From Obelidium mucronatum (lineage: Eukaryota > Chytridiomycota > Chytridiomycetes > Chytridiales > Chytriomycetaceae), in contig JAIVFH010000002.1 in NCBI GenBank assembly GCA_025765595.1, positions 744,001 to 808,000 on the forward strand: a DNA stretch of 64,000 nucleotides, in the 5' to 3' direction. Every line of letters begins with the position of its first letter. Positions within the stretch are counted from its first letter, which is position 1. A model generated the notes under the pieces. The model ran no database searches. It saw only the letters and a program-made list of their open reading frames with translations, and had not been told where the DNA came from. The position numbers were made by a program, and so were the translations under genes. Below, in pieces: positions 1 through 64,000 of this stretch.

Positions 1-1030
1 TTGTTCTACATTTACTTGACGCTTGTTCCATCCGCCAAAACCCAGTTTCTCATCCCAAAAGGCTTCTTTGAACCGTCCGCCCAATCTCCCAACGGCAAAA
101 AGAATGTCTTGCTGGTCGTTGCCCATCCAGACGATGAATGCATGTTCTTTGGACCAACGGTTTTGCAGTTGTCTCAGCAAGAGAATGTGTTGGTGCGGGC
201 TGTATCGCTGTCGAACGGTTTGTGTTCTGGGCTGGTTTTTACTTATTGACTGAGGTTTTGACGCTTTTTAAGGAAACTTTGACGGACTGGGATCTATTCG
301 AGAGAAGGAGTTTGTGGAGAGTTGTCGAGCTCTGGGTATTGAGCGGGATCATGCAGTTGTGCTTGACAATGGGTTGGTGACCTCGTTCAGTTCAGATTCA
401 AATATAAAAAGAGGCGACAACTCAATTCGGGCTTCTTTTTCTATTTTAGGAAAATGCAAGACGGAATGAATGTGTGGTGGAAAGAAGAGGATGTAGCTGA
501 AGTCGTGAGGAAAATCGTAGAGACTCATCCAATCGACACGGTGATGACAAATCATGGGGAAGCTCGTCGCCTCCTTCTCCTTTCTAACTTTTCATATTAT
601 TTAGATTATCACGTTTGATAAATACGGAATTTCTGGGCATCCGAACCATCGCGCATTATACACTGGTGTCAAACACCTACTTCTCCAAACACACAAGATA
701 CCACGCAACTTGAAAGCGTACTCATTAGTCAGCGTTCCATTACTTCGTAAATTTATTTCTCTGTTGGACTTATTCCCCACGTTCTTGATGCATTTTCGCC
801 ATACGATTCGAAACCGAAAAGTTTTGTTGGAAGCAGAGAACATGGAGCAAGTCAGAACTCTGCTAAAAAGCAACTTACGGAAGGATAGGATTTTGTTTCT
901 GTCCAGTCCTGCAGATGTGTGGCAGGCGAGGAAGGCAATGACATGCCACAAGAGCCAAATGGTTTGGTTTCGGCATTTGTATTTGATTTTCTCCAGATAT
1001 ATGGTCATGAATGAGTTGGAAGAGATTTGA
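1..1030 (+). CDS. GPI12: PIG-L / GPI12 N-acetylglucosaminylphosphatidylinositol deacetylase, 5' partial
   Basis: Second step of GPI-anchor synthesis: removes the acetyl group from GlcNAc-PI on the cytosolic face of the ER. The frame is open from base 1 with no plausible ATG before the conserved domain, so the start and probably the N-terminal membrane anchor lie upstream of the window. Proposed exons are 1-217, 273-372, 450-540 and 605-1030; the joins restore one frame. Visible motifs are the metal-binding AHPDDE, GISGHPNH in exon 4, and a C-terminal block (KAMTCHKSQMVWFRHLY, then SRYM) close to the end of animal PIG-L. The first two introns have GTTTGT or GTTGGT donors. Confidence 0.93.
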
Positions 1031-1063
1031 GTTTATTGGCATTTAATATAAAACGCAGAATAT

Positions 1064-2144
1064 TCATTGATCATGGATTAGTTTCTCGAATGCGAGAGCG
1101 ACGTTCTTGCGAAACTGGTGTGGTATTTGGTATTCAAGGTTTTTTAGAGTTTATAAGCAATTAATACCTTATCAGAGATTGGCTTCTCGTGAGCAAGATA
1201 TCCTTCAAAGAACCGTTGCGAGAGCCATTCGGATTTAATCAGTGCCAGTTCGCGATCCTGTAAGCAAGTCCTCCCGTTAGTTTCCATTCATCAATACATG
1301 ACTCAGTACATTATACTGCACTCTGAGCTCATTGTTTGCTGTTTTCGTAAAATACAGGCGAGCATTTTTGGGAATTGGTCCGACAGGGAACTTGGCTTCC
1401 AAAGTCCCCACAGCCTCCTCGGCATCTTTCTTTGCCTGCTCCGATTCAAAAACTCCATCTTTGATATCTTTTACGACTCTTGCATTGAGAAATCGCGTAA
1501 ATCCTTGCCGTAAATGCGTACCAGTTGTGGCACGGACTGGTTGGATCAAGAGAGTGAGTTCAGTTCCAGGCCGGCGGACAAAGTCCTTCATGTAGAACGC
1601 GTTGTCGGAACCCGTCATTAATGCTTCTGGGGAATAACCTTTTATCCACTGTGGCGAGCCTTTGATGCCAGCCTTGTTGAACGTGGAGTCAGTTGATTTC
1701 AACAACGGCAGTTACGGGACATACAATCGCCTTCGCATCTGCATAGAGACCGACCACGTAGACGCTGAAGTTGAGCATTGTGACTTGTCTGACGCCAAGA
1801 CCAACCAGACTGAAGCTGTTGTTGTTCAGGTGGAGTTTGCTGGGCAGCGCGGCCTTCGACTCGGGCTCGACAGCAACAGCCTCCGGATGAGTCGCGTCTG
1901 AGTGCGCTGTGTTTGCAGTGGATACTGCCGCTGTGGCTGCCAGTGCGAGCGCCAAAGTCAGACTCAGCGGGGTTCCCTTTGCGGGCACTGGGCCAACTCT
2001 CGCTTGCCGAAAGAAGGGAAAGAATCTCTGCTTGAAACCCAGCAGTGTCAAATGCGCTCGTGCGCTCATTGCTGTTTTTGATGTGTTGGACTGGCTGTAA
2101 TAATAAACGTGTAGAAACAACAACACGCCTCCAAAGGGCTTCAT
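1064..2144 (-). CDS. AIM18/AIM46-like mitochondrial protein with chalcone-isomerase fold
   Basis: Proposed exons on the minus strand are 2144-1725, 1672-1310, 1257-1168 and 1114-1064, all joined in phase 0. The start may instead be the internal ATG at 2069, which begins an Arg-rich, acid-free presequence (MSARAHLTLLGFKQRFFPFF) followed by an Ala/Leu-rich membrane segment, as in mitochondrial inner-membrane proteins. The core has the family pattern LVGLGVRQVTMLNFSVYVVG, then residues resembling AIM18 up to SEWLSQRFFEGYLAHEKPIS. Fungal AIM18/AIM46 proteins share the chalcone-isomerase fold and bind heme rather than catalysing flavonoid chemistry; that role is family knowledge, not visible here. 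Convergent with PIG-L, with 33 bp between stop codons. Confidence 0.85.
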
Positions 2145-2267
2145 TTTTAATTACATGCTATTGCTCGGGTCTTAAGAATAAATCAGCCCAGATAGCAATT
2201 TTGTAACACATCTGCTGCTTATTGCAGATCTGTAGTTTTTGCTGTTGACAATTTACTGTAACCCACA

Positions 2268-5187
2268 ATGCAACTGTCCCTGGGCCTCGTTGGAGTCCCG
2301 CTTCGAGGCGACGCTGTAAAGAGACCACTGAGACGTGCGCCTGACTACGAAAACAACTGGAACAAAAACTATCCAATTGCACCTCCGCCAACACTGTTCA
2401 ATTACAAGCCAGAGCAGAAGTTGAATGGAAAGATGAAGGGAAAACAGCGGCAACAGTCGCAGGAATCATCCGCTTCTGTGCGTTCCTCTTCTCGTTCATG
2501 GTCGGAGTCGCGATCTCAGTCTGTAACAGAGACAAGTGATTCGACGCGTTCTATTGAGCATCATCACACGACAAAGCCATCCAACCATCTTCACATTAAA
2601 CCAAAACAAAGAAACGGGTCAGATCAACAGCTGGAAGAAACGCCCTCAAAAGATCTCCACATTCCCGAATCCTGCAACGAAGCCTTGGCGAGTTTAGAGG
2701 ACCTGGGCGTTCAATCTCTCTCATACATGCTCAACGATTACCACGATACGTTAAAATTAAACCAGGAACGAAAAAGTCTTGCTGCGCGCGCCGAGTACTT
2801 GAAGCAAAAGCTATTTGGCGAAATAAGCAGTCTTGAAAAGAAACTGGCACCTCATACGTTCGGATGGCGCGAAACGCCATGGACGCTTGATATGGACAAC
2901 TCTAATGAGCCATTGCACTACCATGAACGGGAACACGGTCACAGACATGACCCGTATGTGTGGATTGGGGAATCGCAAAATCCAAACAACGTCTTGGAAA
3001 GCAGGGAAGAAGCAGCAATGTGGGAAACGCTGCGCCATGCTGAAGCAAAGTTATTTCCTTTGGAAAATGAGGAAGTGATTGAGAATGTTTTTGACGGTTT
3101 GGAGAAAGCAATGACGGCGGAGGATATTGACTCTTTGGCAAAACAGTGGCAAGAAAGACCGCATTTCGAAAATCGAGTACGTTTTGAATTTGTGAATGGC
3201 ATAGTTTCTAGTTGATGTTGAACGCTTATCCCTTCATTACCAGCCTGTTCGTGAAGGAATCCCCAGAACCTGAAATATTCAAAAGGTACAATGTTAGCAG
3301 CAGCAAAAAGAAAGTAGAGTTTTCATCTCCTCATAGCAATGAAGAAGACGTCGATGATGAAAGCAAAAGTGAAGAAGGCTCCTCTGTACCGAGTGGTTTG
3401 ACACAGCTTGGTGAAAGATATCACAGCATTGAACACCATCAATTCTCGTTTTCTTTTTTCATAGATGGCACAGAGACTCTATTTTCTCCATCTCAAGATC
3501 AGACTCCCTACGGAACGCCTTATCATGCCCGATCTCGCTCCATTGACCCCGACAGATACGTGACAAAAGAGAAAACCATCTCTCAGAAACGGTTGGAAGC
3601 CGACCTGGCGGCTAAAAAATCAAAAGAAGAAATAGAGCTCAGTTGCAAGTTCAAAGCGACACCGGGTTTGTTTGTCAGTAGGTTGATTAGAACACCACTA
3701 AACACCTCTACACCAAACAGTGCCCGCTTCATCTTTATTACCGAGGTAAAAACGCTTTGTTGATCTTAATAGTCTCTTTTTGTAAATATCGCTATCTTTT
3801 GTTTCAGATATGATGAGATTATGCGAAAGATGGGGAATAAGAGCACGAAAACTCGTAACGAAAGAGCTAATGATCTCATGTCGAAAGTTAAACCATTCAG
3901 TTTCAGCAGTGAGGGATGCAGCGCGGATCATTCCCAGTCGTTGCTGCATTGCAAGTGCAAGGTACCGAAAACACACACACAAAAAAGGACCGTTTCTTTG
4001 ATTAAATAATCGGCTGTAACATAGTCTCAATCAAACAAAATGATTCAAGAAATGCTTCAAGAAATTGAAAAGGAAAAGCAGGAATCCATCAAGAAAAAGT
4101 CGCATTACCTGCTGACGGCAGAAAACAGTCTGGCTGCTCATGCAGCTGAAGATGGACGCAAAAGACGTGAAAAACTACTGCGTATGTTGGGGGAAAAACA
4201 TGTGTTTTTTTTGGTTTCAGTTCTGATTGAAACTCTTTCTTCAGTGAGTCAAAAACAAGCTGGTCTTACTCCACAACATACATTCAGACCAAAGTTAAAT
4301 CACGCGATTCCGGATTTTAAAACGCTCCAGACAGAATTTGAAAGGGAGTTGGAAATGAAGAAGGGCGGGAAACCAAAGATTGTGTGAGTCGCAGAGGACC
4401 ATTAACATTCACTTATGGATATGCATCTTTTTTTTTTTTTTTTGGCCTTCCCCAAGTCCTGAACCATTCCAAGGACTCGAAGAACACGAACGACTTGCCG
4501 AAGAAAATAAACGCAAGAGGGAAAAAAAAGAAGCCAAGAAACTTGAACGTCAAATTAAGAATACCGAATTCAAAGCTACATCAACACCATCACTCTTGGA
4601 TGAAGTACAAAAAAAAAAATGATTCAAGTCCTTTACAACCTTTATTAACTACATCTTTTTTTATTCGTTCAGGCTCCTGTTTTAACAAGCAAGGAAACCA
4701 AAACTAGTATCCTTAAAACACTCGCGGCTCAAGAAAAGATTCTAAAACTCAATCAAAAACCAGAAGCCGTTCGAAAGTGGTATGCACATGTCGAAAGAAA
4801 AAGAAAAGGTATGTTTTCAGATTCAGTGCCTTGTGCTGTATTCTAAAGGCCCCCACACCACTGGATTTTCAATCATAATAGGAGCTTATGGAAAAAATTC
4901 AAATTCGTTCGCAGCTATCCGATGCCAAGAAAAGGCTGCGGGCATCACGGCTCCGACAAGAGTTGCAAAAAGAAGAGAGGAAGCGTGCTAGAGAGTACAA
5001 GAAGCAGTTGAAGAAAATCGAGGAGAAATTGGAGAATCGGTTATGTTTGTTTGAGCTTGTGTCTATTGAGAATGCAAAGCGAAAAGCGCGGAGGGAAGTT
5101 GAGCAGATTCTGAAGGAACCAGAAATATTAAGAAAACGTAAAAGAACGGCTATTAGAAGTTTTCATTCAGTAACCTCAGCGATGTGA
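2268..5187 (+). CDS. FAM161-like (UPF0564) ciliary/centrosomal coiled-coil protein
   Basis: A long, multi-exon, charged protein. The family is recognised after splicing: using a donor at about 3666 and an intron ending just before the TATGATGAG near 3809, the text reads FKATPVPASSLLPRYDEIM, which matches the FAM161 core of FKARPVP, a short spacer and YDEIM. Further matches are KVKPFSF, a FRPKLNHAIPDF-type block and VPEPFQGLEEHERL, then long Lys/Glu/Arg coiled coil to the stop. FAM161 proteins bind microtubules at basal bodies and connecting cilia. The first 315 codons (2268-3215) contain no motif I know; a 35-nt intron (donor at about 3178, acceptor TTTCTAG) would join them in frame, but they could be a separate gene. 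Confidence 0.75.
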
Positions 5188-5222
5188 AAAGTTGTCAAAA
5201 AAAAAGCATCGAAAACCAATAA

Positions 5223-6654
5223 ATGCTGGCAACTCATCGTAGCCGCAGGACACGCGCAAAAGTTGAATATCAGGAATCAGAAACGTCAAGCCAAGACGAC
5301 AGTTGCGAAGTGAGTGACTGGGAAAGTGCTTTGGCGACAGTGGTTGTAACTTTTGACACCTGCCTCAAGCGTGCGTCTGGTTGGCAATCATCAAAGAAGA
5401 AGCAAAAGAAAAAACATCGAGCGTTACCAAGTCACATGGAGAATGAAGTACGACTAGTTACATTTGGCCTTGGCCTTTTGAGTTGACATCTCCCCCTTGC
5501 ACAGCAACTACAACCGCCACCAAACGCAGCCGCCCTCTTTCAAATCAAATGTGAATTCATTGCTCAACAAATTCGTTCCTTCTTTGGAAATAACCCAGAC
5601 TTTCTGAACCAAGAGAACTTTGCACTCAAAAGACTGTTTCGAAATCCCAAATACGCCAATTCTGAAGTCTACAAAACCGAGATATTTAATGGAATTAACC
5701 CAGCTGAAGATGAGCACTACGCGTTCAACTTGTGGTTCTTTTGTGTCCTCTCGGAACAAAATAGTCCGGAACGAGTTGCATCCGTGTTTGGCAAGCTTCA
5801 ATACGTGCGCGATTTGGACCAATTATTGGATATATTTGAGACATGGTTTGAAACGGGATTCAAGTGGAAACCAAATATTACGTGTCTGATTGTCTTGTCC
5901 AAGAATGCATGGTTCGACGTGTTGCGGAGCAATTGGGCAATAACACATGGATCCATGCCGTTGAAAATGGAGAAATCGAGTGAAAAGGAAAACGTATTTC
6001 TGAGCAGTTTGGATCTGTTTAGAAACAGTCCAACTCAACGTGGCGTGTTTCAATATTTGAAACGGTTGGTTAACGTTGGTCCATTTCTCGCGTTTCAAGC
6101 ATCAGTAAGATTTTGAATCTATGCACTGCTGTTTTGGATCCTCTAAAATTTTTGAAAACTCAGAATGATGCGGTTACATTCGGAGCTGTGACGCACGACT
6201 TTACTCTATGTGCGCCCTGGAGAAAGCGCGCAGAAATTGCTGCCTCTGTTGGGCTTTCCTCCAACAGAAGAAGGAGCTTCCAACTTTCGCGTGTGCGGTG
6301 AACAAGGAATTGAGTCGGCTCTTGAATAATGGGAATGAAGGTATCCGCGACCTCTACAAAACAAGAGTTAATAATGACGTTGCTCAAGTCAAGACAGAAA
6401 AGTCCAAAGTTTGTTTTGGGTTTACTTCCTTGGACTTTGACTTGATTCTATTATTTAATCCCGATATTTTTTTCCCGAAAAAGGATGGCCTGTCTGATAA
6501 ACCTTCTGACCCGTTTTTCAAATTTATACTTCCGCTGCGCCCAGTTGAAATCGACGAATGCCTTCATAGTTCGAATAAAGTTTTGCTTGGCAACAATGAT
6601 CCGAAAGTGAAAGCTGAGGATGTAAATATGGTTAAGTTAGAGCCGGAGGACTAG
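5223..6654 (+). CDS. Unknown protein with C-terminal sumoylation-type motifs
   Basis: I do not recognise this gene. Exon 1 encodes a short basic/acidic N terminus. An intron with donor GTACGA and acceptor TTGCACAG near 5512 leads to a long exon encoding an alpha-helical protein (NPDFLNQENFALKRLFRNPK, later AFNLWFFCVLSEQ). A second intron begins at 6103 (GTAAGA) and a third at about 6409 (GTTTGT). Between 6230 and 6330 no single frame stays open and joins to the final exon, so there is either another intron or a 1-nt frameshift. The last 15 residues contain two psi-K-x-E motifs (VKAE, VKLE). The next gene is convergent. Confidence 0.5.
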
Positions 6655-6778
6655 GATTGAATGAACTATTTATGTAACTGATATTGATTTAATGATGCAT
6701 AACGCACTTCAATACTATTTCGTTGAAATTTTCTTGAAGATACTTTGGGAGCAATAAAAAAGACCCGCGTAAAAAGCA

Positions 6779-8497
6779 TCAATACATGAATCGTTGGAGT
6801 TTCCCAGGCTCGCTTTCCCAAACGAAAGGCCTCTCCAAAAATAACCAAAAAGTAATCAAATTAATACCACTATACAACAAAAATTCCAATCCCAACGAAG
6901 TCCAAGTTGTTGGCTTTGCAAGTATCCGGAGCAGCAGGTACGGGATAATGTAGTACCGGAACTCCATGAGCGGTGAAGGAATCAGGGTTAACCCCAGACA
7001 TATGAAAAAGAGAAAAGAATAGAGGCTTGATTTGGCGGTTGAGAGGTGGGTCCATAGAATCCAAAGAGCCGCGATATATCCAGGGATGAGAGTGTATCGA
7101 AGGTATGGCGAGCTTCTGAATATATATTTCCAAATATAGAATGTGAAGTGTCGGTTATCGGCCAGTAAGAATGGATGCTCAATTCTAAATTCTTGTCAGT
7201 TTTTGTTTTTTCGTAGGTGATGAAACGTACGTGAATCTAGAAATAATCCAGCCGAAAGCGACCGGCACCAATGCAAGAACTATCAACCCTTTTGGTCTAG
7301 TTTCTAACTTCAGAAAGGTAATTGAGGCTATGCAACGACAAGGAAACTCACGTTGCCAGAACTGTTCGCAAAGTTCGCACCAAAGACCCTACTTTATCAT
7401 GGAGTTGGATTGCAGGCGCCAAAAAGAAGGCCGAGAAACCAGAAAAGTAGAAGACTTGAACCACATGAAGCTGAGCAACGTGATTGCTTTTATCTCCAAG
7501 GACAATTCCACCATTCCACACAATGTATGCGCCAAATAGTCCCAGCGAAACGAAATAGGGCCATATAATCGTTATTAAGTAGAAGAAATGTGTGAAGCCA
7601 AGCACTACCAAGGAAGATACGCTGGACAATGCTGAAAGTTCAATGAGCACTTAAATACCAACTACTGCTTGCCGAAAAACATATACTCACATAACTCTGT
7701 TGACAGTGAGCCTTTTGTAATTGGATTCCTTTTGTCTGAAAGAGTGTCAATGACGGTAGCTCCGGCTGCGAATAACATCCAAATAACGTTTGTTTGACGA
7801 AATGTCATTGCAATCAAGCTCAGCTACATGAAATTCGAGTTATCAATCTATTTCTATTTTGTTCCACTGGAATATCGATAATAGAGTCGATACTCACAGC
7901 AGCACTGCCAACATGATTGCCTTCCAATGCAAGAAGAAAGCCCCAGAATGTAAACAGCGTGGATCCAGAATCCGTGTAATACAGAAAATGAAAAAAGTAG
8001 GACAATGGAAAGAATCCAATCACGAACGTTTCCACCCAATTCTTGAGGTTGAAGGAAGATGTACTTCGAGTTCGATTCAATAACTTTCCAAATACTATCA
8101 GCGATCCAATGTAAAACAGCACGTTGGTGAATCTCAGGGAGGAGACAGAGCAAAGATCGGGAATGATGGATGTGAATGGTTTCAGAATGACCAAAGAGGC
8201 GATGTAGCTGTTGGATCAATCGTTCAGCGTTCATCGTTCAAGCGCCACGCAACGCTTACAGGCCCGGCGGAGTAGTCAGCTTTTCATCGTAGTACGACCA
8301 GTTTCCAGCGCAGTACCGCTGGGCCTGTGGAATGTGGAAGATTTCGTCCTGTGTCCAGTTTAGCGTTGATCGCAGCCAAGCATTCGCACCATGTAGCCCT
8401 CGCGGACAGCGCCGCTGACTGCCGAAGAGACGCAGAGCGCAAGAAAGACGCAGTTGGCGGCCACGAAGGCCGCAGCCGCAAGCGACGACCGCGTCAT
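6779..8497 (-). CDS. ALG10: ALG10 alpha-1,2-glucosyltransferase of the ER lumen
   Basis: Adds the last glucose to the dolichol-linked oligosaccharide for N-glycosylation. The start at 8497 gives a signal-anchor-like N terminus. A roughly 41-nt intron (GTGCGA to GGACACAG) then joins GYM to DEIFHIPQAQRYCAGNW, exactly the family signature YMDEIFHxPQAQxYC. Downstream exons encode many hydrophobic segments with the family blocks FFPLSYFFHFLYYTDSGS, FRQTN, NGGIVLGDKSNH, LADNRH and FRYYIIPYLLLR, ending in a QRFMY-like C terminus as in animal ALG10. At least five short introns. Only 31 bp separate this ATG from that of RPN9 on the other strand. Confidence 0.93.
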
Positions 8498-8528
8498 TAA
8501 TATTATTTAAACAACAAAAAACATTAAA

Positions 8529-9967
8529 ATGCAAGTCGACCGCGACGTGACGGTGTATCTCAGCAAAGCAAAGCAGAGTGCGCCAGCGGAGCTGAAGGAG
8601 TTCTTTGCGCAGTTTGAGGATTTGTACGACAGAAAGTATGTGTTTTGGCGGTGTTTGGGTGTGTTTGTAGTGTTTGCTTAGGCCTTTGCCAGGCTCTGGC
8701 ACCAGCTGACGGTCGCCCTGACCAAGTTTGCGGCTTTGCCCGCAGCGGCGCCGTTTCTCGTCCCAGTTTATTCTGAGTTTGTGAGCGAGTGGCAGAAGCG
8801 CATGAACCAACTGGCGCTTATCCAGTTTGTAACCATCGCAAGCAGAACAATTAAAGGTGCGTTTTTGCGTTCATCTGCGTTCTTGTACTTTTCTCTAACA
8901 CGTTTTGTAGATCCTGCCGCTTCGCTTGCCTTCCTCTCGGTCCATGCCGACCGTCTCAAGGACTCCACCACCGATGCCGATTCGTTCGTGCTGGCGACAA
9001 TGGAAGCTGCGCACATTCGACTTGTTGCCTCGGATTTTGAAGGCTGTAAAAAGAGCATTGATGAATGCGAAGTGATTCTTGCAAACCTGACAAACGTGGA
9101 CACTATCATCAACGCGAGCTTCTACAGAGTCGCTGCTGACTACTACAAGGTATAAAGGACCATTGGTTCGTTATTTGGAGTATAATTTCTCTGACATGAA
9201 GGAATAGGCGAAGGCTCTATATCCTCTGTTTTACCACAACGCGTTGCTGTTTCTTTCATCAGTGTCTTTGGAAGAATTATCAGCTGCTGAAAAGGTTGAG
9301 CGGGCCTATGATTTGTCCCTTAGTGCATTGCTTGGAGACGGATTATACAACTTTGGAGAATTAGTATGTGTCACTATGTTTCGTGTCAAACCCCCTGACG
9401 TATTTGTTTTCAGTTGATGCACCCAATTCTCGACTCTTTGACAAACTCTCCATCTGCATGGCTGAGAAACTTGTTGTTTGCTTTTAACTCAGGAGACAAT
9501 GATGCATTTGAAAGAATTTCAAAGTCTGCCGACTTTTTGAAAATGGTGAGCCCCTCTACATCCAATGCAACTTTGATTCTAACAATATTATCTAGCCTCT
9601 CCTGGTATCCAGTCTCCCATTCCTCTCCCAAAAGCTCTGCCTCATGTCACTCATGGAATCAGTATTCCGTCGCCCTAAAGAAGAGCGTGGCCGTCTCCCC
9701 TTCTCGACAGTTGCGAAAGATACTCGTGTCGCTGTACACGAAGTTGAACACTTGGTTATGAAGGCTTTGAGTCTTGGTCTCATCAAGGGAAGCATTGACG
9801 AGATTGATCAGACAATCAGTGTTACCTGGGTTCAACCGAGAGTTTTGGAAATGTCGCAAATCAAGACGATTCGAGACAGATTGAGCCAGTGGAGTGGGAA
9901 TGTTAAGGAAAAGGTGGTTGCTTTGGAGCAAGAAGAAGCGATTGAGATTTCCGTTGCTGCAGAGTGA
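8529..9967 (+). CDS. RPN9: 26S proteasome lid subunit RPN9 / PSMD13
   Basis: Non-catalytic PCI-domain subunit of the proteasome regulatory particle. Six or so short exons. Recognisable text includes KAKQSAPAELKEFFAQFEDLY at the N terminus, the helical repeat region (LATMEAAHIRLVASDFEGCK, then ASFYRVAADYYK), and a C-terminal PCI winged-helix block around MESVFRRPKEERGRLPFSTV, GLIKGSIDEIDQTISVTWVQ and MSQIKTIRDRLSQW. Length and order match PSMD13. Starts 31 bp from the divergent ALG10 start. Confidence 0.93.
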
Positions 9968-10046
9968 TATTCGCTGATTGCGGGAAAAATAAATGGGAAA
10001 ACCATGTTGTTTATTTTTTGGAATATCACGTCCCCCGTTATATGAG

Positions 10047-11291
10047 TTACCGGAAGATTCTTCTACTCATGCTGCAACAACAATAGCCTTGCACTTTAAG
10101 ACGCTGCGAGCCATCGGCTTCGATGGTGAAAAGGCCTGGAAACAATAAGAGAGGCTCATTTCTGCCTTTGAATGCTTCGACGTCTGGAAAATCGTCGAAC
10201 GAATAGTTATCGTCGTACTGTTTGCTGCTCTCAAGCTTGGTGAATATCCTCAGTTTGGGGCCAACAAGTGCCTAAATTAATCCCAAACTCGACGCATTGA
10301 GTAACAAAGGACAAGTTGGTAGGTGCTTGCACGATGACAGGGGAAAACATGATTTTGGAATTCGATCCATTGGTCTTCAGACAAACCAGGGAAACAGATG
10401 TGGGTGTTCCGACGAGTCGTAACACTGAGTTGTCGAGTTTGACAATTCCGTTAGCCGCCAACCGGTTGGCAATATAATTGCGCGAAGTCTTGGCTAACAT
10501 AGGCTAAATTGACCTTGCATGATGCCAGTTGGTAAATGTGCAAAGAGATTCTTTGACCTTCTCGTCAGTACAACACGTAATGGCATAGACGTCCTGCCAC
10601 TTATTCGTGACGATTTGGCGTCCAAGTTTGATGGCAGCTAGCGAGCACGGCCCCATGTAAGTAACAAGCAGCTTGTCTCCCTTCAAAATGGCAGCGCCCT
10701 TGCTTTCAGTGGCCTTGTGCAGCTGCATCACGTCAGCCACGTTGATTTTGGTCAGACCACCTTTTGAGGCCATGATGGAGGAGGAAAGATTGGCGATTTC
10801 TTCGTTTTTTGCATTGTGCTGGCGTTGGTTGGTTTCTCGCTCAATCATCAAAGAGGCGGACATTGCTGCGAGATCATGTGCGAGTGAGCGGCTCTCATTC
10901 TTTGCAGCTTCAAGATTATGTTCAAGTTGACACGATCTGGCTCGAAGTTTATGCATGCGGTTGAGTGCAAGTGTTTTGTCCTGATTCGCCTTTTTCATAT
11001 CTTCTGTCAAGTGTTGAATGTCACTCATCAACTTGTTATTCAACATTTGCAGCTGTACTTCCAGTTCTGTTTGAGAAGTTCTGAGAAATTCAGGTTAAGC
11101 GACTCGATACGCAGAGTTATCATTCTGGCTTACCCTGTTTGTGCTGGTGGCATTTTCTCGTCAGCGGGAAACTGGACAGGGCTTCCGCTGCGTGGAGGCA
11201 GGCGTGGAGACGATGAGAAAACACTCTCAAACATGTGAAACATCGGCTTTGCTGTTATCTTTTGGTCTGTGTGTGCCCTTGTTTCGTTCAT
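10047..11291 (-). CDS. Coiled-coil protein of unknown function
   Basis: Exons joined by eye: a proline/serine-rich N terminus (SPRLPPRSGSPVQFP) ending PPAQTG; an intron with GTAAGC donor; then a long heptad-like coiled coil (LTEDMKKANQDKTLALNRM and following); then a globular C-terminal part ending about 10047 that I do not recognise. One proposed intron (GTTACT to GGATTAATTTAG, near 10267-10301) is only about 35 nt. Start could be 11291, 11243 or 11234. It lies head to head with the Hsp70-like gene (46 bp between ATGs if 11291 is used). Confidence 0.6.
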
Positions 11292-11337
11292 GATAACAGA
11301 AAATTTTTGATGAAATACCAAAAATTTTAGGAGGGAT

Positions 11338-14300
11338 ATGATAACAACGAGCAAAATGATTGGAAACGAGCAACAAGAAATGCACAAAGCAATTGTGGCA
11401 ATCGACTTTGGGACTTCGGGAACGGGGTTTGTCGACTGGCGCTTCGTATTCTGTTTGGTGTTGACTTGATTCTATCAATATTACATCGCAGAAATCTACC
11501 CAGCAATTCCAGTGCCCAACTAATGCCTTTTCATTGCCTAACCTATATGTTATGCTTGAGCTGTATTCTTCGTAAATTTTTTACTTGTGTGGGTGCAGTC
11601 TTTTGCCTGTGTATTGGGCATAGATTTTTACCCAATGTCGGATCGGTGTTGGATTGAGTGAATCGATCCAATACCGATTAACCTTATTCTTTGAGAAGGG
11701 AAGAAACAATATAGTCCCCACATTCCCTTTTTCCATTTATTCTGTAGTTGATGTGGGTATCTTTCTTATCCAAAACATTGAAGTATTCATCAAATGCATC
11801 ATCCGGGTGTTTTTATTTGATCATCGCAGATCTGGTTGAAAATAGTATATATCGTCCATCAAACCTGTCTTTTTGCAGTCATCAATTCGATGAAAATCTG
11901 GAATCATCATAACTTCTTCTTCTATTTCATCCAAACTGATTAAAGCTTGCGATTCACCCAGCTTCAAATAAGGTCTTCCGTAACGTGTCTTTCTTGCATT
12001 ATCGGCAAACTTGTAATACTGGACAAATGCCGAGCCACCACAAATAGCCCCACGACACTTCTTGATTGTTGAAGCTGACACTAGAGCAATAATTTTTGCA
12101 AACACTTCATCAGATCCATTCAAGTTATTCACAACTTTGATATTGGCAAAGCGAGATTCGTTCTTAAACCATGGGTTGGCAAGGAATCGATGAGTTGAGC
12201 CTGAGGGAATGACAGAGCTATGAAATTTGATCCACCTCAAAGGCTTTCGTTTATCCAAAGCAGAGTTTTCGGTAGATTCAGAGTCTGAGTCACTGTCTGT
12301 TACATCTGAGTCCTCTAAATCGCCTGCTTCATTCAAACGCACTACCAAGCGATCCAATATAGCATCCATATTGCCAAGAGACTTGCAAAGAGTCTCAAGA
12401 TCCAAATTCACCTTTTCCTTTTGTAAATCAAGGTATGCTGTAGATTCCAAAGTCCCAGCTGCTGTTAGTTTCAACGACTGGATAGTTCCAGTTGCATTGT
12501 TTGATTGAGAGATTGGTAGGACAAGCCACGGTTGAATGAAACGATGCCAAGTAGTGTGTTCTTTAACTTCATCTGACTCTTCTGACTCGGAGCCATCCAC
12601 AGCAGAATCCAAACGCGCCAAAATGGATCTCCTTGTTGTCTGATCAGATAGTACAGAAGTGTTATGTTATTAATCAGAGGAACACATAATGCACAACGTA
12701 CAGTGGTGACTAGGCTCTTGATGATATTTTTTTTGTTTGAGTGTCCCCGATAGTCCTGCTTTGGCTCCACATGGCGATTCTCCCACCGGTCCAGAGCCCA
12801 ATTCTTAGGGTTACCAAACAGATAAATGTTATCCACCAAGTGATGCACTGTGTTGTGAAGCTTTGGACTTTGATGGTTGCCCAAGTCATCAAATAATGCA
12901 ATAAATGCATTGCAAAAGGCAACTGTTGATTTGCCCACCAGAAGTCATCAAATAATGCAATAAATGCATTGCAAAAGGCAACTGTTGATTTGCCCACCAG
13001 TTTGACATCGCTCTCAGTCAGCTCTCGCTGACGGCAGATTCTTTGCCACTGCAAATGCGGGAGCATCATTTCTGTAAAAAGCTTGGAGTGCTCATCTAAC
13101 TCCACATGCCGTGTTGTGCAATTAACAACACAATTACAAGAAAACAGCGGGGCAATATATACCTGCAAGTATTCCATGAATCACAAAAACCAAAATAATT
13201 GAAATATTTGCTCGTTCCTTGGATGTCAACAGAGTAGAATCAACAACATTGTTTGACGGCAATCGGAACTTTGGCATGGTTGGTAAACTACGAAATCGCT
13301 TGGAAATGGCAGTTTTCATGGCCATAGCTTTTCGAGAGTACAAACGAGACTTGTCAATGAGCAGCATTGTGTTGTCAAAAATTTGAGCGTTGATTCCTGC
13401 TAAGTCATGCATCATGTGATCTGACACCATACTTTGATATAGTGGAGAAAGTCTGCAAAATTAATTAAGGGGTGATAGGAGAAAAATACATGCAAGTTCA
13501 CACACATAAATCCAGCAAACGCGTTTTCTGTTCCAGTGTTCAAGGAATGTGCACGAATTTTTTTGCTGTCACCACTAATAGCAATTCTATTCATTGCGGC
13601 TTCCGTTCTTGGTCTTAACATGTAGTCATGATCCAACATGTGGTTGTAATCATCCTCCCGGCTGTCAGAATCCATGGCGTCAAGTTCTGGAAATTCTGTC
13701 CAGTGGAAGTACCCTTGGCGAACCATACAATGAATGCATGGAGACGCACCAGTATGACCATTTAACAGGGACATCATATAATGCTCAGGCATGTCCGCAG
13801 GAAAGCATGAGATCCTCGGAACAAAATGTACCAACTCCATTCCCAACCAAATTTTGAATCCATTCAGCTGGTATCGCTTGATTGGTTCCAATAGAATCGT
13901 GAAAGCGGCATGATAGAAATCACGTTTGGTTTTCTTTGATTTTTCAGTCCCAGTTTCAGCTTTACACCACTTGACAAAGGCTTTTGGAACAAATCCAACA
14001 AGAACTTTTGTTTTCCGATTGTGTTTTATAGCTAACGGAAGATTTGATGAAGTCAAATAAATCGGATGTGCACTAGCCTTGTCATTTAGTTGAGTCGCAT
14101 CAGCGTATACTTCAATGGCACTCAATAGTGCATTTGTTGGTAGGCTTTCAACTTGTCGTTTCCACCAGTCGCCAGTATTCATTTCCCCAAAAATACGTTC
14201 CCCCATATTGTCAGTCTTTTGTTCAAATTGAAAGAACATTTCCTTTCCAAATTCATGAATCAGCTCAATTGCAGCATCAACGGTGTTGCGGCATTCAAAT

Positions 14301-17300
14301 GTGACTTTAGTCCCATCGTCTAGAGTCCCAAGCTCATACGTACTAAACTGCCCCACCCCATGAAATTTTTCATGTGAATCAAGTAGTTTCAATCCAGCCT
14401 GAACTGTCTTTGGCAGATCAGAGGGCTTGAAATCAGCAGGCCGTGTATGGAGAAACCTCAGGACATCATTCATTAATCTGTCAGATGCGGATGGATGTTG
14501 TTGAATAAGTTGCATGAAGTCATAGTATGAAATGTTGGGACATGGGTGAAAAGTGGGAACGGAATCTAAAGAGTCAAGGGACTGTAGCATCAGCGGGCTG
14601 AAATTAATAGCACTCATAGTGCTGTGTTGAATAATTGGAACTGTTTTTGTTGAAGAGTTTGAGGCTGTTTCTGAAACTGGAGGGCCTGGGTCTTCGGGAG
14701 CTATGTGCAAAGGATCGGATTGGGGACAGTAAGTTCCTGAGGTGGCCTGGTTGATTGTTGGACAAGATGTATCAATGCTGGTTGCACCAACGTCAAAGTC
14801 AGCATCATCTTGAGTGTTAGGCATCACAGTGCTTGAAACAATAGCTGAGCTTGATGATTGTGTGACAGTTGCTGCCGGCGCTGGACCTGGGGGTGAAGTA
14901 GTCCTTTTCCGTTTCAAGAGCTGGCCAGTTGCAGTCAATGCAACTGCAGCTGCAGCAGTTGCTTTCTTTTTATGAGATGCGCTCTTCTTGTGGAACATAA
15001 AGGCACTGTTTGTAGCAAAAACAAAGCCTGGGCGACATAGACGACATTCGTTTGTTGATTCCATGTTTGTTTCAAAGATAAAAAATGTCGCAAATTGAAG
15101 AAGTCGACCACATACTCAACGATTTCCAGGGCTTTGTTGATGGTAGCTATGCCTGACATCCCCGTTCTGATCCTAAATCAAAAATTACAGCATCTGATAC
15201 CCAAAGTCAAACTCTCATGGATTCAAGTGATCCAGTAGCCCATTTAATTCAAATTGAAGACCAAAACAGCTTGACACATTCTCTCTTGCTCCAGCAATTA
15301 CAGTTTGCAAATTCGCTCAGGCAACAAAATAGAGAAATCTTGGAGCTGCTTAGAGAAGCTGCGATGCAAGCCCCCATTGTGCACCCCCTTAGTTGGACAT
15401 CGTTGGGTGTAATACATGATGATCATTTGACATTCTTGAATATTAAATATGAGCTTTATAGACTTCGATCAAGCCAACCATTCTCAATGAAGCCCATGCC
15501 AGAGTTTATATGGACTGTTCGGAAATTGACACATGCTTAACCAACTGGATGAATAACCAAACGCCCTCATTTAAAGAATCAGTGGGTATTGCAGCTTTGG
15601 GTGCAATGGAGTTATTCATCACCAAATGTAATTCGGAGGTATGCTTATATCATTTCGCTTCGTCACTCACCAAAAAACACATCAAAAAGGCCCTCGAGAT
15701 TGTTCGAACCAACCGTGAAAATATAATGAGCAAAATTAAGACCATTGTCAGATCAAACAAAGCCGGTGGATATAGTATTGCAATCAAATACAATCTAACA
15801 AAGGCAGAAACTTCTGAGCTGTTGGCTTGGAAGAATGACCCTTGTGTGATGCGGGCCTTGAAGGAGCTTGTTACCGAACGGGACACCAACCCGGCACCCA
15901 TGGCTACTTTCTTAACTGCTTGCCACCATGGGCCAACGTCATCAAGGAAGGAGTATTCCCCAAAAGAGCGCGCGTTCTTGTTTGCTGGACTTTCTCAATA
16001 TCTGTCTGGCCTTGACATGCAAAATGAGTCAGAGGTCAAAAGATTGATGAGGGTTTTTGAAGAAAACCCAACTGAGCCTGCAGCAACTGCTGCAGCAACG
16101 CCCAATCGAAACCGTGGCATTAGTAGCGAAACTCGTACTAGAGCGACTGGAGCAGTTGTGCGCGTTCCGTATGTCCGTGGTGGGTTTCGAGGACGTCTTG
16201 GTGCAACAAGTGGAAGTGGTGGAAGTGGTGGAAGTAGTGGAAGTAGAGGCGCCGCTGCAAGTGGAAGTGGCTGATGAAAACAGATCCATTATGCCCTTAT
16301 GATATCCTTTGTATTGAAAAATAAAAATATTCCAAAACCCAAAAAATAAACCCATTGAACCATCCAAAACGGACAGGTATGTTGAATCCATCCAATACGG
16401 ACAAGAATCGCGCAGTCAAAACCCATCGAACCATCCAAAACGGACAGGTATGTTGAATCCATCCAATACGGACAAGAATCGCGCAGTCAAAACCCATCGA
16501 ACCATCCAAAACGGACAGGTATGTTGAATCCATCCAATACGGACAAGAATCGCGCAGTCAAAACCCATGGATAACCATGGGAATGGAATGTAGGTGCTGA
16601 CTGAGGTTTATTTTTTCATATGTAATAATGCTTATTAATAAAATGATGGTTGCATAACTCACATTCCACTGCATTACAATTCCGGAATATGCAATCATCA
16701 GTAGAATGTCCTGGAATGCAACAGTGCGTGCAAGATCGTTCCTTTAATACCTTAGAGTTCTCCCGGTCTTGACACTGGTCCTTTTCACATCCAGAATATC
16801 GGCACACAACTCGACAAGTCTCACGTTGGTGGTGAAGATAAATATCCAATCTTGTGTCACAGTGCTGGCACTTGAGGTTTTTGCCGTTTGAGCGAGCTTC
16901 TTTTTGACGTGCCAAATACACGTGCCAAGTATTCAGTACTCTTGCAACAGACACATTGGATTCAGGCACAGGTGGCGGTGAAACAGGCAGACCTGAGTCG
17001 GCATTGTTGTCGAGCACTATTATTTTGTTAAATATAACATGTCAAAAGAAAGGAAACACCGCCATAGGCTGTTCGATGACTTGATGAAAGAAAATAGCCG
17101 TCTTCCCAATAACACACTGCCTTTGGCAGTAAGACATTGCCTTCGACAAGAGATGAGAGTTTAGGACTAAAAGAACACACCTGGAGCACTCCAAAACTCT
17201 TTACGCAGGCAGTCTGCATTGAAAGGGACATCTTCCTCGTCGTCGAAGCCTTCCTCTGGATGCAAGACCTCGTCTTCGCTTTCGTATTCATCGTATTCAT

Positions 17301-20300
17301 CTGCGGTGTTCTATTTAAATTGCCATCGTGTTAGATTGTTGGTTCAAAATATCACTGTTCTACCTCGGACACAGCTCCAAGCTGGTTTAATGGGATCCCT
17401 GCATCCAAGTCCTCTTTGTCAAGAGTTTCTTCAAGCGGCTTTTCGTATTTGACAATGACCGCTGCGAGACGGAACTGAAAATTACTCATTTTATCTTGTT
17501 TTTTTCTTGTTTTTTATTTCCCGCCTTTTTAAGAAACAACACTTTGCTTGGTTTTTATATAATATTCACTAAGCTCTCAAAATAGCAATGCCCAGAAAGC
17601 GCCACACGCCCAAGAAACTGACTGCTGCCGCTCAAGCTAATCAATCGCACACCTCGGTCAAATCCCGCAACGGTCGAAGTTCTAAACCAGACGCCAAAAA
17701 GTTGGCTTTAGTTGGCAAGCAAGGACCATTTCGTGCTCTTCGCGAAATTCAGAAATACCAGAAAATGGATGGCCGGCTGATTTTAAAAGCGCCATTTGAG
17801 CGTCTGGCAAGTTCCGCGGGTTTTTTATTGTTACTGCGAACCATTCCTGGTCTAACAATGCTTCATTAGATTCGTCAGATTACTTTCGAGCAGTTTGGCA
17901 ACGACTGCGGCCTTCGATTTGCAGCGAACGCGCTTCTCTGCATTCAAGATGCGTCGGAAGCATACCTTGTCACACTAATGGAAGATGCATATCGCCTTGC
18001 CATTCATGCAAGACGCGTAACTCTTTTTAAGGAGGATATTCAGCTTGTGATTTCTCTGCGGCGCCACTATATGCCTTCAAATCACTCTGGCTTGCAACCT
18101 GTGTGTCCCTCGCATGACAATCTGAATGTTTCCAGCTTGACGGACAAGTTTGTTCCTACCAATCCAAACAAACGCAAGCAACTGATTACAGCAGACGAAC
18201 GCGCCGAGGATGAGGACGATTTGGATCCTAACGATGGAGAGTTTATTCCGGGACAGAGACTGAAGCGTCGCTGTGTTGCCACTAAGAATCGCAAAGAAAA
18301 CCGGGGTCCAGCGTTGGCTGCATAATTTGCTCTGAATAAAAACATCTGATTTTATTATAAAAATTGGAAATATTTAAATCGACGTGGAAATTTGAAAACG
18401 TGGTTTTTTCTTTGTCAAAACTAACTACAACAAGCTTGCTATTTGAAACACAAGAGTGTCTCACAACAAGTAAGTGCTCTTTCAACTGACGCTGCTGCTC
18501 TATTTGACTATTTGATCATTGAAAGGATGCTATTAGTATTTCAACAATTTGCCGTTGCACTTTGATCTACGTAGTGCGGTATGTTCTCAAGACCATTTAC
18601 GACCAACACTTCAATTTTAACAATTCTGATCAATTGATACAGACAGCAATGTTGCAAGTGTGTGGATCTCTGTCTACCTGAGATTTCAAACGATGAGTTG
18701 ATTTTTCCTTCCCCAACAAACTATCCATCCACTATTGAACTGAATCCCTTCTGATTTTTTTTTGAGCAGTGCTCCGTCTGTGTCGGGTACTTTATTTCAA
18801 AGCTTTTACATGTTGGTCTCAATTGTGTCCTCTTGGTTGCTCCCTTGTTTTTTGTCGATGGCATCATCATAGTATTGATTTTTTGTCTATTTATCAGGTT
18901 GCTGATTTCCTTTCTTTGCCATTGTATCGACAAAATATCTGTATTATTCTGTAAGTGTTTCTGATTTGGCAGTGTCATATCTATTCCCTTGCTATGTGTG
19001 GACTCCGGCGTAGGGGGCACGGCGGCGACATTGGGCACGCCGCCGGCTTGGCAGGTCACGTTGGAGTCCTCTGGCAGTCATGTTTATTATAACTTTCTAA
19101 ATCTTCTCTATTGACGTCAGGTCCCTGTCATCCCGCTCCCGTGTCAAGCCCTCGCGTCGCCTCGCTACCCCACATGTCCAACCCTAAGAGTTACGACACT
19201 ATGCAATCATTTGGAAATAGATCTCTGAACAGCACCTTGTTTCTGCCGATTGTAAAATCCAGTATGGTACACTAACCTGCGTGCATCAGGCGTTGATTCC
19301 ATGGGTCTCAAGTGTATTGCTGGCCAGGCTGTGGTTTTTTTTTTGAATGATTTGTTGACAACAATAAAGGCTTATGCGCATCATTTTGAATTCCGAAACT
19401 ATCTGTTGACCTGCCGTTGGCTGTTGTTGGTTTTCTCCACCAAATTAACATTGTTTTATTGTGTCGGGATTTTGTTGTTCAGAGAGACTATTTCCGCATA
19501 TAAATGCTGTAACGGAACTTTGCAGTTTTGATCTGTTTGGCTTGGCACCGCTACTTGCTTCCTAACAGCATTGCATGGAAACCTTGAATGAGCGTTTGTG
19601 ATTGGTTCTGAGGACTCACTGTCTTAAAATACTTTTAACAAGTTTTATTTTGAAACAACATTTGTCTACTTTGCAAATGTTGATCCGGTATTGGATATCT
19701 TGCCAGAAAAAGCACCACCGAGCAATGCCCTCCAAAGATTGGTGATTCACGTCTGCAGTATTCTGGCACCTGAATCACCCAATGTGTTGCCTCTCTGTTT
19801 AACATCGGCATTGTTTCCAAACTCTCATCCAATGGCAGACACCTGACAACGTCATCGAACTTGCCCGATGGTCCGAGAGAACAAAATTAAACAGCACAGC
19901 ATTGGTTACAGGTTGACATTCTAAACCAGAATTCTGTCTCACATCCCTGCCTCAAACACCTAGCATGTTCAGACTGGACACTGACATTTGGTGCTGCACC
20001 CACATCCCTCCTGATTGGTCTTGGGTCCATGCTTGATCAGACATCGGTATTGCATCAACTATAAACTCAGTATTGCCACCAAGACGGCTGGGTAGATTTC
20101 TGCGATGTACCCTGCTGTAGCTACGCCTGCGCCTTCACAAACCCAAACCGCCAGCTACAACCCGCTACAGAAGTCTTTAAAAACAGGTGCTGAGTGGAAA
20201 ATGTGTCATTGCGGCAACTCTTTTGAGTAATCTTTCTCTGTCCTTTTCCGGGTTTTTCTTTTTTTTCAGACCATGGGCATACACAGACCAAGGAAAAACC

Positions 20301-22018
20301 GCGACCGCTGTCATTCTTCAAAAAACAGTAAAGAATGAGTATGTAGTTGTTGAGTTTGGAAAAGCTGCTGTTCGTCGCATTGGGTCTCTGTCTGGAACAA
20401 ACCGCCAACGATACATCTACTTGCACAATTTCAAGATGCAACTTTATGTAGCGAATGAGAACAAAACGATTGGACGCAAAACTGTTGTCAAAGATGAGGA
20501 AACTGGAGTCGAGGTTCCCGCCGTCGATGCCATTGCAGCTTGCCTGAAACATGTCAAAAACGGTTTGAATATTACAAGCAATAGCTCTTATTATTATTAA
20601 ATCAAACCATTTAGAAGCGCTGAAACAGCTGAAACAAGCACAAACCGTTGTTTGTGGTGACATCTTGTGGGTTGTCACAATTCCAGCGATTTGGACAATC
20701 GATGCCAAACAGCTCATGAAAAACGCTGCCATTAAAGCCGGGCTTACAACTACTGATCGATTGGATAGACTTCACCTTGCTTTGGAACCAGAAGCAGCCT
20801 CGATGTGGTGTCTTTCAGATTCCAAATACGGGTTAAGAACCGGGACTGTATACATTGTTGCTGATTGTGGTGGTGGTACAGTTGATGTGACTGTTCACAA
20901 AGTTACTGGATCTGTGACTTCGTCTGTCAAGGAAGTGAAGGCTTGTTCAGGCGGAAATTGGGGGTCGACTGCCATTGACAGAAAGTTCTACGCCACTTTT
21001 GAAGAGATTATTGGTACAGAGGCATTGAATGACTTGAAGCTAGATGATGCCGATGAGTGGCGTGATGTTCAACATCGGTGGGAGGAAAGCAAGTGTGCCT
21101 TTGATGGAGTGACTGATGTCTCCATCAAAGTTCCATCATCTGTTCGCCGAGTTCTTGGTAAAGATACATTATTTTTTGAAATTTGTTTCTTTAACGCTTC
21201 TTCTTTATAGCATCTGGTTGCAAGGTGTTCAACGACAAGCACAAGACTGGGTTCGAGAAGGCAGGAAACTGCTTGAATATTCCGGCTGCAGACGTTCTCA
21301 AGATATTTGAACCATCTGTCGAGAAAACCGTGGAGCACCTTCAAAGCATTGTTTGGGCCACCCCTGAGGCGACCAAGATCATCCTTGTCGGCAACTTCTC
21401 CAACAGTATTGTTTTAAGAGATGCTTTTGAAAAAGCATTCTCGTCATCTCAATTTTCTGTTATTGTTCCAAATCTGGCCGGAGAATGCGTGATGCTTGGC
21501 GCAGTTTTGATTGGGAATAATCCCTTGCAGGTAGCAGAGCGCATATCGAATTACTCGTACGGTATCTCCGTATGCAGGTGCTTCGATGCTGACATACACT
21601 TGCCTATCAGCAAAAAGCTCATTGATGGGATCGAGTACGCCATGAATGTTGCTGATTGGTTTGTGCAATACGGGGAAGTAGTGAAATCAGGAAGAGTTGT
21701 CAAAAAGGGTGGTTACGGGTCGATCAAAGAAGGCCAACAGCGGCTTAATTTCACTGTATACGAGGGCCGCGTTCCTGGAATAGAATACATAGAATCCACC
21801 AATCCCAATGTGCGTGAGCTTGGCAATATTGTCAGCGAAGACATGGATCCCGAGATTCTAAAAGCTCAAAGGTACTACATATTAAGCCAAGGAATTGTTC
21901 TAAATACTTTCAAAACTATAGCATGGCTTTTGAGCTCAAATTTGAAGTTGGCGGTTTCTTAACAGCAACAACGACTGATCTTCTTGGGAGAAAGAAATCT
22001 GCTCGCGTTGAGATGTAA
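11338..22018 (+). CDS. HSPA12-type Hsp70-like ATPase whose intron 1 holds an 8.6-kb transposon
   Basis: Distant Hsp70 with an actin-like ATPase core, of the type expanded in many fungi. Exon 1 (11338-11426) encodes VAIDFGTSGTG, the phosphate-1 motif. The next coding piece in the same protein begins at 20121. Joining 11426 to 20121 gives GTSGTGYACAFTNPNRQLQP, and the following exon starts RPWAYTDQGKTATAV, a natural HSPA12 order. Other proposed exons are 20121-20186, 20270-20562 and 20615 to about 21156, then a long exon and a last exon ending at 22018. Phosphate-2 motif VADCGGGTVD and adenosine motif ILVGNFSNS are visible. Without the element, intron 1 would be about 66 nt, like its neighbours. 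Whether transcripts still splice across is unknown. Confidence 0.82.
11482..11504 (+). repeat. Left terminal inverted repeat of the transposon
   Basis: 23 bp, exact reverse complement of 20087-20109. The 317 bp between this repeat and the end of the transposase gene hold no gene that I can support. Confidence 0.9.
11821..15064 (-). pseudogene. Plavaka/KDZ-like DDE transposase, frameshifted by a 59-bp tandem duplication
   Basis: The first 550 codons (15064-13412) begin with a C2H2-type finger (CRLCRPGF, then HKKSASH). They continue with a block I recognise from fungal Plavaka transposases: YADATQLNDKASAHPIYLT, VGFVPKAF, then FPADMPEHYMMSLLNG and a CIHC metal-binding pair. After an intron (acceptor near 13452) comes SDHMMHDLAGINAQIFDN, resembling the family's conserved MHxxD region. 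The last part (12621-11821) contains YGRPYLKLGESQALISLDEI, like the C terminus of these proteins. At about 12883-13000 a 59-bp segment is directly duplicated; 59 is not a multiple of three, so the two reading frames overlap and never join. The family assignment is by eye. Confidence 0.75.
12883..13000. repeat. 59-bp direct duplication inside the transposase
   Basis: Two adjacent copies starting AAGTCATCAAATAATGCAAT at 12883 and 12942, apparently identical. Both reading frames across the segment encode GKSTVAFCNAFIALFDD, then diverge, showing that the duplication causes the break. A copy without it would read FIALFDDLGNHQSPK onward. Confidence 0.9.
15217..16274 (+). CDS. Second transposon protein, unknown, Gly/Ser-rich C terminus
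   Basis: Starts 152 bp from the transposase ATG on the other strand. Reading changes frame near 15500. An intron with donor GTGTAA (about 15407) and acceptor CAATGAAG (about 15492) would join TSL to AHARVYMDCSEIDTC and give one open protein. The main part is helical (LTKKHIKKALEIVRTNRENI, LTKAETSELLAWKNDP) with no motif I know. The end is a low-complexity tail of GGSGGSSGS repeats followed by a stop. It may be an accessory factor of the element. No match to a named domain is claimed. Confidence 0.6.
16348..16568. repeat. 71-bp tandem repeat, about 3.1 copies, inside the transposon
   Basis: Copies start at about 16348, 16419 and 16490, with a fourth cut short. Each unit contains two spaced copies of a 16-mer, CCATCCAAWACGGACA. 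Its core ATCCAATACGG differs at one position from the subterminal 11-mer ATCCAATACCG at the two ends of the element, suggesting related protein-binding sites. Confidence 0.9.
16616..17489 (-). CDS. Acidic zinc-knuckle protein of the transposon
   Basis: Proposed exons on the minus strand are 17489-17364, 17310-17181 and about 17016-16616; phases fit (0, then 1 plus 2). The last intron would be about 164 nt, long for this window. The product is about 217 residues: a short N-terminal domain, a strongly acidic stretch (DEYDEYESEDEV, later EEGFDDEED), a proline-rich linker, then a Cys/His-rich C terminus with KCQHC, CRVVCRYSGC and a perfect CX2CX4HX4C zinc knuckle (CTHCCIPGHSTDDC). Its ATG is 98 bp from that of the histone-like gene on the other strand. 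An acidic tract next to a histone gene invites a chaperone idea, but nothing here proves it. Confidence 0.65.
17588..18325 (+). CDS. CENP-A-like (CenH3-type) histone H3 variant with C-terminal extension
   Basis: Exon 1 is 17588-17806 and exon 2 is 17870-18325, joined in phase 0 across a GC-AG intron (CTG|GCAAGT, ending CATTAG). Product about 224 residues. The tail (MPRKRHTPKK) lacks the [10 protein letters not shown] sequence of canonical H3. The fold is intact: ALREIQKYQK (alpha N), APFERLIRQI, then loop 1 about three residues longer than in H3, then DASEAYLVTLMEDAYRL and RRVTLFKEDIQL. The longer loop 1, DAY in place of DTN, and RVTLF in place of RVTIQ are CENP-A hallmarks. After alpha 3 comes an extra tail of about 80 residues, part acidic (AEDEDDLDPNDGEF) and part basic. 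Centromeric function is inferred, not shown. Confidence 0.88.
18326..20086. other. Right part of the transposon without a supported gene
   Basis: No open frame here has a family pattern or good exon structure. The stretch contains a GC-rich hairpin (19021-19046; stem CGGCGGCG with CGCCGCCG, 10-nt loop), the inverted subterminal 11-mer at 19687-19697, and several GGTATTG or CAATACC-like words towards the right end. Confidence 0.6.
20087..20109 (-). repeat. Right terminal inverted repeat of the transposon
   Basis: Exact reverse complement of 11482-11504. It ends 11 nt before the Hsp70-like exon 2 acceptor (CTGCTGTAG, ending at 20120). Confidence 0.9.
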
Positions 22019-22199
22019 CGAGGTTTGCCCGTATGTTCATGATTGCTGCAAAAGCAAAGGGAAAGGTGGTTGATTTGGAGCAAGAGATGAGATTTTATAG
22101 TTGAAGGAGAACTTTCATTCCAGTTAAGACCATCTCGGGAGAAACAAACCCGCCAGAATCGAAACGTGAATGCACATACAGCTCTCTTTATTATTTCCA

Positions 22200-23144
22200 C
22201 TAAATTCTTTGGCGTGAAGTAACTCTGAGTTCCAAAATATAACCTGTCCACAAATACAATTCAAGAGACTCGTGATACTCTTTTAGAGCGTCTTTAATCT
22301 CCACCAACGCTTTCGTCAACTCAATGTCTTCTCCAGGCATCAAACGCTTCAAATACCATGGCAACTTGATACGAATCAAGTTCAAGGAAGGAAACGTGTT
22401 CAAAAACGGAACCACCATCAGCAACACTGCATCCCACTTAGGAAAATACAAGGTCCCATCCAACACAACAAAACGAACCGACTCCAAAACCTTAAACTGA
22501 TCCGTATACCTTGAACAGACAGCATGCCAAATCCCAATACTTTGTGTTTCCAAACTGGCAAAGTCTCTTACAAATGCAGCTGCTTCGTCTTGGTGGCCAT
22601 ATGAGCTAGGTAAATCGACGTGAAACGCTTTTATATTTGCTTTGGCGAGATGTGTGCATATCTGGGCCATTTCAACTCGGTCTGGTTCTTGGGTGAAATC
22701 GACCGCATTGGAAATGTTGATTGTGGTTGGAAGGATTGGGAGTATGGTAGTCCAGTGATCTAAAGGAGCCCATGGAATCGTGACTGATCCATTGTATCGC
22801 TTGATCAAGGTGAACAGGGATGAGAAAAGGTGCAAGTCGTGTGGATGGATAGTGAATGGCTTCTTTATCGAAACCCAGCTGAAGCTTGATGAGGGGTCTT
22901 TGACTTGGATCCAGGGGAATATAAAGTGTGGCCAAAGAGTCTGCAGCTGGAGTTGATGGGTTGACGAAAATGTATCGTGTGACCGTGGTTGGTGTTTGGA
23001 GACACATTGGGCAGTGTTGTAGATGGCTGTCGAGACTTGTTTGAAATGCCGTAGGGAGTGGGAGAGGCGCCATGCGGATTTGCTGTCTAGGTATGGGAAG
23101 ATCAAGTCTAGGATCTCGTTTGGGAGGGTTTGGAGTGTGGACAT
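22200..23144 (-). CDS. F-box-type protein
   Basis: A single open frame of 314 residues without introns. The N terminus, LQTLPNEILDLIFPYLDSKS followed by SWRL-like residues, is a typical F-box, which would bind Skp1 in an SCF ubiquitin ligase. The rest has no recognisable substrate-binding repeats, but hydrophobic spacing resembles degenerate leucine-rich folds seen in fungal F-box families. Convergent with the Hsp70-like gene (181 bp between stops). Confidence 0.72.
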   Translation of the reverse strand: MSTLQTLPNEILDLIFPYLDSKSAWRLSHSLRHFKQVSTAIYNTAQCVSKHQPRSHDTFSSTHQLQLQTLWPHFIFPWIQVKDPSSSFSWVSIKKPFTIHPHDLHLFSSLFTLIKRYNGSVTIPWAPLDHWTTILPILPTTINISNAVDFTQEPDRVEMAQICTHLAKANIKAFHVDLPSSYGHQDEAAAFVRDFASLETQSIGIWHAVCSRYTDQFKVLESVRFVVLDGTLYFPKWDAVLLMVVPFLNTFPSLNLIRIKLPWYLKRLMPGEDIELTKALVEIKDALKEYHESLELYLWTGYILELRVTSRQRI

Positions 23145-23418
23145 AATAATTAAAAGTCTTCTTGTAAATAATAATTCGTAAATAATTCACACTTGCATAT
23201 GGATTGAAGTCATTGGGAATCCGTTATCACGTCAGCTGGCGTAGAAATTCAAGAAAGTCATGCAACTGTCAACGATATGAGTGGCAATCCCAACAACCAT
23301 GATCTGGCTTCCGATTACGAACAAAGACACCAATAATTTCGAATGAATATTTTAATCATAGTTGATTCCAGGCAAAACCGATGTTGTATAATCACCAAAA
23401 GAGATCCGACAAAAAAAG

Positions 23419-24588
23419 CTATTCAACGCCAAAAATCAACACAAACCTGTTTGGAACTGGACCAGAAAGAAGCGGGTTGTTTTGCAGAAGCAATCTGGTG
23501 ACTGTTGTTTTGGAGGCAAGGGTTAGGGGAATGGAGCCGGTCAAGTTGTTACCCGAAAGGTTTACAACTTTCAGTGGGGCGCGGTTTTGGAACGCGTAGC
23601 TTGAAATCGTGCCAGTCAAGTTGGATCCGACAATGACACTATTGGAATATTATTATACTGTATTTGCCTGGGCAAAAAAATCAACTTACAGTGGAATGAG
23701 TTTCGACATGACAAACAGTCCGGAAGCCCTCCCTGCAACTTCAAATCAGACAAATCAGGCCATTCCAGACACATGAGTTTACAAACTTGCGTTGGGAAAG
23801 GACCCGAAAAGTCATTGGTCTTTGCCGAGTATCGGCTCTTTCCCAAAAACAGTCTCTTCGAATGGAAAGTTATTGTAGATGCTGTCCACAACTTTCCCGA
23901 TATCACCCGTCAGTCCGTGGCCTCTGACATCGTGCGCTATGAACTGGTGATTGGATCACAAAAGCGATGTTAGTGTTTATTGTTGTTGGTCAGTGTGTGT
24001 GTTGGCGCACCTGGTGATTGGATCACAAAAGCGATAAGATCCAATCACCCAAATTAACTTCTCCAAAATTACTACTAACTCCGAACTTCGCCAACAGGGC
24101 TTGTACACTTTTGACTATTCCTGCATACTCCTTAAAGTCCACGGACATCGATTGAGACAATTTTCCCGTCAGCGCAATCAGCGAATCCAGAGTTGCAGCA
24201 ATCGTCGCCCATGTCAAGGGTTGGGAACAGAGCTTGGAGTTTGGCGTAGTCTTTGGCGGCTTTGTTGTAAGAGGGGCCACAGAGTTGGGTTTCTGGGTCC
24301 CACTGTTGCTGGATATGGTACTTTTTGCCGTTCACGACTTGGTTGTAGTAGAATCCGCCGACAGCGTCAAACTTGCGGTTTGAGCCGTAAATATTGGCGC
24401 AGTTGTCTGCGTTTTCGTATCCGTCGGCATTGTTACGGTGCGGGAGTTGTTAAAGTCGGACGGGTCCCAGGTATTGTCCTGAAATTGATGCATAATATAA
24501 AAAGAGAGGAACAGCTATAGATCTACAAAATTAAAACACTTAAAATGGATACTCATTTCGGTGGGTACTCACTTTTTAGAGCTTGCAT
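23419..24588 (-). CDS. Secreted-type leucine-rich-repeat protein, structure uncertain
   Basis: Several short exons encode a plant-type extracellular LRR protein. Upstream is a Cys-containing cap (QALFPTLDMGDDCCNSGFAD, then GKIVSIDVRGL), which in fungal LRR proteins precedes the repeats. Near the 3' end are clear LRRs (LKVVNLSGNNLTGSIPLTL, LLLQNNPLLSGPVP). An intron with GTTTGT donor and one with GTAAGT donor join part of it. Near 24430 the frame shifts: NTWDPSDFNNSRTV and NNADGYENADNCANIYGS look continuous but are one base out of register. It may be a pseudogene or contain a sequencing error. I could not fix the start or all exons. Confidence 0.5.
23945..24049. repeat. 25-bp direct repeat and 12-bp perfect hairpin
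   Basis: The sequence CTGGTGATTGGATCACAAAA, followed by GCGAT, occurs at about 23945 and again at 24011. The second copy is followed by its own inversion: GGTGATTGGATC (24013-24024) pairs with GATCCAATCACC (24038-24049) around a 13-nt loop. It lies inside the LRR gene region. Confidence 0.75.
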
Positions 24589-24689
24589 GACTTCAGGTTT
24601 GAAGAACGAGAGGACCAAGGAAATATGGTTTTATAATATCTTTTTTATTTTATTTCTATATTTTCCCAATAATGTACAATCACAAAAAA

Positions 24690-24702
24690 TGATTTAATGA
24701 AA

Positions 24703-24705
<3 letters not shown>
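24690..24705 (-). other. Hairpin at the H3 stop codon
   Basis: On the H3 strand, TGATTT-CATT-AAATCA: a 6-bp stem with a 4-nt loop that starts at the TGA stop codon itself. It has the size, but not the sequence, of the metazoan histone mRNA stem-loop. Confidence 0.4.
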
Positions 24706-25677
<972 letters not shown>

Positions 25678-25680
25678 GCG

Positions 25681-25696
25681 CTCAAATGTCTTTGAG
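25681..25696 (+). other. Hairpin just after the H4 stop codon
   Basis: CTCAAA-TGTC-TTTGAG: a 6-bp stem with a 4-nt loop, 3 nt after the stop codon. It has the same geometry as the element at the H3 end. Confidence 0.4.
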
Positions 25697-25976
25697 TCTC
25701 TGTATTTGCTGGTTCTCTTGCTTATATCATCAACGCTGCTGTAAAATTATAATAAACTGGGATCTTAGGTTGTTCTATAATTCGATTTTCTTTGACGGCA
25801 TTAAAACTGTAGTGGCTAGTTCTTAACTTCGCTTAATCAGCGCGGCCTCGCTGGCGACGAGAGTCGCACAACACCGCCGAAGCCCTCCTTGCATGTTATG
25901 TGCAGGTTTTGGATCGCTTATCGGACAGCGAGGCAGTGTCGGTTTTGCGCACGGGCGCCAAGGAATAAATTGCTTT

Positions 25977-27635
25977 TTATTGATTCTCCTCTTCTTCCTC
26001 TTCATCTTCTATATCATGTACCTTCCTTTGATTAGGGATAGGGTTAGAAGGGGTGGGGACCAAGGGGTTAATAAGATCTAGATTTTGGACTTCGTTTGAC
26101 ACGTGGGTAATGTATGCCTCTTCAACCAAACGAATTATTTCGTCGTTCTTCGAGTACCGCGCCATCTGTAAGTGGCCGAAATTCGGTTCTACCGTTTGGT
26201 TCTCGAGAAAGGCTTTCACAACCAATGAAAATCCACCAAGGAGTCCCGCCTCGAATGCAGGGAAAAGATCGCCTTGCGCGGCTTGGGAAACACGGGGATC
26301 TTCAAGTAATAATTCTACTGCTTCGGCAAAACCGCATTCCGATGCAACCAACAAAGGGTACTGATTTCTAACGGATGGATCCACGTTCGGCTGAGATTCC
26401 AAAAGAAACTTGATTATTTCTAGCTTTCCACCTTCGATTGCTTGGATTAGCAACATGTTTTCCTGAACGGTTGCGTCCACTTTGGAATGTCCAAGGAGAT
26501 ATTCGACAATATCCCAGTGTTTGTTGGATGCTGCAGAGAGAATGCAAAACCCATTGAAAGAGTTGACGTCGGATCGACCGTCTTCTATCAAGGCTTGGAC
26601 AATGTCAAAATGCCCATTCTCACAGGCAAGGGCTAATGCACTGCTGTCTTCATCTTCTGGCTGGACTCTGCTATTCGCAAGAAGGAGCTCAACTATTTCA
26701 CAGTGACCGTACTGTGATGCAAGACGTATTGGGGCATTGAATAGCACTGCAGGGTCGACCTTCGGATGCTGCAGCAGAAGTCTCGCAAGATCAACGAATC
26801 CTTCCTTGCATGTATGCCTCAAAGCGTTATCATCCTCAACTGACGGATTGACCCCTGCATTCAAAAGCATTTCGAGTATCTCCAAGTGCCCGATTGTACA
26901 TGACCGAATAAGGCAGTAGTTGTCGTTGGTGAGAACATCCACCCTATCATCGTCTAAAAGCAGCCGCACAACATCCGCTCTTGCAAAATCGCAAGCATAC
27001 TGAAGAGCAATATTATCCTCTGCTGATGGGTCACAACGGGGGTCCGCTAGCAATAGCTTTACAACTTCCACCTCTCCTGTTTCCGAACTGCACTTCAATG
27101 CATAGTTGTCATCGTCCGCAGGATTCACTTTGTCATGCTGTAGCAGAAGGTTAACGACATCCAAGTATCCCGCCCGTGCCGCCCATCGGAACAGTCTATT
27201 GAGTTGCCTTGTAATGTCAAACTCCAAGTCCAATAGCGCAGCAGCAATCTTCAATGCCCCCGCCCCATCAACCCGCCATCTCTCAAAGTACATCAAGTTA
27301 TTCGCCATATCATCAACCAGTTCCGCCTTCTCCCACGGATCAGCAGTCAGCAATTCCATAAACAGACCCACTTTGTAGCTGAACGGCAGCGACAACCACT
27401 TTCCGTCCCGAATGTTCTCAGCATTCAAATACTCCCACAGGTTCGCAGCCTTCGAACGCAGCAGGCAGTATCTGATGTGTATGTTTGCAAACCGGGCATC
27501 TGTAAGGACTGTTGCCGCAAGGACCCGCGATGAGGCTGCCAGCGCCATTAAGCAAGCTGGATCGATTGGCAACTCTTTGATGATCTCATGCACAAGTTCT
27601 GGTGGGAGGTTGTGCCATTGCAACATTTCCGTCAT
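25977..27635 (-). CDS. F-box and ankyrin-repeat protein
   Basis: The frame is open from 27725, but the ATG at 27635 starts directly before an F-box (LPPELVHEIIKELPIDPACL), so I prefer it. After the F-box come about ten ankyrin repeats with the usual GHLEILEMLLNAG or GEVEVVKLLLADPRCDPSAE pattern, to an acidic end (DEEEEEENQ). The product is about 552 residues without introns. Its likely role is substrate recruitment to an SCF ligase through the ankyrin stack. Its start is 21 bp from that of another F-box gene on the opposite strand. Confidence 0.85.
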   Translation of the reverse strand: MTEMLQWHNLPPELVHEIIKELPIDPACLMALAASSRVLAATVLTDARFANIHIRYCLLRSKAANLWEYLNAENIRDGKWLSLPFSYKVGLFMELLTADPWEKAELVDDMANNLMYFERWRVDGAGALKIAAALLDLEFDITRQLNRLFRWAARAGYLDVVNLLLQHDKVNPADDDNYALKCSSETGEVEVVKLLLADPRCDPSAEDNIALQYACDFARADVVRLLLDDDRVDVLTNDNYCLIRSCTIGHLEILEMLLNAGVNPSVEDDNALRHTCKEGFVDLARLLLQHPKVDPAVLFNAPIRLASQYGHCEIVELLLANSRVQPEDEDSSALALACENGHFDIVQALIEDGRSDVNSFNGFCILSAASNKHWDIVEYLLGHSKVDATVQENMLLIQAIEGGKLEIIKFLLESQPNVDPSVRNQYPLLVASECGFAEAVELLLEDPRVSQAAQGDLFPAFEAGLLGGFSLVVKAFLENQTVEPNFGHLQMARYSKNDEIIRLVEEAYITHVSNEVQNLDLINPLVPTPSNPIPNQRKVHDIEDEEEEEENQ

Positions 27636-27656
27636 TTTTGAAAAACAAGAACATGG

Positions 27657-28370
27657 ATGCCAGCACTTCCTCCTGAACTGCTCGCTCACATCAGCGCACT
27701 TGTCCCAACCGAAACCATCAAACAACTTCGCCTTGTGAATACTACTTGGCTCTCAGTTGCAAATAACACCCTCTTCCGGCGATGGCATCCTCGAACTCTG
27801 CAGTCCTTTTTCCAACTCATTGAAGAACACCCATCCCAGAACTTACCGTCCTGGAAACGCACCGGATGCATCCCATCGAATTCCGCACACCAAAACCGCC
27901 GTCGGTTTGAACATCCGATTGCATGTTTATCAATACTCGACCTCTCCCTTCTGATTGGCCGCAAGAGCCAAATCACGGACTCAACCATCCACCGATTCAT
28001 CCGCCAACGTGATTTCTATACTCACAATATCAGCAGCATCAACCAATTATCCACTCGCCTCGTATCCATCAACCTCATGAACTGCTTTGTCGTCACTGAT
28101 TCCTCCTTCACAAGCTTGATACAAGCGAACCCGTTCCTCAACACAGTGCTGATTGCCGGATGTACAGGGCTTACAGATAAATCGCTTTATGCTGTTTCAA
28201 AGGTGTTGGTGGGGATTGTTTGGTTGGACGTTTCCTTGTGTTTGTTTACGGCGGATGGGATCAATGCTGTTTTGAATAGCCCGAGTTTGAAGGATGCTGT
28301 TTGTGAGAAATTGAATCGCGTTGATTGGTCGCGGGTGGCTATGCTGAAGCCGATACGGTTGAAAATATAA
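27657..28370 (+). CDS. F-box / leucine-rich-repeat protein
   Basis: A single open frame of 237 residues. It starts with an F-box (LPPELLAHISALVPTETIKQ, later TLFRRWHP) and continues with LRRs of the AMN1/Cys-containing type (STRLVSINLMNCFVVTDSSF, NTVLIAGCTGLTDKSLYAVS). Its role is probably substrate binding in an SCF ubiquitin ligase. Divergent from the ankyrin F-box gene with 21 bp between ATGs. Confidence 0.8.
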   Translation: MPALPPELLAHISALVPTETIKQLRLVNTTWLSVANNTLFRRWHPRTLQSFFQLIEEHPSQNLPSWKRTGCIPSNSAHQNRRRFEHPIACLSILDLSLLIGRKSQITDSTIHRFIRQRDFYTHNISSINQLSTRLVSINLMNCFVVTDSSFTSLIQANPFLNTVLIAGCTGLTDKSLYAVSKVLVGIVWLDVSLCLFTADGINAVLNSPSLKDAVCEKLNRVDWSRVAMLKPIRLKI

Positions 28371-28492
28371 ATATTGAACTACTCCCCTTCGTATCCTCTC
28401 GTTTTAATTTCAACAGCAAATATTTTAAGAATATTAACCGTACATAAGTTTATGAGTTATGAAAAAACAAAACATTCTTTTGTCTTACATAA

Positions 28493-30893
28493 ATGTTGAC
28501 TTCCAAAACACGTACCACGTCGTTGGCTCTGTCGAATACTTTGGGCCACATCAGTAATCAGAATCCAATACAAAACCAGGAAGATGTGCTTGGAGATGGT
28601 GGTGGCGGCACTGGCGCAACCTTGTCACCCCGCAAACATCCAAACACTCGTCATTCACTTCGAACTTCAGCACAACAAGGACAAACTGCACAAAACAAGA
28701 AAAGAGACGCACCAGAAAGTGATGAGGAGGAAGAGGAAGATGATGGTTGGTTTTTTAATTTCGTGTACTTTGATTTGACGTGTTTGTGGTGGACATCTGT
28801 ACATGAATATTAACCTTTTAATGTTTCTTAATTCACAGAATTCGGACTTGTAAGTGCATTTAAGAGGACAAAAATCAGTGCCGAGCGGGCTGGTGAGCAT
28901 AATGCACGAGAGTTACTCCAGTTGGTAACTAGATTCTTTTGTGTTTGGGCAGTCAAAGCAAGAAAACGCGCCTCCTCAAGTACAGCCACTTCCCGTCGCG
29001 GACCACTTCCCAGCAGACCCCCTACCATCCCAAGAACAATCCAGGAGGGAACCGAATCATCAAGCGACGATGACCTTGGAGGTTCCACAAAACCAAAGAA
29101 ACATTCCGAGTTCGACAGCTCGGACGCTCCAGCAGGCCACCTACAAGATGACGAGGGCAGTGATTACTATCCTAGCGACGTTGAAGAAACGGGAGGAGTT
29201 GTTGGCACCACATGTGCAAGTGTTGAACGCCGAATTCAGCGCGGATTAACGACTGTTGAAAGAATGGCAAATTATTTTGCGCAGACTATGCCAAATTCAT
29301 CTAGAAATCTGTTTGATCCGGCTACAGGGAGACCTTTTTTTGTTTTTGCAAGGTTGCGGAAGTGGGTTGATGATGTGGAGGCTGGGTCAGGTGAAAATCA
29401 TACCGCAAATTTAAACAATTCAATTGCCGGAAAGGCTAGAAAAGGCAGATGGAGTGAAAAGGGTCCTGTTGTTGTCATGATATTGCCGTGTAGTGAGGAA
29501 CGCCCCTGGGAAGCGCGAGTTGTGGCGCATTACACTTTCGGTACTCAAACCGCTGCTGTCAATATGCCAAGTTCGTACTTTTTTTTCTTGATTTTGTGGA
29601 TTCATTTTTTGGGTGCCCCTTGGTGTCTGAAACTGGTCTGAAACCCAATTTTTGGATAGTCTCTGATATTCATCCAATGTTTATCCACACCCTAACGCCG
29701 CGAAAGACCCTCTTTTCCTCTCTCAATAATAATATCCAAGCACACGCTATTATTTCTTCGGAGCCTCGACGGATCCACGAATTTCTCGCTTCGAATCTCA
29801 CAACTCGCGACGCCAAGTTGCTCAACGATCTTCAAACTCTATCACTTGATTCGGCTGGGGGTGTCGCAAAGCAAAACGCGGATCTGGCTATAGCCGTTGC
29901 CGAGCGCCTTGAATCTGTGGCATTAAATGAATCGGGAATCTCTATTGCCGGGCCAAGTCGACGTAGATTGACGCGATCAGGCAGTAAAGTTTTATCGCAA
30001 CATCGGGGTGGGCCAAGCGGCGAAAGTTCCAATGAAAGCAGTGGGGCTTGTACACCAGCTGTTGGATCAACGAATGGGGATAATTCTGGTAATACCACAA
30101 ATGCGATGATAGAGCGAAGAAAGACTAGGGATCCAGTAGCAGCTAGTGCGGATTTCCTTTATGAATGCAGAAGTACAATTGTTCCGGTACTTGAGGAAAA
30201 GTCGAGTGTGTTTATGCTTCACTTTGGCTCCAGAGCTGGTGCGTGGTTGAGTATTTATTTCCATTGGCTAACGTTGATGATGCCATTCAGATTCTCTATC
30301 TTTCAATCACCGCTTTGTCAAGGCGGCGCAGGAATTTGCTGCTTATTTGACTGAAATTCGAGTTCAATCCTTCTTGACACCACAGCTGGTCAAACGAGTC
30401 CTTCTCTCTGGCCAAACTGTTGTTATTCCTGGAGGACTGGTTCACACATCTCCATTTATTGTCGATCATACCCTCGCTCGACAGGTAGTTATTTTTGTTC
30501 AACACATTTTGGAATCTAATTCTTAAATTGAAGATTGCTGAGACTGGTTTAATGTACATACCCGTCGTTGCGGATGCATGCTCTCAAGCGGTACAACACC
30601 GCCTTGTCTGTATGCATTGCCATGCGGCTCTTGCAGTATTGACTCAAACCAACGTCTTACCTTCTCTTGAGGCGGTTTGCGTAGCTCATGCTGGCCATTC
30701 TTTCGCCAAAAGAGTTTCCGGGGGTAGCAGTGGTGGCAGGGGGAAAAAGGTGGCAGTTAGTGGTGGCAGTATTCAAGGTATATATCGTTGTGTTTATGCG
30801 GCAAAAGGCGTTTCAGGTACTGCGTTCGAAGCGGATCCAGGAAGTGCCACAGGTGGGAGTAAGAAGGGGTGGGATTTGGTGATTATAAATTGA
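28493..30893 (+). CDS. Unknown multi-exon protein
   Basis: I do not recognise it. Exon 1 is Ser/Thr-rich with an acidic run (ESDEEEEEDD). After several short introns the frame encodes RPFFVFARLRKWVDDVEAG, GPVVVMILPCSEERPWEARV, a long disordered Ser/Gly region (GPSGESSNESSGACTP), then a more globular end: FNHRFVKAAQEFAAYLTEIR, PQLVKRVLLSGQTVVIPGGL and HRLVCMHCHAALAVLTQTN. One well-supported intron runs from about 30239 (GTGCGT) to the CATTCAG near 30290; another starts at 30486 (GTAGTT). CMHCH could be half of a metal site. The end is Gly-rich. Confidence 0.55.
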
Positions 30894-30974
30894 TGGTGTG
30901 TGGCGCGTTTTATCTTTAGCATTCTTCAATGTGTTGGTGGTGTTATAAAGTTATTTAATTTTATAATTCTCTCA

Positions 30975-32713
30975 TCATCTGCGTCCTTTCTTGGTATTCT
31001 TTTTTCCCCTTTTCGATCGTTTGGAGCGACGCAACCTCTTCCCAGCTAAGAACTTGGGTTCTACAGCAGCGGCAGCTTCCTTTTCAAGACGGATAAGTTC
31101 TAATACGCCTTCATACATTTCTTTGACTGCTTCAAACTCCGTTAAACCCATTCGGCGTTTGTTGGATATATCATAGACCCCTCCTTCGGCTTCTGTATGT
31201 TCGCCGCGTGTTCCTCTCACTTGCAGATTGAACTTGGCTGCCGCTTCTTCTAGCTTCAGCCGATCAGAAGCTAGATTTGGGAGACGTATATGAACCGAAG
31301 CCCGGATAGTAGTCCCCAAGTTGGTTGGACAGAAGGTCAAGAACCCAAGTCTTTCATGACGAGCAAATGGGATACGTTTCTCAATCTCCTCAACAGCTTG
31401 TACTAGACGTGAGTATACAGCTTTGAGATCGCCTCCTTGTTGCATCGAAATAATGCGTAGGTGGTCCTCCTCATTCACCCATACAAGGAAAGTTTTATCA
31501 TAGTTGTGGAAGATCCCGCGACCAGTGGGCCAGTATCGACACGCGTTTGCCGATTGGAGGAAGCGATCTCCTTCTTTGAAAAGAAAGTGATCGTCAATGA
31601 GTTGTTGCTGGACGTCTTTTGTCATTCCTTCGAGCGGGTAGTATGTTCCTTCGAGGTCCCCTTGCAAGTCGGCCAAGGCAGATGATACTTTGCTTTCCAT
31701 TTCAGCGTATTGGCTCTTGGTTAGGCATGGATTGAATGGGTATCCTTCAAGTGATCGACCGCAACGAACCCGAGTCGAAATGATGTATTTGCCCTTCATG
31801 CTGTTATTAGAAACCCTTGCCAATAAAAAACATTGCAATAAAAATATAAACCTCAGGATCTAAGTCACCAAGATGAGCGGCACTTCCAAAGTCACTCTGG
31901 GGGTGCTTATCGGTGGGCTTGAACCCGTTGTGGTAATCCTCAATGATGCGGTCAAATAAAGGAGCAAATAGAGTGTATGACTCTGCATCAGGTGCATAAA
32001 CTCCAACACCTGAATCAAGATTCTCAAACCCTGCGTTGTTTTAAAGGGTTTTGATGAGTGCCCCCCCTTAGACACAACTACCAAGAAGCACACAAACCAG
32101 ATTGAACAATATCAAGTAATGTTGCGCCAGTAATGGTTGTAAGGTGATTCAGTTGGTTTAGAATATCGCGAGTCAGGTGGCGTTTTAAAAGGGAGTCACA
32201 ACTCTCTGAGGCTTGCAACTTTTTGAATCCAGAATCCAGCTTTTCCGCTGGTGAGCTGAATATACAACCGTTTAGAATGCATTGATCTATTACTTCAAGT
32301 GTTTGAAACGTCATCACATCGAACTCAGACACAGATACGCTTTGGGCTTGACTAGTGTTCTCCAAAGCATTCTCGCGGGCAGGCTTAAAGCGACAAGATA
32401 TAGAAGTTACCTGATATCTTCAAAGCTCGATTTCTTTGGCGTTGATGGTTTTGATGGATTCAAAGGAGCCAGCGGCACCATTGTATCACGCGTAACATCA
32501 GAACTTAAAGCGTTTTGTGTTTCCTTTTCGGCAGGAGCAGCGCCCTAATAAGCAAAGCCAGTGGTTAGACTCATTTGATACGGGGCACGTTCATAAGAAG
32601 CGGAATGTGCTGTAGTCAATCAACTTGATTACCAAGGAGAAACGGTTGATGCTCTGGGACAATGCCAACACGGGATGCTTCTTAGCACTGAAGGAGTTGA
32701 CTTCCAACTTCAT
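30975..32713 (-). CDS. Arginine kinase (phosphagen kinase) with unusual N- and C-terminal extensions
   Basis: Transfers phosphate between ATP and arginine to buffer ATP. Family blocks: [11 protein letters not shown] at the N domain start, the guanidine-specificity region [50 protein letters not shown], the catalytic Glu in [12 protein letters not shown], the reactive Cys in [13 protein letters not shown], and [20 protein letters not shown] followed by [10 protein letters not shown]. Upstream, two proposed exons add about 85 residues including a Ser/Pro-rich part. After the normal end a basic tail appears ([20 protein letters not shown]), like a nuclear or nucleolar signal. Short introns separate the N-domain exons. 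Confidence 0.92.
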
Positions 32714-32919
32714 CCTCAATAACGTCGATTTAATGAAAGAAAAAAGATGAATTCAGACACGGAAGGGATCATGATTTTATGTTGTACCCTGCCGTAAAGT
32801 GCCACAAGAAAAGGTGCCACAAATTTACTAATAACGATTGATGTTTCTGTCTGGGAGAGTCGCGTTCTACAAGATGCTGGGTTCCAAGTTAAGATATGAC
32901 CGCTGTATACCTGACCGTT

Positions 32920-32967
<48 letters not shown>

Positions 32968-33259
32968 GCTCATGTGGGGTCACAGTGTCCGACTATCGGA
33001 TGCAGTAAATATGTCGCTGAAACTAGCGCCAACGTTGTTGCTGACAGGTAAATAAAACATTGTATAATTTGGGTCTTTGTTGTTGAAACAACGGGTTTAC
33101 ATTGGCTTGGCGTTGGGAAACCCTAAAGGTAAATAAAACATTGTATAATTTGGGTCTTTGTTGTTGAAAATCAATCACACCACCCTGTTTTCATTTTGAG
33201 CTCCGGATGATGAATTCAAACAGTAAAAGTAGTTAAATTATACGCTGATTTATTTTGGC
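32714..33259. other. Intergenic stretch with poly(T) and a direct repeat
   Basis: No gene seen. It holds a run of 45 T at 32922-32966 and a 43-bp direct repeat (33046-33088 and 33127-33169, period 81; core GGTAAATAAAACATTGTATA). Confidence 0.7.
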
Positions 33260-34113
33260 CTAAGTTGGGCCGCTGTATCCCCTTGAAGGAATGAAGCTGT
33301 GCGTGTTGGATAGATTGATTGCGTTGCTGAAACTAGAACCATTGCTGATGCTCGCGTTACCATTGATGGCGATTTTTTCTTTGCCTTGGCTGTTCCAATT
33401 TCCTCGATTGCTGATACCACCTCGGTTGTTCAGTCCTCCAGGCCCCCCACGTCGACCACCTCTGTCCCCACTTCCTCGATTAAAAGGTGGCGAGGACTAT
33501 TTGGATTCATTATTAATAACAATCAATTTCACTCCCGCTGAGAACTGTACCATACCTTCAAGATACTGTCAACCGTAAAATCGGGTTCATATCGTTCCAC
33601 CATTCTGGCAATAGCTTCGAGCGGAACGCCGTGTGTTCCTCTTTTGAACAACTCATCCACATCTTTTGCCACCCACCAAGGAGTTGTCGGCTCCTTAACC
33701 ACAACCTCGTAGCCACACCGCACGGCGCACTCGACATACGGCTTGGCTTCCCACTTTTGCAAGTTGGTATTGTCGATGATGATAAGGGGATGAGACTTTG
33801 ACTCCATTGCCAGTTGCGCTCGTTGCTGGTTCCACTTATGTGCTTCCGATAACTTTGAGATATCATGTCTATATTCCATAGTTTGTGTTCCATCCGGGTG
33901 GTTTACTGGAGTCAGCCAAAAGTCGTCTGTGGAGAAGACTCCGATTGGAGCAGATGCAGTCCATTCGGCTACGATTTGTTTGACCAGGGTTGACTTGCCT
34001 GACCTGTTCGTTCAATGTTAGGTTAGAAATACAGGTTGCCAGGCGGTGCAACAAGATACACCTAACCCAGAACAGCCGCGCATCAGCATCAAAGTGAAAG
34101 TTGTAGCTGTCAT
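33260..34113 (-). CDS. N4BP2-like P-loop nucleotide kinase domain protein
   Basis: Splicing at GTTAGG to GAACGAACAG (near 34005-34067) restores a perfect Walker A: LMRGCSGSGKSTL, then VFSTDDFW, AHKWNQQRAQLAM, PLIIIDNTNLQKWEAKPYVE, KEPTTPWWVAKDVDELFKR and GVPLEAIARMVERYEP. This is the kinase-like AAA-type domain of NEDD4-binding protein 2 and its short relatives. After one more intron (near 33553) the C terminus is Gly/Asn-rich with RGG-like pieces (GDRGGRRGGPGGLNNRGG), suggesting RNA binding. It may act on RNA or DNA 5' ends; this is inference. Divergent from the Q-rich gene by 59 bp. Confidence 0.8.
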
Positions 34114-34172
34114 TTTACTTCAACTTTTTGATCACACCAAAAAACAACCTGAATTAAATACCAACACGGTGA

Positions 34173-36705
34173 ATGGACAGTGACTCGGCCAACGCCGCAG
34201 CAAAGTCAAATACAAACAGAAACGCGAATAATTCACAATCGCCACAGCTTCTTTTTGGCGGTTTTCTGAACCAAACACTGCCACAGCACCAACACCAACA
34301 TCAACACCAACCCCAACACCATCTCGGCATTTCCCTGCCGCCACAATTCAGGCAGCCACAGAAAAACACACAGCAACAGCAGCATCAACAGCCGAATGCT
34401 AATGTGGGCCAATCGCAATATAACAATGCCCATCTTGTCAACTTGCCGATAGGTGCCATGAATGGGATTGGACAGATCAACATGGGCAACATGAGTGGAG
34501 TAAACCTCGCTGGAATGAACGGAACTCAGATGAATTCTGGATCGGGATTGCCACAGAACCTGGCCTACAACCAAATCAAACAACACAATTTCAATCCACA
34601 AACCCAACAACAACAGCAGCATCAAAATCATATGCTTTTGCAGCAATTAGCGTCAAGTGGATCTCCAACCGCACCAGCTAACCCAAACCAGATGAGTCAC
34701 CCACATCAGAATCCTATGCACCAACAACAGCAGCAACAACAACGGCATATGCAGTTTTCGCAAGCCGCTCCCATTAATTCACATTCGGGACCCATGTCAC
34801 TCCAAATTCCTCATTCGACAATTTCACAACAGTCCATCGCTTCACTCATGTCACCAATCCAGCTGAGTCCCGCCCATTTGCTGCCGTCACACGTGCAGTT
34901 GAATCAAAACAATGCCGGGAGTCCTGGAGGAATGCAGAACCAACATCTCCAATTGGATCCGCGCTTCTTTTACAACCAACAATCTCTGCCTGGCCAACAA
35001 CAAAATCATCATCCTCTTCTTTCTCCGGGATTTATTTCGACATCCAATCAACAACCCCAGCTGCCGGATTTACTTGCCCAGGTGCAGCCAACACAACAGC
35101 AACAACAACCACAACACCCACAACTGCAGCAGCAACAACAACACCCACAACAGCAGCAGCAACATCAACAACAGATGCTGCAACAGCAACAGCATAGTTC
35201 TCAGATTCAAATTATGGCGCACATGTCTCAGCAGCAACACTTGCCAGGCCAGCAGCAACCACCACCACCACCACCACCACCACCACCACCACCACCACAC
35301 CAAGATTACCCGCAGCAAAATAAACAAGAAAACGAGCCCTCAGCCACTGCGGTAGCATCTGAACAGATTGAGCAACCGAAACCCGTAAGTTTTCAACATA
35401 ATCAAGTTTCACCAAATTCACACCTTTACAGGCTCCCTTCCCCACGACTGGCATAACGCGCCATAAATCAACTCAATGTACCCCATACTCTAAAGAGCCA
35501 TTGATGAACTCCTGTTCTGACGAAGGAATCGCAGAGGGAACACTTCTCCGCCTTTTTACCGATTTACAGAGAACTCCCAATGAAGCTGGCGAAGTCCGGG
35601 GATTAGGACTTTCCGTTCTTTTAGAGCGGTTTAAGCGGAGGCGGAGGGTTCTTGGGGGTGGTGGTGAGGATGCCGGATTCGACGTGAGTGATGATGGTGG
35701 ACGGAAGCGCAAAAGAAGTAGCAGCGGAGACAAAAAGAAAAAGAAAAAAAGGAAAAAGTCAGACAAGGGGAAAAGAAGAAGCGGTAGTGGTTTTGGTGCC
35801 GGGACAAGTGAAGCTCTTGCTGCACTTTTGAACAAGGAAACACTTTTGCAAAAATTGCAGCAGCACCAACAAGAGAAATTGAGGCAGAAGAAGCAGAATG
35901 GGGATGTGGAGGGTGATAGCAGTGACTCAAGCAGTGACAGTGACAGTGACGAGATTGATGAACTCGATGAACGGCCTACTTCAACTGTTAACCCTGCTTT
36001 GACATCAGATTTGGGCGTAGGAAAATTACTTGATGCGAAGAAAAGGCGAACAAGTTCAAGCGGGAGCAGCTCAAGTGGAAGTAGCAGCAGTAGTAGCAGC
36101 ACCGATAGCAGTTCGAGCAGCGATGCATCATCTGACTCGGATGCCGAAAAAACAGCTGCGAAAATGAAGTTGGCGACATCTCTTTTGAACTCGTTACAAC
36201 AGCAGCCATCAGCTGCACTATTGTCGAAACTGGCTAAACCTACAGCCAAAAAGATGGCCGCAAACACTCCTAGCACGAAGTCAAAGTCTGTCAAAGTGGA
36301 AAGCAGCACAGCGTCTACTCCCACCGGGCCAATATCCTTTGGAATCGTTCCTAAGAAACCACGAGCGCGTATGTGGTCACGAAAAGAAGATTACCAGCTA
36401 CTCCGTGCCGTTCGAATGTATGGTAATGCGTGGGATCGAGTGGAGCAAAAAGTGGATGGCCGTAAGTCATCGTCAATGAATGTGTCGTGTAAACTAATCC
36501 AATTTTAGGCAACAAAAAGCAGTGTCAGGATCATTGGAATCGAATTTTATCCAAAAAGTCAGACAACCTTCGCTATGACGCAGTCAATATTGCTCTGCAA
36601 AATTCAATCAGCAAGTCGAAAGGCGGTAATGACTATCAGGATGTGTCAGAGGAGGATCCCGAGATGTTGAAAGACGATGGTCCTGGTGGGAATATTGGGG
36701 AATAG
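34173..36705 (+). CDS. Glutamine-rich nuclear protein with C-terminal SANT/Myb domain
   Basis: Three exons. Exon 1 (to about 35383) is almost wholly low complexity: Gln, His, Asn and Pro, with a run of about 17 prolines before HQDYPQQNK. Exon 2 has a basic Lys/Arg cluster (GDKKKKKKRKKSDKGKRR), an LLQKLQQHQQEKLRQK coiled coil and long Ser runs. The SANT/Myb repeat crosses the last intron: MWSRKEDYQLLRAVRMYGNA, WDRVEQKVDGR, then NKKQCQDHWNRIL, with the three spaced Trp positions. It is probably a transcription or chromatin regulator. Confidence 0.78.
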
Positions 36706-36864
36706 AGACTCTCCTCACCATTTAATATTCTTTGGGTTAATAATATACCGACCGCAATGGTCTTCTAGAGGGGCCGTGGCAATCTTGCTCATTGTTTCTG
36801 GAAATCTTAAAAACATTGTTTTCGAAACTTCCACCAAAACCCAAAGACCGAACCATCAAAACTA

Positions 36865-38154
36865 ATGGCGGCCATATCGACTCTTCTTCCTCCAGATTCT
36901 TTGCTGAAGACAGCAGAACAATCGATGGAAGGCGTGTCAAACTTTGCCTGTGCTCTGCCCAAGCGACCATCCGCCCCCTTCAACCACGACCCATCTCTAG
37001 CTCAAACCATGTTGTACTTTTGGAAAATCCAGCGCGAGCTTGAGATATCCGAGAAAGAGTCTGGCGAAGAACGACAGGCCTTTGGTAAACACCACTGCTC
37101 CCCGTGGTCAACTTTAGGCTTCCCACCACGAAACAACGCGTCTTACTCGCCGAATAATAATCCAGTTAGCAGCAAGAGTCTCGCGCTGGATACCCTTCCT
37201 TCAGCGTCAGGAGTTTCTGGACTGCGCCACCAATACCCAAGCACTTCCGCCCATGAGTACTATCTCCACCCTCAACCACTACAACACGGAAACCCTACTT
37301 TTTCTATCGCGCGATTAGAAGCGTGTGCTGCAGATACCGTGCGTGCTTGGAAAACTGACTGCCCCAAAGAAACAGAAACAGAATATTCCCATCCTATCCT
37401 TCACTCTTTCAATTCAAATATGACATTCTGCGTCGACGATGAAGATGAAAATGAAATAGATCGAGAAGGAAGTACTGTTGCCATCCTTGAAGATTGTCTT
37501 GAAGTTGTGCTCACACATGATGATGGAGATCGTGAACAATGGGATTTTACCGGACAAGGGCAATCCGCTACAGCAAATTCTAGCCAATCCACAGGCAGGC
37601 TGAGCAGTAGCAACAGCAAGAAAAATGACTGTAGCTCTGCAAGTTTTTGTTGCACAGCTTCTCTACCAGCCTTGATTCATGAATCAGACCATGACTACGA
37701 TGATATCACCAACAGCAGCGATATGAGCTTGAATTTCGAGGAATTTGATAATGATAAGAATGGAATTGAAACTCGAAGACATAGCGAGGCGGATTTTGGA
37801 GGGTATCTCCAAGATATCTTGAAAGCCGGAAATTCAGTCAAGGTTTCCGCTGGTTCCACGAATAACATGGTCGCTGAGAAGGATAATCAGGATTTCATGC
37901 TTATGTTCAAAGGCGCAAATAACTCGGGCACTCATAATTGGCCGTTGAGTAAACGCAGACTGTTGGGAAATCTAGGGAAAGATGGCGAAAGCCAAGGATA
38001 TAACTTCGAGAATGGGTCGCTCATGAATGATAGGAGAGCTGAGGATATGGGAGAGGGTTGTAGCCAAGCTTGGACGAGTGGGGACGCGTACATATTCTCA
38101 CCGGCACCCAAAGCATCTGTAAAAAGTATCGTGGATTTGTTGAATCGATTTTAA
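36865..38154 (+). CDS. Unknown acidic, Ser-rich protein
   Basis: One intronless frame of 429 residues with codon use like its neighbours. The start MAAISTLLPPDSLLKTAEQS is followed by disordered, Asn/Ser-rich text, acidic patches (DDEDENEIDREG, EEFDNDKNGIE) and a C-terminal short hydrophobic segment (SVKSIVDLLNRF). I see no domain; it may be a regulatory protein or partner of the adjacent SANT gene. Confidence is for it being a gene. Confidence 0.55.
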   Translation: MAAISTLLPPDSLLKTAEQSMEGVSNFACALPKRPSAPFNHDPSLAQTMLYFWKIQRELEISEKESGEERQAFGKHHCSPWSTLGFPPRNNASYSPNNNPVSSKSLALDTLPSASGVSGLRHQYPSTSAHEYYLHPQPLQHGNPTFSIARLEACAADTVRAWKTDCPKETETEYSHPILHSFNSNMTFCVDDEDENEIDREGSTVAILEDCLEVVLTHDDGDREQWDFTGQGQSATANSSQSTGRLSSSNSKKNDCSSASFCCTASLPALIHESDHDYDDITNSSDMSLNFEEFDNDKNGIETRRHSEADFGGYLQDILKAGNSVKVSAGSTNNMVAEKDNQDFMLMFKGANNSGTHNWPLSKRRLLGNLGKDGESQGYNFENGSLMNDRRAEDMGEGCSQAWTSGDAYIFSPAPKASVKSIVDLLNRF

Positions 38155-38474
38155 ACTCATCCACTTGTATAACTGTAGTTATTATCATTGTTTTAACTTG
38201 TTTTTTCATTTCGCTTATTATGTTTTACTGTTTTTCAGCACCCTTCCTTTGGACTTTCTTACAATCTTATTTTATCCCCTTTATGTATACTATTTTTATG
38301 TATGTTTCATATATCTGTTTATTTACCTTATTCTCGCATCTGTAACATACTAAACTCCAAAAAGTGAAAATCGAATAAACTCTCATTGTTTTGAAATTGA
38401 ATCTTTCAAACGGGGCTGCGTACTCTAGAAATTTGGATAGTGTCAAGACTTCATAATCTGCTTTTGAGGACAAA
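38155..38474. other. AT-rich intergenic stretch
   Basis: 320 bp rich in T, probably the 3' end of the preceding gene and the promoter of the BRCT gene. No gene seen. Confidence 0.6.
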
Positions 38475-41400
38475 ATGGACAGAATTATCGTGTCTCTCAC
38501 TGGATTCCCCAAGAACGACGAGGTGACTATCATCGATCAGCTAAGATAATTTGTTTCAACCGTTACGTGCTCCTATCGCCAGAAGGGGCTGGTAACGAGA
38601 TTGAGGTCATTTGGCGCCCGCTACAATCCAAGCAACACATTTGATCCACACAGCGGCCAAGTCACTCTTGTTGTAGCCAATTGCGATAATTCAAATAAAA
38701 TAAAGGTATTTTGGTGTGTTTGTGGAGTGGGGCTCTAAGCATAAATGATGCAGGCCGCCCATGAAGGTAATATTCCAATCGTGTCGGTTGCTTGGATTGG
38801 CGCTTGCATGAGCCAATATAAAAGCGATCCAAGCTCTTTGAAAAGCGTCAATCTTGTGAATCAGGTAGGTTTTTCATGGGTTTCTCTTGTTGAAGCTAAC
38901 GATTGATAAAGTTGATCAAGAACCATCCGTTTACTTCAGCTTTGCCCACCTCTTCAACAAGGCAAATTTCGGCTCCTCCACCCGCCATCGCGTCGCTATC
39001 ATCGCTTAAGGCACAGTCGCGTGATCGAGTCGTGGCTCCTGATTCCAACAGTTCAAGGGACAACAGGTCCAACTCGAATGGTTTACGCAACAACGCCAGA
39101 AATCGCGCCTATGAGAAAGTACTCGAATGCTTCCCACTTGTTCCACCCTCCTTGATCCGCGATTTGATGAATGGCAGCGCAACAGTCATTCACATTTCCC
39201 TGCTCACGGCAAAACTTGATGCTGACATTCCAAAACTCATTCAAGAGTGCAGGACAAAGGAGCAGCCATTCAGAGACGTCTTGCATCTACTACAATGCTT
39301 GACTGTATACCACACGTTTATTCTTACTCGATTAAAATACCAATACGAGGCTTCTGGGTCCACCATTGTTAACCAGGCACGAAATTTCAATGAGTTACTT
39401 GGAGTATTGATTCAAAACTCTGCGCAAGGGGCCTTCTTTTCCGAAAATGTTGAACTGGCACTGCATCATTTGAAACTGTCTTTGGGGGACGCGATGTATG
39501 ATTTTAAGAGTGTTTACACTAAGAGACCTGCCCAGGCTGTCGTCGTTCGAAATCTTCGAAATGTGGAGGTTGACTTAAATGCGCGTCGTTTGGAAGATGA
39601 TCAAGCGAAAAAGCTTGTCTTCAAAGGTCTGCTGGAAGATTTCAAAGTGAAGATGGAAAACATATCTTCTTTTGCCGCATTATCTGCTCTTGTTCAAGAT
39701 TTGTACTTTGAGCAGCTCTTTAGTCTTGAAAGCGGGGGTGGTGTTGGCGATAGGTATTTCCCATATGTTCACCCAACTTTATTTCAGCTGATACAGTTGT
39801 CGCCTGATATTTGGCTGGATATTGAGTTCTGGGGTCTTCTCATGACACTTTCCAATATCCCGTGCTCTGACGAATTAAGTGCATTCATCTTGTTCGGAAA
39901 TCAAATTCCGTCAAGTAAGGGGATCCTGTTTGAGTTGGCCAGCTCGCCTACCTCCACCAACCCATTACCACCAGCGAACCAAGAGCAAGTGTTTTCCTTG
40001 TTGGACTTGTTGCTTGCACGCGATGAAAACAAAGAACGAGTTCTGGACCCGTTCGATGCCATCAACAAGCCAATTCCACTTTTGGTGACGTCTCTTCGAA
40101 ATGGTTCATGGGCAATCGTTCAGTACTTGACTGAAGAACTCAACATTGTTCTGTCTCGTGTAATTTCTCCGTCCGATGGGGGATACCACGAAGTGGAATG
40201 TGCATGGGCATTGCTTGAGACTGCGCGAAGTGGGTCATATGAGCTCCTGCAAGAGCTGTTGTCACCCGAAGCAAATGACGTCTGGTGCTCATTCGATCCT
40301 CAACTACATGACGCAGCATCTCAACCGGAGCTGTCCTTTCAAGTTTCCAAGTTTTTGAACGTTTTGAACGAGAGCGCGAGTGTAATGATGCGAGTGAAAT
40401 TGGAGGAATATGGCTTCCCTTCTTTACCACCATGGCAACCCTTCTCCCTGTCTACGACTTTACTGACCGCGAGTTTGGGGAACCCCCGTGTTTTCTTTTC
40501 TCTGTTGCAGAGTCTTTCTGGACGCGATTTGGAACGTATTTGTTGCAGAGTACAAGTCCAATGGTTTGGGAACTTGAGTGAGTTTGATCAATTGACGCCA
40601 TTCGATGTAGCGCTTTTGTATGGGTGCGTTGAAGAAGCTAAATGTATTCTGGAGACTTTGATTATGAAAGGAATGGATAAGGATGCGCTGTATCACCCGG
40701 AGCTATTCCGCGATTGGCTTGTTTGGATGGTTGATTGCCAGGTGGAGCCAAATCTACCATCTTCCTATCACGTCGAGGAGCAAGATTCAGTTTCTCAACT
40801 GAAATCATGGCAGTTGATCAAAGATATCATGGCGCTCTTGGGAGTTGACGGGTTAATGCCTGTAATTGAAAAGACAGAGTGGTCTGCAAGCTTTCCTTAC
40901 GGACTGTACGCGCGAGATTGGTTATCTTCATCTCAAATGAAAGCATTTATGGATATGGAAGATTTTTTCTCGGAAGTTGGAGCCATCCCTGTGGCTGCTC
41001 ATGTTGGGTTCTTGTGCTGGGCGGCCTGGCGGTTCCATGTTGAGATCCTCATACCCTACCTCAACGAAAGAGAAATTCAGCTTCGCGAGGATATTCTGTC
41101 CGCTGCAACCGAGAATGAGTCGTGGCTTCATCTTCTCTCCCAAAATTGCAAGGCGGATAGTAGCTTCAAGTATGCAGAAGGAGTGATGCGTGCTGTCGCG
41201 GGTCCATCGATCTTTACGGCTTTAGACTGTCGCGGAAAGAGTGTCAGGGACGCTTGGGCAAGTGTTCAAGTCCCATTTGCAGAAAAGGAACAAGTGGACA
41301 AAATACTTGCTTTCATTGATAAACGCGTAAAAGAGCAAGGAGATATAAAATGTAAGGTGCATTCATTGTTTTCTTTATTTGTGACTGAAGTTGTGGGCAT

Positions 41401-41790
41401 CGCCAGCGGAAAGTGGAATAAAGGCCGAAACACACACGGGAATCGATCAACACGAGATCCTTGAAGGTAAGACCGTTTGCTGCATTGAGTTTCTCGTGTT
41501 TGTATTAACGCCATACTTTTTCAGGCAAGGGAGAGGTGGCAGTAAAATCTGAACCCCTCAACGATTTTGTGGAAATCAAGGGCGAGCCATGGGCAGGCCA
41601 TGTCTGGGACGACAGAGGTCATGAATCGATCATTAAATTGGAACGCCACGACGTTAAGGAGGAATATACAGAAATGAATGACGACAATGAAGAAAAATTC
41701 GATTGGACTCTTGAAACAACTGGGGGAAATGCTCGGAAGCGAAGGGCGATGTCCCCACTTCCCAATGAATCTCAAGGCAAACGATTTTGA
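38475..41790 (+). CDS. BRCT-domain protein with a cluster of sumoylation motifs
   Basis: Splicing of two short introns gives an N-terminal BRCT domain: RIIVSLTGFPKND, LRSFGARYNPSNTF, QVTLVVANCDN, then GNIPIVSVAWIGACMSQY with the conserved Trp. An intron ending at 38912 leads to a single exon of about 815 codons, helical and possibly built of degenerate ankyrin-like repeats, which I cannot name. Two further short introns (41358-41391; 41468-41524) lead to a C-terminal tail with five psi-K-x-E motifs: IKAE, VKSE, IKGE, IKLE and VKEE. Architecture (BRCT plus helical repeats) recalls DNA-damage scaffolds such as SLF1 or Rtt107, but identity is not established. A nuclear signal (NARKRRAMSPLP) is near the end. 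Confidence 0.75.
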
Positions 41791-42194
41791 TTGCGCTGTG
41801 TCTCCGTGAATTAATAAACGTGTGTTCTTTTGCCAGGAACTTCATCCAAAAAATCAATTCCAATCTCCGTCTAAAAAAAAAGCAAAAGAGAACTTCAAAG
41901 CCTCCTTCTCAATCAAGCGTGACACGAGTAGACGGCAACTGCACCTCAAAAACTGTGCCTGAAATCGAATAAATGGAGACAGTCGGAAGTGGAAAATGAT
42001 TTCCTCAAAAGTCGATTCTAACAATAAACCTCAATAAACACAGCTTGTGTTTTTATTCTGGAAGGCATTTCTATTTCAAAGTTGTTCCATTTCCATTTTT
42101 CGTCATCCTAAAAAGTATTGGTTTGCCTCCCTGTTTGTCCTTCTCAACCAGCACTCTAACCAAAACTTCTATTATCGCCACAGACTCTATTAAA
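41791..42194. other. Intergenic stretch upstream of tropomyosin
   Basis: 404 bp with no supported gene. It probably contains the 3' region of the BRCT gene and the promoter and 5' leader of tropomyosin; the latter is pyrimidine-rich (around 42090-42190). Confidence 0.6.
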
Positions 42195-43137
42195 ATGGAC
42201 AAGATCAAAGAGGTTGGTTATTGTAACTCGTCAAGCGCTTGAGGGGTCATGTAATGAACACCAATTTACGATTGAATGTGCCAATTTGGGATATGGCCGA
42301 GTGTATAGCAAACGTTGCGCGACGCTTGCGGTGATCGTTTAATGATCAGAAATTAATACCTGTTGTGGTTTCGAGACGAGGGACGGGTTGACTTGTTTTA
42401 AGGGGTGGATTGCATTGGTTATGCAAAGCATGATCCAACCACCCCCACGTTCCCCCCGCCCTGTCAAGACCAGCCATATGAATAATTTGGTTTTTTTTCT
42501 TTCTGATCTCATGTAGAAACTCGAGAAGCTCCGTATTGAATCTGAGGGAAACCTTGCCCGTGCCGACAAGGCTGAAGCTGAAGTCAGAGAATTGAAGGCT
42601 GAAGTTGCCCGTAAGGAAACCGATGTTCAAAACTTGAACAACAAGATCAAGTTGCTTCAAATGGACTTGGAGAGAACCGAAAAGCGAGTTGAAGAGGTGA
42701 TTTTTTATTTGTTGTTTTCTTGTAAAGCTTCAGGAATGGTTGATAACAAATATTATCATTTATTTTTCGTTGTCTAGGTTAAGGTCAAGAAGGCTGAAGG
42801 AGACAAGGAGGACTCTCAGATCGAGGTCCTCACTCGCAAGGTCCAACTGCTCGAACACCAATTGGAAGAGAAGGAAAAGAGCTGGAGAGAAGCTACCGAC
42901 AAGTATGTAGTTATTTTATTTCTTTGCTGATGATTGCAAGGATCGTGGATTTTTGATGAGCTGTAATACACAGGGCTCGTTCCCTCGAAGTTCACTCTGA
43001 GCACCACGAACGCAAGGCCAAGCAAATCGACACTGAAAAGGTTGACCTTGAGAAGAAGTACGAAGACTTGACTGCCAGATACAACGCTGTCAAGGCCGAA
43101 CTCGAAGCCACATTGAAGTCGTTGGAGGACCTCTAAA
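42195..43137 (+). CDS. Tropomyosin
   Basis: Four exons: 42195-42212 (MDKIKE), 42517-42696, 42779-42904 and about 42975-43137. Translation is 161 residues, the length of fission-yeast Cdc8. It is an unbroken heptad coiled coil (KLEKLRIESEGNLARADKAE, later HSEHHERKAKQIDTEK) ending LKSLEDL. It stabilises actin cables and rings. Intron 1 is 304 nt, far longer than the usual 35-65 nt in this window and placed directly after six codons. Confidence 0.95.
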
Positions 43138-43333
43138 CAAATATAAACCAAAAAACAATCTCCTTTGGTCGCCGAATCGCGAAAAACACTTGTTTCTTTG
43201 ATGTTCCTTTTCTTTTGTATTTTTATCTTTACGGAAAAATAAAAAAATACGATAAAGAACAAAATAAATTGCAACAACCTTAATTCTGAGACGATGGGCA
43301 GGTGAGCGTCCTACCGTTCGCACAGCACCCGCC

Positions 43334-43786
43334 GTGTTCATCAACACCTGCATCCGTTATTACAGCGTAGTATACCCAAACTCGTGGAGTCTTCCTGCTG
43401 AACTCTCATCGGATTCAAGAGTACAAAAGCGCCCAAGCTTAATCCACAAGGACCATACCCCGTATTGGGCACCGCTTAAAAACACTCTCTACAACTCTTA
43501 TTACTACAGTGAATCAAATAGCGATGTCACCAGTGGACGAAACTTTTTCCAACGCGTACAAAATTATGCATCAAGACCATGGAGAATGCTCACGAGTGTC
43601 GGCGGGGAACGTAGAAGCCTTGGTCTACTCGCAGCGTGTTTCTTGGTGTTATGCATTACGTTGGAAACAAGCCATGTCGAGTCAGAGAAGCAAGTTGCAG
43701 CTGGCTTTGAAGCGGTGCCCTCCCTTTGGATCGTATCGAGCAGTTTCGCGTGCGTGGCTTTGGCTGCGTCTCTGTTTGGCGTGTAA
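43334..43786 (+). CDS. Possible small membrane protein, start uncertain
   Basis: An open frame of about 150 codons without an ATG near its beginning; the first in-frame candidate is GTG, so an upstream exon is likely (the ATG at 43294 sits beside GTGAGC donor-like and CGCACAG acceptor-like sequence but does not join in frame). The N-terminal half is Tyr/Ser-rich. The C-terminal part has two hydrophobic segments (SLGLLAACFLVLCITLE and SLWIVSSSFACVALAASLFG), fitting a small mitochondrial or other membrane protein. Confidence 0.4.
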   Translation: MFINTCIRYYSVVYPNSWSLPAELSSDSRVQKRPSLIHKDHTPYWAPLKNTLYNSYYYSESNSDVTSGRNFFQRVQNYASRPWRMLTSVGGERRSLGLLAACFLVLCITLETSHVESEKQVAAGFEAVPSLWIVSSSFACVALAASLFGV

Positions 43787-43885
43787 TAAACCCTTGTTTA
43801 ATAATTATTCTCTTTTGATTATTTCTGTATATTAATGGATATTATTGATGAATTTAATTCCCAGTGAAGTTCCAGAACATCCAAC

Positions 43886-46800
43886 ATGAGCGATCACTTC
43901 AACTTGGCCGATGACGAGTCGCAGCACAAGCGCCAGCGCCGCCTCTCGCAGGGCGAAGAATTGATTCTAGCGCTTCACAGCCAGATAGTGAATGAGAGTC
44001 TGCGGGCAGCAAACAGCAGCTTGCCGAGTATTTCAATCACCAACACGCAGCTGGGCGAGCAGGAAACTTTCCCAACTCTCGAAAAACGAGACGGAAAAGA
44101 TCGAAAGAAGCAGACAAAGGCGTGCGGTGCGTTTGCTTCTTCCGCTTTGAGTTGACGTTTCTGACTGCTACAACACTTGTTGACACAAAAGACCGCTGCC
44201 GAATACGGAAGCGCAAGTGCGATGCCGCAGTGCCTTTTTGTACAACTTGCGTCAGGGGAGAAGCTGAGCCTCACTTGACATGCACGTACACAATGCAGTC
44301 AAAGAAAAGAGGCCCAAAACGCGGATACAAAGACGAACTACTAGAACGAATGGCGTCTATTGAGGCAATTATCAATTCTAACCCGAATGGGAGCGGGGGG
44401 ATAATTGGCGGAAGCAGCAGCTCCTCGAACGCGACATCATTCCAGAATCCTTTGATGGATTCTCTGGATTATGTTCCAATGAATTTCACGAATGTGTCAC
44501 GCCGCGCTTCCTCTTCTTCGACAGTCAGCATGTTGAGTGATCATCAGATATTGAATCCAATGGAATTATTGGTTCGGGAAGCAACGTCGCGCGTTAGTGC
44601 ATTGGCTAACAGCAGCGGAACATCGGATTCACTGTTTTCGTCACAAACGGCTTCTACTCCTCTACCAATTAATAATTCTGGTATTTTAGGAGGAATTCCA
44701 GATCAGCAGCTACTTCAAACTGATTCGAACTATGATAATGGACTTGTGTTTGACTTTGGAGGTATTTTTCTGCTTGGTATTTCATTCTGCTAGTTTCTGA
44801 ATTTATGTGCAATCAGAGTCTCTGTATTCGTTTCAATCCATCATTGGCCAATCATTTATGCCGTCCATGACTTTGGATACTTCCGATAGTCTGGAAAAGT
44901 TCCTCGAAGACCTTCAATCACCCCAGTTACCAACGGCATCTCAGCTGGTTTCATCCCACTCCGAAACAACCAATGCATCTCCTACACTACCCACTCCAGT
45001 TTCTGCTTTCTCTGTAAACCCGCCACCTGCCACCATCAGCCCCAGCACACACAGCACCGGCCAAACAAAGGCTATCCACCTGTTCCGACGCTTATATCCT
45101 CACCGATCTGGAAGATCACCTTGTTCGACTCTTCTTTTCTCACCTATCCATGAAAATATTTGCATTTCACGAGCCCTACTTTATCGCAAACCTCTATCCA
45201 ACGAACCAACATCCATCGCACGTAATCTTTGCGATTTGCGCAGTAACAAGCCTCTTTTCGGACCATAAAGACATTCTGGAGTTCGGATCAACGCGAGCAG
45301 CGTGTGCAGAGTATACCAGTAAATGCATGAAAGAGATTGAGAGCTTTGAGAAAATCAGTGAGTTGGATTATGATTCGTTGGAGGTTGTGCAGAGTTTGAT
45401 GTTGTTGGCTTTGGTTGAGTATGGGTTTAATCAACCTGTAAAAGCGTACCGAAAGATGGGTGAGTGATTACTTTTTTTATTTTTTTTTGTCCAATTCCAC
45501 GGAAGCTTTAATATTTTTATTGTTATTTTTATAATTATTTTATTTTTGAATCAGTATTGGCGATTCAGATGGCTATTCGTTTAAAGATTGACCAAGAAGA
45601 TCCAAATGTTGCAATGAATCCGCTTTCTATTTGGCTGGACAAGACTCAGGTTTATTCTCCCGATAAACTGCTTGTTCGTCGGAAGCTGTGGGAGTTTTGT
45701 TTGTATTTTGATACCTGCATTGGTTTGGCTGGCGGTCTTCCTTTGGTCATTTACGAAGCTGCATACATGTATTTATTATCTCCGCCTTCTAATCTGGATG
45801 CCGAAGCACGCGTGGATGCAGTTAGCTCCATCAACATGAATTCTCATGAACGCGCTAAACTCAAGAAGCTCAAGCACCTGCTTGTTAAGGATCGTACCAA
45901 AACCGAAGAAGGATTGAAGATTCTGAGTGAAATCATCATGAATCCTCCCAAAGAAACTGTTTTCGCGACATTGAATCTGCCAGTCAAGTCTAGACCTGCC
46001 GTTCAGTATGATCAATACCACGTTATTATGAATCAATTGAGTTTTATTTTGAGGAGAGTGATTCGTGTGAATTATACGGTGCGGACTTCTCTTGGTGCTT
46101 ATCCTCAAGGTGGCGGCGGTGCATGGCCGAAAGGAAAATCAAACGATACAACCTTGCTACTCAATCCGGGAAAACCCATTGTTGAAAACTTGATACCTCC
46201 TCCACAAGACGTAATAGCCATCCACGATGCATTGATTGACTTTTACAATGTTCTCCCTGTTGAATACAAGCCATTTCACAGCTTCGCGCAGTTCTTTCCG
46301 ATCCTGAACAGCAATCCTCAAAAAAGCAGCAGCAGCAACAACAACACCAATAACAAACTTGTGCATCCATTATTCGCAGACAAATTCGATCCCACACAGA
46401 TACATGTCATCTCTATTCTCACAAACCTTTTTAGCGCGATGGTGATGCTTCATTTACCACGCACAGACGATACGAGGGCGATTTTTAAATTGGATTCTGC
46501 GGTGTTAGTGGATACAGCATCGGCTTTCGGACCAAAGAAAATATGTTCTGCCGAAGTTGTCCTTGTTGCACGGAAATCGCTGGTGTATCTTGTGCAAGGG
46601 ATTCTTCCACAGCCTGCATCGCCGCCACCAGAACCGCCACAACAACAAATCACAATTAATGGGAGTAATCAGGGAGCCGATAATATGTATTCTCAATCCA
46701 ATGACTTGAGTGCTGCAAGAAATTCCGGATTCCACTCGTTTTCACAACCCATCGCGTCTGGCATGGATTTCGAAACTTTGACGGAGAAAAGTTCAAGTAT

Positions 46801-47350
46801 GCAGAGCTTAGCAGATCATCATGTAGAGCCCACGTTTGCGACCCGCGCCGATCAGAATGTGTTTCGGGTGGTGGGACACAGTGAAGTGGAACTTGCGAAT
46901 CGAAGATCACGGATGCCATTGACGGCGCTGGTTTTAGAAGATGAGCAGTTGGGGTCGCCGGCTTCGTTTGGAGACCAGGGAGGGGGAGGAGGAGGTGGTG
47001 GTGCTGGTGGTGGGGTTACTTCTACTCCTGAAACGGATGGGCATGATGGCCAAAAACAAGATGTAGCGGCAGATGGCGCAAACATTAGCTTATTTTGTGA
47101 TCCAGTGGTTGGGTTCAATATATTCACTGTGGCAGTTGCGGGGATTGCTGTTTGCACGGGTGGCAGTAACGAGGAGTTTAATCGAGGGGTTTTGGCCGTG
47201 TTGAAGTCGAGTATTGAAACTGTGGACTTGACGGTGATGGATTGTATCACGTATATTTGGCCAGTTTGCGGCAGTTTCTCGGACCGGTTGAAACGGGTGC
47301 TACAGTTGGCGAAGAGCAAGTTGAACAGTGGAAAATATAGAGATAGTTGA
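43886..47350 (+). CDS. Zn2Cys6 fungal-type transcription factor
   Basis: Removing an intron (GTGCGT to CACAAAAG, 44127-44191) restores the binuclear cluster KACDRCRIRKRKCDAAVPFCTT followed by C, plus a basic linker (KKRGPKRGYKDE). After a Ser-rich linker the middle part has the fungal-specific TF domain: LVRLFFSHLSMKIFAFHEPYF, HVIFAICAVTSLFS, LVEYGFNQPVKAYRKMG and VRRKLWEFCLYFDT. Exons are in different frames, joined by short introns near 44760-44816, about 45000-45090 (not exactly placed) and 45460-45554. A Gly run (about 46981-47020) lies late in the protein. Target genes unknown. Confidence 0.85.
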
Positions 47351-47532
47351 TCTTTACTGTTGATGGGATATGTTGGGGAAATTTTCCCTTTTATACACAC
47401 AAACTGTCAAGCCCACGTCGCACAAAAGATGGAGACTCCATGCATGATGCATGTGCATTTGCGAGACACTTTCCTGATTTTGTGATAATAATCAATGCGC
47501 AGAAAGAAGAAGGAAACTAGCAACTTTAATCG

Positions 47533-48051
47533 TCAAGAGCTGAAAGACGCTCCAACATCTTTCCCCCAAATAGACTGAGCGAAATAAATCAAATTCAGCA
47601 ACTGGCAAAACGCGTACCAGCACAAAGTCATCCACTTTACACACTGCGCGTAAAACATCCAAGATTCTTCATTCCCAAAATACGCAAAGTCGTGTTCAAA
47701 CTGCGTTTTTAGTATCTGCCCCTTTTTGGCTTTGTGGAAAAGCATGCATATATAGTTGTTTGTGAGCATCGTTTGGATCGTTAGACCAGCCAGCCATACA
47801 AAGTGGAGGAAGAAACTGGCCGTGATTAAAAGTTCGTATTTTCCAATCGAACTCATTAGAAACGTGGTTACTCCCAATGAAGATAGAGCAAAGCCAGAGA
47901 GAGATACGAGAATATCCATCAGCTCATTGGAGTGTGCCAGAAGGTTTCCTCGATACTCTTCAATTTGATCAGCTAGCTCAAGTGAATTCGTGTCATTGAT
48001 GCTCAGTTTTGTATCAGATATATCGTGAGTAGAATGAACTTTCGTGGACAT
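47533..48051 (-). CDS. Unknown multi-pass membrane protein
   Basis: An intronless frame of 172 residues. After a hydrophilic N terminus (LADQIEEYRGNLLAHSNELM) it has four hydrophobic stretches (SLSGFALSSLGVTTFLM; LLITASFFLHFVWLAGLTIQ; WMFYAQCVKWMTLCWYAFCQ; LLNLIYFAQSIWG). No family recognised. Its ATG is 35 bp from that of the Hsp20 gene. Confidence 0.6.
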   Translation of the reverse strand: MSTKVHSTHDISDTKLSINDTNSLELADQIEEYRGNLLAHSNELMDILVSLSGFALSSLGVTTFLMSSIGKYELLITASFFLHFVWLAGLTIQTMLTNNYICMLFHKAKKGQILKTQFEHDFAYFGNEESWMFYAQCVKWMTLCWYAFCQLLNLIYFAQSIWGKDVGASFSS

Positions 48052-48086
48052 TATTTTTGCAGTTTGTTATTCTCGCTGTAAACTCT

Positions 48087-49562
48087 ATGGGCTCCACTCC
48101 ACCCACTCCACCAACATTGCCACCAACTGGCCCGCCAAGCGCAAGCACGAGCACCGAGACAGTTGGAAGTTTGACTGTGGATGAATTCGCGAGCTCAGGT
48201 CGCCAATCTGAGGGAAACTCAGATGATAACAGTTCAATTGCATCAAATGACAAAGAATCTCCTCCGCCAGAAGTATCAACCTCTGATAGTCAATCCCCTG
48301 CAATTAATCATCAGCAAGTAACAAGAAAGGTTCGTGTTTTTTTTTTTCAGAGCAGCTGGTGTCACTTCTAATGACATGTCACAACAAAGATTCCAATAGC
48401 GTTTTCTAAATCACACATGTACACTACTCCAACCAAACGCGTCTCCTTATACGACCGTCTTATCCAACAGCAACGCGAGAATTCAGACAAGACAGACAAA
48501 TCCGAACGCAAGCAGAGAGCCTCCACCAGTTCGGCACCACCCACCCCCACCTCCACACCCATCACGATTTCCCCCATCCAGCCACACTCAAACAGACAAA
48601 AACCAGCACCCATTTCCAAGAACATACTCCAAAAGCTTGAGCAATTGAGCAACGAACAAAGTGCATTCAGTCCAAGTTTCCATTGTCATTCTGACAGCCA
48701 TTCCCGCAAGTCTTCCGGTGAATCTTCAAAATCAGCAAGCCGATCCACCACAAAATCTGCCGCATCCAGCTCAACACCCATGTTCAAACATGTGTCCATG
48801 GGGGGGATTCCGGAATCACTTGAGAAGCTCCTGTTCAACAACAAGGCCCAGAACCCGCAACAGAAGCAGCAACAGCAGCAGCGTGAGGCGCTGCTGGATG
48901 ATCATTCAGAATCACTAATTAGCTACCCATCCGCCTCGAACACGACCAACTCTTCTGCTTGCTCAAGCAACGATGGAGACAGCATTCGTCCCCACAGTCA
49001 TCACGACCACTACAAGAACCGACAAGTTTCTCCCACGTCCTCTGACCCATCTCACTCAAGAAACCGCAGCGAGTGCTGGCAACGCGTATCCACTCTAGTC
49101 CTCGAAAAGAAACCCAACACCCGTGGCGCGTTGAAATCAGTTCTCCAGAAACTCGATTTGGAGCTCGAGTTTGAACCCAAAATCGATTATATTGAGACTG
49201 AGAAGGATGTGCATATTTATATGGAGTTGCCGGGCGTCAAATCGGGGGATGTGGATGTGGAGGTGACGGATTGGGGGAAACGTGTTCAGGTGAAGGGGGT
49301 TGTGGAGGATCCTATTGATCTAGAGTTTAAGGTGAAGAATGAGATTTTTTTTTTTTTGGGTTGAAGTTCTTTTTTTTTTTTGTCTTTTATTTATTTTATA
49401 CTTTTATAGGACCAACCCACCTCCAGTGAGTTCCGCGAAAGAAGCGTCGGCCGATTTATTCGTCGCGTTAAAATGAGAGTTCCCGTTGATGAGCACAGTA
49501 GCGATGCTTCCATGTGCAATGGGTTGTTACATATTCGCATTTCCAAGAAGACGGTGGCGTGA
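48087..49562 (+). CDS. Small heat-shock protein (Hsp20 / alpha-crystallin domain) with long disordered N terminus
   Basis: The C-terminal alpha-crystallin domain reads DYIETEKDVHIYMELPGVKS, GDVDVEVTDWGKRVQVKG, then across an intron (about 49333-49409, T-rich) SSEFRERSVGRFIRRVKM and NGLLHIRISKK. These are the conserved beta strands and the GxLxIxIxKK-like end of Hsp20. About 250 residues before it are Ser/Thr/Pro/Gln-rich and disordered, unusual for this family, whose N terminus is normally under 100 residues. The join between 48330 and 48420 is not fixed: the first 90 codons may be a separate exon with the intron at GTTCGT or the start may be 48417. Confidence 0.85.
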
Positions 49563-49709
49563 TTCGTCACTGGTTCTGAGTGTTTTTTTTTGCATGTATA
49601 TTTTGAGTGGTTACTGTGAGGAGTGTTATGCTGTGATTGAATTATTGCTTTTTTTTGTGTTTTTTTTTTATTGCGTGAAAATAAAAGTACTGATTGTATA
49701 CCATCTTGT

Positions 49710-49780
49710 TTATTCATCCAAAGACAAGAGCGCAAACGCATTCACTCTTCCTTTTGCCTTTGGTGATGGTTTCGCGTCGA

Positions 49781-49812
<32 letters not shown>

Positions 49813-52324
49813 CTGTCAATCGCGTTGGCAGATTCCTTCCCACGCCCACCTTTTTTCTTTGGCGCAGCTGTTTCCACGCCCCGTACTCTCGGAATATCTC
49901 CAACACAAGAAACTATCACACCATCCCGTATAGACGCCGCCAGTCGAGCAAAATAGCCCGGAGGTTTAAACCCAAGCAACAATCTTCCATCATTCGCCAT
50001 CCGGAGTATCAAATTTGCAGCCCGATAGACATCTGGTCTGGCCGCTTTTGGCGTCAAGAACCCCCGTTGAATTGCGAATGCTAGTTTCCAATTACATAGG
50101 AGAAGTTAGAAAAAGACAAAATGTGATGGATTATAATAATAACAAAAAAAATAGGGATAAAAAACCTTCACAGATATCCCATGCACTCCATTGATATCTG
50201 TCAAAGTGCTCCTCGCAATCCTCCTTGCCGCCCCCACCACCACCACCACCAATAATTTCTATAGGCGGCTTCAAGTGCAAAACTCGTTCAACAGGGACCC
50301 TTTCCGCCAAATATTGAACAGCAGAATACGGTTCTTGCACTTGCGCGATTTTGTACATTCCAGACAAGATTTGGACCGGTTTCGGCAATACGGCTGGGAA
50401 CACGAGACCTGGGCAGTCGCATAGACGTAACTTGGGCGTCAAATGAATTGTTTGAAAGTGTTTTGTGTGGCCTGGTGTTGAAGAGGTGGAGACAACTTTT
50501 CTTCCCAAGATTCCGTTGATGAGTGATGATTTTCCAACGTTTCTATATAGAAAAAAAGGGAAACATGTTTAAAAATTGCTGAATTTTTTTTTTTTTTTAA
50601 AGAAGTAACTTACGGATGACCAATCAGCCCAATGGTGATCATATCGTTGCGGGGGTCTCTGTCTTCTACTTGCAAGTCCGGACTGATGCACTCTGGGAAA
50701 CGGTGTTACAAGATAAACACATCAAACTATAGCAAAAGAGAAACCAAAAAGAGAGTATTTACCAGTTCCTTTGTCATCATCATCATCACCATCGTCGTCA
50801 CTTTCAGAATAATCATCGATTTTTGGAACAGGCAATACAGTAGTGGTATCCGACAACACGTTTTCTCTATCCCGACGATGCCGCTGCTTCCTCCCACCCG
50901 CACCTCTAACATCATCCTCATCCAACTTTGCAAGTGTAGGGTGGTCTGACTTTTCTTGTTTGATCCGTCGCACCTCTTCTTCAAGTTCACGGCGCGCCTT
51001 TTCTGATTCCTCTTCCTCAATCATTCTAACCAAATGAAAAAAAAAACACACAGAAGTAAACGCGGTAAGCTAAAAAAAAAAAACTTTCAAATCAAAGGAA
51101 TTTTGCTACTTTTCCCAATCAACGAGTTTCCCCTTGGAATCAAACAACTCCACGTCACGGCAAGCAGCCAATACGGAGGATACACCGACAGCTCGAATGT
51201 ATCGATGCACGCGTTTACTGATTTTCGTGCGAGTGGAAGCGGGAGCCGCGGTTGATTCGGCGGCGGAAGTGGTCGTGCGGGGGTCAGGAAGGAATGCTTC
51301 CGGTGGATAGACGCTGAAATTTGCAGTATACAGGCCAGGGAAACGCGTTTGGAAGTATGTTTTCCAGGATGTTAGAGTCGGTGCATCTATCAAGTCTATC
51401 TTTTAAAAAAAACCACCAACATTCAAATATAAGCAAATTGGCGGGTAGGAAAAAAAGACGGGTGAAGGGCAGCAAACCTTGTTAAGACGAGTACGAGTTT
51501 CTTTTTCATTTTCCTCACAACGTAGTCAAACAGAGTTGGCGGGAAGTGTAGAACCGGATGTCTTGCATCAACAACAAAGAGGACAATATCCCTGTACAGT
51601 CATCAAGAGGTTAGAAACTCACGAATCGACATGATGGGAACGAAAAAAACAATATACACTCAACGAGATCTCAACAACTCTCCAAAACTGCCTCCACACT
51701 TCCAAGTTGTGTTCAAAGTAGCTCAACTCATGCGCGTTCCAGTTGGAATAGATGGAGTCCTTCCATATCTGGAAATAAGTTTCTTCGCGCTGTTCAACAG
51801 TTTCCTTAGATTCTCCTTTGAACCATGGCGGTCTCTGTGGGAATGAAATGATCTTTGCTGGCGCGTAAAGATCATCGAAGCCGATTTCAAGTGATTCCTT
51901 TCGTTTTTGTAAGATTAATTTTGGAATGCAATTCAAGCAACAGTAATGGGATTTACCTGAGGTAAGCGGACAATGGGCATTTGGCTCTCCCGTTTTCGTT
52001 GTTGGATTTCAAGTTGCGATAGTTTGGCAAACACAGAAACCAGCCTAGTAGTAACAAAGAATGTTTCAGCATTCATTGCAGACTTCAAACAGAGTAATCT
52101 TTACTTGTTTGTACTTGGCGCTAGTTGCTGCTGTGGCCTCTTTTCGTTGTTCCTGACTGATTGTGGGACAATGGTCATCCAGAACCAAAACAACGGGCTT
52201 CGTGTATCCAAAGCTACTGCTTCCTATCTCATGTTCACTCGAATCATTGTCCTTTGTTCCGTTGTCTCTCGCGTCGGGCTTTAAGTTGCTCCTTCTTTGC
52301 TTTTGTTGAAAATGGTTTTGGCAT
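49710..52324 (-). CDS. GNL1: GNL1-type circularly permuted GTPase
   Basis: Motif order G4-G5-G1-G2-G3 of the YlqF/YawG family: NKIDL near 51400-51510, then GHPNVGKSSLINGILGRKVV across the intron at 50543-50612, STPGHTKHFQT and CDCPGLVFPAVLPKP. Specific to GNL1 are the start MPKPFSTKAKKEQLKARRER, FPQRPPWFKG, LSYFEHNLEVWRQFWRVVE, QEPYSAVQYLAERVPV, WSAWDICEG, ARPDVYRAANLILRMANDGR and the end NAFALLSLDE. Many short introns. GNL1 relatives act in the nucleus or nucleolus; related GTPases work in ribosome assembly. Baker's yeast lacks GNL1 proper (from memory), so retention fits an early-diverging fungus. Confidence 0.9.
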
Positions 52325-52729
52325 CTTTATATAGAAGTTGTCTTTGTACATTCACAGCCAAAGTTAAATATCTGTTATGTTTCTTAACTTGCATTAATAA
52401 TTATCCAAGTTCCACCGAATATCAAGCACGCGCTCTCTTGTATAGAGGCGCTTAATCATGTTCGGCGATTGACAACAATCATTGTAAAACCTCCCCCAAT
52501 CAATACACAAACTCTCATTTTGCCTTTCTGCTCAAAGTCCGCCGACGCCTCAACCGCCACTGCGTTCGCAAACACGGCCACGGCGCGCTCGCGCGCACGC
52601 CGCCCACTTCGGCGCCAATCTCAAACTCGCCGCTGCACACGCACGCGCAGATGGCGCAGAATCTTTGTTTTGTTTTGTTTTGTTTTTTTGGATTTCACTT
52701 GATTTCACTTGGAACTGCTCTTCATCAAA
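52325..52729. other. Intergenic stretch between GNL1 and the OPT cluster
   Basis: 405 bp with a GC-rich patch (about 52560-52660, several CGCGC words) and two repeats of GATTTCACTT directly before the OPT start. No gene supported. Confidence 0.6.
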
Positions 52730-54296
52730 ATGCTGACAGAGGTCCGGCCAGACGCTGTCGCCAGCTCCATCGAGTACATTGTGCCGCAGGCGGACGATCC
52801 AGACACACCGGCTCTTACGTAAGCACTTGGCTTTGTGCTGGTGTGTGCTGATGCTGGTCGTTTCTACTAGATTCCGGGCTTTGCTGCTGGGGTTTTGCTT
52901 TGGCGCCTTTCTGTCTCTGGCAAACTCCATGTGGGCGTTTAGAACGAATGCAAACATTGCTGCAACCGGTGCGATTCTTCTTTCTTGCGCTGTCTGCTTG
53001 CTTGATCTTTGCAATGTGAAACATTGGTGGGGGAGATGATGTTCATTCGATATGGGGAATTAGTGGGTCACTCCGACAAGATCAACCTGCGCCGAATGCG
53101 ATCACATGAAGAGTATAACTGATTTGATTCGATTTGTTGCAGGTGCTACGTTTGCCGTGGTTGCTTCTTACCCACTGGGACTTTTATGGCATCGATTTGT
53201 GCCTGCTCATCCATTCTGGAACCCTGGAAAGTTTAGCGTTAAAGAACATGTTCTAGTCTGTGAGTTTTTCTTGGGCCTTTGCTCTCTTTCTTGGTATCTC
53301 ATTCTGAATTTCGAATCACATCAGATATCATCACTCATGCGAGCAGTGTCCCATACGGAATGGAAAACGTCGTATCTCAGGCAATGCCTACTCTCATGGT
53401 GAGGACAACTCGGTTTCCATATTCTGGGAGCCAACTGATTCAACTTTTTTTTTTTTTTGGGATCAACCAGAACAACACAAGCATCACTCTCTTTACATCT
53501 ATTGCATGGGTCTTTGTCACTCAATTTACAGGATTTGGTTTCGCCGGACTATGCCGTCGCTTTCTCGTAAAACCATCGGGAATGCTTTGGCCAACAACAT
53601 TTGCCATTCTTGCCATGTTTGCATCGTTCCATAATCTGGATACGCCTCATCCTCCCCATGAACCGCAAATTCATTTGGAAGAAACAGTTTTTGATGAGCG
53701 GCGTCGTCGAGGTGGAGCTGATGATGACGATGTTGAGATTGGTGCCGTTTCTACAAATCTTCAATCTGTGGCGCCCGATACTGCTCCCGCTGTGGAAAAT
53801 GCAGCGTCTCACGCATCATCTGAAACGGACGTCAACTCATCAAAGGAAACCGACTCATTCATGATTTCAACAAAGAGTGCGACTGAACGAGGCGTTGGCA
53901 AACTTGAAAAGGAGCAGCCTTCTACCGATTTGGAAAAAGAACTGGAAGGAGGCTATAAAACAACTCGAAAACAAGCCTTCTGGTACTCTGTTTTGGGCAT
54001 GTATTTATACTCCTTGGTTCCAGAGTATTTTGCACCTGCCTTACAGGCTGTCTCGTTCTGCACGAGTGCCAGTTTTGCAGGGATTGTCGTCGGGGTCTAT
54101 GGGCAAATTCAACACTGTGTCTAGTGTTTCCAATGGAGTTGGGTTCTTTGGGTTCACTTTTGATTGGTATTACATTGGATCAACTTATCTGACAACGCCA
54201 TGGTGGGCCATCATGTGCTTAACGCTTGGAAGAATGTTTTTATCCTGGGGAGTTACTATATTATTGTACATTACAAACAGTTGAGTTTTCTCGCAT

Positions 54297-54334
<38 letters not shown>

Positions 54335-55476
54335 CTCACTGACTATTTCTTTACCCTCCGAGCAGCTTGGGGAATCAACTATGCCATCTCCAAAGACTGG
54401 AATCAATCCAACGCTAAACTCTGTTCATTTATTCTCCGGAAACCCCAACGCCAAAAACCACGCACTCGGAGAACAAGTCGACCCCGCGTATTTCTACGAT
54501 GTTCACAAACGATTACAACCTCAACATGACGGCATACCAAGAAGTAGAACCGAATCCACGTCACAGCTTACTTTGCAGTTCAATATGGCTCCCAATTCCT
54601 CACGATTGCAGCTGTAGTTGCCCACGTTGGACTCTGGTATGGCGAGACGATTAAGCGGCAATTCAAAAGCGCGTTACGTCAAGTCAGCGATGCAGTAGAC
54701 TCTGTGGATATTCATAATCAATTGATGAGTGTTTATTGGGATCCACCTGATTGGATGTTTCTGGTGTTTGCGGTTGTGATGGCTGGGGTCACGTTTTGTG
54801 TGTGTCTATGGACGCCTTTTAAAATGCCTTGGTGGGGGGTTTTGTTGAATTTGGTTTTGACGGGTGTGTTGATTATTCCTATTGGTGTTATTTATGCGGT
54901 GAGTTTTTTTATTTTATTTACGTTTTTGTAATTACTCGTTGTTTTTAAAGTCTTTTTTATTTTCCTTTTAGATTTCTGGGATTTCAATCAGTGTGAGTGT
55001 TCTGGCTGAATTCTTGATGGGATCAATTGTTCCCGGCGATACAGTTGCAGTCATGGCATTCAAGTCTCTTGCCATCAACAACCTCAACCAAGGACTCCTT
55101 CTTGTTGGAGGTCTCAAAATCGGGCATTACCTCCATGTCCCACCTTCAGCCGTTATTATAGCGCAAATTTTCGGAACCAGCGTCAACATTCTCATGAGCA
55201 CGTGTGTAACATGGTGGATGATGTTTTGCTCAAACATGTTGAACGCGACACGTGGGGATTGGCAGTACATTGTATACCAGACTTTCTACAGCGATGGAGC
55301 GATTTGGGGATGCGATTGGGCCGCGGAGGTTTTTTGGGATCGGGTCCTGTCTATGAGAACTTGTTGTGGTGTTTTTTGGTTGGGTTCTTGTGTCCGTTTG
55401 GGCCGTGGTTGTTGGATCGGTATGTGTATGCGGCAGAGTTTTGGCAGTATATTAATTGTGAGTACCTCTTTTTCTT

Positions 55477-55508
<32 letters not shown>

Positions 55509-56098
55509 CTTTTTTATTATTGTTTTGCCTCCTAATGCGTCAGACCAGTCCCGATTATTTTTGCATTTACTGGAGTCGGGGGATTTCAAACTGCCGTTTT
55601 GATGCCATTGATTGTGGGCTTCGTGTTTCAGGTTCTTATTTTTAAGTACGCAAAGGAATGGTATGCAGTGGTGAAGCGGTTTTTTTTGTTTTTTTCGATA
55701 AAATGATCTGATAATCACATTAGGTATCAAAACTATACTTTCGTCATGGCATCTGCATTCGACATTGCCCTTGGTATTCCTCCTTCTAATTTTTCGCAGT
55801 CAGTCATCAATTGTTAATTTTTAAAAAAAAAAAACTTTCAAAAAAGGTGTCGCTATTTTGACGGTTGCTATTTTGACCAACGTCGGAGTAACATGTCCCA
55901 TTTCATCCGTTGAACCCGAATCTCGAGAATGTTCCAATCGACTACTATTGTTATGCTGGCGCCAACTACTCAGAGTATGTCGTTGTTTTTTTTTTTTTTT
56001 TAACATTTTTTATTATTGACTGTACTTGTTCTTTTTTGGGCAGTTTCGATTGTAACTATTACTCACTCAAGAATAAATCTGATCCCCGTGCATGTTGA
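52730..56098 (+). pseudogene. OPT-family oligopeptide transporter, first tandem copy, multiply frameshifted
   Basis: Homologous over its whole length to the two copies downstream: IEYIVPQADDPDTPA, WAFRTNANIAATG, the OPT signature NPGKFSVKEHVLV, PYGMENVVSQAMP, TQFTGFGFAGLCRRF, QFLTIAAV, MPWWGVLLNL, ISGISISVSVLAEF and a C-terminal FDCNYYSLKNKSDPRAC. Against those copies the frame breaks by single bases at about 54090, 54390, 54505, 54545, 55310, 55345 and 55895, for example VHK for VHN at 54505. Introns are enlarged by T runs (54299-54330, 55481-55508). The copy is probably decayed, unless these are sequencing errors. Confidence 0.75.
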
Positions 56099-56165
56099 GA
56101 GGAGTTAAAAAAAATAAAGAAGAAACAAAAGTAAATAAAGTAAATATAAAATTTCTTATAATAAG

Positions 56166-57402
56166 ATGTTGTCTGTAGTGGAACCACCTGAAACATCGCC
56201 AGTGCAGCACCAACAGCAACAGCAGCGACACTGCTGGTTCTTTCACAATGGTGGATGCCGCAAGGGAGAAGAGTGTGCATTCAAGCACGATGTTTCTCTA
56301 TTGAGCGCGGAGGAGAAGGGGAAGGGGAAGGGGAAGGGGAAAAAGGACAAGAACAAGAACAACAGCAACAGCAGCAACCTCGACATTGAGGCTCCCATAT
56401 GCATTTTTCATGCGAGGCCGTTGCTCCAAGGGACCAAAGTGTCGCTTCGCACATGTTTTGAAGGGCGAAAGCAAGGGAGAACCCACTCACTGAAGGAATC
56501 CAAAGCAGAAACCAACGAAATCAAGCAAGAATCAACGCAAGAAATCAAAGAAGACCTCCAATGCTCCGTCTGCTACGAAACGCCATCCTGAATTCGGTAT
56601 TCTCCTTGGACTGCAGCCACGTCTTTTGCGCCCCATGCGCACACACCTGGAACGCAAAGCAACGCACTTGCGCCGTGTGTCGTCGGCCGTCGCCGTTCGT
56701 TGTTTCAGCGCCGCGTTTGGAAAACGGGTTACACGAAAAAGAAATTGCTTATTGATGAATTCAGGCGCAAAAAAGGTTCTATTGCGTGTCGCTTCTTTCG
56801 CCGTAGTGCAAAGAGGTGTCCCTTTGGCGATAAGTGCTTGTATGCACACAATGATGCTACCGGAAAACGCAAAGTCGGTGTCAGGAAACCGCAACTGTCA
56901 AGGAAATTACGGCGTGAACGAAGTCTCATGGACCATGACAGTGATGGGGGTGGTGGTGGTGGTGATCCAATCGTCTTCCAAGATGCCTTGATGGGACTAA
57001 TGACGGCCATGGAGTCGCTTGGTCTACCCATGAATAATGTACAAGAAGTTCAGCAAGTCTTGGATGTGATGCGGGCAACAGATCCCAATTTGATGCAAAG
57101 ACTATCTCGGATGGTTCGAATGGCGCCTGGTCTATTCGCTGGTGGTCCTTTTAGGAATGCGGGAATGATGGATGTCGATGAATTCATCCATGATCAATTC
57201 GAGGATGGTCATCATTACGGTATGTACTAATGTTGATTGATTGATACTCAACTGCTTCCGTGTTGGTCAAAAAAAAGGCCCATTTCCCCCTTACGGATTT
57301 CATGACTTTGGCTACAACAATCACGACGGCGATGAAGACGACAATGGTGACGATTATTACACGACGGATGAAGAAATGAACGAATATGATACTGTCGACT
57401 GA
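56166..57402 (+). CDS. Makorin-like C3H / RING zinc-finger protein
   Basis: C3H finger 1: HCWFFHNGGCRKGEECAFKH (CX7CX5CX3H). Finger 2, readable only after a 1-nt shift near 56410: GRCSKGPKCRFAH. RING region: CSVCYETP then, in another frame, LDCSHVFCAPCAHTWNAK and RTCAVCRRP. Finger 3: ACRFFRRSAKRCPFGDKCLY and AH. The final exon after an intron at GTATGT (57221) is acidic. Order C3H-C3H-RING-C3H is that of makorin E3 ubiquitin ligases. At least two single-base shifts (near 56410 and 56575-56620) break the frame, so it is either a recent pseudogene or carries sequencing errors. It sits between two OPT copies on the same strand. Confidence 0.65.
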
Positions 57403-57681
57403 AGTACTGATACAGTTATACCCGCACATCCATTTTGCCATCTTGCTATCTGAACGTATAATATCCCTATCATCTGCATTTGCCGATTAAAAGAGATATT
57501 CAACTTTTCCGTTTGCGTTGTATTCCTTTCATTATCTGTTCATTATTTCTTTTTCAATATCATAAATACTTGAGAGTGCGTGCCGGAATGTTAAGCATCT
57601 CAAGCACGAAAAAAATGAGCACGTTTTTTTTGGGTGCAAAACACACACATCCAAGCGAACCCCCAAAGAATCCCAAGTGAA

Positions 57682-60600
57682 ATGGACTTGGACGTCGACG
57701 CTTTGGATGCTCAAGATGCAATTGCAAGTTCGATCGAACACATTGTCCCAAAGACGGATGATCCTCGGACGCCGGCCTTCACGTTGAGTATTCTTTTTGT
57801 TGACACTTTTTTTTGCGTCTAAACCCCACTTTACAGATTCCGAGCCATCTTTCTCGGTTGTTTATTTGGGATTGGGTTGTCTCTGGCAAACTCTGTATGG
57901 GCCTTCAGGACGAATGCGAGTATCTCGACGTCGGGTGTGTTGTTTGTTGATTTGTCAAAAGTTCGACTGACCGAAAAAACAAACACAAGGCGCTACGTTC
58001 GCAGTTGTGGCTTCATACCCGCTAGGTCTATTATGGCATCGGTTTGTGCCTGCTCATTCTTTTTGGAACCCCGGGAGATTTAGTGTCAAGGAGCACGTGG
58101 TAATATGTGAGTTTGAACTTGTTGCAGTGATCTCTTAAAAAAGTTGCAACTGACAAGCCATACCGAACTTGACATTCAGATGTTCTCACGCATGCGAGTA
58201 GTGTCCCGTATGGAATGGAGAATGTTGTGTCGCAAGCAATGCCAACCCTAATGGTAAATTGAATTGTCTGCATGCCAAAATTTTCATATCTGCTTTAACA
58301 CTACATTTACAGAACAACCAAAACATAACATTCTTTCATGCTTTAGCATTTGTGTTTGTGACGCAATTTACTGGATTTGGCTTTGCGGGGCTGTGTAGGA
58401 GGTTGGGGCTTGTCACACGTTCAACACTCAGCGGTGGCTCACAGATATCTTTCTATTTAGGTTCCTCGTGAAACCAGCTGCTATGCTTTGGCCGACAACA
58501 TTTTCGACTTTGGCGTTATTTGCATCCTTCCACAACATCGACACCTGCGTCAACTCCACAACGAGTACCAAGCATCGGAAGTGGCCTCGACAGCGAAGCC
58601 ACACGAACTGAATTTATAATCGAAGAGGGAATCGAAGTTCAACGGGGCGTCGAACAAAGTCCTCCCACATCGACTGCATCCGACAGTCATCTTTTAAGAA
58701 TCTCTGTCCCGCAATTGAAATTGGATGGTCCAGATAAAACAGTAGAGCCGTTAGAATTTCCAACAACAACAACAGACTCACCTCAGTCTCGTCCTAAAGT
58801 CTACAAAACAACGCGACAACAAGCATTTTGGTACTCATTTCTTGGAATGTACTTGTACTCTTTTATTCCCGAGTTTTTATTCCCTGCTCTTCAAACTGTA
58901 TCTATTTGTACAAGGAGTAGTTTTGAAGGGCTCTCGTCAGGTGCTATGGGCACGTATAATGCCCTTGCGAGTTCCACCAATGGAGTTGGATTGTTTTCAT
59001 TCACGTTTGATTGGTATTATATTCAGGCGGGGTATTTGACGACGCCATGGTGGGCCATTTTGTGTTTTGTCGCTGGGAATATGGTTTTGTCGTGGGGTGC
59101 CACGATTTTGTTATATCAAAGCGACAGTTGAGTGCTTTTCATTACTTCATTGCTGCTATGTCTAAAAGACTCATTTCTACTATTTTTTTTGTAGCTTGGG
59201 GTTTAAATACTGTCATGACCACGGATTCCATCAACCCAATCCTCAACTCTGTCAAACTGTTCAACGGAAACCCCAACTCAACAACCCATAAATTGGGTTC
59301 TGTAGTGAATCCAGCATTCTTCTACAACGTATCAAGCAACTATGACCTCAATTCAACGGCTTACCAAGACGTCAGTCCTATACATATAACCTCATTTTTC
59401 GCCGTTCAGTATGGATCCTCATTTTTAACTATCGCCGCTGTATTATCTCACGTTGGGTTATGGTACGGTAAAACAATCCGCCGACAAGTCAAAAGCGCCT
59501 TGAACCAGGTGGCTGACTCGTTTGACGCCATGGATCTACATAACCAAATGATGAGCGAGTATTGGGACCCGCCTGACTGGATGTTTTTGGTATTCGCAGT
59601 CCTGATGGGCGTCATGTGTTTTTGTGTGACAATGTTTACACCATTTGTGATGCCGTGGTGGGGGGTTTTGCTTAATCTGAGTGTTACGGGGGTGTTAATT
59701 GTTCCTTGTGGGATCATTCAGGCAGTTGAGTGTTTTCTTTTTCTTCCTATTGGTTACTTTTAATTAACTATATGCTTGTCACTTATCTAGATTTCCGGAA
59801 TTGGAATCAGTATCAGCGTGCTCGCAGAGTTCATGATGGGATCCATTGTTCCTGGTCAAACAGTTGCAGTGATGGCATTCAAATCCTTGGCTCTGAACAA
59901 CTTGAATCAAGGAATTCTATTAGTATCTGGGCTGAAACTCGGCCATTACCTACACGTCCCACCTGCAGCCATTGTCGGCGCCCAGTTTTTGGGAACTGCC
60001 ATCAACGCGATTGCATCGACAAGTGTCACCTGGGTGATGATGTTTCATTCTGGAGAGCTCCTGGACGCGAATCATGGCGAATGGCAATACATGGTGTATC
60101 AGACTTTTTATAGCGACGGAGCGATTTGGGGTGCTATTGGGCCGAAACGGTTTTTTGGGATCGGGTCTTTGTATGAGGGTCTGTTGTGGTGTTTTTTGGT
60201 TGGGTTCTTGTGTCCTTTTGGACCGTGGTTGTGTGATCGCTATCTGTATCCGGCGAAATTCTGGAAATACGTTAATTGTAAGTTAAGATTTTTTTTTGTG
60301 GCTTCATCTAACATTCTCATTTCCTCTTAAGTTCCCTTGATTTTCACGCTTTCCGGCGTCGGTGGATTCCAAAACACTATCCTTTCAGCAATGCTAGTTG
60401 GTTTCACATTTCAGGTGGTTGTTTTCAAGTATAGGAAGCAGTGGTATCATACCTTCAATTTCGTAATGGCTTCAGGATTTGATATGGGTAACCAAAGGAA
60501 ACAAATTATTTATTTGAATTTATGTTAATTTGATTTTCTTTTTCTTATTTAGGGTTAGGAATCGCTGTACTCTCAATCGCAATATTGGGAATCTCTGGGT

Positions 60601-60789
60601 TGAAGCCGCCATACAATGCGCTTAATCCGAATTTGGAAAACGTTCCGCTAGATTACTATTGCTATGCAGGAGCTAATTATTTAGAGTGAGTCTTGTCAAT
60701 TGATTCACAAATACGGGAATTAACCTTTTACCCAGTTTTGATTGCAAATACTATTCATTGAAGAATTCCTCTGATCCCAGAGCATGTTA
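57682..60789 (+). CDS. OPT-family oligopeptide transporter, second tandem copy
   Basis: Proton-coupled oligopeptide transporter of the plasma membrane (ISP4/OPT type). About eleven exons in the same positions as in the neighbours. Blocks: WAFRTNASIS, NPGRFSVKEHVVI (OPT signature), PYGMENVVSQAMPT, VFVTQFTGFGFAG, FTFDWYYIQAGYLTTPWWAI, HLGPVV-like loop replaced by HKLGSVVNPAFFYN, YWDPPDWMFLVFAV, MPWWGVLLNLSVTGVL, ISVLAEFMMGSIVPGQTVAV, HYLHVPPAAIVG, QTFYSDGAIWGAIGPKRFF, and C-terminal LDYYCYAGANY. At about 58545 the frame after FASFHNIDT is one base short of the following exon (PASTPQRVPSIG), in a variable cytoplasmic loop. Otherwise open. Confidence 0.85.
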
Positions 60790-60893
60790 ATTATTGCAGT
60801 AAATACACATTAATATATATGTTGAAGTTTGGAGTTTTATGGTGAAGCTTGTTTGTGGCTTGTACTTTGAAAACAAGAACCAAAACAGCAATA

Positions 60894-63800
60894 ATGGAAA
60901 TTGAAGCTGAGGATGCCGCAGCTAGCGGTGTCGAGCATATCGTCCCTCACACGGATGATCTCAATACTCCAGCATTCACGTGAGTCCCGTGTTTGGCACT
61001 TCAGGAGAGGAACTTCGACAAACAAACAAAAAACCCTCCTACCAGAATTCAAGCAGTCCTTCTCGGATCTCTTGCAGCCATTGTGTTTTCAGCTCTCAAT
61101 AGTATTTGGGCTTTTCGAACAAATGCGTCCATAAATACTTCTGGTTGGGCGTTTCTTCCTTTTAGAATTCAGGAAAGGAAGATCTGATCAAATATGCAGG
61201 TGCAACTATGGCAGTTATCGTTTCTTATCCCATCGGGGTCTTGTGGCATAAAATGTTTCGGCCGCATGTATTCTGGAATCCTGGTCCCTACTCTGTGAAG
61301 GAACACGTCATCGTCTGTAAGTGAGATCCTTGGGATTAATTTACAGCACTCTGACACGGCCGTAAATTTGTGTACAGACACGATGGCTCATGCTAGCAGT
61401 GTTCCTTACGGCATGGAAAACGTTGTATCGCAGGCAATGCCAACTTTGATGGTAATGGGATAATGCCAAAACTGTCACTTGTGCTCACTGAAACATCCCA
61501 TCACACATTCTCTCATTGCCACATAGAACGACAGGAACATCACATTCTTTCATTCTTTAGCATTTGTTTTCATCACTCAATTCACTGGCCTGGCGTTTGC
61601 GGGACTGGCGCGTAGATTCCTTGTAAAGCCCAGTACCATGATGTGGCCTAGTACATTCTCCACCCTCGCGCTCTTTGCGTCGATGCATAATTTCGCGCCT
61701 GACGAGGATGCTCGGGCTGATTTTCACCAGGCTTTGAAACTTAAACCTTCATCGTCGGAAAGTACGCTTGTTCAAGAAACGGGAGGAGCTGATACCTTAA
61801 CTCATCAAAATTCTGTGGATACCTTGATCTCGAAACCTGTGGTTGTTAGCATAAAAGACCAGGATTCTTATTCCACAGTGTCAAAAGTAACCGCAACGCA
61901 AGCGCGGAAACCCTTTACAACTTCGCGGCAGCATGCTTTTTGGTATTCCTTTCTTGGAATGTATCTGTACACATTCATTCCGGAATTCTTTTTTCCTGCT
62001 CTCCAAACCATATCTATTTGCACGCAGAGCAGTTTCAGTGGGTTGGTGTCGGGAGCTATGGGGACTTTTAACGCAATTTCTAGTTCAACGAATGGTGTTG
62101 GATTGTTTTCATTTACGTTTGATTGGTATTATATTCAATCTGCATATTTGACGACACCGTGGTGGGCAATATTGTGTTGCGCTGTTGGTAAAATTCTGTT
62201 TTCCTGGGTTGGTACAATCGCGTTGTTTCTGACAAACAGTTGAGTTTCGTTTCGTGTCTGACGCAAATAGTGCATTATCAATAACAATCGACTTAAATTC
62301 AGCTTGGGGGCTTAGCACTGTTATTTCAACAGATAATATCAACCCCGTCTTGAATTCCGTCAAATTATTCAATGGAAACCCCAACTCAACAACACACAAG
62401 CTAGGGTCCACCGTAGATCCCGCGTTTTTCTACAACGCCCAAGACAATTACAACTTAAATTCAACCGCATACGACAATGTTTCTCCTATACACGTGACAT
62501 CTTTTTTTGCGGTTCAATACGGGTCCACGTTCTTGACGATTGCTTCAGTGTTGTCGCACGTTAGTTTGTGGTACGGCACAACCATTGTTCGGCAAACCAA
62601 AAGCGCGTGGAAACAAGCTGCTGACTCTATCGATGCGCTTGATATTCATAATCAATTGATGAATCAGTATTGGGACGTACCAGATTTAGCGTTCTTGGTG
62701 TTTGCATTGTTTATGGCAACATGCGCTTTCCTAGTGTCCCTCTTCACGCCCTTCGTTATGCCGTGGTGGGGTGTATTGTTGAATATGACAGTGACAGCGG
62801 TGCTGATTGTACCAATTGGAATCATTTATGCGGTTGGTTCCAGCTATAATTTAATTTGAAGCTTATATAGATTCTATTTAGATTTCTGGGATACCTATTT
62901 CAATTAGTGTTCTAGCTGAATTCTTGATGGGTTCGATTATTCCCGGTCAAACTGTTGCAGTGATGGCATTCAAATCGTTGGCACTGAACAACATCAACCA
63001 AGGTCTCCTGCTAGCTGGAGGCTTAAAAATCGGGCATTATTTACATGTTCCACCTGTTGCTGTAGTGGCGGCTCAGCTTCTTGGAACATTTATCAATTGT
63101 GTAGTTGCTACGGCTGTGTCCTGGTGGATGATGTTTAGTTCTGGGTTGCCGAACAAGGACGCTGGCGAATGGCAATATATTGTGTACCAAACTTTTTACA
63201 GCGATGGCGCGGTTTGGGGAGCTATAGGGCCTCGACGTTTTTTTGGGATCGGATCTCTTTATGAGGGCTTGTTGTGGTGTTTTTTGATTGGATTCTTGTG
63301 CCCGTTTGGTCCATGGTTGTGCGATCGATACATTTATAAGGCTAGTTTTTGGAGGCACATCAATTGTGAGTGACTTGATTCTCAAAAAGTCACTACGAAA
63401 AAATCTTAACCGCCTCCTTACTTCAGTCCCATTGATCTTCACGCTTTCTGGTGTTGGCGGGTTTCAAAACGCGATTCTCACACCACTTATTGTTGGGTTT
63501 ATGTTTCAAGTAGTTGTTTTTAAATACTGGACGAGGTGGTACCAAATGTACAACTTTGTCATGGCATCTGCATTCGACACTGGTAAACTTCTTTTATGAT
63601 ATTTTTCGTGCTCTTTTGGTGTCATTAATGCGATCCGTAAATTTCATCTCTTAAAGGCTTCGCCTTGTCTCTCCTCACTGTTTCCATCTTGGGCAATTTC
63701 GTCAATGTCCCATTCAACGCATTGAATCCAAACCTAGAAAATGTCCCCCTTGACTACTATTGTTATGCGGGCGCAAGTTATCTCGAGTAAGTTCTAAAGG

Positions 63801-63900
63801 TTTTTGCGTTTAGAACTCATTTCAATTGATGCAATGCTTTAGCTTCGATTGTAAATATTATTCCAACAAGAACTCTTCAGATCCCCGAGCATGTTTATAA
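60894..63900 (+). CDS. OPT-family oligopeptide transporter, third tandem copy, intact
   Basis: Same exon plan as the second copy and no frameshift seen. Signature NPGPYSVKEHVIV, PYGMENVVSQAMPT, VFITQFTGLAFAG, SRQHAFWYSFLGMYLYTFIP, FSFTFDWYYIQSAYLTTPWW, HKLGSTVDPAFFYN, YWDVPDLAFLVFAL, ISIPISISVLAEF-like (ISGIPISISVLAEFMMGSII), QTFYSDGAVWGAIGPRRFFG, LIFTLSGVGGFQNAI, and the end DPRACL. It has about 12-14 membrane segments. The tandem copies presumably arose by duplication; their variable cytoplasmic loop (61690-61910) is the least alike. Last gene before the window ends. Confidence 0.92.
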
Positions 63901-64000
63901 TAAGATCATTTCAATTATTAACTTGGTATTCATATCATATAGAGAATAAATAAGGTCTTTTTGTTCAAATCAAAAATCCAAAATAATAAGAATAATAACA

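Follow-up and report, generated by a model that had tools for sequence, protein, structure and literature searches.

A histone gene of probable CenH3 descent recurs with a partner gene and tandem repeats in DNA transposons of Obelidium mucronatum

Introduction

Why would a DNA transposon carry a gene for a centromeric-type histone? The question is raised by a locus of the chytrid fungus Obelidium mucronatum, where a preliminary description had placed a CENP-A-like histone gene and a transposase between two inverted repeats. The locus lies in a 64,000-nucleotide stretch (contig JAIVFH010000002.1, positions 744,001 to 808,000), here called the window, whose own numbering is used below. CENP-A/CenH3 proteins differ from H3 in having a longer loop 1 and an Ala, Cys, or Ser at the equivalent of H3 Thr107; a Trp at the position of H3 Phe84 is common among them but not universal.

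Transposon-borne H3 and epigenetic cargo common to several transposon lineages are known already. According to the portions of the literature drawn on here, a hAT element of Pyrenophora tritici-repentis holds an H3-like gene (H3L) and a central open reading frame (ORF) between its terminal inverted repeats (TIRs), with ESTs; H3L is described as falling outside both H3 and CenH3, and its 26 copies are nearly identical (PMC3538342). In the same portions, H3 was captured by a hAT element in Pseudocercospora fijiensis and its allies, where it is intronless and its copies are RIP inactivated (PMC6710886). Fungal TET/JBP genes are described as carried by many transposon lineages, including Plavaka and IS3EU, and some transposons bear enzymes with a presumed role in removing DNA methylation or in writing histone marks (PMC12730594). 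The preliminary description had considered a mobile element with such a histone undescribed. As far as these sources go, that does not hold for H3-like histones in transposons, which were published for hAT; a transposon-borne CenH3, with or without a partner gene and repeat array, was absent from the literature matches listed (titles and abstract openings).

Results

A Plavaka-type element inserted in an HSP70-like gene

Between positions 10000 and 26000, a single inverted pair of at least 18 nt (seed of 12) was found, and it is perfect. It bounds an 8,624-bp element (element A; 11484..20107), identified by its TIRs, its transposase, and its copies as a Plavaka-type DNA transposon. The left TIR, CATCGCAGAAATCTACCCAGC, occupies 11484..11504 on the forward strand and the right TIR 20087..20107 on the reverse strand. 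They are flanked by TA target-site duplications (TSDs) at 11482..11483 and 20108..20109, both placed by the sequence, the repeat search, and comparison with a copy at C10. The repeats had been given as perfect and 23 bp long; they are indeed perfect, but the 23 bp consist of a 21-bp TIR and the 2-bp TA duplication. The same 21 bp recur perfectly at both ends of the C10 copy and at one end each at C202 and C33.

The transposase ORF (13412..15064, reverse strand), which lies in the same element as the histone gene, matches Plavaka (PF18759, E = 6.4e-21). Further ORFs on the transposase strand (11821..13177) probably belong to the transposase gene as its later exons; this region contains a perfect 59-bp tandem duplication (12883-13000), and Pfam scans of two of its ORFs gave no transposase match and one subthreshold match to PHO4. 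On the forward strand lie two overlapping ORFs, perhaps a single gene, with no Pfam match (15217..16274), followed by a tandem array of 3.1 units of 71 bp (16348..16568) with two CCATCCAAWACGGAC half-sites, 28 bp apart, in each full unit. On its left side the element is flanked by sequence for an HSP70 N-terminal-like AIVAIDFGTSGTGF, and on its right side by sequence for an HSP70-like protein (PF00012, E = 1.1e-5). This copy is inserted within an HSP70-like gene and is the only one with an annotated insertion site.

The histone recurs in three transposon families

Tandem repeats, a Cys/His-rich "partner" gene, and a histone gene arranged head to head with the partner form a recurring cassette. 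It is present in three element families of two transposase classes, each with two end-defined copies: Plavaka A (the window and C10), Plavaka C (C20 and C62), and an IS3EU-like integrase element, B (C45 and C15). All copy counts refer to one genome, that of O. mucronatum. Carriage of the histone by a DNA transposon, as first proposed, was thereby borne out by other copies of the same element and by copies in other families.

Within family A, the exon 2 piece of the window histone is 93% identical to its counterpart at C202, 87% at C10, and 78% at C678. The C10 copy (C10:143022-147586) has the 21-bp TIRs at both ends and a TSD of AT; most of its transposase part is missing, and its histone contains stops and a frameshift. 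In the stretch read, C202 shows a single TIR; C678 is fragmentary, and C33 matches element A only up to position 5380, without the histone. In family B (C45:207259-218946 and C15:372877-384555), a related histone (exon 2 piece identities of 49% at C45 and 46% at C15) is accompanied by a related partner and array. Partner, array, and integrase also occur on another piece, at C313. Family C comprises C20:239497-246374 (TSD AC) and C62:96376-103336 (TSD TT), and C-type histones occur at eight places (C20, C62, C36, C6, C85, C112, C10:196928, and C221), with open frames at C20, C62, and C36 and a stop within the fold at C10:196928 and C221.

The class assignments were compared with published features, as given in the part of the source consulted: termini CATCA..TGATG and a 2- to 3-bp TSD for PlavakaB, and a 6-bp TSD, termini TAYGG..CCRTA, and a TIR over 30 bp for IS3EU (PMC12730594). 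The family C transposase, like that of A, matches PF18759 (E = 2.1e-26); the 2-bp TSDs of both families fit the published range, and the family C ends are CATCA..TGATG as published, whereas those of A are CATCG..CGATG. Element B has a 6-bp TSD as in IS3EU, exact at C45 (TCCAAC on both sides) and 5/6 at C15 (GAACAG/GAACGG). Its termini are TATGG..CGGTA, with the right end one base off the published form, and its TIR of ∼30 bp (26 perfect, with 2 mismatches in the outer four) is not clearly above 30 bp; its transposase was assigned by a match to the integrase core rva_4 (E = 4.7e-43).

C35 brings together a histone variant (V_C35), whose N tail as read contains a frame change, a relative of the partner, and a nearby SET-domain gene (PF00856, E = 2.3e-8); it is not counted as an element since element ends were not found there. 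The SET-domain gene itself recurs in the genome. At C118, a partner relative has a 139-bp repeat array at a distance of 1.6 kb, and matching sequence adjoins the partner relative at C35. Could such variants serve as decoys that disturb host silencing or nucleosomes, or compete with host CENP-A? The several divergent histone copies and the repetition of the SET-domain gene would fit, but this reading leaves the repeat array and the linked partner unexplained, and we think it quite improbable.

Histone matches were found at only 3 of 31 Plavaka loci (our grouping of 42 matches, and a lower bound), so the cassette is accessory. This bears on a role in transposition, in which histone and partner would act in the transposition complex or open target chromatin. 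Although the occurrence of the cassette with two transposase classes speaks for it, no histone was reported at the other 28 loci, where the cassette is therefore dispensable, and such a role is rather doubtful. An earlier suggestion, that the histone helps the element choose its sites, found no support: the window copy is positioned inside an HSP70-like gene, and the TSDs have no sequence in common.

Protein database searches, which depend on shared 5-residue words and on predicted proteins, gave five partner matches, all from Obelidium. Histone searches gave 2 and 29 proteins, with 3 of the 29 from Obelidium; among the 13 of these 29 inspected, no further cassette-type histone was seen outside Obelidium.

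An H3 variant with CENP-A hallmarks and a CENP-A-like intron

The ORFs and coordinates of the histone gene agree with those first given. Exon 1 (17588..17806, forward strand) encodes the N tail, αN, and the start of α1; a 63-nt phase-0 GC-AG intron follows (17807..17869), and exon 2 (17870..18325) encodes a long loop 1, α2, α3, and a C-terminal extension of ∼85 residues. The spliced model has 224 residues and an H3-type fold (PF00125, E = 3.4e-26). The splice is our own model; no deposited protein was returned for the window's own histone, the deposited protein of the C10 copy (P0001) is spliced differently from our model, and a deposited family C histone (P0008, from the contig of C62) has its intron where the model puts it. 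Real splicing of the family B intron is supported because the C15 intron is 1 base shorter than that of C45 and the exons stay open in both.

The preliminary description had read a full histone fold with CENP-A hallmarks, and this stands. Counted on the alignment, loop 1 exceeds that of H3 by 3 residues in A and B and by 10 in C. The window histone contains EDAYRLAIHARRVTLF, and Ala replaces the Thr of the H3 "EDT" in A, B, and C20 (EDA), with EDT kept at C36. The position of H3 Phe84 holds no Trp: it is Phe in A and B and Leu in the host CENP-A-like gene described below. The element histones thus resemble CENP-A/CenH3 in loop 1, in the EDT substitution, in a divergent tail, and in an intron position shared with that host gene; they differ in the C-terminal extension of A, in the loop 1 Phe, and in being borne by an element.

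That host gene is a second and more conventional CENP-A-like gene, found outside the element at C209 and C55, whose retrieved 3.2-kb stretches are 93% alike. In the PDB it matches Schizosaccharomyces pombe Cnp1 best (156.1 bits); since H3 chains follow closely (154.8 bits), the name CENP-A-like rests mainly on its loop 1, which is 7 residues longer than that of H3. The genome also holds an Scm3 match at C35:146398 (28.9 bits against a cutoff of 24.3), the only one in a six-frame genome search up to E = 10, and a CENP-C match at C525 and C8 that covers 33 of 85 positions (30.5 bits against a cutoff of 29); the CENP-C profile also gives matches below the cutoff in 4 of 14 prokaryote controls, making this weaker evidence than that for Scm3. 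The alternative raised at the outset, that the element had captured the host's only CENP-A gene at a conserved locus, is contradicted by the gene at C209 and C55 and by the presence of the histone in several element copies, and we give it practically no credence.

The phase-0 intron occupies the same position in A, B, C, V_C35, the variant V_C28, C209, and C55, falling between PFERL and IRQI in A and between PFARV and VREI in C209, and no intron was present there in any of seven H3 genes tested (the C465 copy was not among them). A shared position with C209/C55 that is absent from all seven H3 genes favors descent from the CENP-A side. An H3 retrocopy is an unlikely origin, since the element gene has an intron.

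The histone fold contains little tree signal. In a tree without P0002, V_C28, and two family C rows, A and B formed one group (100/100) beside V_C35 (88/92). With the family C rows included, and P0002 and V_C28 left out, the neighbor of A/B was not resolved. With P0002 included, A/B, V_C35, V_C28, and P0002 came together (95/92); P0002, which comes from a metagenome and has the look of a histone fusion, grouped with A/B, and its very long branch drew a warning from the tree tool. The family C histones also sit on a very long branch and were placed by none of the trees. Approximately unbiased tests gave P values of 0.205 for A/B with CENP-As, 0.202 with the host CENP-A-like gene, and 0.22 with H3s. 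An H3-family tree, envisaged in the preliminary description as a means of settling the matter, therefore gave a neighbor for A/B in one row set and rejected neither a CENP-A nor an H3 grouping. Structure comparison likewise did not tell H3 and CENP-A apart: for the AlphaFold model of P0008 (pLDDT 67.8), Foldseek ranked H3 chains first (E = 5e-5, TM-score to query 0.44) and placed an H3 chimera carrying the CENP-A-targeting domain at rank 15. Judged from intron position, and with no claim on tree position, the element histone is probably a divergent H3 variant of CenH3 descent.

A Cys/His-rich partner gene and conserved repeats accompany the histone

The partner gene is transcribed away from the histone gene across a 98-bp spacer (17490..17587). 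On the reverse strand, exon 1 (17364..17489) encodes a MSNFQFRLAAVIVKYE stretch, exon 2 (17181..17310) an acidic stretch and a KEFW.AP motif, and exon 3 (16615..17016) a Cys/His-rich region; the deposited protein P0003 agrees with our ORF model for exons 1 and 2 and differs near the end of exon 3. From its N to its C terminus, the protein thus has a helix-like part, an acidic part, and a Cys/His-rich part. Partner and histone adjoin in families A, B, and C and also at C35. An alignment of five partners, two of which are 90% alike and whose gene models we joined ourselves, has 26 invariant columns, including 12 Cys and 4 His.

Pfam searches up to E = 10 found no domain in the A partner and a weak Sorb match in a B partner fragment (E = 0.33), a profile of the five partners matched nothing in the PDB up to E = 10, and the AlphaFold model (pLDDT 34) was unusable. 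The Scm3 domain (PF10384), also searched up to E = 10, was found in neither the A partner, its N-terminal part, nor the B fragment. The N-terminal stretch of the partner does resemble the helix of the host Scm3, with acidic residues following in both. In a comparison chosen after looking, the Scm3-helix 13-mer took rank 8 among 130,299; the seven above it comprised the four query helices and three more, and scores by partner were strong at C20 and C35 (19 and 24) and weak in A and B (7 and 2). Because the comparison was post hoc and no Scm3 domain is detected by profile, we treat this resemblance as a lead only; the Cys/His-rich C-terminal region is a further difference from Scm3/HJURP.

Repeats adjoin the partner in all three families, with units of 71 bp in A, 70 to 81 bp in B, and 46/92 bp in C, and the arrays measured span 110 to 663 bp. 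The A and B units align with a score of 30.5, against a maximum of 3.5 over 2,000 shuffles, and a 15-bp motif has been retained between them despite silent sites near saturation. Genome-wide, CCATCCAAWACGGAC occurs 38 times and its reversed control 0 times; 34 of the 38 occurrences lie in A/B-type element sequence (C2, 6; C10, 10; C15, 7; C33, 1; C45, 4; C202, 4; C313, 2). The remaining four lie at C305/C652, where genome searches gave no histone or partner match and where no cassette gene was recognized in the 2 kb of C305 inspected. Inverted, repeat-unit-like sites were noted ∼6.2 kb apart at C305/C652. A form of the motif with a longer spacer (at most one mismatch) gave 15 matches against 1 for the control, with 8 of the 15 in B-type arrays (C15, C45, and C313). 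Scans of stretches from C and C35 did not turn up the A/B motif.

Since A and B carry different transposases, the array travels with the cassette. For the same reason, an interpretation of the repeats as subterminal sites bound by the transposase is disfavored: the motif is common to elements with different transposases.

An iterated, site-like array beside a CENP-A-like histone and a possible chaperone invites a centromeric interpretation, in which the cassette would build CENP-A-type chromatin on the repeats and recruit kinetochore parts. Transposons encoding a CENP-A-type histone, a dedicated loader, and an array could, if so, seed kinetochore-competent chromatin and bias the transmission of the element or its chromosome. 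The intron position in common with the CENP-A-like gene is consistent with this, as is a host with such a gene and with matches to Scm3 and CENP-C that pass their cutoffs, the short CENP-C match only narrowly. Against it stand the shortness of the arrays, the single annotated site inside an HSP70-like gene, the harm expected from multiple active centromeres on one chromosome, and the Phe of A and B where many CENP-As have Trp. We regard a selfish centromere or partition system of this kind as improbable.

Old constraint on histone and partner, and decay of recent copies

Between A and B, 68 of 93 residues of the histone fold are identical, with a dN/dS of 0.10 (0.05 to 0.23; interval from the 813 of 1,000 resamples with finite dS). 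The ratio is 0.30 for the N tail, 0.41 for the C tail, and 0.23 for the whole protein; with dS at 1.4 to 1.9, these values are rough. The A and B partners are identical at 117 of 204 residues and, in the Cys/His region, at 75 of 105, with a dN of 0.38 and saturated silent sites (pS 0.78). Recurrence and sequence constraint rule out a chance ORF as the source of the window histone. Within families, the dN/dS of histone pairs was 0.67 (A/A), 0.65 (B/B), and 1.29 (C/C), and that of the A/A partners was 0.70; every interval includes 1. Constraint on recent copies is indistinguishable from neutrality, as for decaying copies.

These data bear on passive transduplication, in which the element would have picked up a pair of CenH3-type genes from the host and carried them without function. 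The neutral-like decay of recent copies and the precedent of hAT-borne H3, as far as described in the sections consulted (PMC3538342, PMC6710886), speak for it. The constraint between A and B on both the histone fold and the partner, at near-saturated silent sites, speaks against it, as do the conservation of a noncoding motif and the persistence of all three parts together in two transposase classes. On balance we consider passive carriage unlikely, with the qualification that the A-B constraint could in part be older than two separate captures.

Discussion

Histone, partner, and array are linked and have been kept together across two transposase classes, which suggests a working module. We tentatively favor, as a real but less than even prospect, a chromatin module encoded by the element, whose partner protein would set CenH3-type nucleosomes on the repeats that the element carries. 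The partner would combine the roles of histone chaperone and targeting factor: its Cys/His region, presumably with bound zinc, may bind the conserved repeat half-sites in DNA, and its N-terminal part may load the variant histone with host H4 on the array. Nucleosomes of this special kind might then leave the element accessible for its own genes while shutting out host silencing. Because the arrays are short and the one annotated site is inside a gene, such an anti-silencing role appears likelier than a centromeric one.

How does the cassette compare with what is known? Like the hAT-H3L elements, it sets an H3-type gene between the TIRs of a fungal DNA transposon, but its transposases match Plavaka and rva_4 (IS3EU-like) and not hAT. 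The parts of the hAT descriptions consulted mention neither a tandem array nor a linked Cys/His-rich partner, and the features that set the present elements apart are the intron of the CENP-A-like gene, the partner, the array, the two transposase classes, and the A-B constraint. With the TET/JBP transposons the cassette has in common that epigenetic cargo occurs in several transposon lineages; there the cargo is a DNA dioxygenase, and the portion of that description consulted gives no histone or partner/array cargo (PMC12730594).

If the chromatin-module reading is correct, these transposons, with a nucleosome component of their own, a partner protein linked to it, and a candidate site for loading, would add another means of countering or exploiting chromatin to those already known. 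For the question of how a histone variant reaches a specific DNA sequence, which is open for CENP-A, they would also provide a minimal and portable test system.

Insertion site and coding content of element A

Element A, the Plavaka-type transposon that carries the CENP-A-like histone gene, interrupts an HSP70-like gene, pieces of which lie at window positions ~11380 to 11480 and from ~20270, so that the N-terminal piece is parted from the remainder; the insertion is perhaps within an intron. Among the open reading frames on the transposase strand, we found a perfect 59-bp tandem duplication (12883 to 13000), which has possibly disabled the transposase. The putative second gene of the element (15217 to 16274) had no Pfam match.

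Other H3-type sequences

An ordinary, intronless histone H3 gene lies ~4.6 kb from element A (24703 to 25113), and full-length H3 was placed with a similar score at six more locations in the genome. A further divergent exon 2 of the H3 type (L032), bearing LPSN as a tail motif, was found at C73:23942-24259, ~16 kb from pieces on that contig resembling the element A transposase. The metagenome protein P0002 (372 amino acids) appears to join several histone folds in one chain, similar to the fused histones encoded by large viruses; the sequence LKAPFE is common to its H3 portion and the element histone.

Isolated repeat-like units and a SET-domain gene

Single repeat-like units (L095 to L098 and L100) occur at C305:10530 and 16722 and at C652:600 and 6770. 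Each contains two half-sites ~28 bp apart, and on both contigs the units are inverted and separated by ~6.2 kb. No histone or partner match was found at these sites, and the units perhaps represent another element, either recognized by the cassette or mimicking its sites. Adjoining the pair formed by the C35 histone variant and its partner relative is a SET-domain gene (L028; C35:36811-37881), with similar sequence present at C75, C54, C16, C31, and C41, which is a possible further epigenetic cargo.
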